Origin: Cyanodermella asteris
Taxonomy: Eukaryota > Ascomycota > Lecanoromycetes > Ostropales > Stictidaceae
DNA: 64,000 bases
Direction: 5' to 3'
Assembly (NCBI GenBank): GCA_900618795.1
Contig: UYJD01000013.1
Coordinates: forward strand, 205,397 to 269,396
This document shows positions 1-64,000 of the stretch, piece after piece. Position 1 is the stretch's first letter, and each line of letters starts with the position of its first letter. The notes below the pieces were generated by a model that was not told the origin of the DNA, searched no databases, and saw only the letters and a program-made list of their open reading frames with translations. Both the position numbers and the translations under genes were made by a program.

Positions 1-1
1 C

Positions 2-178
2 GCAAGACGGCCTTGGCCGGGGAGGGCTCGTTTTGACACAATTCCTTACATGTATGTAGATCATGCGTCGCGTATGGAGTATGGTGATCATTTTGACGAC
101 TACGAGAGCGCCGATAGTTGGGTTGACAATATGGAAGAAGACGAGGAAGAGGATTCAGATGCGGTAGACGATGCATGA
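2..178 (+). CDS. 3' end of a gene for a protein with an acidic C terminus (partial)
   Basis: One frame is open from base 2 to a TGA at 176-178, giving the last 58 residues of a protein that begins outside the window. The tail is strongly acidic, with the run DNMEEDEEEDSDAVDDA at the very end, preceded by aromatic and basic residues (PYMYVDHASRMEYGDHFDDY). Acidic tails of this sort are common in nuclear and chaperone-like proteins, but nothing here identifies the family. The reading frame is inferred from its openness and its composition. The upstream exon structure cannot be seen. Confidence 0.5.
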   Translation, partial: ARRPWPGRARFDTIPYMYVDHASRMEYGDHFDDYESADSWVDNMEEDEEEDSDAVDDA

Positions 179-946
179 TGACGGTGCTGCAGAAATTAGG
201 TGCATGATTTGATTGATTGAGGAAGACTATGGACTACAGGTGAGGTATATGTATCTTGTATCAGGTGGCTGGGCAGGATCCAGCCACTGATCCACTTGGT
301 TACCTGGCTGTCTTGCTAGATACCCAGCATCCAACAGGTGCTGCTGACAGCGGCGCTACACCTCTAGCTTATCTGCTTTTGCGATTATTTTCTTGCGCAT
401 TTAGCTGTGAATTCGGTTAGAGCTAAAGCTTGAGGGTTGGTTGGGTAACGCATTTATGTAAGAACTCTCAAAGTGTTTGTGTCTAAAGATGAGCTGTATC
501 GTTAGCAAGATAGCTTTTCTCATGTCGCAAGTGGCAGCAAATGGAAAGCCGCACGCCCTTACTTACATGATCCGTCTAGGACCTCATTTCCTTTCCTGAC
601 CAAGGCGCAACAACATCATAGCACCCACTGATACATCTCCTTAGTATCGGTCTTTCAACTGGCTAGCCCGGAGAAATCTTGCATGCGATGTGCCAGCATG
701 AGCCATGCATCGACAGTTGAATGCGACGCGGCCAATCAAGTGCCATCGCTGTTCATGACCGACGAATCATAAGCGCTCGTGAGTGAATCGCAAGTAAGGC
801 ATGAGTCAACAGCTACTCAACATATAACTCACGGACGATGTCGATGCTGTTTGATGAGCTGCATCTGGCCTGCTCCCGGCTACCTCTCGTTGTGTTTCAA
901 TTACCCAGAGCACTACACAGTAAGGCAGTTTCACGACCTCGACCAG
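179..946. other. Intergenic stretch, no gene seen
   Basis: It separates the acidic-tail gene from the methyltransferase. The methyltransferase frame is open upstream of the chosen ATG (from about 779), but the first codon there is GTG and the extra residues do not resemble the family. I see no RNA gene or repeat. Confidence 0.5.
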
Positions 947-1936
947 ATGGAATATCCGTGCAGCAGTAAAGCCATGACCCAGTCGAACATCGATGCAGAG
1001 CCAGACTCCCACTTTAGGGAGGAGACTGCTACACCCGATCTTGTCAACTCTTCAGGAATCAGAGACAGTCAAACCAGTCGGACCGTGTACCTACCAACGG
1101 AGCAAGCATACGCACAATGGGCCTCGGTGTACGACACGGATGGCAACTTTCTGCAGGCCACTGATGACCTGGAGCTTCGGGAACTTCTCCCATTGTTCCT
1201 GCGTCAAGCTGGAGTGCAAGGCGCCGAGTCGAGTGATGCCGTCGACAACGCCATCGATGAACACAAAGTTGTCATCGACCTTGGCTGTGGAACAGGACGG
1301 AACACTTTCAAGATTCGAGCATTAACAAGCCCAAGCACGGCCGTTATTGGCTTGGACAGCAGTGAACACATGCTTGAGATTGCCAGGCAGAAGGCGACGG
1401 TGCCCAATGCGACCCGACAAAAAGCAGCTGGGCCTCCGCTCTTCCAGCGGTTCGACATCAGCGACACAAGCAGAACATTTGGTCCTACTGCTCAGTCAGA
1501 ATGGACACAAGCGAGTCAACCAGCGTATCCTCTTCAGCATCCAAGCATCCCCAAAACCGACGCAATTGTCTCGACCCTGGTTATCGAGCATCTGGAGCTT
1601 GAGCAGTATTTCTCAGTCGCATCGCAGCTGCTGAAACCCGATGGTTTCCTGCTGCTGACCAACATGCATTCGCAGATGGGCAGCATGTCCCAAGCTGGAT
1701 TTGTCAACAGTAATGGCGTAAAGGTCCGGCCAAAGAGTACTCCGCATGCCATTGCAGATGTTTGCGGAGTTGCAAACAGGCACGGTTTCGATGTCTTGAG
1801 CATCACAGAAAGAGCAATTTCCGCTGATGATGTTGCCATACTGGGCCCGCGCAGCAGGAAGTGGGTGGGCATCAAATGCTGGTTCGCGGTTAGTTTTGCG
1901 AGAAAGAGCCGTCGTGACCATGCTCCCGAGGGATGA
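947..1936 (+). CDS. Class I SAM-dependent methyltransferase
   Basis: The product is a 329-residue protein with a Rossmann-type methyltransferase fold. Motif I is clear (VVIDLGCGTGRN, about residues 108-118), followed by the acidic end of strand 2 (VIGLDSSEHMLEIARQKA) and a post-motif segment (DAIVSTLVIEHLELEQYF) typical of the UbiE/ubiquinone-type or LaeA-like group. A short N-terminal block, YAQWASVYDTDGNFLQATDD, matches the substrate-capping region seen in small-molecule methyltransferases. The substrate cannot be told from sequence. I chose ATG 947; ATG 974 is an alternative, and both precede the conserved region. There is no intron in the catalytic domain. It stands alone, with no obvious partner gene nearby. 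Confidence 0.8.
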   Translation: MEYPCSSKAMTQSNIDAEPDSHFREETATPDLVNSSGIRDSQTSRTVYLPTEQAYAQWASVYDTDGNFLQATDDLELRELLPLFLRQAGVQGAESSDAVDNAIDEHKVVIDLGCGTGRNTFKIRALTSPSTAVIGLDSSEHMLEIARQKATVPNATRQKAAGPPLFQRFDISDTSRTFGPTAQSEWTQASQPAYPLQHPSIPKTDAIVSTLVIEHLELEQYFSVASQLLKPDGFLLLTNMHSQMGSMSQAGFVNSNGVKVRPKSTPHAIADVCGVANRHGFDVLSITERAISADDVAILGPRSRKWVGIKCWFAVSFARKSRRDHAPEG

Positions 1937-2293
1937 CAGTCCGATCCATGGTAAGCGTGTTTGCTTGCCACTGAAAAGAATCAACTTGGAAAGATAGTAC
2001 CATAACACTTGCCAATGACCAGCGTTTCACTTGGCAAGGCAATCGAAAGCCGGAAACTCTTTCGCCTTCGCCCATACTTCCGGAAGGCAGCCGCAAGTTC
2101 GCAAATGCGCTTTTCCATCGAAGCTCAACCATGGGGTGGCTGGCCATGTAATGTTTTATTAACTGTTGTTGACATCTTGTCTTCTTTCACAACACAAGCT
2201 ACTACAGTCTTTTCTTTCGCGGCCGCGAGGAATTATTCAGAAACATTTGTATCATTCTTTCACCACCTCCCTTGCATCGACACGGCCTTTACG

Positions 2294-3553
2294 ATGCCCA
2301 TCTCACACCATTATCTGGGATACGTCCCTTCCTCAGCCATTCCCCGGGCCATTCCGAGTCCCGACCACGTGTATCCCGAGATGCAACGAGCCCGCGCACT
2401 GAGCGACACGCTGGTACAGGAGCTCATGGCGCAGGTTGAGCAACATTTGCAAGATTTCAATGCAAAAGCAAAGAAGCCGAAGTTGCCGACCATCGTCCAT
2501 CTTGGGAATGCTTCGCAGGCACTTCACAAATTGTGCATTGAGCTCCAGGCTCGTTACCCAAAGTCATTCATTGTCGGTCTGGATTCCGACCTCAGCGCCC
2601 AGACTTACCTTCGAGAGACCTACGGCGAACCTCATCTCGGACCCAAGTTTGCGAAATCCGCAGCAAGCGAGTCGCGTAGTCGGATCGACCCATGGATAGA
2701 CGAGTCCAAAACAACGGCAGAGCTTCAGGAAAAGATAGAGCGGCGGAAGGTTGAGGCTCAGGCTGTCAGAGACAATGAGACTTCCCTCCCCAGCCCCAGG
2801 TCCCCCGTCGCAGATGATCTGCCGAAATTGAGGCCACTCCTACCCTTCTTCGACTTGTCAAGGGTGCCAAGACCAGCAGCAGATCCGTCAGTGAAACGCG
2901 TGACCCTGAAGATGCCACCCCCACCCACAGAATCGCCTCTCAGACTGGATCCGAAAACCGGCCTCATGAAATTCCCCTGGAAGCTTTTGGGTGGCGGCCG
3001 CCGAGGTGCTGCTCGAAGACGGAAGCAAAGCTACGAGGAGATTGCTGCCAGACGCGGGAATCGACCTCCACGGCGTCCGGTCTTTCAATACTTTGACGCA
3101 GAAGACTATCTGCAAGACCTCGCAGCCGAACTCCCGCTGGACAAGATTGCCAAGGCGGACATCATCATTTGCGACCTGCCCATCGACATCCTGACCGTCG
3201 AGCAGTTCGACACGGTCCTCAAGTGGCTGATCAGGAGGCCCGACGATGCCACTACGGATACAAGGCTTCAGGGAAGCTATTGGAAGCCGATGCTGGTCCT
3301 GACCGGATTGCACGAGAAGCTCATCGACGAACTTGACGGACTACGCGAAATTGGCGTCCCCGGGGCTCCACGCGCGCCGAAACGGGGCATGGTGTATGCC
3401 GGGCTCGTGGAGGGACTGCAGAAGTTGTCGTGGCTCCCAATCGAGCTCGGGAGCAACGGAATGGGAATCGAAGAGCGAGAGGAGCTCGTCTGGGGCGCCA
3501 TCATGGAATTGGATCTGCACTTGATTCCTCAGGAGCAGGCGACGAATCTGTAG
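2294..3553 (+). CDS. Unrecognised conserved-looking fungal protein
   Basis: This 419-residue protein has no family that I recognise. The N-terminal part contains a Rossmann-like strand-helix (PTIVHLGNASQALHKLCIEL) followed by FIVGLDSDLSAQTYL. A proline-rich middle leads to a basic patch (GGGRRGAARRRKQS, about residues 326-340). The C-terminal third (FQYFDAEDYLQDLAAELPLDKIAKADIIICDLPIDILTVEQFDTVLKWLIRRP) looks globular and well folded. The first two segments recall nucleotide or SAM binding, but no full motif is present. ATG 2294 is chosen because the sequence upstream, although open to ATG 2015, reads like untranslated sequence. After the TAG at 3551-3553 the same frame stays open for 33 lysine-rich codons (see findings). 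Confidence 0.65.
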   Translation: MPISHHYLGYVPSSAIPRAIPSPDHVYPEMQRARALSDTLVQELMAQVEQHLQDFNAKAKKPKLPTIVHLGNASQALHKLCIELQARYPKSFIVGLDSDLSAQTYLRETYGEPHLGPKFAKSAASESRSRIDPWIDESKTTAELQEKIERRKVEAQAVRDNETSLPSPRSPVADDLPKLRPLLPFFDLSRVPRPAADPSVKRVTLKMPPPPTESPLRLDPKTGLMKFPWKLLGGGRRGAARRRKQSYEEIAARRGNRPPRRPVFQYFDAEDYLQDLAAELPLDKIAKADIIICDLPIDILTVEQFDTVLKWLIRRPDDATTDTRLQGSYWKPMLVLTGLHEKLIDELDGLREIGVPGAPRAPKRGMVYAGLVEGLQKLSWLPIELGSNGMGIEEREELVWGAIMELDLHLIPQEQATNL

Positions 3554-3801
3554 AATAGAAAAGTGAAGAAGTTGAATCTGAAGAAGGATATGACGAAGAA
3601 GGAAGGTGTGGACGGGCTTCTGGGAAGGAGCAAGGCGTTGTTGAAAGGAGCTTAGACGAAGTAGTTCTCATTTATCTTAGCAGCAATGAATTGGATTTCA
3701 TATGTACCCTCGCTTTGCTACTCACCGTCTTTGACCATGTCTACTCCCTCAAATACTTTGATCCGTCCCTACGCGCATGTCTTCGCCACTGCCTATCTAT
3801 G

Positions 3802-4215
3802 TACCCGGAGAGGTAGCTCAAGAGCGACTCATATGGGTACTTGTTCAGATTCTTGGTAGAAGTGCAGATCAAGGTACTCTCAAAGGTACTCGTCAAGGTG
3901 CCCGTGCAAGTTCCCGGCGAGGTACGCATCAAGTTACTTGTCAAGTATTCATTCAGGCACTTTTTCGCTGATCACGAAGTTGCTCGTCAAGCTATCCATG
4001 AAGGTGCTCGTGAACGTACTCGTCAAGGCTCCTGTGTAGGTACGCGTCCAGGCCTTCGTCGAGGTACCGTTGAGGTACCCACTAAGCTGTTCGTGCATTT
4101 ACCCGTGGGGATGCCCGCAAAGCCACCTGCAAAGATACTCGCAAATGAACTTGCAAAGGCACTCACAGAACTGCCCGTCTAGCAACTCACGAAGACGTTT
4201 GCAAAGGTGCTCAAA
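3802..4215. repeat. Degenerate 12-bp minisatellite
   Basis: About 30 imperfect head-to-tail units of 11-13 bp follow the approximate consensus TACTCGTCAAGG. Examples are TACTCTCAAAGG, TACTCGTCAAGG, TGCCCGTGCAAG, TTCCCGGCGAGG, TACGCATCAAGT and TACTTGTCAAGT near 3873-3945, and the units GTGCTCGTGAACG and TACTCGTCAAGG near 4001-4028. Because 12 is a multiple of three, all frames show four-residue periodicity, which produces short open frames that should not be taken for genes. Divergence rises toward the 3' side, where the unit drifts to xxACTYGCAAAGG. Confidence 0.75.
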
Positions 4216-7200
4216 CCCCCGGAAATTGACCTCCACTGACCGGCGTTGCTTCCTTGAATCAAGGGTGCGGAAGGACTGGTCTACACATTGGGGCGGATCA
4301 GCAGCAGGTGCTCCAGATCGCTATTCCGATAATCCGCGAATTTGCGGTTCCGTAATCACGTCCGCCACGTGGGGCCTAGACTTATACCCACATGGAAACC
4401 CCCGTACCTGCAAAGGGCTTCGAGGCTTCGAGCTCCAGCTCTTTGAACGCCGCATTTCGATATCTTTGTGCGCGTGTATGCAAATAGGAGGGCGAGGTCG
4501 GAAGAAATCAAATAAAACCGTTGGCGGTTGACGCCACCAGCCGGCACAGCAAGGATTCGCATGTCACCCTATCTACTATCGGCTAGCTATCCACGAGACG
4601 GGCTGATTGCGCGTTTGTCACGCAATTTCGTCTGCACCGGCGGTGCAAGTCTTTGGCAGATCACAAACTCGTCCAAAACGGGCGTGCAAAGGATTCCTTG
4701 AGCGTCGAGCGACTCGAGTCCTGTATTGCGATTGGCGTGGTGGTGGTGTGCGGGAACTTTTGGAGGGCCATTATGGCCTTGTGGCGGCCACGATGCTGGC
4801 GGTCTACATGTTTTGTTAGAGCCGCAACATGGTTGATGAGGGTGGACCGTGGGTGGAGGTGAGGAGATTGGATGATGTGAGGTTATGGAGACGCTTGAAG
4901 ATCGCTTGCCGTGATGGAGCGAGGTGTGGTTGTTGGTGGCCGCTGGGCTTTGGACGGACTTCAGCCGAGGTCGGTTTGGGTAGATGCTGAAAATAGTTCT
5001 CTGCAGCAGTACCAGCGCGGCTTTAATCTTATGATACTGTTGTACCCATACTACACTCTAGCCAAATAGGCTTCGATTTGAGCTCCAGCTTATTCGGATT
5101 GCTGCTAGTTGAGGTCTGAACGCCTTGGGACGATGCTGGTGATAATGGGTGCGTAATTTGTATCCTCGCCAGCTAGTTGGCATCAAGGTGAATGAAACAT
5201 GGACCATGTTTACCGAATGCGAAAGCATTGTAGCACATCGAATGTCATTTCATGCAATACGATCTTCCAGAAAGTACGGTTGTGACATGCGCTTCAAGGA
5301 CATAGCCTGCTCGTCCTCAGCTACGTACCCGGTCAATGTGACAATCTGCCAATGAGAATGCTGATTGTCCTGCATTCGGCTTGCAGAAAGACGCATGTGT
5401 GAGCACAGCCGTGATGCTCCTCCCGCGAGCGAGGGAATGAGTTTCTGTCGTGCGCAAAGCCTGCAACTAAGCAAGGGTAAGAAGCCACACACGCGGTCAG
5501 ACCTACCAGGAAATTATTGTCTAGCAGCGAATAGAATCCTCACCAGACCTGTACGAGGCACTGACAGCCATGACTGTGGCAAGCATTCGGGTGAAAATTA
5601 ACCTTGTCAAATCGATCGCTTTCGTGAGAACTCTCGAATATTTCCCAAATCGAAGTTGTAAATGTTCTCATTGTCGAGTGTGTGATATCGTTTCTCTGAT
5701 GGTATTATTGTACTCGCTGTCCTGCCAGTCTCTGAGCTTCCCGCTTCAAGTCGGCATAGCCGGAAGTGGGTCAAGCCGCCGCAAAAGCACGTTCCATCGA
5801 AGTGTCTTGCCTTTGAGACCAGACCCTTTCGGGCTTGGTGTGCAGAGCGGCGAAGCAGCTGCGAGAGATGTTTCATCCGACGTTTAGAAGACCCGCTGCC
5901 GTGTCAGAAGTCCCACGTCTGTCATAACAACCTGGATTGTGGCCAGGGGCACTTGTGCTAGAGCACTGTTGTGCATCCAGATCGCAAAATACATGCGCGA
6001 CGACGAACTGGTCGGCTTACGAGCTGTGCCTCTGGCTATCCCATGTCCGGACAGGATTGCTCAGATGTTCTTCGAGATGATGGTGCAAGCGGCGAGGGCC
6101 CTGGTCGATCGCGACAGAGACATGGGTTGCAGTGGTGGCGGATGGCACCGAAAATGCGACGGCGTGACCATAACAGCAGGGCCGTTCAAATTGTGCGTCG
6201 TGTACGACTTGGCGAGGTGAGAGCTGTGACAGCTGGATATGTGTTTGGCAGTAATGTCGCTCCTTGCCAAAATAGCTCGGCGAACCTTGCGAGTGAAGCT
6301 GGATGGATAAGGTTTTGCTATCGTCCGTTGTTGTCGCAACTCCACAATCCGAGAACCCGTCGTCGATCGCCCCGATCTGCTCGAGCGCGGTGCCACAGCA
6401 TGCCGGCTGACCGGCGGAGCACTATTCTGAGTATAGAGCGAGACATGTTCTTGTCGTGGTGCATGAGTCCTTGACTCCTTGGGCGCACGCTACAGGTCGT
6501 GCCGTGGGAGTACAGGACGTGATGGCGATAGTTTTAGCTGCGGCTCGAGGGCAGACACGAAGGCTGAGAATCGGGCCTGCTGGTAGGCCGGCTGTGGGTG
6601 TTGGAGTGTGAAACAAGAAGCGTCCACAGCGGGTCGACCAGTAAGAAAGGGTGAGGTTGAAGATGGGGGCAGTTCCAGAGTTCCTGCGGACAGGGTCGCA
6701 GCGTGGCCTCCAGCAGGCGGACGGGCGCTGTTTCGAGCGTTGCGCCCCTGAAGCAATACCCGCCCGCCCGCTGTTCGCTCGCCATGCGCTAGCCCCACAC
6801 GGGCTTGGCTTGACTCGACTCTCTACTGTACGGTGGTGTATTCGAGCAGCAGACAGGCTATTCATGTCTACAACCCCATGCCACCCTGCAACCTGTTACT
6901 ACTGCCTCGCTGTCTCTTTGCTTTGCCGTCAGCTTCCTCCTCTCACCTTGCCAGTCTGTGAGACCCATCTCGAGCTGCTCGGACCTACCTCTGGCCATTT
7001 TTTCTTGCTCCACCACTTCTTTTTCCGATTTTGCGCCTCTAATTGCTGCTCACTAGGCAGGCACATTGCTCTGAGCCGACTAATCAGCGTCCACGGTACG
7101 TTCCCGCATCTTCAGCCTCCCAACTTTTGCCCTGTCCGACCACTGCCAGGACGCCTCGTCCAGTCGCATCAGGAACAAGCATCATCCCCTGGCGATTGTA

Positions 7201-7511
7201 TACTTGTACGGCTGTGCTCGCGCTTTGCACGCTCAATCGTGGGCCTTGCAGCTACCTAACGCTTCAAGTCGTACAGCGGGCGCATTACACAATGAGATTC
7301 TTGAAACACCAGGCTGACGCTTGTACCCCAGTGCCGCAGCATATCTTCGCTTTTCTCCGCCGTCGCTACTTTGTCCACTACCTCGCGCTCAGCATGTTTC
7401 GATAGGCAATAATTTGGGACACGGAAGCGAAGAGATTCAGGCGCAGAGCAAGAGCTGGGAATCAATACCACGTAATTTGCTGTTGGAGCGAGAAGACACC
7501 CGCAATTCACC
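4216..7511. other. 3.3 kb intergenic stretch, no gene supported
   Basis: The short open frames here (the longest is about 200 codons, at 6651-7259) lack a credible start, motif or amino-acid composition. The last 700 bases are rich in CT tracts and probably form the promoter and 5' untranslated region of the large gene starting at 7512. I see no tRNA-like box structure or transposon terminal repeat. Confidence 0.5.
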
Positions 7512-10500
7512 ATGTCAAGACCACTGCAAGGCGCCCCGGCCCGGGTCGATACCAATGTCGATAGAATCGCGCCCATGAGCCCGCAGGCCATCAGCCAGAC
7601 ATTGTCGCCTGTTGGATCGCTTCTTGCCGCGCCGCCTGTCGCTCCTGAGCCCGCATACATTGCCCCCAGAGAGGCCGGCCTGATCATCACTCGAGAGGTT
7701 CTTGCGGAATTTCACCAGGTCGAGGATGCGGACTTGTCGGACCTGCACGAACAGTCGCTTTCGCAAGTCTCCGTCTCTGCGTTGGTCACCGTCAATTGCT
7801 TCCTGGACCGCATCCTGCACAATATCTTGGCTAGCTCCAGATCGCTTTCGCTTGCGACTCTGCGCACGGCTGTAACGGAAGTCTTGAAGCCAAGATTAGC
7901 TAGCGAGGCAATCGGTGGCGCAGACGAAGAGTTGATGGACTGCCTTGGTGAAGATGACGAAGTTGACATGTTCGAAGACGCAGCGGAGGTAATGGATGGG
8001 TCTTTCGATCTTGACCTTGTCTGGAAGCGCGCAAGACTTCGATGCATGGTCTATACTCGACTTGGCGATATGGAAGAAGAAGACGAAGAGCGATACATCG
8101 AGGAACACTCACTTGACGGCTATATCGACGGACGGCGCATGTCCAGAAACAGTGGGTTGGTCAGCCCGCCTGTCGCAATCTGGCTCACCGCGATCCTTGA
8201 GTTCATCGGCGAGAATGCTCTCATGATCGCAAGCCAGCACGCCTACCGACGTTGCGAGAACAGATATGGCCGTGGTCTTATGGGACAGCCGCTGCACCCA
8301 AGCGTTGTGACTGTCGGCGATATTGATCTGGAGAAGATTGCCCTGAATCCCAGCCTTGGCCGACTTTGGAGGGCATGGCGCAAACCACTAAAAAGCCCCC
8401 GATCAAGTGTCAGCAGACCTTTGAGTGTCGAGTCCATGCGACATCGTAGAGGCGACAGCAAGTCAAGCCTTGGACACGCTCGCGGGACCAGTATCGAAGA
8501 AATGAACAGCTCGCGCGATCGTCAAATTGAGCAGGAGCCGGCAGCTACCCAGGTAACACCTCGCAATGATTCCCTTGCTGAAGGACCGGAGGCGGGGCAA
8601 AAAGAAGAGAAGCACAAGCCCGAGCCCGAGGTTGTATCCGAAGAATTAGAGCCCGCAGACATTCCCCTACCCGTGTCTCATCACGACATTGATGAAATTG
8701 AAGTCCCGGGCTACAATCCAGTACCGGATTGGGAGGCACGTGAAGAGGACGACTTTATCAAGAGCAGACGGCCAATCAGTCTCATTCTCCCTGGTGCCTC
8801 AGATCCTACGACGGCGTCCGAAACGGCTCCTCTGGAAGGTCCACGGCATATGAGGTCTCGGTCTCTCCCAGGTGCCAGACGGCCTTCAGCTTACACGCTT
8901 TTCGATGAAGAGCGACCGACTGTTGCAGAGGTCTTGAACTCTGATGCCACCACCAGGACTTCACTGAATGGCCGGCCAGTTTCAGACGTATCTCAAGACG
9001 GCGTATTCAACAGCTTGACAAGCCCAGCAGACTACCAGACCGGAGAAGAAGCGAGCCGTGAAGAGCGCAGATCAACAAGGCGCGATAGAGCATCGGTTGT
9101 CCCAGCGGCTGATCGCAAGTCCGGAGTCTCTGAGTACGGCGTGGAGTTTGACCGTTCGGACTACAAGGTGGACCCCAACGAACCTCCACCTATTCAAACT
9201 ACGATCATGAGTCCGCGTGTCACCATAGCCCCGCCAACAGCTGTTCCAGGCACTCCTGTCGATGCGCCTGTACGTTCAGGATTGAGGAGCAACAGACCCG
9301 TTTCACTTGCGATCCAGTCACCGGGAAGATTGGCTGCTCCGGAAAGGCGGACTGGAGGCGAGATTTCACCTCTTGGGGAAGGCGAATACCTGGGTTCGGG
9401 CGAAATCTCGCCTCTCGAGCCCAGCGATGACGAAGGATCGGTTTCAATTGCAGGACTGAAGGATGCTAAAGAGCACATGGGTCTTAATCCTTCGGAGCAT
9501 TCGGTGCAGAGCTCCGACGATGTGTACGACGACGCCGAGGAACAGGCCGTGAGCCCGCTCTCACCTCCGGCTCATTCGAACGTTCCCGCTCGGACGTGGA
9601 TCGGACCACCAGCCCCACAGCCTCGTCGTGAAGTCGTTCCTGTGGCTGCATCATCAGCTGTCGCCACACGTCCGAGACAAGATGATTCAATGGTGCGGCA
9701 GCTGAGCGATGAGCGGCGGAGGGAAGTAAGGGACACTGCTGCACCATCTCCGCGACCGACGCTACTCGAGAAGGACGATCTGCCAGACATACCAAAAGCA
9801 GAACAGATCAACAAGCTAGTTGCTGCTGCTAAAGCTCATAGTGATGTCGCCGTGCCCCAGCCTGAGCGTATATTCCGCTCAATGTCAAGGGACATGAGCG
9901 ATGATGGGCCGCCACAAACTCGTTCGCAGGTTACCTCACCCGCCGCTGTTACATCAGCTCCACCGTCTTCTGTCACGACCTTGGCAGCGCCAAGCCTGAT
10001 GCAGGCTGCAATTTCTAGCCCAGAGCCTTCTCCAGAGCCGGTGCTCAAAACTGCCAACCCGACCACGATTACAAAGATCCATCGCAAAGAAGTCTCTCAA
10101 GACACGCGAGCGCAGCCAAAAGCTCAGGATGGGCGAAGTCAATATCAAGACACCCGCGTGCAATCACAGGAGCTTCATGGCCAGTATCCAGAAGTGAGGG
10201 TACAGCCAGTGGAGCAGCGAAACCAGTACCAGGCGACACGCAGCCAGTACCAAGATCCACGGAGTCAAGCAGAGACTCAGAACGTGAGCCAGAGTTTTGG
10301 CGTCACCCCTCTTCATCTAAAGCAAAGCAGCGTTGGTGAGACTGCTGTCCCACCACCGACTAGCAAACTGCTGGAGAGAAGACGACAGCTTCCACAAGTC
10401 GATACCGTCAGCCCTGAACGCGCTGCCGTGCAACGCCTTTCTCCCACAAGTCTGGAAGAAGGCATCAAAATCCCTCCATCACGCAGCGTTCCTGACCAAA

Positions 10501-11999
10501 TGTATGCAGCCGCCACACCACCTGTGGTGATGGAATCGACTCCGCCTGCCGCCCGAAAACCCGCCAGTAGAAAGACATCAAAGTCTGGTGAAGACGTTTT
10601 TGGTCACAAGACGACCAAATCAAGGGGCAGCAGTCATGAGCGATCCAAGGAGTTCGAACAGCTCATCGACAGTGGCGAGACAATTCAATACACACTGACT
10701 CCTCAGAACATACGCTCGTACCAAGTTGCGGAAGCCGCAGCTGAGTCTGTCGCGATGCAGCCGTCTAATTCACGGGATCATGCGCGTGGCCTTTCACTGA
10801 GCGGTGGATTTGGTGGCAAGGTTCGCGCGGCTAGCGCAACCCAACAAGCTCCTGCGCCGGCACAGACATTCCCTGCTAGTAATGTTCCAGGTACAAAGGG
10901 ATTCGTTGGATTTCCTGTTCGCCGACCTGCCGCTGCTACACCATCCACCAGCTTTGGTGGTATGGTACAAGGCAAGAAATCAGGTCTCGCCCCACGCGAA
11001 GCAAAGACAGATATGAGCAGCATGCGCGACTTTGCCGAATTCATGCGCACCACTGGACCAACCGATGCGGGAGACTCCTTTGCTGCACCTCAAAAAGTAG
11101 TCCGAGGTCCGGTTCCGGTTCGCAATGCTGATATCCAAGCCAAGCCACAGACCGCAGGTCTTCCCAGCGGAATGCGCAGCCCGTCTTCGCCAGGCTTTCC
11201 AGGCGCGAGGACTTCCACGGGCACAAGCAGCATCAAGCGCAAGGGTCCGAAGCTGCTGGCTCGTGATCCTCAGACAAACGACAAGAGTACCAGTGATCTG
11301 ATTGACTTCATCCGTGAAGGTCCACCCGGCGAGTCCGGGGCACATCGCACACCGCGTACTGTGGCTCCGTTCCGTACCACGATGGATAGCGACGATATGA
11401 GGAACGGCCTCAACTCCAAACCATCAGCTGCGAATGGCTACAACCGCTACGCGCCCAGCATGAACAGCACACAGGAAAGCTTTAAGACGGCTTCGGGCGT
11501 CAGCAGCTCGAACAGCCACACCGGGCTACTAGCAAACTCGAGAGCCAATGCCAGCAACCCCATGGGCGGCCTTGCGGAGGAACCACAGATGCCTACACGC
11601 AAAAGTAGAAAGCCCAGAGACCCGTACGCGGTCGACTTTAGTGACGAAGAGGGCGAATACGGTGACGACGACCAGATGGGGTCCAGCCGTGGTGGCCACC
11701 AGCGCGAGGAGAGTCTTGTCGAGTTCCTCCAGAGTCAGCTTCCTCCGGCTAACGCTAACGCTAACACCTCCACAAAGCTCAGCAGCCTCGGGAGGCCGAT
11801 TGGCAATGGACCTGGGATGGCACGACCCAAGCCACAAGCTAGAGCCGCGGGCGGTAATATGAGGAGCGACACCAACGATCTCGCGGATTTCTTCAAAAAC
11901 TCTGCGCCTCCTGGCGGTATGGGTAGCCATGCCTCGGTACAGACCATGACCAAGGAGAAGAAGGGTCTTGGAGGGATGTTCAAGAGGGCACGCGGCTAG
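7512..11999 (+). CDS. Large fungal protein: histone-fold-like N terminus, long disordered tail
   Basis: A single uninterrupted frame encodes 1495 residues. The first 300 or so are globular, with a helical segment (SVSALVTVNCFLDRILHNILASSRSLSLATLRTAVTEVLKPRLA) that resembles a histone-fold pair and is followed by an acidic loop (MDCLGEDDEVDMFEDAAEVMDG) and LVWKRARLRCMVYTRLGDMEEEDEE. I associate this arrangement with an uncharacterised family conserved in filamentous ascomycetes, from memory and not searched. The rest is low-complexity and rich in Ser, Pro, Arg and Gln. It contains a Gln/Tyr/Arg repeat (residues about 868-925) and four related short motifs near the C terminus (about residues 1168, 1260, 1400 and 1456; see findings). 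The start ATG has CACC in front. Role unknown; a nuclear or scaffold function is only a guess. Confidence 0.85.
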   Translation: MSRPLQGAPARVDTNVDRIAPMSPQAISQTLSPVGSLLAAPPVAPEPAYIAPREAGLIITREVLAEFHQVEDADLSDLHEQSLSQVSVSALVTVNCFLDRILHNILASSRSLSLATLRTAVTEVLKPRLASEAIGGADEELMDCLGEDDEVDMFEDAAEVMDGSFDLDLVWKRARLRCMVYTRLGDMEEEDEERYIEEHSLDGYIDGRRMSRNSGLVSPPVAIWLTAILEFIGENALMIASQHAYRRCENRYGRGLMGQPLHPSVVTVGDIDLEKIALNPSLGRLWRAWRKPLKSPRSSVSRPLSVESMRHRRGDSKSSLGHARGTSIEEMNSSRDRQIEQEPAATQVTPRNDSLAEGPEAGQKEEKHKPEPEVVSEELEPADIPLPVSHHDIDEIEVPGYNPVPDWEAREEDDFIKSRRPISLILPGASDPTTASETAPLEGPRHMRSRSLPGARRPSAYTLFDEERPTVAEVLNSDATTRTSLNGRPVSDVSQDGVFNSLTSPADYQTGEEASREERRSTRRDRASVVPAADRKSGVSEYGVEFDRSDYKVDPNEPPPIQTTIMSPRVTIAPPTAVPGTPVDAPVRSGLRSNRPVSLAIQSPGRLAAPERRTGGEISPLGEGEYLGSGEISPLEPSDDEGSVSIAGLKDAKEHMGLNPSEHSVQSSDDVYDDAEEQAVSPLSPPAHSNVPARTWIGPPAPQPRREVVPVAASSAVATRPRQDDSMVRQLSDERRREVRDTAAPSPRPTLLEKDDLPDIPKAEQINKLVAAAKAHSDVAVPQPERIFRSMSRDMSDDGPPQTRSQVTSPAAVTSAPPSSVTTLAAPSLMQAAISSPEPSPEPVLKTANPTTITKIHRKEVSQDTRAQPKAQDGRSQYQDTRVQSQELHGQYPEVRVQPVEQRNQYQATRSQYQDPRSQAETQNVSQSFGVTPLHLKQSSVGETAVPPPTSKLLERRRQLPQVDTVSPERAAVQRLSPTSLEEGIKIPPSRSVPDQMYAAATPPVVMESTPPAARKPASRKTSKSGEDVFGHKTTKSRGSSHERSKEFEQLIDSGETIQYTLTPQNIRSYQVAEAAAESVAMQPSNSRDHARGLSLSGGFGGKVRAASATQQAPAPAQTFPASNVPGTKGFVGFPVRRPAAATPSTSFGGMVQGKKSGLAPREAKTDMSSMRDFAEFMRTTGPTDAGDSFAAPQKVVRGPVPVRNADIQAKPQTAGLPSGMRSPSSPGFPGARTSTGTSSIKRKGPKLLARDPQTNDKSTSDLIDFIREGPPGESGAHRTPRTVAPFRTTMDSDDMRNGLNSKPSAANGYNRYAPSMNSTQESFKTASGVSSSNSHTGLLANSRANASNPMGGLAEEPQMPTRKSRKPRDPYAVDFSDEEGEYGDDDQMGSSRGGHQREESLVEFLQSQLPPANANANTSTKLSSLGRPIGNGPGMARPKPQARAAGGNMRSDTNDLADFFKNSAPPGGMGSHASVQTMTKEKKGLGGMFKRARG

Positions 12000-13750
12000 A
12001 CGACTTAGCCCTCAATGAGCACCTGCAGCAGTCATGGCTGTGCAAAGTGCCATGAAGCCTGCTTGGAGGAGAGATGGCAGTGCCATCAATGATTCGTCAT
12101 GACCGTGTATGACTATCAGCACCATCGATTCCGAGCGCGCACATGACTTGTTTTTGTTGTTGTTACCCACGTTTCAAGCAACTTTCGCGAGGACGAGGAA
12201 CGTTTTATGTACAGGGATAAGTCACTCAACCAAATTGCAATGTGTAATTCTTTGAAATGAGGAACGAATGAAAGGGAAATGTGGATGAACATAGCAACTC
12301 TCTTGTTTCTTTGCGGGCGGGACGACGATAGCCTTTTCTGTTTTTTGTTCCATTTTTTTGCAAATGAGATACCACAAATTTGCTTGCTGTATGTGTTCTC
12401 GTGTTTTTGAGGTTGGCTCATATTCAGTTCGGCATAGCTGTGACATTCCTATGCATAACGGACGTGCAATAGATAGCCCGTATTGATAACGATCAAACAT
12501 GGCCTTCGGGCACTTCCCAATATCACAGTGATTGCATCAGGAATGTACAGTATGCCTTGTAGGCAGTGCCTGGGTCATCGATACGACATGTTAGAGTATG
12601 GAGTGGGGACCGCTCCCACAGGCCGGACAGCTCGACAACAGGCGACTTGGAGCTTCCGACGTGAGGACGACTTGCTGCTCATGCCATGATTGTGTTTCAT
12701 CGTGCAGCGTGTTCGGCGACAACCACACTTTTTTTTCTTGACTCGGCAGTCTTTTTTCCTGTGCAGCAAGCCCTCTCCAGCTTGCTGCGACAGCACCGCC
12801 CGGAACACTTTCCAGCAGTTTTGCAGCACGGTCCGTATCGAGCGGAAGCCCGGGAATATCCATCGCCTTTAGTTTGCTGCTGATGATGATGTTGCTGGAG
12901 AAATTTTGCGGGGTGCTTGAGCAAAGAAGAGAATGCGTTTCGCGTTGCTCAGGCCGCGGTGCTGAGCTTTTGTTGTCGTGAAGTATCCACCAAGCTGTCA
13001 GCTTCGGAAGATTGCTGAATCATTGGACCTGCTTCGTTCATTTTGTTGCTCTGATAGTATGCCGAGCGAACTGAGGTGAAGCAGATGGCAAGTGTCTTTG
13101 TCAGCGTTTGTTTCACGCTCGCTTTGTCAGCGCTTATGATGACGATAAAGTGGTTTTTTTTGGGGGGTTTTTTTTTTTGAGAGAGAGAGAGAGAAAATCA
13201 CTCCAGTTTGATCTCCTAGTGCCGTCACTTGCATCGCTTGCAGCTCACGATGTATCTGCTGTTGATATCATTGCAGGCTCCCTTTTTTGCGCTGCTAATC
13301 CCTTTGCCTGGCAGTCGCGAGCCTACTTTCATTTGGAGTGAAGTGTCACCTGCGAGCTTGCTTCATTCGGCGAAAGAGCTTGCTGGTTGTTCATGTTTAT
13401 TTATGAGATCAAGCTGCCTTCACCGGAAGGGTCGTCTGAGCTGCTTCACCCGCGGTCTGTCGCGGCTCTAACATGTTCTGCTCATTCACCTCTTCCAGGG
13501 TGAAGTATCGGCTCATTGTTCTTGTCTCAGCTGGTACGGGTATTTGAACACTTTCCTTCTGCTATAAATGAGCTTCTTTCTCCATCCGCTTTTCATCTGC
13601 ATCAGTTTGTATCACGACTGCTTTTGCTCGATCACTTGCAGACCTCTCCCAATCAGAAACCTGCTTGCGTTTGAAACATCCAACCGAAGCAGTACACATC
13701 GTTCTTGACTTTAACATCCTAACACTTGTCGACTGCATTTGCATTTGGAT
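12000..13750. other. Intergenic stretch with simple-sequence tracts
   Basis: It holds the 3' untranslated region of the large gene and the promoter of the RGG-rich gene. Homopolymer T and G runs lie at about 13153-13178, followed directly by a (GA)n microsatellite at about 13179-13194. No gene is supported. Confidence 0.55.
13179..13194. repeat. (GA)n microsatellite beside T/G homopolymers
   Basis: Eight GA units follow a long T run and a G run, about 550 bp upstream of the RGG-rich coding region. Tracts of this type are common in fungal promoters. Confidence 0.8.
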
Positions 13751-15094
13751 ATGGGTCCCCGAAAGAACGCCGCTGGAGGTAACGGTGGTCGTGGAGGAAA
13801 GACTGGGAAAGGAAAAAGTCGCATCACTCAACTTGTGAGCGACGCCATAACCCCAGCGAGCTCTGAGAACAGCGAGGGACAAGGAACCGTAGCCAGCACG
13901 AACACCTGGCCGTCCGAAGCTGTGCAGAGAGTCAACGAGGATGCTCCAATTCTGAGCAATGCGGATGAGGACCACGGAAACCCTCTCAATTCGACGCCCT
14001 TGTCGACTTCGATCAGAGTTGACGGATGGTTGAGCAGCGGTCCTGAGAGACGCCCAGCGCGGCCTCAACCGCAGCTCGTCAACAGCAGCCCTACACAGCA
14101 AAGGGCTCAGAGAATGGCAATGTCCTTCGCTGAAGCGCCTTCGCAGCCGCCTTTGGTCCCACGTCTACCCCAAAACCCAGCCAACACGCCAGCTGATGAG
14201 GATCTGCCGGCAACTGAGCCAATTGTGAGTAGTCCCTTGGACCCTGCTCAGCGAGAGGCGGTGTTGGCTATTTTCACCGGGCGAGACCCAACATTTGTCT
14301 CCATAGCGCCAACTGAGTCAGTTGACATTATCATTCCCCCGCGCCCCAACGAGCGCCTGCCCATAGCCCTCGGCGATGGATTTGTCGAGCCAGTCATCAA
14401 CGCTTCATTCAGAACGGTGACCACTGATCCATTCCCTGAGAATGCTGGTCCATCCGGAACTCAGGCTGACATTGCCCAGGGAATGCAGGAAGCGCAGGAC
14501 GATGCGGATGACGAGATGGAGGGCGACCAGACCGTCAAGGAGGAAATCGACAGTGAGGCATCGACCGTGATTGTCCAGTCTGTGGAATCAGCTGTGCCAA
14601 TAGCTTCGCGCAGCAATGCCCGCCTCCTGAGGGAGAATCCCGCCCGAACCCAGCGGTTGAGCAACGAGGCTCCGCCTGCACAAAGACCTGCACGAGGCGC
14701 AACACGAGCCAGCCGCAATCGCCGTGGTCGAAATTCTAGTCTCGGTGCACTCAACCCGGGCCGCGTCTCCAAGTCGAACAAGAAAAACGTCGCGGGCGTT
14801 GCTTCTGGGGCGAGAGGCGCTCGAGGAGGTACTCGCGGAGCTCGTGGTTCCACGCGAGGAGGAAGAGCCGGCAATGCTGGTCGCGGGAGCGCAGCAGCGC
14901 GTGGTCGTGATGCCCCGATCCCCGGTTCACGGTCTGCTGCCAGAGCTGCAGAAAGGGTTGCAAGACTTGCTGGGCTGGTTCAGGAACGAGCGGTGGAGGC
15001 TACTGCCGCTCGTGACCGTGGTCGCGGGGGAAGAGCTTCTCGTGGTGGTAGGGGTGGGAGGACTGGTCGAGGTGGAAGAGCGGGCAGGGCATGA
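13751..15094 (+). CDS. RGG/RG-rich protein, putative nucleic-acid binding
   Basis: One open frame encodes 447 residues starting at ATG 13751, the first ATG of the frame. The N terminus is basic and glycine-rich (MGPRKNAAGGNGGRGGKTGKGK). The middle is acidic and serine/proline-rich and contains DDADDEMEGDQTVKEEIDSE with a sumoylation-like VKEE. The C-terminal 130 residues are packed with RGG, RGA and GRG triplets in two blocks, split by a helical segment rich in Ala and Arg (RSAARAAERVARLAGLVQERA). RGG boxes bind RNA or G-rich nucleic acid and are arginine-methylation targets in known proteins. No folded domain such as an RRM or KH is visible, so partner and process are unknown. Confidence 0.65.
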   Translation: MGPRKNAAGGNGGRGGKTGKGKSRITQLVSDAITPASSENSEGQGTVASTNTWPSEAVQRVNEDAPILSNADEDHGNPLNSTPLSTSIRVDGWLSSGPERRPARPQPQLVNSSPTQQRAQRMAMSFAEAPSQPPLVPRLPQNPANTPADEDLPATEPIVSSPLDPAQREAVLAIFTGRDPTFVSIAPTESVDIIIPPRPNERLPIALGDGFVEPVINASFRTVTTDPFPENAGPSGTQADIAQGMQEAQDDADDEMEGDQTVKEEIDSEASTVIVQSVESAVPIASRSNARLLRENPARTQRLSNEAPPAQRPARGATRASRNRRGRNSSLGALNPGRVSKSNKKNVAGVASGARGARGGTRGARGSTRGGRAGNAGRGSAAARGRDAPIPGSRSAARAAERVARLAGLVQERAVEATAARDRGRGGRASRGGRGGRTGRGGRAGRA

Positions 15095-16394
15095 ATTCTC
15101 ACAACAGCTTCGCAACGACGTCTTCACGCTGTCGATCATGATCACGATCACACGTGTTGCTGGAGCGTCGTTGTCAGTGATTACGCTCTGCTCGCAGTGC
15201 GAGGTCGAGGAAACCACGTTTGGATCACTATACGGCGTTAGCCATGTCTCGTCGCGAGTCTTCTAGTCAGCCGGCCGATTTCCAGTCGTGGGCGTCCCTG
15301 CTCACTTTCGAAACTCTCATTTCCCCCTCAAACGTTGCTGTTCCTCCGTCCCTTCATTATCAACAATCGAGCAGCAGCGTCCAAAAACCAGAAGCGGCGA
15401 CGTCACATCCAAAAGGGCAAAAGCCGCTGAAAAACGCCCAGTCGCCGGCGCTACGCAGGTAGAGTTGCGGCGAACTGCTTAGAACAAAGCTCGATCTCTA
15501 CTGAAATAGCAGAGCAGGAGCAGATCACAGTCTGCTCGGAAAAAAACCATGCCCTTACCAAGTACGGCGGTGAGCGTCCTTCTAGCCCTAGAGAATTCTC
15601 TGACGTGGATCGGGGCATATCACCTGACAACAAGAGCCACGTCGAGTTTGCTCGTTCTGTTTCTACCCACGGCATGCTTCAATTTGTTCTTGCCAATGAC
15701 GGAGGGTAATTGGACCGCAATAGCCTTGGAATTGACTCACGGGACCGTCTCCGGACGAGCATCTGAACTTCAAAGATGCGTTCGTGATACGGAGCGTGGT
15801 TTGTTGGTGCGGATAGAATTGGGGGCTGCGAGCCTTGTTAGCCCTTCCCGGGATTGCAGCAATTACATCCACAGGGTTTGTCAGTTTGGTTGAGAATATA
15901 CATGAGTGCGGTGTGTGCGGAGCGGAGATGAAACTGTGAAGATGCCCAGCACACGTTGTTTTAGTTTGCCGATATTCAATAAATCTTGCAACTCGAACTT
16001 TGCTTTCTTGACTCCGTTGACGTGATTGTAGCATCTCGAGAGCGCTTTCCAATTTCTTCCTTCCCACTCAGAAGCCGCCTTCGTCCTCATGCGATCCTGA
16101 GCCATCACCAAGCAAGCTGCTATGATCTGTTCCAAAATCGACGTGGTAAGACAGCGTGGTCAAAGGGCTCATGGATGATAACAATGAAAGCCCTTCCGCC
16201 AAGTCTCCGATACAATCGCGACACCATCGACGGACTTACGTTGTCTTTATTGGCTCAAACGACACCAGCAATGCCTGTTTCTTTGGGACCAGATCTCTGC
16301 AAGACTGCATATCTGGATTCTTGCCCGCACTGCCGGCACAAAAATCATACATCACAGATCACAGATAAATTGCATCCTCAAACTGCCAATCAAT
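15095..16394. other. Intergenic stretch, one doubtful short frame
   Basis: An ATG at 15244 opens a serine-rich frame to 15462 (starts MSRRESSSQPADFQ). It has no conserved feature and could be a small spliced gene or nothing. No other signal was found before the first cysteine-rich peptide gene. Confidence 0.4.
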
Positions 16395-16598
16395 ATGAAA
16401 TTCCTCTACCTAGTCTCGGCGACCTTTTTCATCGCCACAGGCATGGCGGTTCCGGCGGCCGATCATGGCCTGCATCGACGCCAGTGCACAACCGCGTGGA
16501 TAAAGTGTACTGGACCCTTCTTCGATCAAATTGCCAAAGCCTTCGCCGGCGACTGCGGCGCAAGAACCCATTGCGAATGCGGTTTCTGCAACACTTAG
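16395..16598 (+). CDS. Small secreted cysteine-rich peptide, copy 1
   Basis: The product has 67 residues: a signal peptide (MKFLYLVSATFFIATGMAVP), a short pro-region ending in the dibasic, Kex2-like site LHRR, and a mature part of about 38 residues beginning with Gln-Cys. The mature part has six cysteines spaced C-x6-C-x15-C-x5-C-x1-C-x2-C and ends CGFCNT. Six cysteines in such a short peptide suggest three disulfides. This architecture is shared by fungal effectors, antimicrobial peptides and defensin-like peptides, but the spacing matches no family I know. The second copy lies 461 bp downstream on the same strand. Expression in a host or in competition is likely but inferred. Confidence 0.8.
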   Translation: MKFLYLVSATFFIATGMAVPAADHGLHRRQCTTAWIKCTGPFFDQIAKAFAGDCGARTHCECGFCNT

Positions 16599-17059
16599 GA
16601 CGCATGGAGCGCAGAATGCCAGCACGCCCGCGCACATGGTGGCCCATCACGAAATCATGGCCGCAATTCAGCCGGCCACCAAATACGATGAGACGGCGTT
16701 TCCACGAGACCGTCTGATCTAATTATACAAGACTGGTCGCATTGACGTTGACACTATCACGAGGCCCAAAGTCGGACGCTGGATCCCTTCATCACGTATA
16801 AGTATCAAGACATCCATCTCTTTTGATTCTGGCCCTGTCCCATTCTCTCCACTGCTCTGACACGGCCCCCTCTTCCAGTTGACCCATCATCAATCTTTCT
16901 CCAACTTCACTCGAGCTTTTATATATCGTCATCAACAACATAGCTCTCCTCAAGCTGGCCATCACCCAGCCTGCCTGAGCTCTCAACGACACATTTGCCA
17001 CAAACCAAACCAAACTAGACTCGATTTGAGCCACTCTCAAAACTCATATCTCCAGCACA
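16599..17059. other. Spacer between the two cysteine-rich peptide genes
   Basis: It holds the 3' region of copy 1 and the promoter of copy 2, including a TATA-like TTTTATATAT at about 16917-16926, some 135 bp before the copy 2 ATG. Confidence 0.55.
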
Positions 17060-17263
17060 ATGAAGTTCATTCTTCTCATCTCTGCCAGCTTGTTCGTCAC
17101 CGCAGGCATGGCGGCCCCGTCAACAGATCATAGCCTCCATCGACGCCAATGCAAAACCTGGTGGAAACCTTGCAGTGGAGGCGTCTTCGATCAGATTCGC
17201 GAAGCTTTCTCCGGTGAATGTGGCGCCCAAACCCATTGCGAGTGCGGCTTCTGTAACACTTAG
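17060..17263 (+). CDS. Small secreted cysteine-rich peptide, copy 2
   Basis: A second 67-residue precursor of the same design: signal peptide (MKFILLISASLFVTAGMAAP), pro-region ending LHRR, and a mature peptide starting Gln-Cys with the identical six-cysteine spacing and the same last 10 residues (THCECGFCNT). By my hand alignment the two copies share about 43 of 67 positions. The signal and loop regions have diverged most, and the loop between Cys1 and Cys2 changes from TTAWIK to KTWWKP. Conservation of length, processing site and every cysteine argues that both copies are functional products of a tandem duplication. Confidence 0.82.
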   Translation: MKFILLISASLFVTAGMAAPSTDHSLHRRQCKTWWKPCSGGVFDQIREAFSGECGAQTHCECGFCNT

Positions 17264-20031
17264 GGCACCTCGAACGTTCAGGACTTTTAGGGTGAATGAG
17301 ACACTTTCGAACATGATATCAATATTCGTCATGCATGCACTGATTGTTTATCTGGGCTTTTGTAGATCGATCTTGGTATATTGGGTGATAACCTCGTAGT
17401 TACGAATTTGCAGACGTCACGACCGGTGCGGTTTCTTGGCGGGCCGTTGGTGAAGGTCTGAGATGTTCAAAATCTGGATTATTTGGTGTTGAAAACGGTG
17501 TGGCGCATGCGTATAGGGAGACATGCGGGGCTTCTTGGCGCTTGGCTGGGTGAGATCAGCGAGATCAGCGAGCTTCCCCGGGGGCTCAGCGCAGTGCCAT
17601 AGTGAGATGGGCCGCTAACGTACCCGCTATCACAGTCGATCATTCGTGGCAATTGGTGAGCAATCAGCTTGGCGAACAATTCACTACACCTTTCCTCCAC
17701 CTTGCTTCTATGCGAAATGTCACTCAGCTTGTCACTGCTCAATGTGGCAATCGACCTCTCCATAGGGCTGTGCTGTTGGGTCTGTCTGCAACGCAGCAAG
17801 TGCCGACCGTCATTCGTATCCCTGGCTCCTGGGCACTTGTTCTCGATTCATGTAAAGCACAGGCCACAGCCTCGCAATAAGTCATGACTTCTGACATATT
17901 CATGTACAGTCATCAATATCTTGACGAGATGAGAGGAGGGGGATAAATGCTGTTGTTGTCTGTCCTCGCAGTGAATGATCTATGTTTAGTGCTGTGGCAA
18001 AGACGCCGGGCCGTGTTGAAGCCCACGGTCGTCAACCTGACCTGGACCTTCAGGTAAATCTGGCTATTCATGACTCGTTTTCGGATCGCTGACCGGAGGT
18101 CTACACCTGGCCTTCGAGGTTGTAGACTCGTGAAGGCCAACCTGCTCAGTCTCTGACCTGCGGTCATCTCTTGGAGAATGCCATATGCAAGAAAATACGG
18201 GCCACCTCGAAAAGACCTATCGTGTTGCGATAAGAGTGACACAAAGAAGGTCTTGTCATCCAGCCATGGTCGCGAAACGCTTAAGGTACAGTTGAAGTCG
18301 GTCAACACAGCCGTCAGAACTTGACAACGAGGTCAGTCAGCCTTACATGGCTTGAGCCGAGGCCTCGAAATCCCACGACACGGTCAAACAACACGAAGAG
18401 CCATCTCGAGATGCTAGCCAGATTTTTTGTGAACAGCCGTGAAGAGGCCGGATGACAGCGACTGGGCAGATGCCAAAGCTTTAATGGAACCACGCCCAAA
18501 CAGCGTGGTGTTGCTTCAGGGCTAAAAATGGTTGGATGAGACGCTTTCGGTGACATGTACCGACCCGTGGGTCTGGCGCATGGCCGGTGCGAGGCGTACT
18601 CTGACTGCTCCAACGTGTCTCTTCCAACAGGTCCGGCCCTGCCACCAGATACAGTCGGTTCTCGCGTCGTCTTGCGTGCTTTTGCGTTCAGTGAAACATC
18701 ATCGCCTACGGTATTTTGAGAGCTCACGATCCTTCTACCAGTGCTGTGCTATTGTTGCCGGCGGCTTGACGAGGGCTTTGATTGTTTGACGATGTGAGGT
18801 CGTCAAAACGGCCGGCCGCTGCCATGACTATGCAGATGTTACATGTTGTGTCCTACCGTGCAGCTATGCTTAGCTTGAAGCTATTCGCGCTGCGACCGAA
18901 CGCATGTATGCAAATGAGAAGTCAAAGCAAGCTGGTTTCCATTCTGGGCTTGCAGCTGCGGTAATCCGTTGGTTCGTCAGTCCGCTCTTCTGGAAGCAGA
19001 GAACACCAGCCACAGCAGTCATGTGCCGGGATACAAGTCTAGCTCTACCGAGTATTGATGAATTAGGTCTGGCAAATCGTTGGACTCGGAGGGCGCCTAT
19101 GCAGTCTATTCTAGGGTGGCTGATATAGCCAAAGTATTTCCGGCAGCGACCCATACACATTTAGCGGGTCGGTCGCGATTGTGCTCGAACAGAGCTGAAG
19201 GGCGAGGGTGAGTATATGGCAAGGACCCATTTGTATGCAAGGCACTCTGCCGGGCCTCTAAAACGGCCTCTGCGCCAGGACGGAATAGGAATCTTACTTG
19301 GCACGCTTCGCAGGTACTTTGTCGATGGTGGTAAGGATTAGCCGCAATGCGGTGAAGTGAGGCTGTGCGAGCACTAGCGCGGCACCGTTGTCTTCGTCCA
19401 GCTCCCGATGCTGCGGCTGCTCTTCACTCTACCTCCTCACCGTTATTACTGCATCGATTGGGGACGACAAGCGCCATCTCTGACAGACGCAGGGTGCTCT
19501 CCCCGCTGCCATCTGCTGCCCTGACCGCTCTTACGTAGCATCCGATCTGATGTATGCCAATTCGGGCCTGGAAACCTTCTTTGACCTCATCGTGTTTGCT
19601 TTCCTACCTCTGGCCAGCTCAAGCTGGGTCAACCCCAGCGGCGACCTGACGGTCACTCCGAGGTACTTTTCCAACTTCCATAGGATCGTATGTAAAGATG
19701 GTGATGGCTGTGGCGTTCCATCTGCTCCCCTTCACCGACTTCGTACATGACAAGCCTTGATACCAAGCTTGATCTACTTTGCTTCTTCTCCATTCGATTT
19801 GCCTGAGGCGTTTTTGACGACATCTTGATATACCTTCACGCAGTCCATAGAAGTCTGCTTACAACCTTCACTTCTCTCATCATACAGTACTCTTTTGCCA
19901 CATCACAGTCACAGTCACTGAGTCATCCACTGAATGTCAGTTCTGTTTTTCAATTACCATTCGAAGCAGTGTCGAACATATCTCGTCGGGGATCGCTCGA
20001 TGAAGCATCCCTTGTCCATTGCCCCTGGCCA
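17264..20031. other. 2.8 kb intergenic stretch, no gene supported
   Basis: Only short frames without motifs are present. A hairpin-forming sequence lies at 18099-18127 (GTCTACA ... TGTAGAC arms). The last 500 bases lead into the following gene. Part of its upstream frame is open (from about 19825), but the first usable ATG is at 20032. Confidence 0.5.
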
Positions 20032-21105
20032 ATGGACGTTGCGCCTTCACAACCTCCAAGCCTGCCCACCCTCGCCCCGAGAAGTCCAACCCCGTCGACG
20101 GGGCCGGACATTTGCGTTGATTGCTTGCGACCCTCCGCCGTCGTCATCCGGGAGAAGAGAAAGGGAACACACCCTCCGACAGGGCGTATCGTTGGCTTGA
20201 CCCCGGAGCAATGTCGGCAGGAGTGGAGCCCCAACTTGTCGTGGTCGATTATGCAGTGGCAGTGTCGCGAATGTTCTGCTTTGTGGTTTTCATACTATTT
20301 CTACTACGACGTGTACGACGGGCGGTGGCATGGGAAGAACGACTCTCCTACGCATCTCTTGAAGAAGGCTCAGGAGAAGGGGACGCTGAGGGATTGGCCT
20401 CAGAGTCACAGCCAGAGCTCTTCTCCGGCGGCGGGGTCGAGGCCGAAGAAGCCCAGGATCGATATCCGTCAGTCGACATCTCGAGAAGCTCTCCAGAATA
20501 CACCTCCAGAGTCGAGTACCTCCACTTCAGTACCGATGCCTCTGGCCACTTCCAGCCCTTTCTTCGGAGCGCGAACGTCCCAGGCACCGGTCGTCAGTCT
20601 CGGCGAGTCGTACATTGCCGATATATACAGCAGACAACACGAAACCGCCCAAACCTCACCAGCACCATCGATCGAAGCCCATGGTCTAGGCATTCTCCAG
20701 CAACCAGAACTCATCCGTCACATCAGGCGACCATCACAAGTCAGACGCCGCGTCTCAAGCCATCACGAACGCAGTCTTCCCGATGTGCAAGAAGAGGGAC
20801 ACGAGCGTATAAGACGCGTACCCAGAGACATTGCTCGCAGAGACCATTTTGTCATCCGAAGTCCATCAGCGTCTAGTCCGAGGAACGCAGCTGGTCAGCC
20901 CATGACCCCCCACTCAGCGACGGAATCGCGACCCATCAGCGCGGGCGTGTCTGAAGACTTCGAGCCCTCGGACGAGTCAGCGAGGCATCACAGGCGGGGC
21001 GACAACTTCGACATCACAAACTTCAACCGCATGCGCCGATACGGTGCTTGCGAATGGTGTCGCAAGCGAAAGAAGCGATGCTCCGTCTCCCACCACGTGC
21101 GATGA
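20032..21105 (+). CDS. Protein with GATA-like CxxC pairs and a C-terminal half Zn2Cys6 cluster (gene A)
   Basis: The 357-residue product has two CxxC pairs near the N terminus, ICVDC (Cys 28/31) and QCRECSALWFSYY (Cys 78/81). The second resembles the C-terminal half of a GATA finger (CNACGLY), but the loop between the pairs is 46 residues rather than 17-18. A Ser/Pro-rich middle follows. At the extreme C terminus lies RMRRYGACEWCRKRKKRCS, the first half of a fungal Zn2Cys6 cluster (C-x2-C-x6-C). The protein stops 8 codons after it, so the second three cysteines are missing. I found no plausible intron that would supply them. A transcription-factor-like role is inferred. Gene B downstream has the same plan. 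Confidence 0.7.
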   Translation: MDVAPSQPPSLPTLAPRSPTPSTGPDICVDCLRPSAVVIREKRKGTHPPTGRIVGLTPEQCRQEWSPNLSWSIMQWQCRECSALWFSYYFYYDVYDGRWHGKNDSPTHLLKKAQEKGTLRDWPQSHSQSSSPAAGSRPKKPRIDIRQSTSREALQNTPPESSTSTSVPMPLATSSPFFGARTSQAPVVSLGESYIADIYSRQHETAQTSPAPSIEAHGLGILQQPELIRHIRRPSQVRRRVSSHHERSLPDVQEEGHERIRRVPRDIARRDHFVIRSPSASSPRNAAGQPMTPHSATESRPISAGVSEDFEPSDESARHHRRGDNFDITNFNRMRRYGACEWCRKRKKRCSVSHHVR

Positions 21106-22835
21106 TGCAGCCAAAAGCCATGCTGAGATCAAGAAAGCCTGTGCTTGCGGTGCCATGTCGAAATGTTTACGAAGCGAGGCGCTCTGGGATGAAACGCAAG
21201 ATCCGAAAGAGAAAGAGATATACGGACTGTAAACTGAAACAAACCTCTGGAAGGCTGGCTGGATGGGTTGCTACGTTCCTTGTGCAAGACGCTTTAACGA
21301 GATACCACATTGTCGTGTTTTTTTTTCTTTGTGTTTTCTTGGGGGTTCGTGCTTGCTGCTGCTATTTCCGGAGGGATTTCAGTTTCGATGCATAGCACGT
21401 GAGCGGGGAGGCAAAGTATACGCCGGGAGACGGAACTATTATTGATTCCTGTACTTTATGGCCCTGGCCTCTGGCAGGCTGGGCTGCATATTTAGATGCT
21501 AAATTGAACATCGTCAGCATACATACTCGAGTTGGTGGCAAATGTGATGTTCCGTGATGCTACGTCGGTGTTGAAACTTGCATCGCCGTTGATCGCTGTT
21601 GTTCTTTTATCGAAATTGTATATTGGAGCCAATGTCAATGCCGCTCTGGCAGCAAGCACATTTAAGGCAACGACTACCTGTTCGTGATTTTAATCTCCCA
21701 GACACGAAGCCAAGATGGCCATTCACATTTGGAGTCGTGTTCCAGGCACGCGAATTTCGCGAGGCAAGCACCAACGAATGAACTCCAGCGTCACTTTGTG
21801 GCGAGATTACTCTGAAATGAGCTCATCAAGCATAGACCACCCAATCTCCACGTTCGAGGATCAGACTACAAACTCTAGTGTCTTATCACGGCTCCCACAA
21901 GATCTGCTTCTATTCATAGCCGTGCATACGATCGTCGTTATACAGTACGTGCAGCGCCAGCTGCAAAAGTTACTTCCGTCAGCTAGGGGAAGCAATGTAA
22001 CCGGTGTCCCCGCAGTCAGCTTGATGCAACGATGCATGCCGGCACACAAGCTCGCTGACGGTGCAACAGATTGAGGCACATTTGACAAAGTATAATGGAG
22101 CCTTGGAAGCTTGCAGCAGCGAATAAGGTTGCAGCACGCAACGATCTGCACAGCCACTGTTCTCCGCGAAATAGTAGCGCGGCCGCATCAACCGGACACT
22201 CCTTCGGCGATTGCAGCGCTCTTCTCATCAGTGACTGACGACCTCTAATTGAGCATCAAGGCCACTGTACTTGAGCAAATGCGGGTGGGCGCTAACTTTC
22301 TACTACGGCCGGACACTGTCCGGACACTCAATATCCTTGCACCGACATATTCTCATTTCTGCATCTAGCGCTTTCAGCCCTGGGATCTATCTACGTATGC
22401 ATCGCAGTCTGCTCTGTCCGGCGTGGGCTGCATGCCGTCATGAGCTAGGCCACCGCGCCTTGATGAGCCCTGTGCGGAGTGAGCAACGCCTTGATCTAGG
22501 CCGGGGAACTCGTCTCTTGCCGAGAAACGTGCTTATTTAGGACTAGCCAGGCAAATCATGGTACAAAATTCCGGCGTTGGCTGCTCCTACATATTAAGCT
22601 TGACCGGCCACATCTGCTCTTTCTTTGGGAGTGGAGGGTTCCTCGAGGAATTCCTACCTTCATTCATCTCCTCATCGCCACTGTCATTCATTTATATCTC
22701 TATCCATGGGACGGTCCATCACTCATTTCTGATATCGTCTTCATTTCATATATACTTAAGATAACTCAGTTCAGTATTACCATCAAGCACACACGACGCC
22801 TCCAACCCGACCTGAATGCCTGACGACGCGCCATC
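21106..22835. other. Intergenic stretch between the two half-cluster genes
   Basis: No gene is supported. It contains three CCGGACACT copies, one within a perfect palindrome (listed separately), and CT-rich sequence close to the gene B start. A short upstream ATG frame at 22815 overlaps the gene B start out of frame. Confidence 0.5.
22309..22323. promoter_or_regulatory. Perfect palindrome CCGGACACTGTCCGG (CGG-N7-CCG)
   Basis: This 15-bp inverted repeat lies about 510 bp upstream of the gene B ATG. Inverted CGG triplets at fixed spacing are the classical target of dimeric Zn2Cys6 regulators. Two further direct copies of CCGGACACT occur at 22192 and 22320. Function is inferred from the pattern only. 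Confidence 0.4.
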
Positions 22836-23666
22836 ATGTATTCTACTCACAGCCACGACCAGATGACTTACGAACCAAACTTCGAAGGAGCCTGGCCGGG
22901 ACAAGGCCAACAGCCAGTACATCTGTGCGAAACCTGCCACCTTTTGTGGCAGGCTTACGTGCAGCACTATCAGACAATTCACAGCTCGACTCAACTACCC
23001 ATGCAGCCACCTCCGCCAGTCTTCCCAACGATCCACCCCGCCCTCTTTGCAGATCCTGCATCTGGACCAGACCTTCCCAGCTCTGCTCCGGCCAATCTAG
23101 ACGAACACACTTTTGCCAACTCATCCATCATCCCTCCGGACTTCCCACCACCAAGTCGCAACATGAATATTCCTCAAAGTACCCGCAGTATCCATCGTCC
23201 AGGTGCCCACATCCCAACCCTGTTTCACACGCCCGAAGACTCTGACAGCACCAACAACCGCCGTCACGGCATGCTCGTCAATGATGCTCACCACTTTTCC
23301 CTCAGCGCACCGCCCACCAGTGTCCCATCAAGCATGAACACGGCCGGCAACATCGTGCCTACTCCGGACACCTCTCCCTTTCCCAGTCCAGCCAGTGCTG
23401 CCAGCTTCGCCTCAAGCCTCCGAGACGACGTTTTCAGCCCCGGGGACGCCAACGACTTTCTCATCCCAAACGGCCGCAGCCGTGCACAATCGGACCTACA
23501 AGCTGGAAGGAAGAAGCCACGTGCCAAGGCATCTGACTACGCTGAGATCAGGAGGATCAAAGCGTGTGAAGAGTGTAGGAGGCTGAAGAGTAAGTGCAGC
23601 CCCACCCACCCTGGAGAAAGAGTCAGTTGGGCAGAGTCTGAATACCGAACGAAGGGTGACATGTAG
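22836..23666 (+). CDS. Protein with single CxxC element and a C-terminal half Zn2Cys6 cluster (gene B)
   Basis: The 276-residue product has one N-terminal pair, HLCETCHLLWQAYVQHY, which aligns with the second pair of gene A and looks like the end of a GATA finger. The first pair is absent. The middle is Pro/Ser-rich. Near the C terminus is AEIRRIKACEECRRLKSKCSPTHPGE, again only the first half (C-x2-C-x6-C) of a Zn2Cys6 cluster, followed by 25 residues without cysteine. The GTAAGT inside the SKC codons looks like a splice donor, but splicing there would destroy the third cysteine. Shared architecture and proximity suggest an old duplication with gene A. Confidence 0.7.
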   Translation: MYSTHSHDQMTYEPNFEGAWPGQGQQPVHLCETCHLLWQAYVQHYQTIHSSTQLPMQPPPPVFPTIHPALFADPASGPDLPSSAPANLDEHTFANSSIIPPDFPPPSRNMNIPQSTRSIHRPGAHIPTLFHTPEDSDSTNNRRHGMLVNDAHHFSLSAPPTSVPSSMNTAGNIVPTPDTSPFPSPASAASFASSLRDDVFSPGDANDFLIPNGRSRAQSDLQAGRKKPRAKASDYAEIRRIKACEECRRLKSKCSPTHPGERVSWAESEYRTKGDM

Positions 23667-24143
23667 ATCAAGGCTTCTCACGGATGGAAATGAGAAACGG
23701 AGCATCTTGTTTTGGTATTTGTTGGGGGACATACTTCTCTTCTGCTTGCTGACAGCATCAGCGTCGGCGGGCCAGCTGCTCGCTTACATATTTGGTTGTA
23801 CCAATGATCTGACGATCCGTTCTAAGTGTTCACTCGGACGCGCGCGTTAACGTTCATTTATCATGGTCTGTTTCCGTCATTACCTTACTATTCACAAGAT
23901 TGTTCTTGAAGAACAAGATTTGCTGAGCATATGCTGGTTCGATATGAGCTCTCGCGCAACATGTAGTGTTCGAAAAGAACCGATTACGAATGACTTGACC
24001 TTACCAATATATTCATGCAATGTACAGACTGTCGCAGTCCCGACTGGGCTGCTTGAAATGTCAATATTGTTTCCAGACAAAAAGGAGAAATCACCTTGGT
24101 TCACCAGACTTGGACTCGGGCACCAGAGCGTCGTCATCCGCAG
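23667..24143. other. Intergenic stretch, nothing seen
   Basis: It lies between the 3' ends of gene B and the convergent Myb-like gene. No motif-bearing frame, repeat or RNA structure was recognised. Confidence 0.5.
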
Positions 24144-25240
24144 TCACGAAGCTCGTTCTAAAGTCCAAGCGGCCTCCCAACAGATGCTGAAAAGGATAGT
24201 CAATGCACTTACCCCGAATCATCTTCATCTCCCAAGTCTCCTCACCAAAATAGTCCTGTTTGGTCAACCTCTTCCTCAGGGTGCGAATTGTAGCCACCGT
24301 TGGGCCCTTGACCAGCCATGCGCATAGCTCATAGCTCGTTCGAGCATTCCAGAGCGGATGCGAGGAAGCTTTTCTTGAGGATCCTCATTGTCATCACTCT
24401 CGATGTCGTCCCCGGATTCGATCTCGAAGTACTCGGAGTACTCCTCCCCGATGGCCATGGCAACTTCGCGTTCGGGGATGTAGGATAAGGCGTATGGTCG
24501 GCCACGGTCTGCGTCGGCGAGCGCTCCCAGCGTGGCGAAGGCTTGTTTGCGATCGTGCTCGGCGAATGCTTCCTCCAACGCGAGTTCCATGTCCTCGGTA
24601 TCGGTATCGCAGGCGGAGGGGTCTTCTTCGCTTTCGGGAGCTTCGGGCATGTCCTCATCCTCGAGGAACAGAGCGTCGACGGAGTTACTCCTAGTCAGTG
24701 GGCGGTCTCCGTCTTCGGCTCCCACTGCAACGCAAGTCTCATTTGGAGCCGTCTTCTCACCTTCAGGTTTCGTCCCAACCGCGCATTACACCCTCCAAAA
24801 GCTTCACATCTTCCTGTAATGAAAAGTACGGATGCGTTCCCCATCTCGCCAACTGCAGCGCTCGAACCAGCCAGGCGAACCTTATCTCAACCTGGCCTAT
24901 GGTATACCCGAGACGCCTGGCCGAACGGAAATGGGACCAATTTATCGACATATGCCCATCGCAGCAGCTGCAGGTCCTCGGGTGCGGTCCACGGATGATT
25001 CTGGCCACGTGCTGACGCGTTTCTGCGGGACCCCGGGGGCTGTTTGGTGAGTTGCCCTCGCTTGATCATGGAGGAGACCTTCCTCCAAACACTGCCAGTG
25101 TGTCTTCCGAGGCTCTCACCGATGGAGAACGAAGTGGCATGGTTTTCGTACATTTCTTTGAATTTGGACTCCTCGGCGCTCGTCCAGGGGCGATGGCGAC
25201 CTGTGATGGTATTCTTGCGGGGGCGTCCGCCAGGTTTCAT
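24144..25240 (-). pseudogene. Myb/SANT-like DNA-binding protein gene with frame breaks
   Basis: Starting at the ATG at 25240 the minus strand encodes MKPGGRPRKNTITG, an AT-hook-like basic start. Myb/SANT-like repeats follow: HRPWTSAEESKFKEMYENHA...SIGESLGRHTGSVWRKV, then NHPWTAPEDLQLLRWAYVDKLVPFPF. Near 24915-24926 the frame shifts by one base, and the repeat continues in another frame as ARRLGYTIGQVEIRFAWLV. A fitting 67-nt intron (about 24791-24725, GTGTAA...TTGCAG) joins this to an acidic segment (EDEDMPEAPESEEDPSACDTDTEDMELALEEAF). Near 24340 a second frame change is needed to reach a credible tail (YELCAWLVKGPTVATIRTL). Either the gene is decaying or the assembly has base errors. The 3' end given is tentative. 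Confidence 0.5.
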
Positions 25241-26946
25241 GGGCTGCGATGCGACAGCGCTGAAAGGTGACAGTTGCAAGCGTGATCTTTTGGTGACATA
25301 TCTTAGATTGTGTAGTTGTGGCGGTGATAAGGGCGTGTTGTCAACCAGGACCTGAAATGTGGATCGAATTCGAGGGCCGCGATCCTGCTACCCGCCATTG
25401 GGATTTATGAGATTTCGATCAACGCCATTGTCGAGGTGAAACGGTTCGTTCTCAATGTCCGTGAGACTACTGTCGCTTTCCCTCCCTGGCTTCGAATTAC
25501 AACCTCATTCGGGGTGACTGAGGGCTGGCTCTTCAGCGGAATCGACCGAGATGCACTGTGCAGGGCCTCGAGGAACCGCATCTTCCGCAGAACTTTCCTG
25601 ACGAGATCCGTCCTGCGCAGAGTGTCGAGAAAGATCTATGAACGAGTGTGACAGCTTAATCCCTCATCGACTCTCGGACTGTGTGAGCTTCAAAGACAAT
25701 GCCTTGTTTCTATCACTTCTATTTCTTTGTGGTTCAGCAATGCCTCGGCACATTCACAAGGTCGCCGCAGCTGAAAAAATGCACACGTTCCAACAATGAC
25801 TTGTTACTGGAATATGAAAGACAGGATGCAATGTGAGGACAGCTAATATTCAACTGGCATGCACAGATCGTCGGAAAATGGTGCGGCCAGCGGAGCTTGT
25901 ACAGACCCAGTTTCAGACTTTCAGGACACAACAGTGGAAGGCTGAGACAAAAACAACTACACAAGGACCAGGGTCATGCCAACGTTTCCTAGAGCGATGA
26001 CGGGATTCGAGAAGCCAATCTTCAAGTGAACGTGATACTCGCTTTGCTAATTACCAAACCCAAGGGTCTCTGAAAGGCTCCTAGCTTGAGTATGGGCCGA
26101 AGTTCCAATAGTGTCAATTCTCTGCCCACACGGCTTCCATCTGGGACCTTTTCCTTTCGGTGCCTTTCCTCTCCAGATTTATTAGCCTTGAGAAATGGGC
26201 GCTTGCAGATAGACTGAACGATCCGCGGCCCACTCCCGAGCTTCCTGGCTAGCCAACTCATCTGGTGAGTTGGTCATCGTGTGAGCACCAGATTGAATTT
26301 CTGACACGCTGCAACAAAGCGGTCGATGTCTTCACAGCAGAGTAATCTCGAAGGACGATGGCTGTCCACACGCGAATTGCCAAAGTGCCCATCGCCGTCT
26401 GGCCGGGTTGCGCGCCGTGGAAGTAGCGTCAGGATCAGCGATGACTGGCCTTGTGGTTGTTCGGGCTGACTGCCGGTCCAGGGCCACAGGCGCGTTCTGC
26501 TGGCGTGACGCCATTTTATTCGCACTTTCTTGGATCTGATTCTGACAAGCCCGGTTGCAGTGGGAGTTGTAGGTGATAAATCCAGGCAAAGGAAAGTTGC
26601 GAAGCGACGCTGCACACAAGTGTCAGTTCAAGGATTGTGTCTAATTGGAGACAAGTACGTACCACGATCCTGGATCCGGTCAGACACAGCGGCAGGCGCA
26701 TTTCATCCTGATCCGCCATTTGCGGGCCCTCAGTGCAAGAGTGCGTTGTTAAAGGTTGGTTCCAGAGTAGCTGCACGGTGTTTCGTACATGCGTTTCATA
26801 TTTATAGTCGTGTGTCGTATACATAGTCGTGATCTGTTCGCGGATGAGTTCTAGACAAGCCTGAGAACTCCGCAAAATTGGACGTTGTCCTCTCCCCGCT
26901 CCAGCCCCCAGCGCCGTGGGTCAGCTGCACACTCGATATCGTATGC

Positions 26947-26971
26947 NNNNNNNNNNNNNNNNNNNNNNNNN
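26947..26971. other. Assembly gap (25 N)
   Basis: A run of 25 undetermined bases; the true missing length is unknown. Confidence 0.99.
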
Positions 26972-27920
26972 CCACAAAATGGTTGGAGCCACCAAGACAA
27001 ACACCGCAGACCGTGACCAACTTTCGTGCAGCAGTCACAAGTCTGCAAGAGAATCCTCAACGCTGACTCGACCAGTTTGCGATTCCGAGCAGACGCGAGC
27101 GAGCATCAGATCCCACTTCTCTAGCAGACTCAGCTCGACGCGCATCTGTCGGGTGAGGATTCATCTCGACGACCGTATCCACCACGGCCTTCATCACGGC
27201 GATCCTCGCCAACTTGGTTGTAGTCGCGTCCGCCTTTTGTGCTTTTTGTGATTCTAGGGCCGAATCAGGACCCGGCCATGTTGTCGATTGTATCGAGATT
27301 ATGCGACCCTTCCTTGAATTGATCCGCATCTCCTCCAAAACACCAACAGCACCATTATTTGTGTGTGCGCAAACCCCGAAGACTGGCAGCTGTTAGACAT
27401 CAATCGTTTCTATGAGGGAGCGAGATCACAGTACTTACCAGCAACGCGACGCCGTGAGTAAGTTTGATCAGACTTTGCAGTAACAGACGTCCGCATCTCC
27501 GACAGACCCAGGAGCAAGCTGGCCTTGGTCTTCTTGTCTTCTGCTGTACGTTCCATCATCGCATGTGAAATCGCTGGGACCACAACAGATTCCTTTCCAG
27601 GTGGCCGGACATGCTAACGATCGGCAGATTAAAAAGTAATTGCTATGGTCTTGACAGCTCAGTTGTGCGCTGAGTCGTTGAACGTTTGGAGAGTAGGCCC
27701 GGCGAAGAATGGGAAGAATCCATGGGAATTTCTTCAGCTGACGAGTGGGAAGAAGAGAGCATTCCTACCTGCAAGAGATCGCGACAGGTCGTGTTGCTTC
27801 TCGGTGGACCTAGCAGTATCGAGACGCCGCAAAAGTAGCAAGCCGTTTCGGATCTCTCCGCAAATCTCGAAACCGTATAGCGAGTGCGCCATAACACACC
27901 GTGTGATACACTCTCATTGT

Positions 27921-28319
27921 TCAAGACAGACCAAGCCAAGACGACGCGGATCGTTCGTCGTCTCCAGGAGGAAAAGCCACCGTATCTAACGATGCATTGG
28001 ATTCTCCAATCTTTTCGTCGGCTCCTTGAATCGCATTTGCGGTTGTTATCGAATTCACGAACAGGTACCGGGCTTCATGGTCTTGCAGGAGTTGATGGTA
28101 AGCCGCCCAGATATCGTACTCGACGTCCCACGCATTTGTAACATCGCCCAGCATGTTGCCATGTTCCAGCAACAAGCACGCCGTTTGCATGTAAGGTGTG
28201 CAAAGAGGAGACACACGCGTGCCATCTTTGTGGAGTTCGTATCCCGCGTAGCGTGCGTCTTCATCTAAGCCGCACTTGTCTCTGAACCCCTCGCCCTGCT
28301 CAATTTGGTCCACTCTCAA
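27921..28319 (-). other. Possible coding remnant or exon
   Basis: A 132-codon open frame has protein-like composition (for example DARYAGYELHKDGTRVSPLC and AWDVEYDIWAAYHQLLQDHEARYLFV). It has no ATG at its start and no joined exons that I can prove. I do not recognise the sequence. It could be one exon of a spliced minus-strand gene reaching up to about 29.2 kb, a decayed gene, or chance. Confidence 0.25.
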
Positions 28320-31265
28320 AGACGCCCGCCGAGCTCATGCATAGTCTCGACTCGGACATCAGCGGCGGCCCAACGTTTCGTGGACCATGATTGATAACGA
28401 GCGCACTTCAATGAGGACTTGGCCAATTTTGTCCAAGAGAAGCCTCTTCCTCTGAGCCCGAACGCTGACCCACTCGCTCGAAAGCCCAGAAGCTCCAAAT
28501 TGCCACGAGAAACTCCCAAGCCCCACGTCGCTCAAGATTCAGCGACATTTTGGTAGGCTCGAAGATCGTGAGATGGAGAAAGCGCAAATCCCACCAAAAA
28601 AGGCGTAGGCCTGCGATGAACAGCTATTCCCGCATACGGCTGCTTTGTCGACGACTCATGCCAGCCGCGATGTGCCCGGTGAGGATGTTCCCACGGCGTG
28701 AAGGACGGCGATGAAAAGAACTCCACATGGACCATGTCTGATTCAGACACGATGTAGAGCAACATCAGGGCGAAACGAACCCACGTGGGCCGTGATCCTG
28801 GCACCCTCTTCTTCGCGTCGGGGAAGAAAATGGCAACGTAATCGGTGCCGATGGCGTATACCGTATAGAGAGGAGGCACGGCATCCTGAATTCCGACCTT
28901 CGGGAGGCGAGTCCACCGCCGCAGCGTCACAGCCAGCTTCGCGTCCTGGAGCAACGGACTCCGTAGTCCCGTTTCACAGTCGGCATTCACCGGGACCCGT
29001 TTTTGCTGCTTTCTCTCCACTTCCGGCGCGTCGTGGATGTCGTCGGATGTTCGTGGACCCAACGCATGTCAGGAGTTGCAAAACCAGAACGGAACAGAAC
29101 CGCGTGTCAATGAACCCCCAGACTCCGCCCGTCCGGAGGTGGGAAAAGAAACCTACACCGGTTGAAGCGTTCAGCAAGGCGGCATTGAGAAACATGTCTG
29201 ACTTCAGACTGGTCCACATGACTTCCACGATCCGAACGCCTCACTCATAGATCGTGCTGGTGATCTACGAGCCCGATCGGGGCCGTAGGCGTTTTCGGGA
29301 CCACATTATTGCGAGACACCTGGTCTCATATTTGTATAGGAGGAGGATGCAGCGCTGACGTAAGGCCGTACTGCTGGGTTTTGAGCGTGAAGCTCGGACC
29401 CCGCAGGCCCGTGCCGCCTGCACAAGAAAGTTGAGTTTGCCAGCATCGCTCAAAGTGGCCTGCGCTGGATCGCCTGCAAATTGCTGGGAATCATGAAGTA
29501 GCCTGAGGTGAGGAAATAAATCCAGAGAATCTCTGTTATGTGCCAAAAATATATAAATATGTAACAGACGTGAGAAACAGATCAACGACTGTTCCATCGT
29601 GCTTGAAGTCAGCAAGGTTTGCCAAATACATGATAGACAATCTGCTTTCACCTAGATCTCGCGCTGGACAATTGAAAACGGATGTGACAGTGGAGTTGGC
29701 ATACAAACAAGTTTGGTACCTGCCGACATGAAGTTGCATCGACAAGCGTCCAGACCATCTCTAATAGGTTTTGATCGCAGACATGCAAGGTTGTCAATGT
29801 AAAGCTGCAATTTGGAGACGGATCAAAGCGCCAAACGTTCCAGATGCGTTACCGCATTGCGTACTCGTGCAAGGACGAGCTACTGAGCTCGAGATGACGG
29901 CCATAAGTGAGCTCGGGGTCGCGTGTCGGGTCTGAATGGCATCGAGGTGTATCTAAATTGGGATACTTGATGCAAGCTGGGCCTAGACCACAGTGTGCTC
30001 AGTCCAGAGTCTGTCGTGACTGACGAGCGAGGGTCAAAGAGCGCCTGAAACAATCGCGTGAAGAAGTCCATCCAACATCCAGGTCGATGAGAAGCCTACC
30101 ATGGATGTCCAAGCCATCGATCATGTCGTTGTCAGAGGCATTACTGTACTGATTATGTTAGCAGGCAGAGCACGCCTGTTGTGATACACCATCATCGCCA
30201 CGTCTTGTGGCCGAGGGATGAACTCCGAGTCTGGGCCTGGGCCTGGACCGGTCACCAGCATTGTACACCCCAGCAGCCGCATCGGACCAGCAGGCCAATA
30301 TCCTTTCACGGAAGGAGGCATGGTCGATCCTAGGTCCGGTGTCCGTTGGGCTCAGTGGCCATCAGATGAGCGCGCGGCGCACTAGTGTGAAACCTGGGTC
30401 AATTGAGGATGAAATACCTCAAAGGGCTGCCTAAACCAGGCATACAGCTATGGCGATACACAGTAATATTTTAACCGAGTATGAAATGCTCCACTCGACT
30501 GAATCGAGAGCGAATTTAGCGCTCTCATTTGTCATCATCGATGAAGGCTTGCTGCAGGACAGCAATGTCAGCGAGCAAATATGAACCAGTAAGCATCATC
30601 AGGAGTATTGGTGATGGGCTTACTTGATCTCGAGGCAGCAATGTGGAAGAAGTTAGGCAGCAAGAACAACAGAGCCGAAGTCACCTGTATGACGAGCACC
30701 AAGAGGTTAACAGTGTTCCGAACACAGCCGAGCTGATAGTGCTTACACAGATGACTGATGGGATGCAGGATTGGGATCTGTGGAAGTGGTCTCCTTGGTA
30801 ATTGCAGTGGCGTCTGACCATGGCCAGTATGCGATGGCTGCCAGCTGCAATCACTTCATTGCGTGCTCCAACGGAACAAGATGAAGCTAAACCTTTGCGA
30901 GGCGTCTGTCGATGGGTGGGCGTAAGGAAAAGTACGTTCTTGGGCCGGCACACCTTCATAATTCACGGAGAGTCCCGACCCTGGAGAAAGGGAAGTCTAA
31001 AGCAACCACCAACCTGTGGGTCAATGATATTAGCCAGTGCAAGCTTTCCGACCAAGTCGAACGGTTGCCAAGGAGTGTGAGCCAGGCCGTGGCGTCAAAG
31101 GTCTCGGCGCTGAGAGGGGTAGCCTTATGGGAAGGTCTAGTCCTGCAGCGATAACGACATGATTTTTTTGCTGAATATTAGTGTCTTGAGCAGGTTCCCG
31201 TCAGCCACGCTGAAGATCGCCGATCTCTTGGACGCATGCTTGATAGCTGAAGTTTTTTTGGTGGG

Positions 31266-32207
31266 TCAGTCATCGACATGAGACACGAAGACCAAGTAGA
31301 AGAGGAACACTGAGAACCGCGTGCCACTTTCGTTCTGGACTGCCAACCGGGACCTGGGGCTCCATGGGTCAGGTAGCAAGTTTGGTCGGCTGCGACAAGT
31401 GTGTTCCTGCAGCTTAGTCACTTGGCAGTAGTGTTGCCGTTTTTCCGTAGAGCTGCTTCTCATGCTGAGATGACGAACCAGGACAGCGAGCCAGTGACCA
31501 GGACGCCCGGACATTTCCTGCAACAACGAGGTAATCTCGGCACTGTCACAGAGGCGCTCGGCGAGAACTTTCGAGGAGCTATGCAGCCAGCCACGGCCGC
31601 TATTCATAGTTCCCAGCGGCCCGTGAGACGGCGTGAGTCGAGGAATGAGGGCAAAGCTTGGAGTTTGTGAGCGCCCAGTATAGGAGTGCCCTGGTCGACG
31701 AGGCGCTTCCAGGTGAGTTGAACGCATGACTGCGCCAGGCGGTGTGTTGGTTGTGTACAGTAGCCCAAAGCAGCCACGCCGAGGTTGACAGGCCGATGCA
31801 AGGACTGTTATGCAGATATTCACGGCTATTATCGTGGTGGCGATGGTGATACCCATGCTGAGGACGAGCGAGTTGGCCGCATAATTCGAAGACCGGCTGT
31901 CGGCGACCCTATCACAGAGCTGTCGCACACCATTTTGCGGAGAGGGGGCCGACTGTGCAGACGAGGCATGTTTTCCAGAGCGCTGAGTGCTTTGTGCAAG
32001 GTGTGAAGTTGTCGCAGTTGGCTCCGCAAAGCTGGGCCTGGTCAGATGGAAATGGAGCGGTCTAGACCGCGCTGTCGATATGTTGCAGATGTGGTTGTGT
32101 CGCCGGGAGCCCTGGCGCTGCATCTTGCTTCCCGCAGCAAGCAGCGACCGTTGAAACCTTTTCGACCGGCGCCGATGAGAAAGTGCTGTTCGCTGCACAC
32201 CCGGCAT
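31266..32207 (-). CDS. Doubtful frame with one hydrophobic segment
   Basis: Starting at ATG 32207 the frame is open for 313 codons. It contains one strongly hydrophobic segment (LVLSMGITIATTIIAVNICI), which could be a membrane helix. The flanks are rich in Arg, Ser and His, as is usual for spurious frames in GC-rich DNA, and no family is recognised. Listed only because of its length. Confidence 0.2.
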   Translation of the reverse strand: MPGVQRTALSHRRRSKRFQRSLLAAGSKMQRQGSRRHNHICNISTARSRPLHFHLTRPSFAEPTATTSHLAQSTQRSGKHASSAQSAPSPQNGVRQLCDRVADSRSSNYAANSLVLSMGITIATTIIAVNICITVLASACQPRRGCFGLLYTTNTPPGAVMRSTHLEAPRRPGHSYTGRSQTPSFALIPRLTPSHGPLGTMNSGRGWLHSSSKVLAERLCDSAEITSLLQEMSGRPGHWLAVLVRHLSMRSSSTEKRQHYCQVTKLQEHTCRSRPNLLPDPWSPRSRLAVQNESGTRFSVFLFYLVFVSHVDD

Positions 32208-32943
32208 CAACCGCCCGATAGGCGGCGGAAATTAATGCTCACAAGCTGGATCGCTGTTTCGACGCCTGTGGCGGCTGGGATGCTGAGGCACAGCCTGTGC
32301 GGAGGCGTTTCGTCCTCTGTCTTACCTTGAAAACTCTCAGACGCTCAGAGTCTGGCCGAACCGGTCGAGGCACTGCTGCGGAGACGATTCGACGCTGGCT
32401 CGAAGTGGCTCCTGCTTCCTATTGCTGCCAGGGACCCAAGACCATCCTTCAGACTGGAGTCACTGCACGCCCGTTGTCTGGCCGTGGCGCGAAGCGTCTT
32501 CGATATGCTTCTGACATGGGCCGACCAGCAGTGCCAGCCCCTTGAGGAGACTCATCTGCTAGACTTTCTCGCTCGCCTTGAGACAATGTCTCTGCTGTAG
32601 TTAACTTGAAGCCTTATCATTTCCTCCGTCCCTCTCAGGCAGCTGAGTCTGTCCACACTTTGCAGGACGCCACCTTTCGCCTGATACTTTCTTTACTTGG
32701 TGCAGTAGCTCCCGACACTCCATCCATCGCAGCTCCTGGTTGAGAATCCAGCCCAAAGCCGTGGCTGCCGGGCGCCGGCTGGCTTTGTTCGCGCTTTGCT
32801 GCAGGGCTCAGGCTGCTCAGTACCGTACTCCAGTGGGCCCTGTGCTACAGCTACCTGGGCACCGCAATTCATATCTTCTGCGCTCCCTCATTCACGCCCT
32901 CGGTCTGCTCAGCATCTCTCCACGGCGCCTCTGATATATACAC

Positions 32944-34248
32944 ATGACTTCGACATCTGCACGCTTCCAGCAGGAGAGGTCGAAGCAGCTTGTCAAAGAC
33001 AGACAGCGCCGACTGTCTACTCTGCGTTTGGCTTCTCTGAGTTGCCTCTCCTGCATGTGGTTGGCGACAGGACTGCACCAGAAACCCACCATGCCAGGAG
33101 ATGTGATGCAACCCATGCTTGTTTCAACAATCATGTCACCACTTGACACAATCCGCCCGTCTTCGCCACGGGCCATCCTCTCTGAGCACTCACCACTCAA
33201 GAAACGCAAGATCGGAGGCTCCGTCACTTTCGATTTCGGGCACCGATATGCCTCTCGCAGCGGGAGTCTTGCTCTGCTGAGGGTCCTCTCAGGCCCGAGC
33301 AGCCCCACAGTCGAGCTGGTCACCACATCGCTACCCGCCTCGCCTGCTTCGAGGAAGCCACTCGCACCGGCTTTCAAGGTGAAGCGAACCAATTCACAGT
33401 CGGAATCTGTGCAGTCATTGCCGCGTGACTTGGCGATTGGGCAGACGGCAGATTCCACCGTCACTCGCCCTGCCTCCACACAGCCTTCCCGCAACAAATC
33501 CCACAGTTTGTCCAGCATGCCATCAAAAGACGAACAGGAACCCGGACCGCCATCGTTCCCGCAACTGGCTGCAGCCAACGCATTGGCAGGCGCTGACAAA
33601 GAATCGTGCTTGACCTTTATTCCTCCAAGCACAGCGGACGACATTACAGCCTGGTTCGATCCAGAGTCGTCGGCGGGTACCAGCCTCAAGAACAAGCTCA
33701 ATTCTCTCGCCAGCGGCCAAAGCATGGTCTTCGTGTATCCTACTCAGAGGGGTGCAAGGACGTTCGCTACAGAGGTCCTTGCCCCAGTCTTGGACCCTGT
33801 CCTTCGTCGAGCGGTCAATGAACACGGACTGAAGACAGATTCGGCGGCCACAATCCGCAAAATGGAGGCAGTCGATAGCATGCTCGATGCAGATGATCTG
33901 GAAGAGACCATCGAAGGCATCGTCGACATGGCCAACTCTGAGACAGCAGATGGTCAGTTCCGCATTCAGCACAGCAACACTGCCAGCGTGGCTTTGTCGT
34001 CGGATTACTGGAGGTACCACTGGATCAAGCAGGAAAGGCCACGAGTCCGAAAGGTCATCGAAGCTGGCCTTGAGAATGGCGGCGGTGCTCCTGTCGAGAT
34101 GGCAGGAATCAGCGTCCCCAGAAGTCCGATTCGTGTTGCTGAAGAAATGCTGGAGAGTGTGAGAACCCGCACATCTGGTAACTCGGAGGGTGGTGACCGA
34201 GCCACGGCTGCGATTGAAGTCGGAATTTTCGTTCTGGCCAGAAGTTGA
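32944..34248 (+). CDS. Unrecognised fungal protein with C-terminal globular domain
   Basis: A single exon encodes 434 residues. The first 200 are basic and Ser/Pro-rich, with a nuclear-localisation-like SPLKKRKIGG (about residues 81-90). The globular part begins near residue 220 (CLTFIPPSTADDITAWFDPESSAGTSLKNKLNSL) and includes VFVYPTQRGARTFATEVLAPVLDPVLRRAV, a tryptophan/tyrosine-rich SSDYWRYHWIKQERPRVRKVIEAGL, and an alpha-helical tail. The YPTxRGAxTF block looks like a conserved motif of a filamentous-fungal family, but I cannot name it. It is probably nuclear; function unknown. The ATG is the first in frame after a stop. Confidence 0.7.
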   Translation: MTSTSARFQQERSKQLVKDRQRRLSTLRLASLSCLSCMWLATGLHQKPTMPGDVMQPMLVSTIMSPLDTIRPSSPRAILSEHSPLKKRKIGGSVTFDFGHRYASRSGSLALLRVLSGPSSPTVELVTTSLPASPASRKPLAPAFKVKRTNSQSESVQSLPRDLAIGQTADSTVTRPASTQPSRNKSHSLSSMPSKDEQEPGPPSFPQLAAANALAGADKESCLTFIPPSTADDITAWFDPESSAGTSLKNKLNSLASGQSMVFVYPTQRGARTFATEVLAPVLDPVLRRAVNEHGLKTDSAATIRKMEAVDSMLDADDLEETIEGIVDMANSETADGQFRIQHSNTASVALSSDYWRYHWIKQERPRVRKVIEAGLENGGGAPVEMAGISVPRSPIRVAEEMLESVRTRTSGNSEGGDRATAAIEVGIFVLARS

Positions 34249-35137
34249 TCACCCAAAGAACTGGGCACGACATGACATTGCGTTCAAGCGTTTGACTACA
34301 TGATACCCCGCATACATAGGCATGAACCAAAGGTATGACCTAGTCATGATTAAATAATCGATATGAAGCTGCAACGACCACACATTTGGCCCCCCATCCC
34401 GTCCATGTCTTTCGAATAGAACCACAGTGCGTAATCTTACATCGAAATGGAGCAAATTCAAATTTCGCAGCCATGAACCATTACACAGCTATGCAAACAA
34501 TGCAATGCGCGATGGCAGACAGGGCGCAGATAAAGGATTGCAGATTTGCGATAAGACAGAGCCGCATTGGAGCCGCACATGGCCGAGGTGCATCGGGGCA
34601 ATCTATTTCTGGCACAATGCATCACCAGCTTTGAGCAAAGACCAACCGATGCGAACTTGCCGTTTTCTCAATAGCGGACAACAATACACAGACAGCCAAC
34701 AACACAGTAGCTGCAGACGCCTGTCTCATGCCATGAAGCAAGCTGCCTTCATCCGGCGAAGGCGGACAGACAGCCGAAGCGTTCTGTCGGGCCGAACGTA
34801 ACTCCGGGGCTCAGAAGCAGTCATGCATCGCCAAGGCGGGTACCGACTCCGCCATCTTCCTCTGCCTCTCGATGCTATCCAAGCCCACACTCACCAATCC
34901 TGCCTACGGACAAGTTGCGTGTGAGAAGCTCTTTCCAGAGCTCCAGACGAACCCTCGGTTCGCGCAGGACTCATTTCAAGTTACCATCGCTTTTTAGTCC
35001 TCATCAACTCCTGACATCCTGAGAACTTTCACCATCCACTTTGGCGCCAGCTACCCTCGTAGCTGCTAAGGCATTTTACCACCCACACCAGCTTATCTAG
35101 CACTGCTGACTCCTGCCAGCGCTCTGTCATACTTGCA
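34249..35137. other. Intergenic stretch, nothing seen
   Basis: It holds the 3' region of the preceding gene and the CT-rich promoter of the Sds3-like gene. No supported frame or repeat. Confidence 0.5.
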
Positions 35138-36552
35138 ATGGCACAAGCGCCCCTGGTTTCTGCATCGAATCAGCGCAGGATGTCGGGCAGTCCCAACCTC
35201 GCCCAGCAGCCGCTGTCGAAGCGCGACAAGAAGAGGCAGGCCGTCGAGAACCGGATCACCACCATCGCCGAGAGCTTCGCAAGAGAGCGAGAAGTACACT
35301 GCCGTACGCAATTGAGCGCCATCAATCGCGACATATACTTTGTCATGCGCGCAAGTCCATATGGGAACAAGCCACTGGACGATTCTCTGGACGAGGCCTT
35401 CTCTGACGTCGTCTCACAGCCCTCGGCTGCAGGTTCGATAGACGGCGACGCCAGAGCACCGCCACTGGGCAAGTTTGCGCAACGTTTCGTCAATAACGTC
35501 AACGATGCGATGGAAGAGAGGGATGCAAGAATCACGGACATTCACGTAAGTTCCCTACCTGCGCTGGCAGGGCTGCCCACCTCATCGTGGCGTTTGCTGA
35601 CCCTGCTCAGTCACGATTTCAGGCCAAGGGCCAATCACTGAGACTCGACTACGAATTCTGGTTCGCAACTGCAGAAGCTGAAAGAGATTCCCTCCGCCGG
35701 TCCATGAGAGATCGGCTCATACAGTCCATCGAGGTCAAGCGACGTCAGCTCAAGAAAGAGAAGGAACAGCTCGATGCTGCAGACTACAGCACATTGGTGA
35801 ACAACAACCTGACTCTGATAGCTCCTGGCAGTCCTGGCGGCAGTCACATGTCCCGAAAGACCCGCACCACAAGAAGAAACGATCCTGACGAGCAAGCCGT
35901 TGCCGAATTGTCAGGCAAACGCAAGCGCAAGTTTGCTGACACCGACATTGGCTCACCGAACCCGGCTAGCTCAAGATCAAGACAAGAGATTTCGGGGTCC
36001 GCTCTGTGGGAGCGGATCAATTCCTCGTCGTCATCATCGCTTGTCAGCACGGAGGTCAAGGTGGAGAACTACTTTACCGCCAAAGAGCTGGTCACGCAGA
36101 ACAAACACGCGAGGGAATTTGTCGCGCGCAAATGGGCGGAGAAGCAAAACGCCCTCCAAGACGTCGCATCTACGGGCACGAATGGCACAGCGAACCACGA
36201 CGGCGACGACGCAGATGCCATGGAACTGGAATTGAATCCTCTGCTAGTGGCTCCTGCGATGGATCGGACTGGAAGCAGTCATGCCACAAGATCTACCAGG
36301 GCGTTACAGACAGCCGCGACAGAGAACCTATTGCATTACGATCCCAACTCTGCTGCCCAAGTCGCGGCCCGGAATTACGACGAGAAAGATGCACAGCAAA
36401 TGTACGGCCAAGCTGTACTGGAGGCGATTGCGTTGCGAAGTCACCTCAAAGAAACCAACAAAGATCTTGAGGCGCATCCGACCACAGGCTTCAGCCTCCA
36501 GGAGCAGCTGGAGGACTGGCATTATCTATGCAGCATGGACGGAGCGGGTTAG
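35138..36552 (+). CDS. Sds3-like subunit of an Rpd3L-type histone deacetylase complex
   Basis: Two exons, 35138-35545 and 35611-36552, are joined by a 65-nt intron (GTAAGT ... GCTGAC ... CTCAG, phase 0), giving 449 residues. The N-terminal half is a long charged coiled-coil region: KRDKKRQAVENRITTIAESFAREREVHC, then QLSAINRDIYFVMRASPYGNKPLDDS, then FVNNVNDAMEERDARI running through the splice junction into YEFWFATAEAERDSLRRSMRDRL. This matches the Sds3/Dep1 family, whose members scaffold the Sin3-Rpd3 large corepressor complex in the nucleus. The remainder is a basic, low-complexity region with GKRKRKFADTD and a helical tail. Assignment is from the coiled-coil pattern; Sds3 versus Dep1 is not settled. 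Confidence 0.7.
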
Positions 36553-36818
36553 GAAACGCATAGCACGGCCACGGACATGTCACGAATGAACGAAGAAAGC
36601 CTGGATATCTGCACATGGGACGGCAAGCAACGCCTGAGTTGTTTTCTAGCGTTACGATGATACCACCATTTGATAGCAATGCCGACGTCAATCCTCTAGG
36701 ATAGACACGAGGCTTTGTGCGCGTGAAATCCGCTTTCACAATTATGAATCATTTGAAACCAACTCCTTCCTGAACGCCGGACGCGTGCTTTGATTGCGAA
36801 ATGCCGATGACCGTCCAT

Positions 36819-38028
36819 CTAAAATACACTGATGTAGTTGCCTATCCGATCCTTTTGCTGCTGAGCTATGCACTCTGCTATCCATGTGATGTTTCGTATT
36901 TCCTAGAATCGTTAGCCGGGGACCAGGAGTTTGTCCATTGTACCATCTCACCTGTTCGCGTAACCGTACCCACGCATATACGATCGAATATGTGAACTGC
37001 CGCGTGAAAGAGATCTTCGCAATCTCCATCTCCTTTTGATAGAACATGTCCTCCAAGCTCTTCCCCTCTCCTCCGGATCCACCACCCATGTTGCCCGGCC
37101 CGCCGGCCATCGCATTCCCATTCATGCCTGCGGCATCGAAAAAGCTCTTGTAGTCGCCCACCCCGCTGACGGCCAACCCCACCCCCTCCACATCGTCCGC
37201 CCTCGACAACATCAGCGTCCCCTCCGGATGCAACTTGCCAAACTCGGGGTACAACTTCTTCCTCTCCGCCTTGCTCAGCTCCGTCCCAAAGCTGTTCAGC
37301 GTAATATTGATACTCCGGCGATCCGCCTCGAATTCCAGCAGCTCCGCCATGCTGTCCGCGGTCGGCGTGCCCGCCAACTCTGGGTGCGTGGTCACGAACT
37401 TGTAGAAATCATCGAGGTAATTCTTGTACAGCGTGTTGCGCACGATTTCGATGTTCAGTTCATCCAGATCCTGGTGCGAGAGGGAACCTTTGAAGAACGG
37501 CGCGAGCGGCGTTTCGACGAGGACGCTGTTGTATAGCTCTTCGATGTTGGTCGCCACGCACAGGACCGGCATGGTCTCGAACCACCCCAGCGGATGGCAG
37601 CGATCGAGGAGCTCGCGCGTGTCTCGCTCGTGCAGGGTGCCCGTGATCAGGAGGGCGACGTTGTCGATCATGTAGCCGTAGGTCAGGTAGTCCATGAACT
37701 TGGAAAGCGTGCCCGTCGCCTGGGCTTGCAGGTAGCGGAATTCGGCGACGAGCTTCTCGGTCGTTTTGTTGGCGAGCGCGGAGGTCGAGGAGCCGGGCGG
37801 GAGGGAGGTTATGAATTCGCCGTAGGCGGGGGCCAGTTGCGTTTTGACGTCGTCGATGGTTTCGCATTGGGCGAGCGTGCTGTAGTTGGCGTTTGTGAGG
37901 AGGGTGTTGCGGTACCCGCGGACGATGCCTTCCAGGTAGCTGTGAGGGAGGTTAGTGGCGGCTGGACGGAGAACGATGGTGGAGAGGGGGACTCACCCGG
38001 AGTCGACGTTGAAGAAGAGACCTTCCAT
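36819..38028 (-). CDS. VMA6: V-type proton ATPase subunit d (V0 sector)
   Basis: Three exons on the minus strand, 38028-37997, 37939-36952 and 36902-36819, with introns of 57 and 49 nt that keep phase, give 367 residues, close to the fungal family length. The N terminus MEGLFFNVDSGYLEGIVRGYR and the C terminus ending GNYISVF are characteristic. Internal family blocks include MDYLTYGYMIDNVALLITGTLHERDTRELLDRCHPLGWF and NTLYKNYLDDFYKF. Subunit d is a soluble, mainly helical cap on the membrane rotor. It couples the central stalk of V1 to the c-ring, and so is needed for acidifying the vacuole and Golgi. A Gly/Met-rich loop (AGGPGNMGGGSGGEG) is an expansion relative to yeast. It faces uS15m across a 307-bp divergent promoter. 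Confidence 0.95.
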
Positions 38029-38335
38029 CTTGATTTTGGCGGTCTGAACTATTACCTGAGAGCTGATCGTGAAGGTGTGCAGAGCTGCTGGAGATGGTCA
38101 TCCGGCCGCCTTCGATACGTCAAGGTCAAGTTCGCCAAATGCGGTTAGCGGCGAAACTTGGCTTCCGCAGAAGCTCGAGAAAGTTGAATCTCCCGCTCCA
38201 GTAGGACCAGCTCGATGCTCACCACCATATTCATTGCAAATATGTTACGGCTGGGAACATCACTGCCATTGAGGCTACTCCGAGGCAAGCTAAATGCAAT
38301 CTTCTCGTGATTCAATCCAAGCTAACGTTCCAAAG
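38029..38335. promoter_or_regulatory. Divergent promoter, VMA6 / uS15m
   Basis: These 307 bp separate the two start codons and must hold both promoters. No specific site was recognised. Confidence 0.5.
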
Positions 38336-39417
38336 ATGCCACCCCGAAGCAATTCGCGCCTCTCCCTACGATTGCCAGCAGCACTGTCTGGCAACGACAA
38401 TTCTCAACCACAGAGCCTCGAGAGATCAAGAGAAGAGGAGCCTTGATCCACGTGACGCCCCGGCTACGAAGGAAGAAGAGATACACAGACCCCCAACAGA
38501 AGCGTGTATCGGAAGCACGACAGCGCAAGAACATGGCACGACAAGCAGTCCTCCGAGAGGAGCGCGCCCTCGCCCTCGGCGATCCAGTACGCGGTAAAGC
38601 AGAACCCACACCCTTCGTCGAGTCCCTAGACGATGCCATCGACCCCGAAGATGCGGCCGCCATCAAGGCATCCGGCACAGGGGAGCCGCGCGAGGTAGAC
38701 ACCGACCCGCAATCCATCGCAGCCGAGATGACCGATCTCCCGCCCTCGACAATGACAGAAAAAGACACTCCAAAACCGAAATTCTTGAATGCGTTCATCA
38801 CCCCGTCGATGATGGAGGAAAGCTTGGAGCGTTCGCGATCGCTAGTCAGGCACCCGAAGGAACATAGAGGACCTGCAGTTGATCGGACGGAAGAGAGGCG
38901 AATCGAAGGCATACAAGCTAGCGAGCACGAGACCGCGACGGAAGCCATCAACCGCATCCTAGCCGTCCAGAGCGCCAACGCAAAGGGCCGCAAACACATC
39001 AACATCCAGCGCTGCATCGAGGAGTTTGGGCGACACAACACCAACAAGATACTCGCACCCAAGAATCCTGGCGCCGCTGTCACAAAGGCCACGACGGACG
39101 ACGCCAGCGTGGTCGGCGAAGCCCTCACCAACGCAAGGACATCCATTACGGACCGGGAACGGGCCGGCCCGGACACTGGCAGCAGCGAGGTACAGATTGC
39201 CATCTTGACTGCGAAGATCCGGAGATTGGCTGATGAGCAGGAGGGCGCTGGAAGGCAGGATAAGGTGAATAAGAGGAATTTGAGGTTGCTGGTTCACCGG
39301 CGACAGAAGTTGTTGAAGTACTTTTTGAAGAAGAGCCGCGGGGGTCCGACGTGGCAGCATTTGATTGATACGTTGGGACTCACACCTGCTACTTGGAAGG
39401 GGGAGATTTCGCTTTGA
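38336..39417 (+). CDS. Mitochondrial ribosomal protein uS15m, 5' frame break
   Basis: The C-terminal domain carries the S15 signature (DTGSSEVQIAILTAKIRRL, NKRNLRLLVHRRQKLLKYFLKK), so this is the small-subunit protein uS15m (yeast Mrps28 family), which binds 15S rRNA. The main frame is open from about 38338 to 39417 but has no ATG before 38533. Upstream in that frame is a typical presequence end, WQRQFSTTEPREIKRRGAL. The likely initiator, ATG 38336, reads MPPRSNSRLSLRLPAALS, a good amphipathic presequence, but in another frame. One base appears to be missing between about 38365 and 38390. A non-canonical upstream exon is the alternative. The long charged insert (residues about 40-200) is usual in fungal mitoribosomal proteins. 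Confidence 0.85.
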
Positions 39418-40261
39418 TTAAGTGGCGGGATGTCAGTCTGGAAGTGAAAGTGGAATTGTACAATAACATCAGCGCTGGCGTTGCCGATGCCGGGTTCTGG
39501 CTGCGCTATTTCTTGTATATCATGTTTTTGAACACAACATGCACCGTTCTTAGTCATAGATGGGACAGTCTTGTTCGAAATGGACTCTCTAATTGACCGA
39601 GGTCTATTCTATGGTTCATCTCTAGCCAGTGGGATCTGTGTAAACTATGTACACATGGTTTGCAACAGCCTGCTAAGCGACATTGCCAGCTACGAGAAGA
39701 GTGCCTATACAGCGAGCAAGCTACCAACTTACGAACCGTGTCTCTGACGTAAATGTCAGGAGCTGCGAGAACGTTCAGCTCGCATACTTGATCTTTTCGT
39801 GCAAGTCAATGATCAGATGAGGGGCGACAGCCGTACTTGCAGCGAGTATTGGAAGGGCTACAAGACCACCTGTGAGAGTCCCCATCATGCCTCAATCGAG
39901 ACATGAATCGGCCAGAGCACAAACCAAACGTAGCACCGACGCGGGTTACACCGAACGAAGATGCCGTTCAGAAATCCAAGGTGCACGGCCAAGTCCTGTC
40001 AAAGATGGGGGTTCAGCGAAGCAAGCTTTAGCGCAGCAGGGGAATCAATCGTCTCGACAAGCCTCGGTTCACGTCACGGCTCACATCCGAAAGCACAAAC
40101 TACTAGGTACCCCAGATTTCTCAACTCACCTCACACAAATTGTCACCACTCATTGTCACAGAGAAAAAATTAGTTTGGAGTGTCTCTCTGTGGTGTGCAC
40201 GACTGATTTTAGAATCTTGCTTCAGAAGAACTACTTGACCTGAATACGAAAGCTTATCGAT
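39418..40261. other. Intergenic stretch, nothing seen
   Basis: It lies between uS15m and the SDR gene. No supported frame, repeat or RNA gene. Confidence 0.5.
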
Positions 40262-41350
40262 ATGGCTCCTTCGGACCGAATCGCTCAGGTCGCGGCCCAC
40301 CTCAACTACCCCAAGGGCATGCTCGCAGGCCAAGTGGCGATAATCACTGGTTCCGGACAGGGCATCGGGGCCGAAGCGGCGAGGCTGTTTGCCAATGAGG
40401 GTGCTTCGGTCGTTGTGTCTGATATCGATGCCGGTGAGTACAATAGTCTTTCAGTGCACAAACAATGTATGAGATGGATGTTTTATCTATGCGACTGTAT
40501 CTGCATTATTACGGGCGAAACACAAGGAATGTAGATCAGAGCGAATACTGAAGAAATGAAACAGGCAAGGCAGAGTCGGTCGCCAGAGATATCAACAACA
40601 ACGGCGGCCGCGCCCTCGCCGTCCCCGGCGACATGCTCGACGCCGCTTACATGGACACCCTCGTCAAGAAGACGGCCGAATTCGGTAATGGCAAGATCCA
40701 CATCATCGTCAACAACGCCGGCTTCACCTGGTAAAGAAAACCCCAATGATCCCAGAGCCAGCCAAAATCCTCATCGTCCTCAATACTGACTTCGATATTC
40801 ACACAGGGACGGCTTAATCCACAAAATGACCGACAAGCAATGGGACACCATCATCGCCCTGCACAGCACCGCCCCCTTCAAGCTCACCCGCGCCGCGGCC
40901 CCTTACTTCCGCGTCCGCGACGGCGAGCCGCGCTCCATCATCAACATCTCCTCAACGTCCGGCGTGCACGGCAACGCGGGACAAGCCAACTACGCACTGG
41001 CCAAAGCCGGCGTGACCGGACTGACGAAAGCCATCGCCAAGGAATGGGGTCCGCAGTTCGGCGTGCGCGCCAACACGATCGCGTTCGGACACATTGCGAC
41101 GCGGTTGACGGCCGCGAAGGAAGATGGCGCGTTCACGACGCTGCCGGATGGGACGAAGGTGGCGCTTGGGATTCCGCAGAAGCAGAGGGCGCAGAAGGCG
41201 GGGGACGGGGCCGCTGCATATCCGGATATTCCGTTGGGACGGCCGGGAACGGCGACGGAGGCGGCGAGTTCGATTTTGGCGCTTGCGAGTCCGTTGATGA
41301 GTTATGTTGACGGGCAAACTATTATGGTCACTGGAGGGAGGAATATGTGA
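40262..41350 (+). CDS. Short-chain dehydrogenase/reductase (FabG-like SDR)
   Basis: Three exons, 40262-40433, 40565-40730 and 40807-41350 (introns of 131 and 76 nt, GTGAGT and GTAAAG donors), give 293 residues. This is a classical SDR: cofactor motif TGSGQGIG (residues 29-36), NNAG (107-110), catalytic Ser near 162 in NISSTSG, and YALAK with Tyr175 and Lys179. The end YVDGQTIMVTGGRNM is the usual C-terminal signature. An aspartate at the end of strand 2 (VVSDIDA) favours NAD(H). A large insertion around residues 220-260 (KVALGIPQKQRAQKAGDGAAAYPDIPLG) replaces the usual short substrate loop. The closest type is 3-oxoacyl reductase or quinone-type SDRs; the substrate is unknown. Confidence 0.88.
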
Positions 41351-41527
41351 GAAGAGGACACGAAATGAATGTGTTTGAATGTGAATAAGCTGTCTGCAAA
41401 AAGTCTGGGTATTTCGATTTCGTTCTGCTTCTTTGAAGACCTGGTATCATACAAGAATTTAACAAACGAGATTCTCAGAAGGTGGTTGCTAAAGAAACGT
41501 GGCGGAGAAGAAGTTCATTTTCGTCGC

Positions 41528-44163
<2,636 letters not shown>

Positions 44164-45855
44164 ATGGGCGTCATCAAGCTTGCTGCCATCGCGGCCGTCG
44201 TCGCTCCCCTCGTGGCGGCGAAGGTTGCTGTCAACCCACAGGTTCCCAATGCGCCTTCGCAACCTCTGAACATGCGCGTTCGCCCTCCGGTCGTCGAGGC
44301 AGCTATTCCTCCGACCACTGGCAAGGCAACCTTCCAGCAGTACATCGACCACAGCAACACCTCCCTCGGTACCTTCTCTCAGTCGTACACCTGGTCGAAC
44401 CAGTACTGCTCGGGCCCAGGTTGTCCGGTCGTTCTCTTCACGCCCGGCGAGATCAATGCCACCGGTTACGAGGGATACCTCACCAACGCCACCCTCACAG
44501 GACAGTTCGCACAGGCCATTGGTGGTGCTGCTATCGTTTTAGAGCACCGATACTGGGGCGACAGCTCTCCGTTCCCGGATTTGAGCACCAAGAACATGCA
44601 ATACCTTACCTTGAACAACTCAATCTACGACTTGATCCATTTCGCTAAGACCGCGCAACTGCCTTTTGACACCAATGGTGCAAGCAATGCTGATAAGGCA
44701 CCATGGGTGCTTGCTGGTGGTTCATACTCTGGTGCACTCTCTGCGTGGACAGCTTCGACTGCACCTGGCACATTCTGGGCTTACCACTCTACATCTGCCC
44801 CTGTCGAGGCAATTTACGACTACTGGCAGTACTTCCAGCCTGTCCAGGACGGCATGGCCAAGAACTGCTCCAAAGACCTTAGTCTTGTCATCTCCCACAT
44901 CGACAGCGTCCTTACCACTGGCTCCGCTCAAGACAAGCATGCTCTGAAGGATTCGTTCGGCCTCGCTGACGTCGAAGCCAACGACGACTTTGGCGCCGCA
45001 CTCGAGAACGGTCCCTGGCTATGGCAGAGCAACCAATTCTCCCGCAACGGTGGCTTCTTCGACATGTGCGACGCCATCGAGGGCGTCAGCGCCTCGAACA
45101 AGACACTTCCCACCGCGGATGGAGTTGGCCTCGCAACGGCCCTTCCCGGCTATGCAAACTGGTTCAAGACCAAGTTCCTGCCCGGCTGGTGCGCCGATTA
45201 CGGTTACGCCGACTGGCAGGGCGAGATGAACACGCTCTGCTTCAATACGCACAACACCTCGTCGCCCATGTACACCGACCACAGCCTGAGCAACATGTTC
45301 GACCGCCAGTGGCAGTGGTTCCTCTGCAACGAGCCCTTTGGCTATTGGCAAGACGGCACTTCGCAGAAGACCCGCCCCAGTATCGTCTCCCGCCTCGTCA
45401 CGGGCGACTACTGGCAGAACCAGTGCCAGCTGTTCTTCCCTGAGGAGGACGGATACACTTTTGCGAGCGCCAAAGGCAAGACGGCTGCCGACGTCAACAA
45501 GTTCACCAAGGGCTGGGACTTTACCGGCATCGACAGGTTTTTGTACGTCAATGGCGAGTTCGATCCGTGGAGGAGCAGTGGTGTGAGCAGTATCTTCAGA
45601 CCCGGTGGGCCGCTCCAGGGTACCGAGAGGTCGCCAGTCCTGATGGTGCCTGGTGGTTTCCATTGCAGTGACTTGTCTATGAGGAACGGCGCTGTCAATG
45701 CCAAGGTGGCTGCGGTGCAACAGAAGGAAATTGCCACCATCGCGGGCTGGGTGAAGGAGTGGCCAGGCAAGAAGCCTAGCACGGCTCGCTCGATCAGCCT
45801 GAAGGGTGGTCCCAACAAGTTTGCTTCAATCTTTGACGCCCAAAATGGGCGATAG
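44164..45855 (+). CDS. Secreted serine peptidase, family S28
   Basis: A single exon encodes 563 residues with a signal peptide (MGVIKLAAIAAVVAPLVAA). Family S28 (prolyl-carboxypeptidase / dipeptidyl-peptidase II type) is shown by FQQYIDHSNTSLGTFSQSYTW near the N terminus, IVLEHRYWGDSSPF, and the nucleophile motif GGSYSGALSAW (Ser187). Asp467 in NGEFDPWRSSG and His500 in PGGFHCSD complete the triad. There are several N-glycosylation sequons. These enzymes cleave after proline in acid environments and are part of the secreted proteolytic set of fungi. The start is the ATG in ACACCATGG directly before the signal peptide. The frame is also open further upstream, but without leader character. Confidence 0.93.
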   Translation: MGVIKLAAIAAVVAPLVAAKVAVNPQVPNAPSQPLNMRVRPPVVEAAIPPTTGKATFQQYIDHSNTSLGTFSQSYTWSNQYCSGPGCPVVLFTPGEINATGYEGYLTNATLTGQFAQAIGGAAIVLEHRYWGDSSPFPDLSTKNMQYLTLNNSIYDLIHFAKTAQLPFDTNGASNADKAPWVLAGGSYSGALSAWTASTAPGTFWAYHSTSAPVEAIYDYWQYFQPVQDGMAKNCSKDLSLVISHIDSVLTTGSAQDKHALKDSFGLADVEANDDFGAALENGPWLWQSNQFSRNGGFFDMCDAIEGVSASNKTLPTADGVGLATALPGYANWFKTKFLPGWCADYGYADWQGEMNTLCFNTHNTSSPMYTDHSLSNMFDRQWQWFLCNEPFGYWQDGTSQKTRPSIVSRLVTGDYWQNQCQLFFPEEDGYTFASAKGKTAADVNKFTKGWDFTGIDRFLYVNGEFDPWRSSGVSSIFRPGGPLQGTERSPVLMVPGGFHCSDLSMRNGAVNAKVAAVQQKEIATIAGWVKEWPGKKPSTARSISLKGGPNKFASIFDAQNGR

Positions 45856-46691
45856 CACGCCGGCGCGATTATGTGTTAATGAATGACGACCAGTCACTTT
45901 GACCTTGTCCAACTCGTACTTCTCTTTACAGGACCATGAAGGTGAAAATGTGACCCCATTGCTGCATCAGGCGAATCGCGCACGAAGCGACGTCGCCCAC
46001 CACAATTGATCTTGATGCTCGTAGGTAGCTAAGTGCTTACATATTCCGAGGTTTCAGGAAATCGTTTCATCAATCAAGACGTGTAAGGCTGCAGGACCGA
46101 TGGGCCAATGGTCCAGTCGGCCGAGGACGCAATTATCATCTCGATCAGATACCTTGTTGCTTCTTCAGATCCAGAAGGCAATGCGTTCAGATCCGGCTGC
46201 GCCTGTTCTGTGGCTCCTCTTTTGCAATTAGAACAACGAAACTGCTCTCAAGTAGCTGTGAAGCTCTTGCAAGACTAAGGCCTCCTAAGGCCAAGTCGAA
46301 GCAGTCCCTACCCACCCAGACAGCACCGAATACATCCACCGGCAATAACTTCATCACACAGCCTCTCTTAAATGCGAGATAAATGCGAGTGAATAGTCAG
46401 GATCCCAAAGTATATACCATCCGGGTTTGCTGCTTATGCGTGCTATTAATGGTACGTGGGCGCGGTGTCTCGGATAGACTGTGGCAGGCTGGTGGGTAAG
46501 GAATTATTCGACTTGGCCTGAGACGATCGTAACGCGGAATGCACGTGACCGACGCGCCAAGAGTTTTCCGCGCTTGTCCCAATACGGAATGATTCAGATT
46601 CAAGCCAATCTGGATATCCTGTCTTCTATCTCAACCCAAAGCGCCAACCTAGTTGAATCCCTTTCCCCTTTCCCCTTTCCGTGCTAGCAAA
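45856..46691. other. Intergenic stretch, nothing seen beyond a CT tract
   Basis: A CCCCTTT-repeated pyrimidine tract at about 46659-46680 lies just before the RTF1 start codon, as is common in fungal promoters of highly transcribed genes. No other feature was seen. Confidence 0.5.
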
Positions 46692-48365
46692 ATGTCTGAT
46701 ATCGATGCCGATCTCCTTGCCCTTGCGGGTGATGAGTCTGACAGCGACGATGGAGTTCAGCAGACTCAAGTGCCGGCCGCCGAAGATGGAGAAGCAGAAG
46801 CATCGGACGCTGAGGTCGCCATGGAGGAATCAGACGGCGAAGCGCCCGGAGATGTCGAATCTGAAACGGAGCAGTTCGGCAAGTATCCCATCGAAGGCAA
46901 ATACAAGTCCGAAGCGGAGCGCCAGGAGATCCTGGCCATGCCCGAAATCGAACGTGAACAGCTTCTAGCCGACCGCGCCGAGGAGAAGGTTCGCGAAGAA
47001 CAGTCCCGTGCACTGAGAGCCATCTGGAGCGGTCTTGAAAAGGACAAGAAACGCAAGGCCAGCGACTCTGGCGACCGTGATGATAGCAAAAGTACCCGAC
47101 AAAAGACTGTCATCAAGACTAGCCGGTCCGAAAATCTGGCGGAGCTGCAGCGGAAACGCGCCGAGAAAGCTGCTCGCCCGGTTGGACAGCCCAGGAAAGC
47201 GCGGCGTTCCGAGACGCCCGAGGACGAGCGGGATGCTTCCGAGGCAAGTGAGCACGAATGGGGTGGAGCGCGACGAGACCAGACGCCTGAGGAGGAGCCA
47301 CCGACCAAGAGAGATTTTGATAGAATCAAAGTCGGCCGCACCAATTTTGCAAAGGTCTGCTTCTACCCAGGTTTCGCCGATGCCGTTACTGGTTGCTACG
47401 TTCGCGTTAGTGTCGGTCCCGATCCAACCAGACCCGGTCAGGCTGCATATCGCATGGCGAAGATTGAGGGCATTGTCGAGAAGGCGCCCTACTCGTTCCC
47501 CAACGACAACGGCAAGCTGCAAGTTACGACACAGCACGTCGTTGCCAGCATCGGGAAAACCAAGCGAGAATCCCCGTTCATCCACTGCTCAATGAGCGAA
47601 TTCGAACCCGTCGATGTAGAGCGCTATCTAAAAGGCCTCTCTCGCGACGGCTTCGTCGCGCCAAAGAAGTCCAAACTCGCAGAGAAGACTGCTGACCTGA
47701 ACGCGCTGATCAACCGCCGCTTCACCAACGAGGATCTGGACTACAAGCTCTCGCGCAGTAGCGCGCTCGTCGAGAACTTCAAGAAACGCGAGCGTGAGCG
47801 ACTGGAAAGACAAAAGGCCGAAGCAGAAGAGGTCGGCGAGACGGACAAAGTGGAACGGATCAAAGAGTCACTCGATAAGATCGACAAAGGGCTCTTCAAG
47901 ATGGCGTACGGCACCACCAACCCGACCAAGCCGATGGAAGCGCCCAAGAAGCCCGAGATCAAGACTGAGCAGCAGCGGCTGGCGGAACTGAACCGAAAGA
48001 ACCTGAAGAACGACCGAGAAGTTGTCCGGAAAGCGCTGATTGCCGAGAGGCGTGCGGCCGAGAAGCGCAAGGTCAATCGCGCGGCTGCCGGGGTCGGTAA
48101 TGTTGGTGCCGACAAGTTGGGCGAGAATGGGGCGCCGGTGCATAATATTTTCAACTCCAAGGACGATCTGGAGCTGCCGTATGCGGAATGGACGTTCAAT
48201 TACATCGAGTACAGCAACAAATATCTCGGCAGCAGGGCGATGCGACATCTCACGTACGACGATCAGGGGCGCGCTATCTGTGATTGGCCTCGGGAGATGT
48301 GCGACGACGAGGTTATTGCGCGGATGGATATACCTCTAACTTGCATTGTTGCGGAGTACGAGTAG
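46692..48365 (+). CDS. RTF1: Paf1 complex subunit Rtf1
   Basis: A single exon encodes 557 residues. The N-terminal region is acidic (DIDADLLALAGDESDSDD) and includes the conserved histone-modification segment around KYKSEAERQEILAMPEIEREQLLADRAEE. The Plus3 domain follows at about residues 215-345 (DFDRIKVGRTNFAKVCFYPGFADAVTGCYVRVSVG ... YRMAKIEGIVEKA), which binds phosphorylated Spt5. The C-terminal part is helical and charged and ends with the Paf1-interaction tail. Rtf1 works with elongating RNA polymerase II and promotes H2B ubiquitination. The ATG 46692 start begins with the typical MSDIDADLLALA. Confidence 0.95.
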   Translation: MSDIDADLLALAGDESDSDDGVQQTQVPAAEDGEAEASDAEVAMEESDGEAPGDVESETEQFGKYPIEGKYKSEAERQEILAMPEIEREQLLADRAEEKVREEQSRALRAIWSGLEKDKKRKASDSGDRDDSKSTRQKTVIKTSRSENLAELQRKRAEKAARPVGQPRKARRSETPEDERDASEASEHEWGGARRDQTPEEEPPTKRDFDRIKVGRTNFAKVCFYPGFADAVTGCYVRVSVGPDPTRPGQAAYRMAKIEGIVEKAPYSFPNDNGKLQVTTQHVVASIGKTKRESPFIHCSMSEFEPVDVERYLKGLSRDGFVAPKKSKLAEKTADLNALINRRFTNEDLDYKLSRSSALVENFKKRERERLERQKAEAEEVGETDKVERIKESLDKIDKGLFKMAYGTTNPTKPMEAPKKPEIKTEQQRLAELNRKNLKNDREVVRKALIAERRAAEKRKVNRAAAGVGNVGADKLGENGAPVHNIFNSKDDLELPYAEWTFNYIEYSNKYLGSRAMRHLTYDDQGRAICDWPREMCDDEVIARMDIPLTCIVAEYE

Positions 48366-48749
48366 AGCGTCAACGGGCTGGGACTGTATGATAGAGCAAG
48401 ATGGAGTTGGAATTGGTTGAGCTCGTGCACATTGACACACACTTCTTGCTTCAGACGAGATTATTGCGAAGCATTTACTGACATACAATGCATGGTCCGC
48501 ACCAAGTTTCAATCCGTCCAGTTGCACAGAAGAGCATGGTAAACATCCGACTAGTGTCCCAGCTTCAAAGCCACAGAAATATGTGATCTCAGCATCCCGT
48601 ACGTCTGCAGGCTGCCACAAACCAGGCAGGGTCATCTCCAAGTCGCCAGCACCAGACACAAGCCAAAGCCGTTCCCACTGGTCCACTCGTCCGTCCTCAG
48701 CAAAACAACTCAAGCAAAATCGCCGGGCGACATGGCCACGACCTTTGCT
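48366..48749. other. Intergenic 3'-3' spacer
   Basis: It separates RTF1 from the convergent P450-A gene and so marks the left edge of the metabolite cluster. Nothing else was seen. Confidence 0.5.
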
Positions 48750-50413
48750 CTACGCCTTCAATCTCGTCTCAAACTTCACCAACACGCCCTCCTGCTCCGG
48801 CATCCAATAATTCCTAACCTTCCAGCCTCCCTCCCCTCCCTCCCACTGCACATCCAACCTCCTCAGCACCTCCACCACGAACTTGCTCATTTCCATCATC
48901 GCCCTCGCCCGCCCACTACACCCGCGATCCCCCCTTCCGAAACCAAAGAAATGCCGTTTACGTTGCGTGACGATACTCTCGTCCACACCGCCCTCCCCGG
49001 CAAGCCAGCGTTCCGGGCGGAAAGCTTCGTGGTCGGCACCGAAGATCTCGGCATTGTGGTGGATTGTCGGTGCGCTCATGGCGATGTTGGTCCCCGCGGG
49101 GAGGAAGTGGCCGGTAGAGGGGATGGTCAAGCCGCCGGGTGGCGAGATTCGTTCGAGCGGGAGGCCGTTGGTGGGACAGAGGCGTATGGCTTCGTAGAGG
49201 GTGGCTTGGAGGTACGGCAGCCGGACCGCGGCATCGAAGCCGACGTACGCGCTATCCTCCAGAAGAGACGTGCATCTCCCGACTTCGTCCCGGAGCCTCG
49301 CCATGGCCTCGGGGTCGTGTAACAGGTAATAAAACGTCGCCGTCAAGACGGTCGCGGCCGGCGATCCGCCGGCCACGAACAGGTTCGCCATGTGATTCAC
49401 CATGTCCACGTACGTCAACGCGCCCGGATCGTGCTCGAAATCCGCTTTCAGAGACGTGTATATGCACGCCTCGTTTTCGTGTTCCGCCCCGTCGTACCGT
49501 CTCATCATCGCCTCCACCATGTCCACGACCTCCGACCCCGGATCCGCCATCCCACCGTAGCGGCGCAGAAACGCCATGACGGGCTTGTTCTCGAAGACGA
49601 ACGCGTTCAGGGCCGGCATTTGGCCGAGGATGGCGCCGTACCGGAAGCCGTCGAGGGTTCCCGTGATGATCTTGTCCATGTCGCCGCGCCGGCGCATGAA
49701 GCCGTATGGCTGGCTGAAGAGGAGGGCGCAGTTGACGTCGAAGGCCCAGAGGTGGAACCATTTGTAGAGGTCGATTGTCCGACCGCGGTCTTCGGACGTG
49801 CAGGTGAAGAAGCTGGCGAGACAGCGATCGAAGATGCCTTCGTACTGTCGAATGGCAGCCGGAGAGTACTTTGAGATGGATTGGGCGATGAGGCGCTTGT
49901 AGTGTGTTCGGTCCCGGCATGTCAGGGTCGTGTCGATGGGGACATTGTCGTAAAAAAGGCAGAAAATCCGGTAAAAATCGCTCTAACGAGGGAATACATG
50001 AGCTGACCAGCATCTTTGTGTTTTTTTTTGGGAGGAAATCTTGTGCGCAGGATTTGTGGATGACTTACTTTGCCACACTTTTCGCCAACTCCGTAGATGA
50101 CCGGCAACAGCTTGGGGTCTGAAATCACGACGTGATTTGGACCAGTCCTCACAACCGGTCCATATTCCTCGTGAAGCCGCCGTACCTTTGTCGAGCACTT
50201 GCCATCGAACACAAGATACAAACGATAGAGTCCGCTGAAATGAGCTAGAAAGGGTCCGGGGACATGCCTCAAAGGTCCTCCCAAAAGGGGCCAAATCAAG
50301 TGAGCGAGTGTCAAGCCAGCCAAAGCATAAATCACAGGAAAGAAAAGAGATCTGGGGCTAATGACAGCTTCAACGACATTGCTTGCAATGGATGAACTCC
50401 AAGAATTGTTCAT
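48750..50413 (-). CDS. Cytochrome P450 A (pisatin-demethylase-like group)
   Basis: Two exons on the minus strand, 50413-50069 and 49982-48750, separated by an 86-nt intron (GTAAGT ... TTAG, phase 0), give 525 residues. An N-terminal membrane anchor (about residues 22-45) and a proline hinge (HVPGP) place it at the ER. The family signatures are present: oxygen-binding helix I region (MVNHMANLFVAGGSPAATVL), ExxR in LYEAIRLCP, PERW, and the heme loop FGRGDRGCSG with its cysteine ligand. The segment ISDPKLLPVIYG before the intron and the general layout resemble pisatin demethylase-type P450s of fungal clusters, and the substrate is unknown. It lies tail-to-tail with RTF1 and upstream of P450-B in the same orientation. 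Confidence 0.92.
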
Positions 50414-51177
50414 ATTGACGTCAAATAAGCATAGTATGGGATGAAAGTCACAGGTTGTCCTGTTTGGGATTGAAACATCATCGACTACCGAGCAAGCCTA
50501 TTTTGCAGCATACAGCAGAACACTCATGTCGATCGCCAGTCAGCAGCGTGTGCGTCAAGTATTCATACATGGCTTTGGTTTTCAGCGTCTATACGAGGAT
50601 ACACGCTCCTGGATCTTTCTCACTGCCGGTCCAAGCTTGTAGAGAACGTCAACGATTGTCAAGATCACTGAGCTGGGGTCAGACTCGCTGAGGCGACTGC
50701 AACATTACGACTGCACCGGTAAGCTAGCCGTAGTCGGCATGATGGCATGATGCCCTCAGCCGTGGTGCTTTGGACCCAGTGGATATGCGGAAAGAACCCG
50801 GCTCGGTGGCGTCAAGGGAGTGCGCATAGCAATACCTCGGCGTCAGCTCCACTTCAGCTGCAGCTGAAGCCAAGGGCTTCCCATGACCGTTGCGCATAGC
50901 CTACAATGGCTCTGCGTTCATTCCGATACCTGTTGCATCTGCCTCGTTTCGAGTCATTATCTAGTATTGTTCTTGGCTAAGCGCCGTGGCTCCATGATGA
51001 CCAGCCACGCCGCCCCTGAGGGACCCACAGCGGGTTTCGGAGGGAATCCGCAGTCTGAGACGGCTGATGGATAGCGAACCTATCACGGGCTTGACATTGC
51101 AACTCTGGGAGCAGTCGATTCAACTTTGTGGATCTCGGAAGTACCAAATTCGGCTTGCGTCATGCACGCAAAACAAA
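50414..51177. promoter_or_regulatory. Promoter region of P450-A
   Basis: 764 bp lie between the P450-A start codon and the P450-B stop codon. No palindromic regulator site was recognised. Confidence 0.4.
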
Positions 51178-52714
51178 TCAGGCACATGATATTTTGCAGC
51201 CGTTGGCGTTCTTCGCAATCAGCTTCTGCTGGCCTGCATAGTCCTGATCGTCCCGGCTTTGCAAGGTTTTGACTTCTCTCGCAAGGCGCCAGAGGACATA
51301 GCTGGCTTCGTTCAAAGCCTTGTCCTGACCCAAACAGGCACGCTGTCCGCCACCGAAGGGCACGTACTCCCAAGCACTGGGTTTGATCTTCGTCCACCGA
51401 TCGGGGTCGAAACTCTCGACGTTGTCACCGAAGACTTCCTTGTCGCGATGTAGCGCGTAGAAGTTGCACATGATCCTGGTTCTGCATGGAACGAAGATGG
51501 GGCTGGTTTTGTCAGGACCGCCCCCGACTGGCAAGGTAGTATCAACGAGCGCGGCCCGGTCCATGCGGGAAAAGATTGGATACAGCCGAAGAGCTATTCT
51601 GGTCGTTAGCAAAAACACAATACTCAGGGAGAAAACTCCTACATTCTCGCAGCACATCTCGAAGCAAGGGTACCCCGCGCAACGCATCTGCGCTGGGGCT
51701 GTCTCCAAGTTCGCCGAGATCTTGCCGCAGTCTGTTCCAGAGCGCGGGAGAACGTGCGAGGAGGAAGACCGTGTTACTGATCAGTGTTGGTGTAGTGTCC
51801 TGCGCTGCCAGCGCCCCTTGAAGTACCTGGTTGCGAATTTCATGGCGGTCTGTAGTCTGCGACGTAACTGACTCAAGCAGACTGCGCTGATGTGCCTCGC
51901 CCCCGGAGCTTTCCTTTTCCAAGCTTCGGTTGACGTAGAAATCAACATAGCTCCACACCTTTTCCCAGTGCACTGTTGTCATTGACTTTGGTACCAAAAA
52001 TCGAAATGAACCGGTGATGATACGTAGTCCCATGCCCATCAACGATCCATTGAAAGCAGCCAGATATGTTTGAGAGTCCAAAGGCGCATCCGTTGCCCCT
52101 TGGCCGCTGAATACGCCGGGCGCCTGTCCGACGAGGAACTGTTGGGAGGAGTCGATGAACATGGTCGTGACCAGTGGCTGAAGGTCGAACGTAGAGCCGT
52201 CCTTGGGTATTTTGGCCATGAGCTGATCAACCAACTTGGCAAAGGATGAAAGATCTGAGACATTGTGCTTTGCAAAAGATGGCTGCAGCATAGCTCGAGA
52301 GCGTTCCCAGATCGCACCATCGGTCGTCAAAAAACCCTGTCCGCAGAAAGCTCCCATGGCCTCGCTTCGGATGGGACCAATTCCCCATTCGTTGGCTTTG
52401 GACGACAAGGCCGTTTTGATGTTATCCGGATGTACTGTCAATAAAACCGTCCCGCCAAAAGTGGTTGATTTCAGTGTGTGCGTATCCAACTCCTTGAAGA
52501 GGTTCGCCTCTCCTGGCAGTAGCTTGTTTGCGCCTCTGAGCTTCATATCATTCAAGAATAGGTCGGTACCGAGGAGGGGATCTCGACTCGGGCGGCTTCG
52601 TGGTGGGAGATATCCCCTCGACCTAGCTTGGGACCGCTGAGAGAGCTTCTTTGTGAATTGGTACAACGCAAGGAGCACCAGGCCGGCAAGAAATGAATTG
52701 AGTATGATTGCCAT
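51178..52714 (-). CDS. Cytochrome P450 B (CYP52-like, fatty-acid/alkane hydroxylase group)
   Basis: Two exons, 52714-51643 and 51593-51178, are joined by a 49-nt intron with a perfect GCTAAC branch site, which restores the ExxR helix as VLRESLRLYP; total 495 residues. There is a short N-terminal membrane anchor. Helix C shows IWERSRAMLQPSFAKHNV, and helix I shows GALAAQDTTPTLI, with the Asp-Thr-Thr pattern. PDRW and the heme loop FGGGQRACLGQDKALNEASY are typical of the CYP52/CYP539 group. Characterised members hydroxylate the omega end of alkanes and fatty acids. Its place beside an O-methyltransferase and UstYa genes suggests tailoring of a pathway product rather than primary lipid use, which is inference. 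Confidence 0.92.
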
Positions 52715-53349
52715 TGCGGATAGACAGGTTTTTAAGGAGGCGGTTGCAGCATGTCAAGTGCAGGAATTGCGGCGTCGAGCATGAGTGTGGGAAGAGTGGA
52801 GGCATCCCGAGCAAACAATCCTTGCAAGTAGCTAAGGTAAGCATGGCTCAGGTTCTCACGCAATGTCCGTCAGGTCAGCCGCATTGGAGGCCGCCTACTT
52901 CGTTGTCGTTGCACAGACGTGATTGTGACTTGTCCTATCCGCGCCACTACTCTCACAGGTGGAGTCGTGACCCGGGCGCAAGCCAACAAAGCAGGACTGC
53001 TCTTTCCGTAACCCCATATTCTCAAACAAGAGCAAGAGTAGCGATGTTCGACTCACGCTCCTCTGAGCCATTGGATTATTCTAGCATGTTTGCCGGAACG
53101 TTGTTGCACAAACGCACGTCTATGAAACGACCTTTCCGCCAGCCTTATTCTCCCCGGGCCCGGCTCATATATAATCCGCCTTCAGCAACAATCTTATTTT
53201 GTCGGACTCTCCTAAACCGCCTGTCATCCTACAGTCAAATCATGTTTACTCAGTCGTTGGCCATTGGCTAGAACTTAGCGAGTTCAAGCAATAAGAAGAA
53301 TCGTCGGCCCGCGCTGCTGGCTAATTTCCGGAGCCCCAACAGCTACAGG
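52715..53349. promoter_or_regulatory. Promoter of P450-B
   Basis: 635 bp between the P450-B start codon and the methyltransferase stop codon. AT-rich TATA-like sequence (TCATATATAA) occurs near 53164-53173. No other feature was seen. Confidence 0.35.
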
Positions 53350-54777
53350 TCACGACTCACACATGGTCAGACCGCTCCAAACTACCTCGATCACTGATAA
53401 CAGAGAATGTGGTGGCGAAACAATCCCTGTCAAGGTGAGACGCTCATCAACTGCGGCAATCAATTTCAGCCAATCCGCCTTGTCGCGTTCCTTGCCGTTG
53501 AACAAATGTTTCATGCTCAAATCATAGCCCCTGTATACGCACGGTAAGTGGTTATTCGGACGGATGGTGTTTCGACTGACCTTAAAAACTGCTCCTGGTA
53601 TTTGCTGAGAGTGTTTGGCTCTGGTAGGCAAATTTCATTTAAGATGATCCGAGCGCCATGTCGCAAGGCTGGGACTTGGTTCTTCAATATTTGTACCACA
53701 TAGCTGTCTGCCCAGTCATGCATGACGGAGCGAAAGAAATATACATCAGCGCCCAGAACCGTCTGTGGTGCAAAAAGGTTGCGGGGTTCAAACGTCAGCC
53801 GATCTCGAAGGTCTTCCGGCGGTTGGACGTCTTGGAGCACCTCGGGCAGGTCCTGCACGACGCCTCTCATCCGAGGATATTTCCTCAATATTGAAGCACA
53901 AACGAACCCCTGCGAGCCGCCTTGATCGACGAGCAAATCAATATTGTCAGTCTCCGACCATGGCAGGTTGTCGAGCAGGTGCGCCACATCCAGTCCAGGT
54001 GCGGCTTGCACTACCTTCATGGCATTGGCGAAGCGATGCGCTCGACCTGGATTTTGGCCTAGGACATCGAACAGAGCACCGCCATGTGCCAAGGCGAAGC
54101 CTGTCTCAGCCGGGCTGGATGCTTGAGGCCAGTTAATAAGGGCATCACGCGACTTTGCCTCTGAAGGGAGCATTTCTTCGCAAACAACAGCGAGCCAATC
54201 TCGAAGCTCTTCAGACTGCGCGATGGCCGCAGAGACCGCATTGTGCCTCACTATGTCTTTCCGGGGTTCCTCAAAAATCCGGTGGGCGATCGCAACTCGC
54301 AGAATGCGGCGCAGATTGTCGGCGCAGACTTTACACCGCGCGCTCAGTTCCTCGAATGAAACTTCTTCCCCAAGGTTCAATTTCTCTGCAATCTTGAAGT
54401 GGTTGATAATTTGCAGACTGCATAGGATGTTGTGCTTGATTCGAGATCAGAACTCGAATGGAGCATTTCAATATCAAGAGACATACCCGGGGACTTGTGA
54501 GATTGACTAGGTACGGAACTGGACCTAACAGGCTCGCGCTAAGCTCGTCGACGGCCTCCAACGTATTCTGCCGTGCATCTTCGAGATGCGTCGGTAGTTC
54601 GAGGGCAGGAGCTGAGCCCAGCTCAAAAGAAGCGAGGGTCTGCTGCTTAGCTGCGAGAAATTTCTGGATCGAGCTCACGCTTTTCTCAATGCGCGCCACC
54701 GCGTCTGAGCTCGGTCGCTGGCTCCACATCGTTCTCGATTCGCGTGAGTCTTGGGCTGAAGTCGTGTTTACCTTCAT
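53350..54777 (-). CDS. O-methyltransferase, COMT-like family 2
   Basis: Three exons, 54777-54487, 54434-53581 and 53530-53350 (introns of 52 and 50 nt), give 441 residues. An N-terminal winged-helix dimerisation domain (LCSLQIINHFKIAEKLNLGEEVSFEELSARC) precedes the SAM-binding domain. Motif I is a slightly altered LLVDQGGSQGF, followed by the DLPEVLQD acidic motif. The catalytic histidine lies in MHDWADSYVVQIL. The last exon, GYDLSMKHLFNGKERDKADW, is the usual C-terminal signature. Such enzymes methylate hydroxyl groups of aromatic or polyketide-like products in fungal clusters. GGSQG replaces the more common GGGxG, and activity should be retained, though this is not certain. It is divergent from UstYa-1. 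Confidence 0.9.
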
Positions 54778-55429
54778 GCGACTTGCGCATCAGGTTGCAC
54801 CTTCTACGGATATATGCATGCCAGCATGTTTTTGCACAGGATCCGTATTGGCCCACAGAGCGATGTTCAGCTGAGTGGAGCTATTTCCACAACTCCAACA
54901 ATTTTTCCGAGTCTAGGTAAAGCTGGATCCATATTCAACGCACATCTGATACATCGTTTCACCAATGCGGACCTTGCGAGCCGCGGCGCTGCGCTCAAGG
55001 CTGCCGCAGGATTGGTCCTCCTCGGGTAGGTAAGCGCTAATTTATGTTCGTCACCTTGCAGGGCCCACTTAGTCGGCATCAATACCACAACGAGCTATGG
55101 CTACATGCACTCCCATTCTCCCTGTCCATGATCACTCGACACTTGATGATCCTTGTCAGCTGTTGCAGTGGTTGGGGCTGGGGCTGCAACGATGGCGGAG
55201 TCATGGGTGGGTGTCATGAACCAAATTCAGCGAAATCTTTGGCATGGCCTATTCGTCACTGAGTAGTGCAGCAATCAAGGATATTGCAGGGCCGATGGTT
55301 TCGTTTTTCGTGGACCCGTCTTCAGCCCTCCGGACTCAATGTAGCTGAGTCTTGCCCGACAGTATCGCGGCTGCAGAAAAGGTCTTCGCTTGTCTCTGGG
55401 CAGTCATTGCCATATCCCCAACACACAGC
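54778..55429. promoter_or_regulatory. Divergent promoter, O-methyltransferase / UstYa-1
   Basis: 652 bp lie between two start codons facing away from each other, which allows shared control. No inverted CGG site was recognised. Confidence 0.4.
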
Positions 55430-56089
55430 ATGGCTCGATCCGAATACAAAGCTGTCCCGACAGATGAAAGCGATGTTGGATCACCACCAACGACTTTTTC
55501 CAACACATCTCGCCGGCGCAAGCTTCTCTCAATTATCGCTGTTATCTGCATTGTATTTCTCAACAGCCTGGCGAGCTTCTTCATCGGCCGCCATAGCGCC
55601 CTCGAGCCAACATCCCATGCGCTGCATCTCCCAATAATCCCACACACATTCAGATACAACCGCTCTTTCAGCTCAGCACCCGACGCCCACACAGACCGAT
55701 CCTGGCGAGAGCTTTTCCCGCTCGAGGGAGGCTTCTTCGTTCACCCAACAGTCGCACCGGAACGAAGCACATTCTCCGTCTTTCATCAACTGCATTGTCT
55801 GGACAATATCCGACGTGCCTATTGGATGAGCCACGACGCGGCGATCGAAGGCAAGAAGTTGGCCGATGAGGACGTACACGTCGATGTGCAACCAAGTCAT
55901 GTCCGACATTGCATCGATTTGGTCAGGCAGAGCCTAATGTGCAGTGCAGACACGACGCTAGAGGTAGTGGATAAGAGCATTAACGGTGTGCATGGCTTCA
56001 GGACAGAGCACATGTGCCGCGATTGGGGCGTACTCAAAGACTGGGCTAGTGAGCAGCAACTCAAGCGTCACGTGGAGCAAATTGTATAG
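55430..56089 (+). CDS. UstYa family oxidase 1 (DUF3328)
   Basis: A single exon encodes 219 residues from ATG 55430. A cytoplasmic N terminus (MARSEYKAVPTDESD) and one membrane helix (LLSIIAVICIVFLNSLASFFIG, about residues 38-59) precede a lumenal domain. Both family motifs HxxHC are present: HQLHC in FSVFHQLHCLDNIRRAYW, and HVRHC in HVRHCIDLVRQSLMC. UstYa proteins are fungal oxidases that form ether or C-C macrocycles and perform dehydrogenation or other oxidations in ribosomal peptide pathways. Some family members act in other pathways. Its 3' end lies 41 bp from UstYa-2, which runs the opposite way. Confidence 0.92.
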   Translation: MARSEYKAVPTDESDVGSPPTTFSNTSRRRKLLSIIAVICIVFLNSLASFFIGRHSALEPTSHALHLPIIPHTFRYNRSFSSAPDAHTDRSWRELFPLEGGFFVHPTVAPERSTFSVFHQLHCLDNIRRAYWMSHDAAIEGKKLADEDVHVDVQPSHVRHCIDLVRQSLMCSADTTLEVVDKSINGVHGFRTEHMCRDWGVLKDWASEQQLKRHVEQIV

Positions 56090-56130
56090 ACTATTCGCAA
56101 GACCAATATCAAACATGATCAGTTTTTGTA

Positions 56131-56992
56131 CTATGTACGCAATAATGGGTTCTTCATTACCGCAATCTCTTCTTTGGCTACCGTTCGATCAGCAATCGAG
56201 TCTTGAAGGGCGTCCCAATTGACGCATCGCCTTGGTATCAAGCGGGTATCCAGCATTGGTCGCTCCTGCTCCGCCCACCTGAACGTCGTGAGCGTCGTAT
56301 CCGCCCGACACATTGCAGCAGAGCGCAAAAGATCCAAGCAGTGATCTGGGAATGGATCAGCATTCTGAAACTAGCCTTCAACCTCGGTCACTTACCTGCA
56401 TGGATATCCCAGTGCTCCTGATCTTGCTCACGGAGCCCAGGGTGATAATGTTCTCGATAATTCCAATGCCGCAGCATTTTCTGCAAGAATGTGAGTAACT
56501 ACTAACTTCGTGTAGATAGACACTCGAGGAGCCTACAATGCAATGCAGCTCATGGAAGACACCTAGCCACGCCATATATCCGCCCTCCGGTAGCGCCACC
56601 GAAGACTGATTGCTCTGCACCAATTCCTCTCCACTCACGCGGATCGCCATGTTCGCGAGAAGGTCATGCCAGGCTTTATCCAGCCCTGGACTCGGTAGGC
56701 CGGCGTACGGGCTCTCTTCGAAGTCGGTATAGAAGCCCGTCTGGTATTCGATGTCTAGACCCGGGAGCGGATGGAGAGCTGTGCGTGGCGGAGCGAGCCT
56801 CGAGCGGAGGAGAGGGAAGAAGATAAAGGCGGTCGTCACGCTGTAGAGGAGGAAGAGGCTTGTGTGGAAGATGATTTGTGTCCGCCGACTTCGAACTTTT
56901 GGGTGAGCTGGGCGATGTTCCTCCGTTGGAGATTTCTCTGAGTCTGGGAGTAATGCGTAGCTTTCGCCGTCCATACTCCTGGTAATGGCCAT
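56131..56992 (-). CDS. UstYa family oxidase 2 (DUF3328)
   Basis: Three exons, 56992-56537, 56480-56396 and 56345-56131 (introns of 56 and 50 nt), give 251 residues. The N terminus is cytoplasmic, with one membrane helix (IIFHTSLFLLYSVTTAFIFFPLL). The lumenal domain shows HELHC, the family block MLRHWNYREHYHPG created by the second exon, and HADHC followed by LDLLRSAAMCRADTTL. The intron positions between the two HxxHC motifs are common in this family. It differs clearly in sequence from UstYa-1, so the two probably act as different steps or as a heteromeric pair, as known for UstYa/UstYb. It is divergent from the candidate precursor gene. Confidence 0.93.
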
Positions 56993-57506
56993 GCCGATGG
57001 TGACAGTTGTATAGATAGCTCGAGAAATAGTTTCTGGATCGATCAGACAATGAAGAGACGAGCAAGTCGCTCCGCAGATTGGACAACAGAGTAGCAGGCT
57101 GGAGAGCTGAGCTGTTCCGTACTACCAAAAGGAGAAGAACTTCCGAATCATTCGTGCAAGGATTGGAGCCAACTGGGCGAGTGGGTGCGAATCAAGTCAG
57201 CACACACACATGACCGCACTAAAACTCAGCTCTGGGTCTCGAAAGCCATCGAAATGAAGCGATCGGCCGTACACCCATGCTATCAACGGTGCCTGATACA
57301 GGTCGCGAGCAGCACATCGATGTGCCTATCCTCGTAACCTTGACAGGCTGAGCGCCACGTGATTCAGTCTGCTTATATAGAAGTCTTAACAGCCCTTCGT
57401 CGATTGACCCTACCGCTCACCAATCGTCGAATTTACAAGCCCTCTCGATTTCCAATACTTTCGGCAGGAGCAGTTCATTCAAACCATAATCACAGGAGCC
57501 ATCAGT
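56993..57506. promoter_or_regulatory. Divergent promoter, UstYa-2 / candidate precursor
   Basis: 514 bp lie between opposed start codons. A TATA-like GCTTATATAGAAG at 57370-57382 sits about 130 bp before the precursor ATG, pointing to strong regulated expression of the small gene. Confidence 0.45.
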
Positions 57507-57820
57507 ATGCGTACCGCCGTCATTATACTTGGCCTGCTTGGCTTCGCTCTCGCTGCACCCATCGTGCAAAGAGGTATGAATGATCCTGCCGTGTTGCGAA
57601 GTAGTTTCGGGAGTTCAGCCGTCACTAATGCCGAACAGATGCCGAAGCTGCTGCTGTCGCTGCGGACGACCGTGAGCAGACCCCCCGCAGGGCGTTGCAC
57701 CCTGTCTTTGACACAACAGCTAATGGATTGGCAGTGTCAGCGGACGAGTACGTGGTTTATCCTGATGTTGACCGGGACGAGGATGTGATATATGCCTACC
57801 ACGGTATCAACGACAAGTGA
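57507..57820 (+). CDS. Candidate RiPP (dikaritin-like) precursor peptide
   Basis: Two exons, 57507-57573 and 57639-57820, joined by a 65-nt GT-AG intron (donor GTATGA, acceptor GAACAG), give 82 residues. The N terminus MRTAVIILGLLGFALAAP is a clear signal peptide, and the intron falls right after it, at residue 22-23. An acidic, Ala-rich pro-region and a dibasic TPRR follow. The C-terminal 30 residues are rich in Tyr, Val and Asp, including EYVVYPDVDRD and VIYAYHGIND. A secreted leader, small size and a tyrosine-led segment fit the substrate expected beside UstYa oxidases. Unlike ustiloxin-type precursors there is no tandem core repeat. Both the splice and the role are inferences; a plain small secreted protein is the alternative. 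Confidence 0.55.
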
Positions 57821-58903
57821 GGATGGAGAGCAAGGTTAGGATGAAGCGGAGGGCAGCGACCAGGCGCAATGGGTAGCCAATGGACCTTGGAGCTTCGCTT
57901 CTATCTCTGTTAAAGGTTGAACTAGATGTGCTGTGGTCAAAGTATCGTGCCAGCAAATGCATCAATAGCCGCTGGCCTTCTCTCGTGAACTTGCCGTCCG
58001 CAAAACATTCCGAAATGTTATGCAACGAAGAATACATTCGGTGCAGTGCCGAGTCGTCCAGTAGTCGGGCTGAACTTGGATAGAATCCTTACTAGGAGTC
58101 TGATGTTGCCGAGGAGTTCTCCAATGAGATCCTGGCGGCTCCTTACCGTGTGAGTCCAACGCCGTACGGCAAACGCGCAATCACACTGTCGTGATGCTTC
58201 GTCTCCGGCCAGCCGGCACACAGACTCGCAGATTCTTGCGCCATCCACAAGGCTGAGCAAGCCTCAGACCTTATCGAAGCCAAAGGATCGAACGGAAGCC
58301 GGTTGCTGAGGGTTCGTTGAGTGGGGAATATTTGCCGTTGGCATCAGCCGTGAGGTTGATATTTGATACACGTACTCCCCTGCCTGCGAAAATGCAAGCC
58401 ACTTCACGTCAGCTTCGCTTCAACTTGGTTCGACACTAAGTTATCATCAACGGTCAAGGGTATCTTGCCTGAACACGAGCGAGGCTCCTTTCCGACACCA
58501 AGGATCGCCCTGCACTACTGTGCATGGCGTATGCGCTGTAAGCCCAGCAACGCCGCCATGTCAAGTGTGCATCAATTTGAGGATAGCCATCACAGACCGA
58601 AAGGACCCTCGACTGGGATGCAGACAATCTCACCCAGTGCGAGCCTTCGTTTCGAGGCTCTTCAGTGAAGCCCCTCGAAGGAAGACTCGATAGAGGAGAG
58701 GTTACATTGTTCTACGCCCAATCTCACGGTGGCTGCCCTGGGTGATATCAAAGGCGAGTTCATCTTGCTAGATGTATCCGTCCGTGTCCCTGTATGTCTC
58801 TGCGAGGTCTTGTACGATTTGCCTTTCTTTAGCGTGAGAATCTTGTCATCTCAGTGGCCTCAACAACTATCCTTGACATTTTAACTTCTATTTCTTTTCA
58901 AAG
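57821..58903. other. Intergenic stretch within the cluster, no gene supported
   Basis: It holds the 3' region of the small gene and the promoter of the rhodopsin-like gene. No frame with a motif is present. Confidence 0.5.
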
Positions 58904-60233
58904 ATGCAGTACGAGCTGTCGAAGAGCAAGTGCGCGGCGGATGTCATTCTTCCATTCTTCGCCACGGTGGCCGTAGTGCTCCGCTTCGTGGCGCGAAGAA
59001 AGCAGGATGTACCACTTCGAGGAGACGACTGGTGCATACTGGTCGCTTTGATTCTTGCTCTCGGAGTCTGCATCGCGGGCATATACGCTGCAGCAATCGA
59101 TATTTACGGCGTACCAGCACAGCTCCTGACCTATCCCGAATGGATTATCCACCAAAAAGTATTCCCATCGCCACCGTATCGACGGATTACGGGCTCCAGA
59201 CTGAACTGACACGATCCATAGTTCCTCTTCTCGGACGTGCTTGTCTGCCACACCGCCTATGCCTTCATCAAAATCTCGATCTTGCTTTTCTACAAGCGCA
59301 TCTTCGTGACTCGCACATTCAAGATCGCTGCCAACATCATGATGGGCTTTGTTGTGGCGTGGTTGATTGCTGCGACTTTCGTACGTTGCCGCAAAGCTTC
59401 ATGAACCAGCATTGAGGTGCTGATCAATGCTCGCAGGGCCATATCTTTGCGAGAACACCCGTGTCGCTGTTCTGGACCGTGTTACCCGCCAAATGGAGCC
59501 TTGTCGGCGGCATCAATTACGGCGTCTATCTGTCCTCGATGGCCGCCATCGACATCTTGCTGGACCTCGTAACGCTTTGCCTGCCGCTTCCAGTCATCTA
59601 CAAGCTGCACGTCAAGACGACTCGCAAGATCCAGCTCGTTCTGATCTTTGCTCTCGGAGTTTTGTAAGTCGACAGCCAACACACACGTGCAAAATTGACG
59701 CTAACCGCCACAGTTGTGTTGTTGCGTCAGGCGTCCGTTTCTACTGGACCTGGGAGCTGTATCTGCAGCTTCAGGGCAAGCTTCCACCAAGCACAGTGGC
59801 CCCAACAAACAGCTGGAATGACATCTGGGCACACATAGAAGCTTGCTCATCCATCGTCTGCGCCTGTCTGCCGACTCTGGCACCGCTTTTCGCCGGCGGC
59901 TCTTCCCTGGAGTCTCTCGCCGCAAGCATGAAAAAGGCTGTCAGCAGATCTACACTTCGTCTGCGCTCCCTTGGAAGGTCCAGTGGCCGTTCATCTGGTT
60001 CGAAGGCTAGCGAGAATAACGTGGCGCAGGCTCCCGGTAATGCGTCGTTTGGTGCCTCGTCCGATGGAAATGGCAAGTACAGCAAGCGTGGGTGGTACGA
60101 ACTCAACGGCCCGAATGATCGGGCTCAGGCTGTTGGCGGAAACAAGAAAGGCGTGGTTGTAGATGAGGAAGCTCTTGTTGAGAGTCCCAGAGCTATCGTG
60201 GTCCCAAAGACCACCGCCACGGAGCATTCTTGA
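58904..60233 (+). CDS. Rhodopsin-domain integral membrane protein (PTH11/SAT4-like)
   Basis: Four exons, 58904-59158, 59222-59380, 59437-59663 and 59714-60233 (introns of 63, 56 and 50 nt), give 386 residues. About seven hydrophobic segments are visible, among them VALILALGVCIAGIYAAAI, YAFIKISILLFYKRIFVTRTFK, IMMGFVVAWLIAATF, IDILLDLVTLCLPLPVIYKL and LVLIFALGVLF. The blocks FIKISILLFYKRIF and LPLPVIYKLHVKTTRKIQL are hallmarks of the fungal rhodopsin-domain family, often found in metabolite clusters and also related to PTH11-like receptors. A hydrophilic Ser/Arg-rich tail of about 120 residues lies in the cytoplasm. Function in clusters is not established for most members; transport, sensing or an enzymatic role are all possible. 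Confidence 0.9.
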
Positions 60234-61144
60234 GATCGGCTTCAATGAACATCAGTGATCAGATATAGGAAAGAATCGATTTCCAGGCCAAATAGCATGC
60301 AAAAAAGGCAGGCCTATCAAGTACAGAAGAAATTTGCGAAGATACTGCAACTGAAACAGTCTCCAGCCGCCATGGCGGTCTTCCAATCCGTATGATGGAG
60401 ATGCGCTCGACGAAATTCACGTCGTCTACTTCCTCACCCAGTTAGGCACAATTTACGTACGTGTCTCTCCATCGAGCCCGTGCTATATGTCGGCCGCGTA
60501 TTCCGCCTGTAGAGAGGCACCGGAGACTTGCATGAATCACAAGTCGGTCAGAGTCAGCGCCGTCAGCCCTAGCCAGGGTGCCTGGGTAGCTACGACAAGG
60601 GGCGAAGCCGCCCCCACCACTCTTCAGGTGATCAGAAACAGACCCACACGAGGCCCACACTGGTCAGGGGTAGATGTCCCCATATCTCCACGTCCTGTGT
60701 TGCTTGATAGCGGCATCGGCGAGGCTGGGTGCGTTAGTTGTGGATGTAATGCTACCATACTCGGAGTTGATCGAGAGTGAATCGTTGGAGGTGATTGGTA
60801 TGGACGGATTAGCGCTACTTACGTAGGTGAAGGGATGGGGACAATGCCGTTGAGATGGCGATGCCTGACGGGGACCCTGAGAAGGTCTCAGCTGGTCAAG
60901 CGTCTCTGCTTAGCAAACTCTAAGACAGACGGCTTCTTGGAACAGCCTCTCGTTGGTGTCGGAGACGTACGAAAGTGTCCGGCTCTTGACCATGCTCTGA
61001 AATAGACCTCACCGGATGGCACGCGGCATAGTTCGGCTGTGATACTTACCCGCTTGGATTTCCGACAACGACACCTGTTGAAGCTTGAACGGCGGCGCTC
61101 ATAACACATGTCCGTCAGCTTGACGTCCCGGTTCATCTTCAAGC
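60234..61144. other. Intergenic stretch, nothing seen
   Basis: It contains the promoter of the MFS gene. No supported frame, repeat or RNA gene. Confidence 0.5.
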
Positions 61145-62755
61145 ATGTCCTCTCAAGAGAGAGGTGAATCGACCTCTATACCCACAAAAACCTTGAACTC
61201 GCCGGAAAAAGGCAACGAAAAGCAGTACACTCTTTGCATCTCCGAGCAAAGCACCATCCACCAAAGCTCAGACGGCTCTCCAAGCCAGAGCTCCTTCCTA
61301 ATAGGATGGCGCCTCCAAGTCCTCAACTTCGCCCTGTGCATCGCCCTATTCCTCAGCTTCTTAGAAACCACAATCGTCAGCACCTCCCTCCTCTCAATCA
61401 CCAACGATTTCGGCAGCTTCTCCGAATCAAGCTGGGTCGTCTCCGCGTACCTCCTCGCCTACACAAGTTTCCTGATACCGCTTGCGAAGCTATCAGACAT
61501 CTTCGGCAGGCGAGCAGTACTCTCGTTCAGTCTCGTGATGTTCATTGCGTTCTCGGCGGGCGCGGGTTGGAGCACGAGTATCACGCAGCTATACGTCTTT
61601 CGAGCTCTGCAGGGTGTTGGGGGCGGCGGGATCTATGCTTTGGTGTTCACGGTTCTGACCGAGATGGTGCCGTTGGAGAAGTATGCTTTCTATGGAGCTG
61701 TCGTTAGTAGTACGTTTGCGTTGAGTAATCTGCTGGGACCCATTTTGGGGGGAATGGTCAATGATCACACGACGTGGCGGTGGATCTTTTGGCTGAATAT
61801 ACCAGCTGGAGTTGTTGCTTTAGTACTTTCGTGGATCGCTCTTCCGAGGAGATTCCCAGTTCACAACATGGTTATACGGCATGATGGGAAGAGCGGCATA
61901 CCTGTGTCGTGGAGCAGCTTCAAGCGTGTCGACGTTTGTGGAACGGTCCTGTTACTAATGTTCACCGTCTTCCTTGTCACCGCAATCGAGATGGGCAATA
62001 TCCAGCTCCCATGGTCCAGCCCAACGATGGTGGGTCTTCTCTGCGCTTCAATGGTCTGCCTGCTCCTCCTCGGCCTCTGGACCTGGCTGCAACGTTCAGG
62101 TTCGCGGGTAGAACCTATCCTGCCCTGGCGTATCCTCAGCAATCGTTTCACCATGGGAGCCATCCTCAACGCATTCTTCGTCAGTGGTGCTTTCATTACT
62201 TGTGTCTTTAACATGCCCCTTCGCTTCCAGGTCATCAACGGCGAGAGTCCATCCCAAGCTGGCTATCGTTTGCTTGCACTCACACTTGCGACGCCCGTCG
62301 GCTCCGGTTTGGCTGGAGTGTTGACTCAAAAGGCCAATTTACCACCAATGCACGTGTTGCTGTTGGGAGGTGTAGTCCAGACTCTCGGCTTGGGCTTGTA
62401 CACTGGGATCTGTGCAGGCAGCGTAGTAGAGCTTCCGGCACAGTACGGGCTGGAGGTGATCACGGGCCTCGGGTTCGGCATCTCGATTAGCACCGTCATC
62501 ATGATTGCTCCGCTCATTTTCGAGACCCAAGATCGAGCGGTCGCGATGGGTGCCATTGGACAATTCAGAGTGTTGGGAGGGAGCATTGGAACATCTGGAA
62601 TGGCCAATATCCTAAGCAAGCTCGTGAACGAGAGGATGGGAAGTACGCTTTCTGCCGAACAGATGACCGCTCTGCAGCAGAGCATTAGTGAGCTGAGCGA
62701 GCTGCCTCGAGATGTTCAAGATGCATATCGGAGGAACTATGCCGAAGGATTCTAG
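61145..62755 (+). CDS. MFS transporter, 14-TM drug:H+ antiporter type, stop before last helix
   Basis: The product up to the first stop has 536 residues. DHA2-type motifs are clear: LDxT-like FLETTIVSTSLLSI in helix 1, motif A LAKLSDIFGRRAVL, motif B FRALQGVGGGGIYAL, and motif C LSNLLGPILGGMVND. The family normally has 14 helices. Here the frame ends at TAG 62753-62755 (AYRRNYAEGF), just where the last helix should start. The same frame continues for 32 codons to TGA 62852-62854, and these encode a textbook helix with a basic end (WLVTALSIMAIVVTLLMIER). The gene therefore carries a nonsense codon, a base error or a readthrough site. Likely role: export of the cluster product. Confidence 0.9.
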   Translation: MSSQERGESTSIPTKTLNSPEKGNEKQYTLCISEQSTIHQSSDGSPSQSSFLIGWRLQVLNFALCIALFLSFLETTIVSTSLLSITNDFGSFSESSWVVSAYLLAYTSFLIPLAKLSDIFGRRAVLSFSLVMFIAFSAGAGWSTSITQLYVFRALQGVGGGGIYALVFTVLTEMVPLEKYAFYGAVVSSTFALSNLLGPILGGMVNDHTTWRWIFWLNIPAGVVALVLSWIALPRRFPVHNMVIRHDGKSGIPVSWSSFKRVDVCGTVLLLMFTVFLVTAIEMGNIQLPWSSPTMVGLLCASMVCLLLLGLWTWLQRSGSRVEPILPWRILSNRFTMGAILNAFFVSGAFITCVFNMPLRFQVINGESPSQAGYRLLALTLATPVGSGLAGVLTQKANLPPMHVLLLGGVVQTLGLGLYTGICAGSVVELPAQYGLEVITGLGFGISISTVIMIAPLIFETQDRAVAMGAIGQFRVLGGSIGTSGMANILSKLVNERMGSTLSAEQMTALQQSISELSELPRDVQDAYRRNYAEGF

Positions 62756-62930
62756 AATGGGATGTGGTTGGTAACGGCCTTGAGCATCATGGCCATCGTC
62801 GTCACGCTCCTGATGATCGAGCGAAAGCCGCGACGTATGCGAGATAAATCGTGATATGCTATCTTTTTGACGAGCTTCGTTGAAGACTGCGTTTTCCGCC
62901 ATATGACCCGATGGTAGCTGAACGAGATTC

Positions 62931-63593
62931 CTATTCGATACCTTGATCTTCACAGCAATAGGTGATATTTACTGTAAGCTCCATCCTCATCGCGGCATCG
63001 TCCGGACGCACATCATTCGTAATCTGAATGACCTCGCCATGTGAGGTATTTGCAATCTTAGCCGTATCATGCGCATCCGCATAATACAACCTATAATAAC
63101 TCATCTCATCGTAAACCAGGTCCTCAAGCATGAAAAGCCGATACTTCTCCGGCACTTCCGTACAGTTATTCGCCAAAATCATCGTATTGTGCGCGCCCGT
63201 CGTGTTGTACTCTTTCGTACTCAGACTCAGACATCGGTACTCGTCGCCCGCAGGCCTGAGAATCCCGAAGGGCGTGTTGCTGGGGTCTATGGCCGGGTCG
63301 TAGCCGGGCGGAAGCGGGTGGTTGTTGTCGTTGTAGCATGTGGCGAACTCCCATGTTTGTGGGGCGAGGGCCGAACCGTTACTGTACTGTGACACCAGGA
63401 CGTGGTCGTGGTGGCCGTCGAGGCCTTTTTGTTTGACGCCGGAGAGGATTCCGATATTGATGGTGGGGTCGCTGTCGTCGTGGGCGTCGCGGCGGAGAGC
63501 GAAGGTGCCTCCGTAGCTCCCGCTGCAGTTGACGGGAGTCTGAGTTAGGACTGGGATTACCAGGATGGCGGCGAGACCGAGGAGTCGCAACAT
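62931..63593 (-). CDS. Secreted protein of unknown family
   Basis: A single exon encodes 220 residues with a signal peptide (MLRLLGLAAILVIPVLTQ). The mature part has few cysteines (NCSGSYGG, ATCYND, YRCLSL, NNCTEV and the pair YCCEDQ near the end) and several N-glycosylation sequons (NGSA, NTTG, NCTE, NTSH, NITY). Alternating hydrophobic residues suggest a beta-rich fold. I do not recognise the family. It converges with the MFS gene. It may belong to the cluster or simply mark its right border. Confidence 0.75.
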   Translation of the reverse strand: MLRLLGLAAILVIPVLTQTPVNCSGSYGGTFALRRDAHDDSDPTINIGILSGVKQKGLDGHHDHVLVSQYSNGSALAPQTWEFATCYNDNNHPLPPGYDPAIDPSNTPFGILRPAGDEYRCLSLSTKEYNTTGAHNTMILANNCTEVPEKYRLFMLEDLVYDEMSYYRLYYADAHDTAKIANTSHGEVIQITNDVRPDDAAMRMELTVNITYCCEDQGIE

Positions 63594-64000
63594 TATGTGA
63601 GATTGTCTGAGGCGACGGTCAAGAGCTGGGCAGTAGTTATGTGGTTAGAAGACATCCTTATGCTCTGTGAACTATGAAGATCTGCAAGCCCGAAGGGCGC
63701 CAGGTTTGATTGAGAGAAGGTTGAGCTCAGGGAACGGGCCGCAACGTTGAAAGCCGATCGTGTTGGTGGTAGGGCTACGAGAAACCATCTCGGATGCACT
63801 TTACGCTTGCCTCGGTTGTTTTCGTCGATATATAGGCACGAAAATGTAAACGCTCAGTGTGACTTCGCGAGCAGTTCTCTGCCCTGATTACGCATCAAAA
63901 TTGCGTCGACAAAAAAACAGGGGGAAAGGTACACGAGGGAATTTGTGAAAGAAAAGGAAGAGGTAGACGACTTAACTCGCTCATTGGGGGTGGACAAAGT
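63594..64000. other. Upstream region of the secreted protein gene, window end
   Basis: A TATATA-containing segment near 63830 could serve the minus-strand gene. No gene is visible to the end of the window. Confidence 0.4.

What the first reader, a model, noticed from the sequence alone, without database searches (positions are those of the whole stretch)
48750..63593. UstYa-centred metabolite cluster without a PKS, NRPS or terpene synthase
Two P450s of different classes, a COMT-like methyltransferase, two UstYa (DUF3328) oxidases, a small secreted-type gene, a rhodopsin-domain membrane protein and an MFS exporter lie together. No large backbone synthase is seen, so a ribosomally made peptide is the simplest backbone. 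UstYa pairs next to a small precursor are the hallmark of dikaritins (ustiloxin, phomopsin, asperipin types). A CYP52-like P450 is an unusual partner and would point to a new product type.
Basis: partly seen in the sequence, partly recalled or inferred. Interest (0 to 1): 0.85.

Follow-up and report, generated by a model that had tools for sequence, protein, structure and literature searches.

The report
Fungal cross-linked-peptide cluster, one-copy precursor
A fungal gene cluster most likely makes a small cross-linked peptide from an ordinary gene-encoded precursor that carries its active stretch only once, a form that current genome surveys, which look for many repeats, would overlook.

Summary
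48750-63593 carries two P450s, a COMT-like methyltransferase, two UstYa (DUF3328) proteins with both HxxHC motifs, an 82-aa gene with a hydrophobic N-terminus, a fungal-rhodopsin-domain protein and an MFS exporter, with no large synthase inside the cluster. Two results make the small gene the likely backbone. (1) Its only match in one large protein search, from the lichen fungus Bathelium mastoideum, holds two copies of the same 24-residue tail separated by a Kex2 site (KR). (2) The same genome has a paralogous cluster on contig C3 with the closest paralogs of the methyltransferase and of the UstYa pair; there a Kex2 repeat precursor (nine copies in two adjacent frames) sits where the small gene sits. 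I conclude it is a dikaritin-type RiPP cluster with a one-copy precursor; surveys that require three or more repeats would miss it. Against this: a fatty-acid-synthase pair lies 12 to 28 kb right of the window, part of that flank is unreadable, and no relative of the small gene was found in eight other fungi that keep the UstYa pair. Product, cross-link and expression are untested.

The parts
48750..50413 (-). Cytochrome P450 'a' (525 aa; exons 50413-50069, 49982-48750)
   Evidence: PF00067 E 4.4e-41; model
51178..52714 (-).
   Evidence: PF00067 E 3e-39; model; best non-self places C4 36% and C3 33%
53350..54777 (-). COMT-like O-methyltransferase (exons 54777-54487, 54434-53581, 53530-53350)
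   Evidence: PF00891 E 1.1e-21; model (stop codon from the ORF list); closest paralog 48% at C3:842887-843729
55430..56089 (+). UstYa1 (219 aa, one exon): membrane-type helix 26-56, HQLHC at 119-123, HVRHC at 157-161
   Evidence: PF11807 E 2.5e-25; motif residues invariant in 41 aligned sequences; AlphaFold2 model pLDDT 81.5; C3 paralog 43%
56131..56992 (-). UstYa2 (251 aa, three exons): HELHC at 147-151, HADHC at 179-183
   Evidence: PF11807 E 2.6e-44; model; alignment of 30 sequences
57507..57820 (+). Candidate RiPP precursor, 82 aa (exons 57507-57573, 57639-57820): hydrophobic N-terminus, dibasic RR, one C-terminal core DEYVVYPDVDRDEDVIYAYHGIND plus K
   Evidence: Homolog P0001 with two KR-separated copies (21 and 19 of 24 core residues identical); same position as the repeat precursor on C3
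58904..60233 (+). Fungal-rhodopsin-domain membrane protein (386 aa, four exons)
   Evidence: PF20684 E 4.3e-47; a member of the same family lies in the same place on C3
61145..62755 (+). MFS transporter (536 aa)
   Evidence: PF07690 E 2.7e-45
62931..63593 (-). Protein of 220 aa with a hydrophobic N-terminus, unknown; membership in the cluster uncertain
   Evidence: No Pfam family

Best explanation
It is a dikaritin-type RiPP cluster. The 82-aa product of 57507-57820 is the precursor. It enters the secretory path, and a Kex2-type protease acts at its dibasic site (the core itself begins about 17 residues further on). The UstYa1/UstYa2 pair, membrane-anchored copper enzymes by analogy with CctR, oxidatively cross-links the tyrosine-rich 24-residue core; the COMT-like methyltransferase and the P450s decorate it and the MFS protein exports it. 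Shown here: the genes, the motifs, the homologous two-copy precursor, the paralogous cluster with a repeat precursor, and the pairing of the two UstYa types in other fungi. Inferred: secretion, protease cleavage, copper use, cross-linking, order of steps, and membership of P450a, the MFS gene and the last gene.
For: Homolog of the small gene with the core duplicated and a KR between the copies. Paralogous cluster on C3: the best of 29 non-self methyltransferase matches (48%, E 8.7e-81), and of the 22 loci these merge into, only that one lies within 10 kb of a UstYa locus; the best UstYa1 paralog (153.8 bits; next place 45.1 and 36.4 bits over two exons); a UstYa2 paralog (94.4 and 48.5 bits over two exons; the C5 place has one match of 94.9); the second-best non-self P450b place; a rhodopsin-domain gene; all round a precursor with nine copies of an AYPDAY unit in two adjacent frames, three and six. 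Both precursors have a phase-1 intron of 65 or 67 bp just after the hydrophobic N-terminus. No open frame longer than 577 codons in C3:838500-868499. UstYa1-like and UstYa2-like proteins share one contig in 8 of 10 named species or strains found in both searches, with adjacent locus tags in Botrytis aclada. Double HxxHC motifs, the metal site of CctR (PMC12435403, part 1 of 3 of the text).
Against: One core copy only, so the repeat hallmark is not met in the window. The only tyrosinase match on this contig is 114 kb right of the window end, and no S41 peptidase match is on this contig. A fatty-acid-synthase pair with citrate synthase lies to the right and part of that flank cannot be read. DUF3328 proteins also occur in non-ribosomal and polyketide clusters (PMC12048977 section 22). 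Sequence likeness between the window core and the C3 repeat unit is not significant in the gapped test (1112 of 5000 shuffles as good). The nine C3 copies lie in two frames parted by a stop codon, in a stretch I take for an intron but did not resolve. The C3 rhodopsin-domain match is far from the closest of its large family. No expression data.
Confidence: 0.83

Rival explanations
1. The UstYa genes tailor a non-ribosomal product: the P450s, methyltransferase and UstYa pair are the left arm of a larger cluster built round the fatty-acid-synthase pair and citrate synthase to the right, or round a synthase in the unreadable part; the small gene is incidental.
For: Acyltransferase, citrate synthase, fatty-acid-synthase alpha and beta, a P450 and a TauD-family dioxygenase at C19:274434-299244. 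UstYa enzymes also act in non-ribosomal and polyketide pathways (PMC12048977 section 22; PMC12435403). A CYP52-like P450 would suit a fatty-acyl substrate (recalled).
Against: The paralogous cluster on C3 has the methyltransferase, UstYa pair, P450b-like and rhodopsin-domain genes and a repeat precursor, and no open frame longer than 577 codons in the 30 kb read (terpene-type synthases, which can be short, were not looked for). The small gene is conserved with a duplicated core in another fungus.
Confidence: 0.1
2. The small gene encodes a linear secreted signal peptide, pheromone-like, cut by Kex2 and a dipeptidyl peptidase, and is not a substrate of the UstYa enzymes.
For: DAEA- and AEAADQ-like spacers after basic sites resemble alpha-factor processing (recalled). 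Only 22% of repeat precursors in the 2020 survey had DUF3328 genes nearby, and it includes linear mating factors (PMC7329392 abstract).
Against: It starts 515 bp from UstYa2 in a divergent arrangement, and the same place on C3 is held by a repeat precursor beside the paralogous UstYa pair. Repeat precursors annotated as pheromones are, with three exceptions, not beside DUF3328 genes (PMC7329392 abstract).
Confidence: 0.06

Closest known systems
Asperipin-2a cluster (aprA, aprY, aprT, aprR)
   Same: Tyr-rich core, UstYa-type oxidase, transporter, no tyrosinase or peptidase among its four genes (PMC6514808 passages)
   Different: One UstYa gene there, two here; no P450 or methyltransferase among its four genes; a reductase there, none seen here
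Ustiloxin B cluster (ust)
   Same: UstYa/UstYb pair; a P450 in the pathway figure; core flanked by ED and KR in UstA, and ED also precedes VIYAYHG here while KR follows the first Bathelium copy
   Different: 16 YAIG repeats and a required tyrosinase UstQ there; one 24-residue core and no tyrosinase match nearer than 114 kb here
Phomopsin cluster (phom)
   Same: UstYa-type proteins (five) and a methyltransferase
   Different: Eight repeats, tyrosinase PhomQ, alpha-N-methyltransferase PhomM; here a COMT-like O-methyltransferase family protein
Cyclochlorotine CctR (DUF3328, copper)
   Same: Membrane helix plus luminal helical domain with two HxxHC motifs; the window UstYa1 model has the same order of parts
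   Different: Non-ribosomal cyclopeptide substrate

Membership tests
Dikaritin RiPP (DUF3328-defined) | DUF3328/UstYa protein with two HxxHC motifs as class-defining enzyme (as cited in PMC12048977) | tested here: met
   PF11807 twice over cut-off; motifs in both. DUF3328 is not exclusive to RiPPs
Dikaritin RiPP (DUF3328-defined) | Precursor gene close to the UstYa genes | tested here: met
   Small gene starts 515 bp from UstYa2; its role as precursor rests
Dikaritin RiPP (DUF3328-defined) | N-terminal signal peptide on the precursor | tested here: inconclusive
   Hydrophobic MRTAVIILGLLGFALAAP read by eye; no signal-peptide predictor was run
Dikaritin RiPP (DUF3328-defined) | Oxidatively cross-linked peptide product | not testable with these tools
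   Needs mass spectrometry or NMR
Kex2-processed repeat protein (KEP, Umemura 2020) | At least 3 tandem repeats of 8 or more residues between Kex2 sites (PMC7329392 section 13) | tested here: not met
   One core copy in the window; two in Bathelium; nine, in two frames, in the C3 counterpart
Ustiloxin/phomopsin subtype | Tyrosinase in the cluster | tested here: not met
   PF00264 genome search: only match on this contig is C19:383621-384340, 114 kb right of the window end; unreadable letters not covered
Ustiloxin/phomopsin subtype | S41-family peptidase in the cluster | tested here: not met
   PF03572: 5 matches in the genome, none on C19; unreadable letters not covered

The most novel reading that the evidence does not exclude
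A dikaritin subtype whose precursor carries a single 24-residue core, perhaps born by fusing two neighbouring repeat units after loss of the Kex2 site between them, so that the UstYa pair puts cross-links into both tyrosine clusters (YVVY and YAY) of one long peptide. Such one-copy precursors could explain DUF3328 clusters in which no precursor has been found.
Probability: 0.35. Interest if true: 0.72.

Novelty: new variant of a known kind. Interest (0 to 1): 0.62.

Why it matters
Surveys find fungal RiPP precursors by their repeats. A 2025 lichen survey (PMC12048977; passages and section 22 seen) found no conserved repeats in two DUF3328 clans and named a single core peptide as one possible reason. 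This window gives a concrete one-copy candidate with a two-copy homolog in a lichen fungus and a repeat counterpart in the same genome, so the idea can be tested, and searches can be changed to look for UstYa neighbours with a conserved tyrosine-rich tail instead of repeats.

Tried and rejected
Considered and rejected: that the small gene is a chance frame (homolog at E 5.5e-17 with conservative changes); that the methyltransferase gene is broken (my first models gave stops because I allowed only C/T before the AG acceptor; a 52-bp GT-AG intron gives an open frame without any change of base, and the match to the C3 paralog breaks at the same place).

Tried with weak or no result. Window core against the C3 repeat unit: ungapped 319 of 5000 shuffles as good for the whole mature part and 106 of 5000 for the core; gapped 1112 of 5000; so the shared YPD is not counted as evidence. 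First half of the core against the second: 292 of 5000; the fused-unit idea stays a suggestion. Core against the C4, C19:882-kb and C11 repeat units: 4503, 1141 and 2001 of 5000. P450b neighbours of UstYa: 3 of 14 loci (P 0.005) was a count on the best-scoring loci, the weaker rows dropped; with all 34 non-self loci it is 3 of 34 (P 0.056). Solved structures: no sequence match to the UstYa1 alignment at E up to 1 and no fold match at E 0.001 or better. Papers holding the core letters: none. UstYa with rhodopsin: 4 papers listed, by title unrelated, not opened. The repeat scan used the 3-kb loci of 30 of the 68 UstYa matches plus the longer stretches fetched by then, so four repeat precursors outside the window (three, one) is a lower bound; a frame in L004 was flagged and not resolved, and one in L040 did not look like a precursor.
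Full report
What is there. The window lies at C19:205397-269396 of a 28.5-Mb genome in 25 contigs; its introns and protein families are fungal. From 48750 to 63593 I built nine gene models: P450a (-), P450b (-), COMT-like methyltransferase (-), UstYa1 (+), UstYa2 (-), an 82-aa gene with a hydrophobic N-terminus (+), a fungal-rhodopsin-domain protein (+), an MFS transporter (+) and a 220-aa protein of unknown kind (-). Pfam confirms seven of the nine; the 82-aa and 220-aa products match nothing (the methyltransferase was scanned as two pieces, of which the larger matched). The left neighbours are a Plus-3 domain protein and a serine carboxypeptidase S28, so the cluster begins near 48.7 kb.

UstYa genes. 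Both carry two HxxHC motifs. In UstYa1 the six motif residues are invariant in an alignment of 41 sequences (the window's and 40 of the 63 hits). In UstYa2 the first motif is invariant and the second at least 90% conserved in 30 sequences (the window's and 29 of the 67 hits). The AlphaFold2 model of UstYa1 (pLDDT 81.5, pTM 0.65) has a membrane-type helix at 26-56 and the two motifs on helices 116-139 and 155-171, the order of parts described for the copper enzyme CctR (PMC12435403; I read part 1 of 3). No solved structure resembles it by sequence or by fold at E 0.001.

The small gene. Its spliced product ends in ...RRALHPVFDTTANGLAVSADEYVVYPDVDRDEDVIYAYHGINDK. A search of 5.8 billion proteins at E up to 10 gave one match among 9 candidates: P0001, a hypothetical protein M1821_000735 of a Bathelium mastoideum MAG, E 5.5e-17. 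P0001 holds the 24-residue stretch twice, with KR AEAADQ between the copies. The two Bathelium copies agree in 22 of 24 residues with each other and in 21 and 19 of 24 with the window; the changes are V/I and D/E. A repeated core with a Kex2 site between the copies is the mark of ustiloxin-type precursors, so the conserved tail is the likely core. A search of the own genome at E up to 10 found only this gene.

The mirror cluster. The genome has 68 UstYa exon matches, about 50 genes in 34 loci by a simple merging rule. Relatives of both window UstYa proteins lie side by side at C3:848.8-850.0 kb. For UstYa1 this is by far the best non-self place: 153.8 bits, against 45.1 and 36.4 bits over two exons for the next. 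For UstYa2 it has 94.4 and 48.5 bits over two exons; a C5 place has a single match of 94.9 bits. The best of 29 non-self matches to the methyltransferase piece is C3:842887-843729 (48%), and of the 22 loci these merge into it is the only one within 10 kb of a UstYa locus. The P450b paralog at C3:858032-859429 is second among non-self places. A rhodopsin-domain gene lies at C3:852.6-853.6 kb, but it is far down that family's list, so only its position counts. Between the UstYa pair and the rhodopsin-domain gene, where the window has the small gene, C3 has a precursor that starts MQISKHLLLFVSAVSAAVLPVR and carries nine AYPDAY units, eight of them as DAEAVAYPDAY. They lie in two neighbouring frames, three and six units, parted by a stop codon in a stretch that I take for an intron but did not resolve. 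Both places show a convergent UstYa pair followed by precursor and rhodopsin-domain gene on one strand; the pair is inverted between them. Both precursors have a phase-1 intron of 65 or 67 bp just after the hydrophobic N-terminus. In the 30 kb read on C3 the longest open frame is 577 codons, too short for a PKS, NRPS or fatty-acid synthase; short terpene-type synthases were not looked for. C3 also has an alpha/beta hydrolase and an aminotransferase for which I saw no counterpart in the window's cluster; P450a matches only the P450b-type gene there, and the MFS gene and the 220-aa gene match nothing at E 0.01 in the 30 kb.

Other controls in the genome. Repeat precursors with Kex2 sites also lie beside UstYa genes on C11 (7 units), C19:882 kb (3 units) and C4 (5 units). 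In the loci read, then, repeat precursors are the rule and the window's one-copy gene the exception. P450b-type genes lie within 10 kb of a UstYa locus at 3 of the 14 best-scoring other loci, where 2.6% of the genome would qualify (binomial P 0.005); with all 34 non-self loci it is 3 of 34 (P 0.056), and on C4 other genes lie between.

Other species. Two (Periconia macrospinosa, Diaporthe sp. PMI_573) have different contigs. Trees of the aligned hits (rows under 130 aa dropped, support values not read) place the window UstYa1 with Thelotrema lepadinum and the C3 copy near Viridothelium virens.

The right flank. Beyond the window lie an acyltransferase, a citrate synthase, a fatty-acid-synthase alpha/beta pair, a P450 and a TauD-family dioxygenase, an arrangement known from alkylcitrate pathways (recalled). 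Part of the flank reads N and I did not pursue it. The C3 cluster suggests that the UstYa module can stand without such genes, so I treat the right-hand set as a separate cluster, not proven.

Mechanism. Shown: gene content, motifs, conserved core, mirror cluster. From published families: UstYa proteins are needed to cyclise the cores of ustiloxin, asperipin and phomopsin (PMC7329392 section 7; PMC6514808 passages); CctR uses a binuclear copper site. Inferred: signal-guided entry to the secretory path, cut at the RR site, cross-linking of tyrosines in YVVY and YAYHG, tailoring by methyltransferase and P450s, export by the MFS protein.

Place among known things. By the enzyme-based definition it is a dikaritin-type cluster. 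By the repeat-based KEP definition (three or more repeats) the precursor fails, which I tested. It lacks the tyrosinase and S41 peptidase of the ustiloxin and phomopsin type; asperipin-2a also lacks a peptidase (PMC12048977 passages). I found no paper holding either core sequence, and saw no paper on this gene set in the listings of searches (25 of 40 listed), 52 and 53; five papers were opened in part: PMC12048977 (passages, section 22), PMC7329392 (abstract, sections 7 and 13), PMC12435403 (part 1 of 3), PMC6514808 (passages), PMC9632046 (passages). Most subscription journals are not covered. I rate it a new variant of a known kind.

Noticed in passing
right flank, C19:274434-299244 (L031-L034): Acyltransferase, citrate synthase, fatty-acid-synthase alpha/beta pair, P450 and TauD-family dioxygenase: probably a separate alkylcitrate-type cluster.
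   Followed up: partly
whole genome G000: About 50 UstYa genes in 34 loci of a 28.5-Mb genome, with repeat precursors beside them on C3, C4, C11 and C19:882 kb.
   Followed up: partly
C15:1258-1264 kb, C24:635-638 kb, C19:408-411 kb, C3:853-859 kb: P450b-type genes lie within a few kb of fungal-rhodopsin-domain genes at these four places, as in the window; no chance control was made.
   Followed up: no
C15:361-365 kb and C12:849-856 kb: UstYa genes with an S41 peptidase match about 2 and 6 kb away: candidate ustiloxin/phomopsin-type clusters.
   Followed up: no
62931-63593: 220-aa protein with a hydrophobic N-terminus and no Pfam family at the right edge of the cluster.
   Followed up: no
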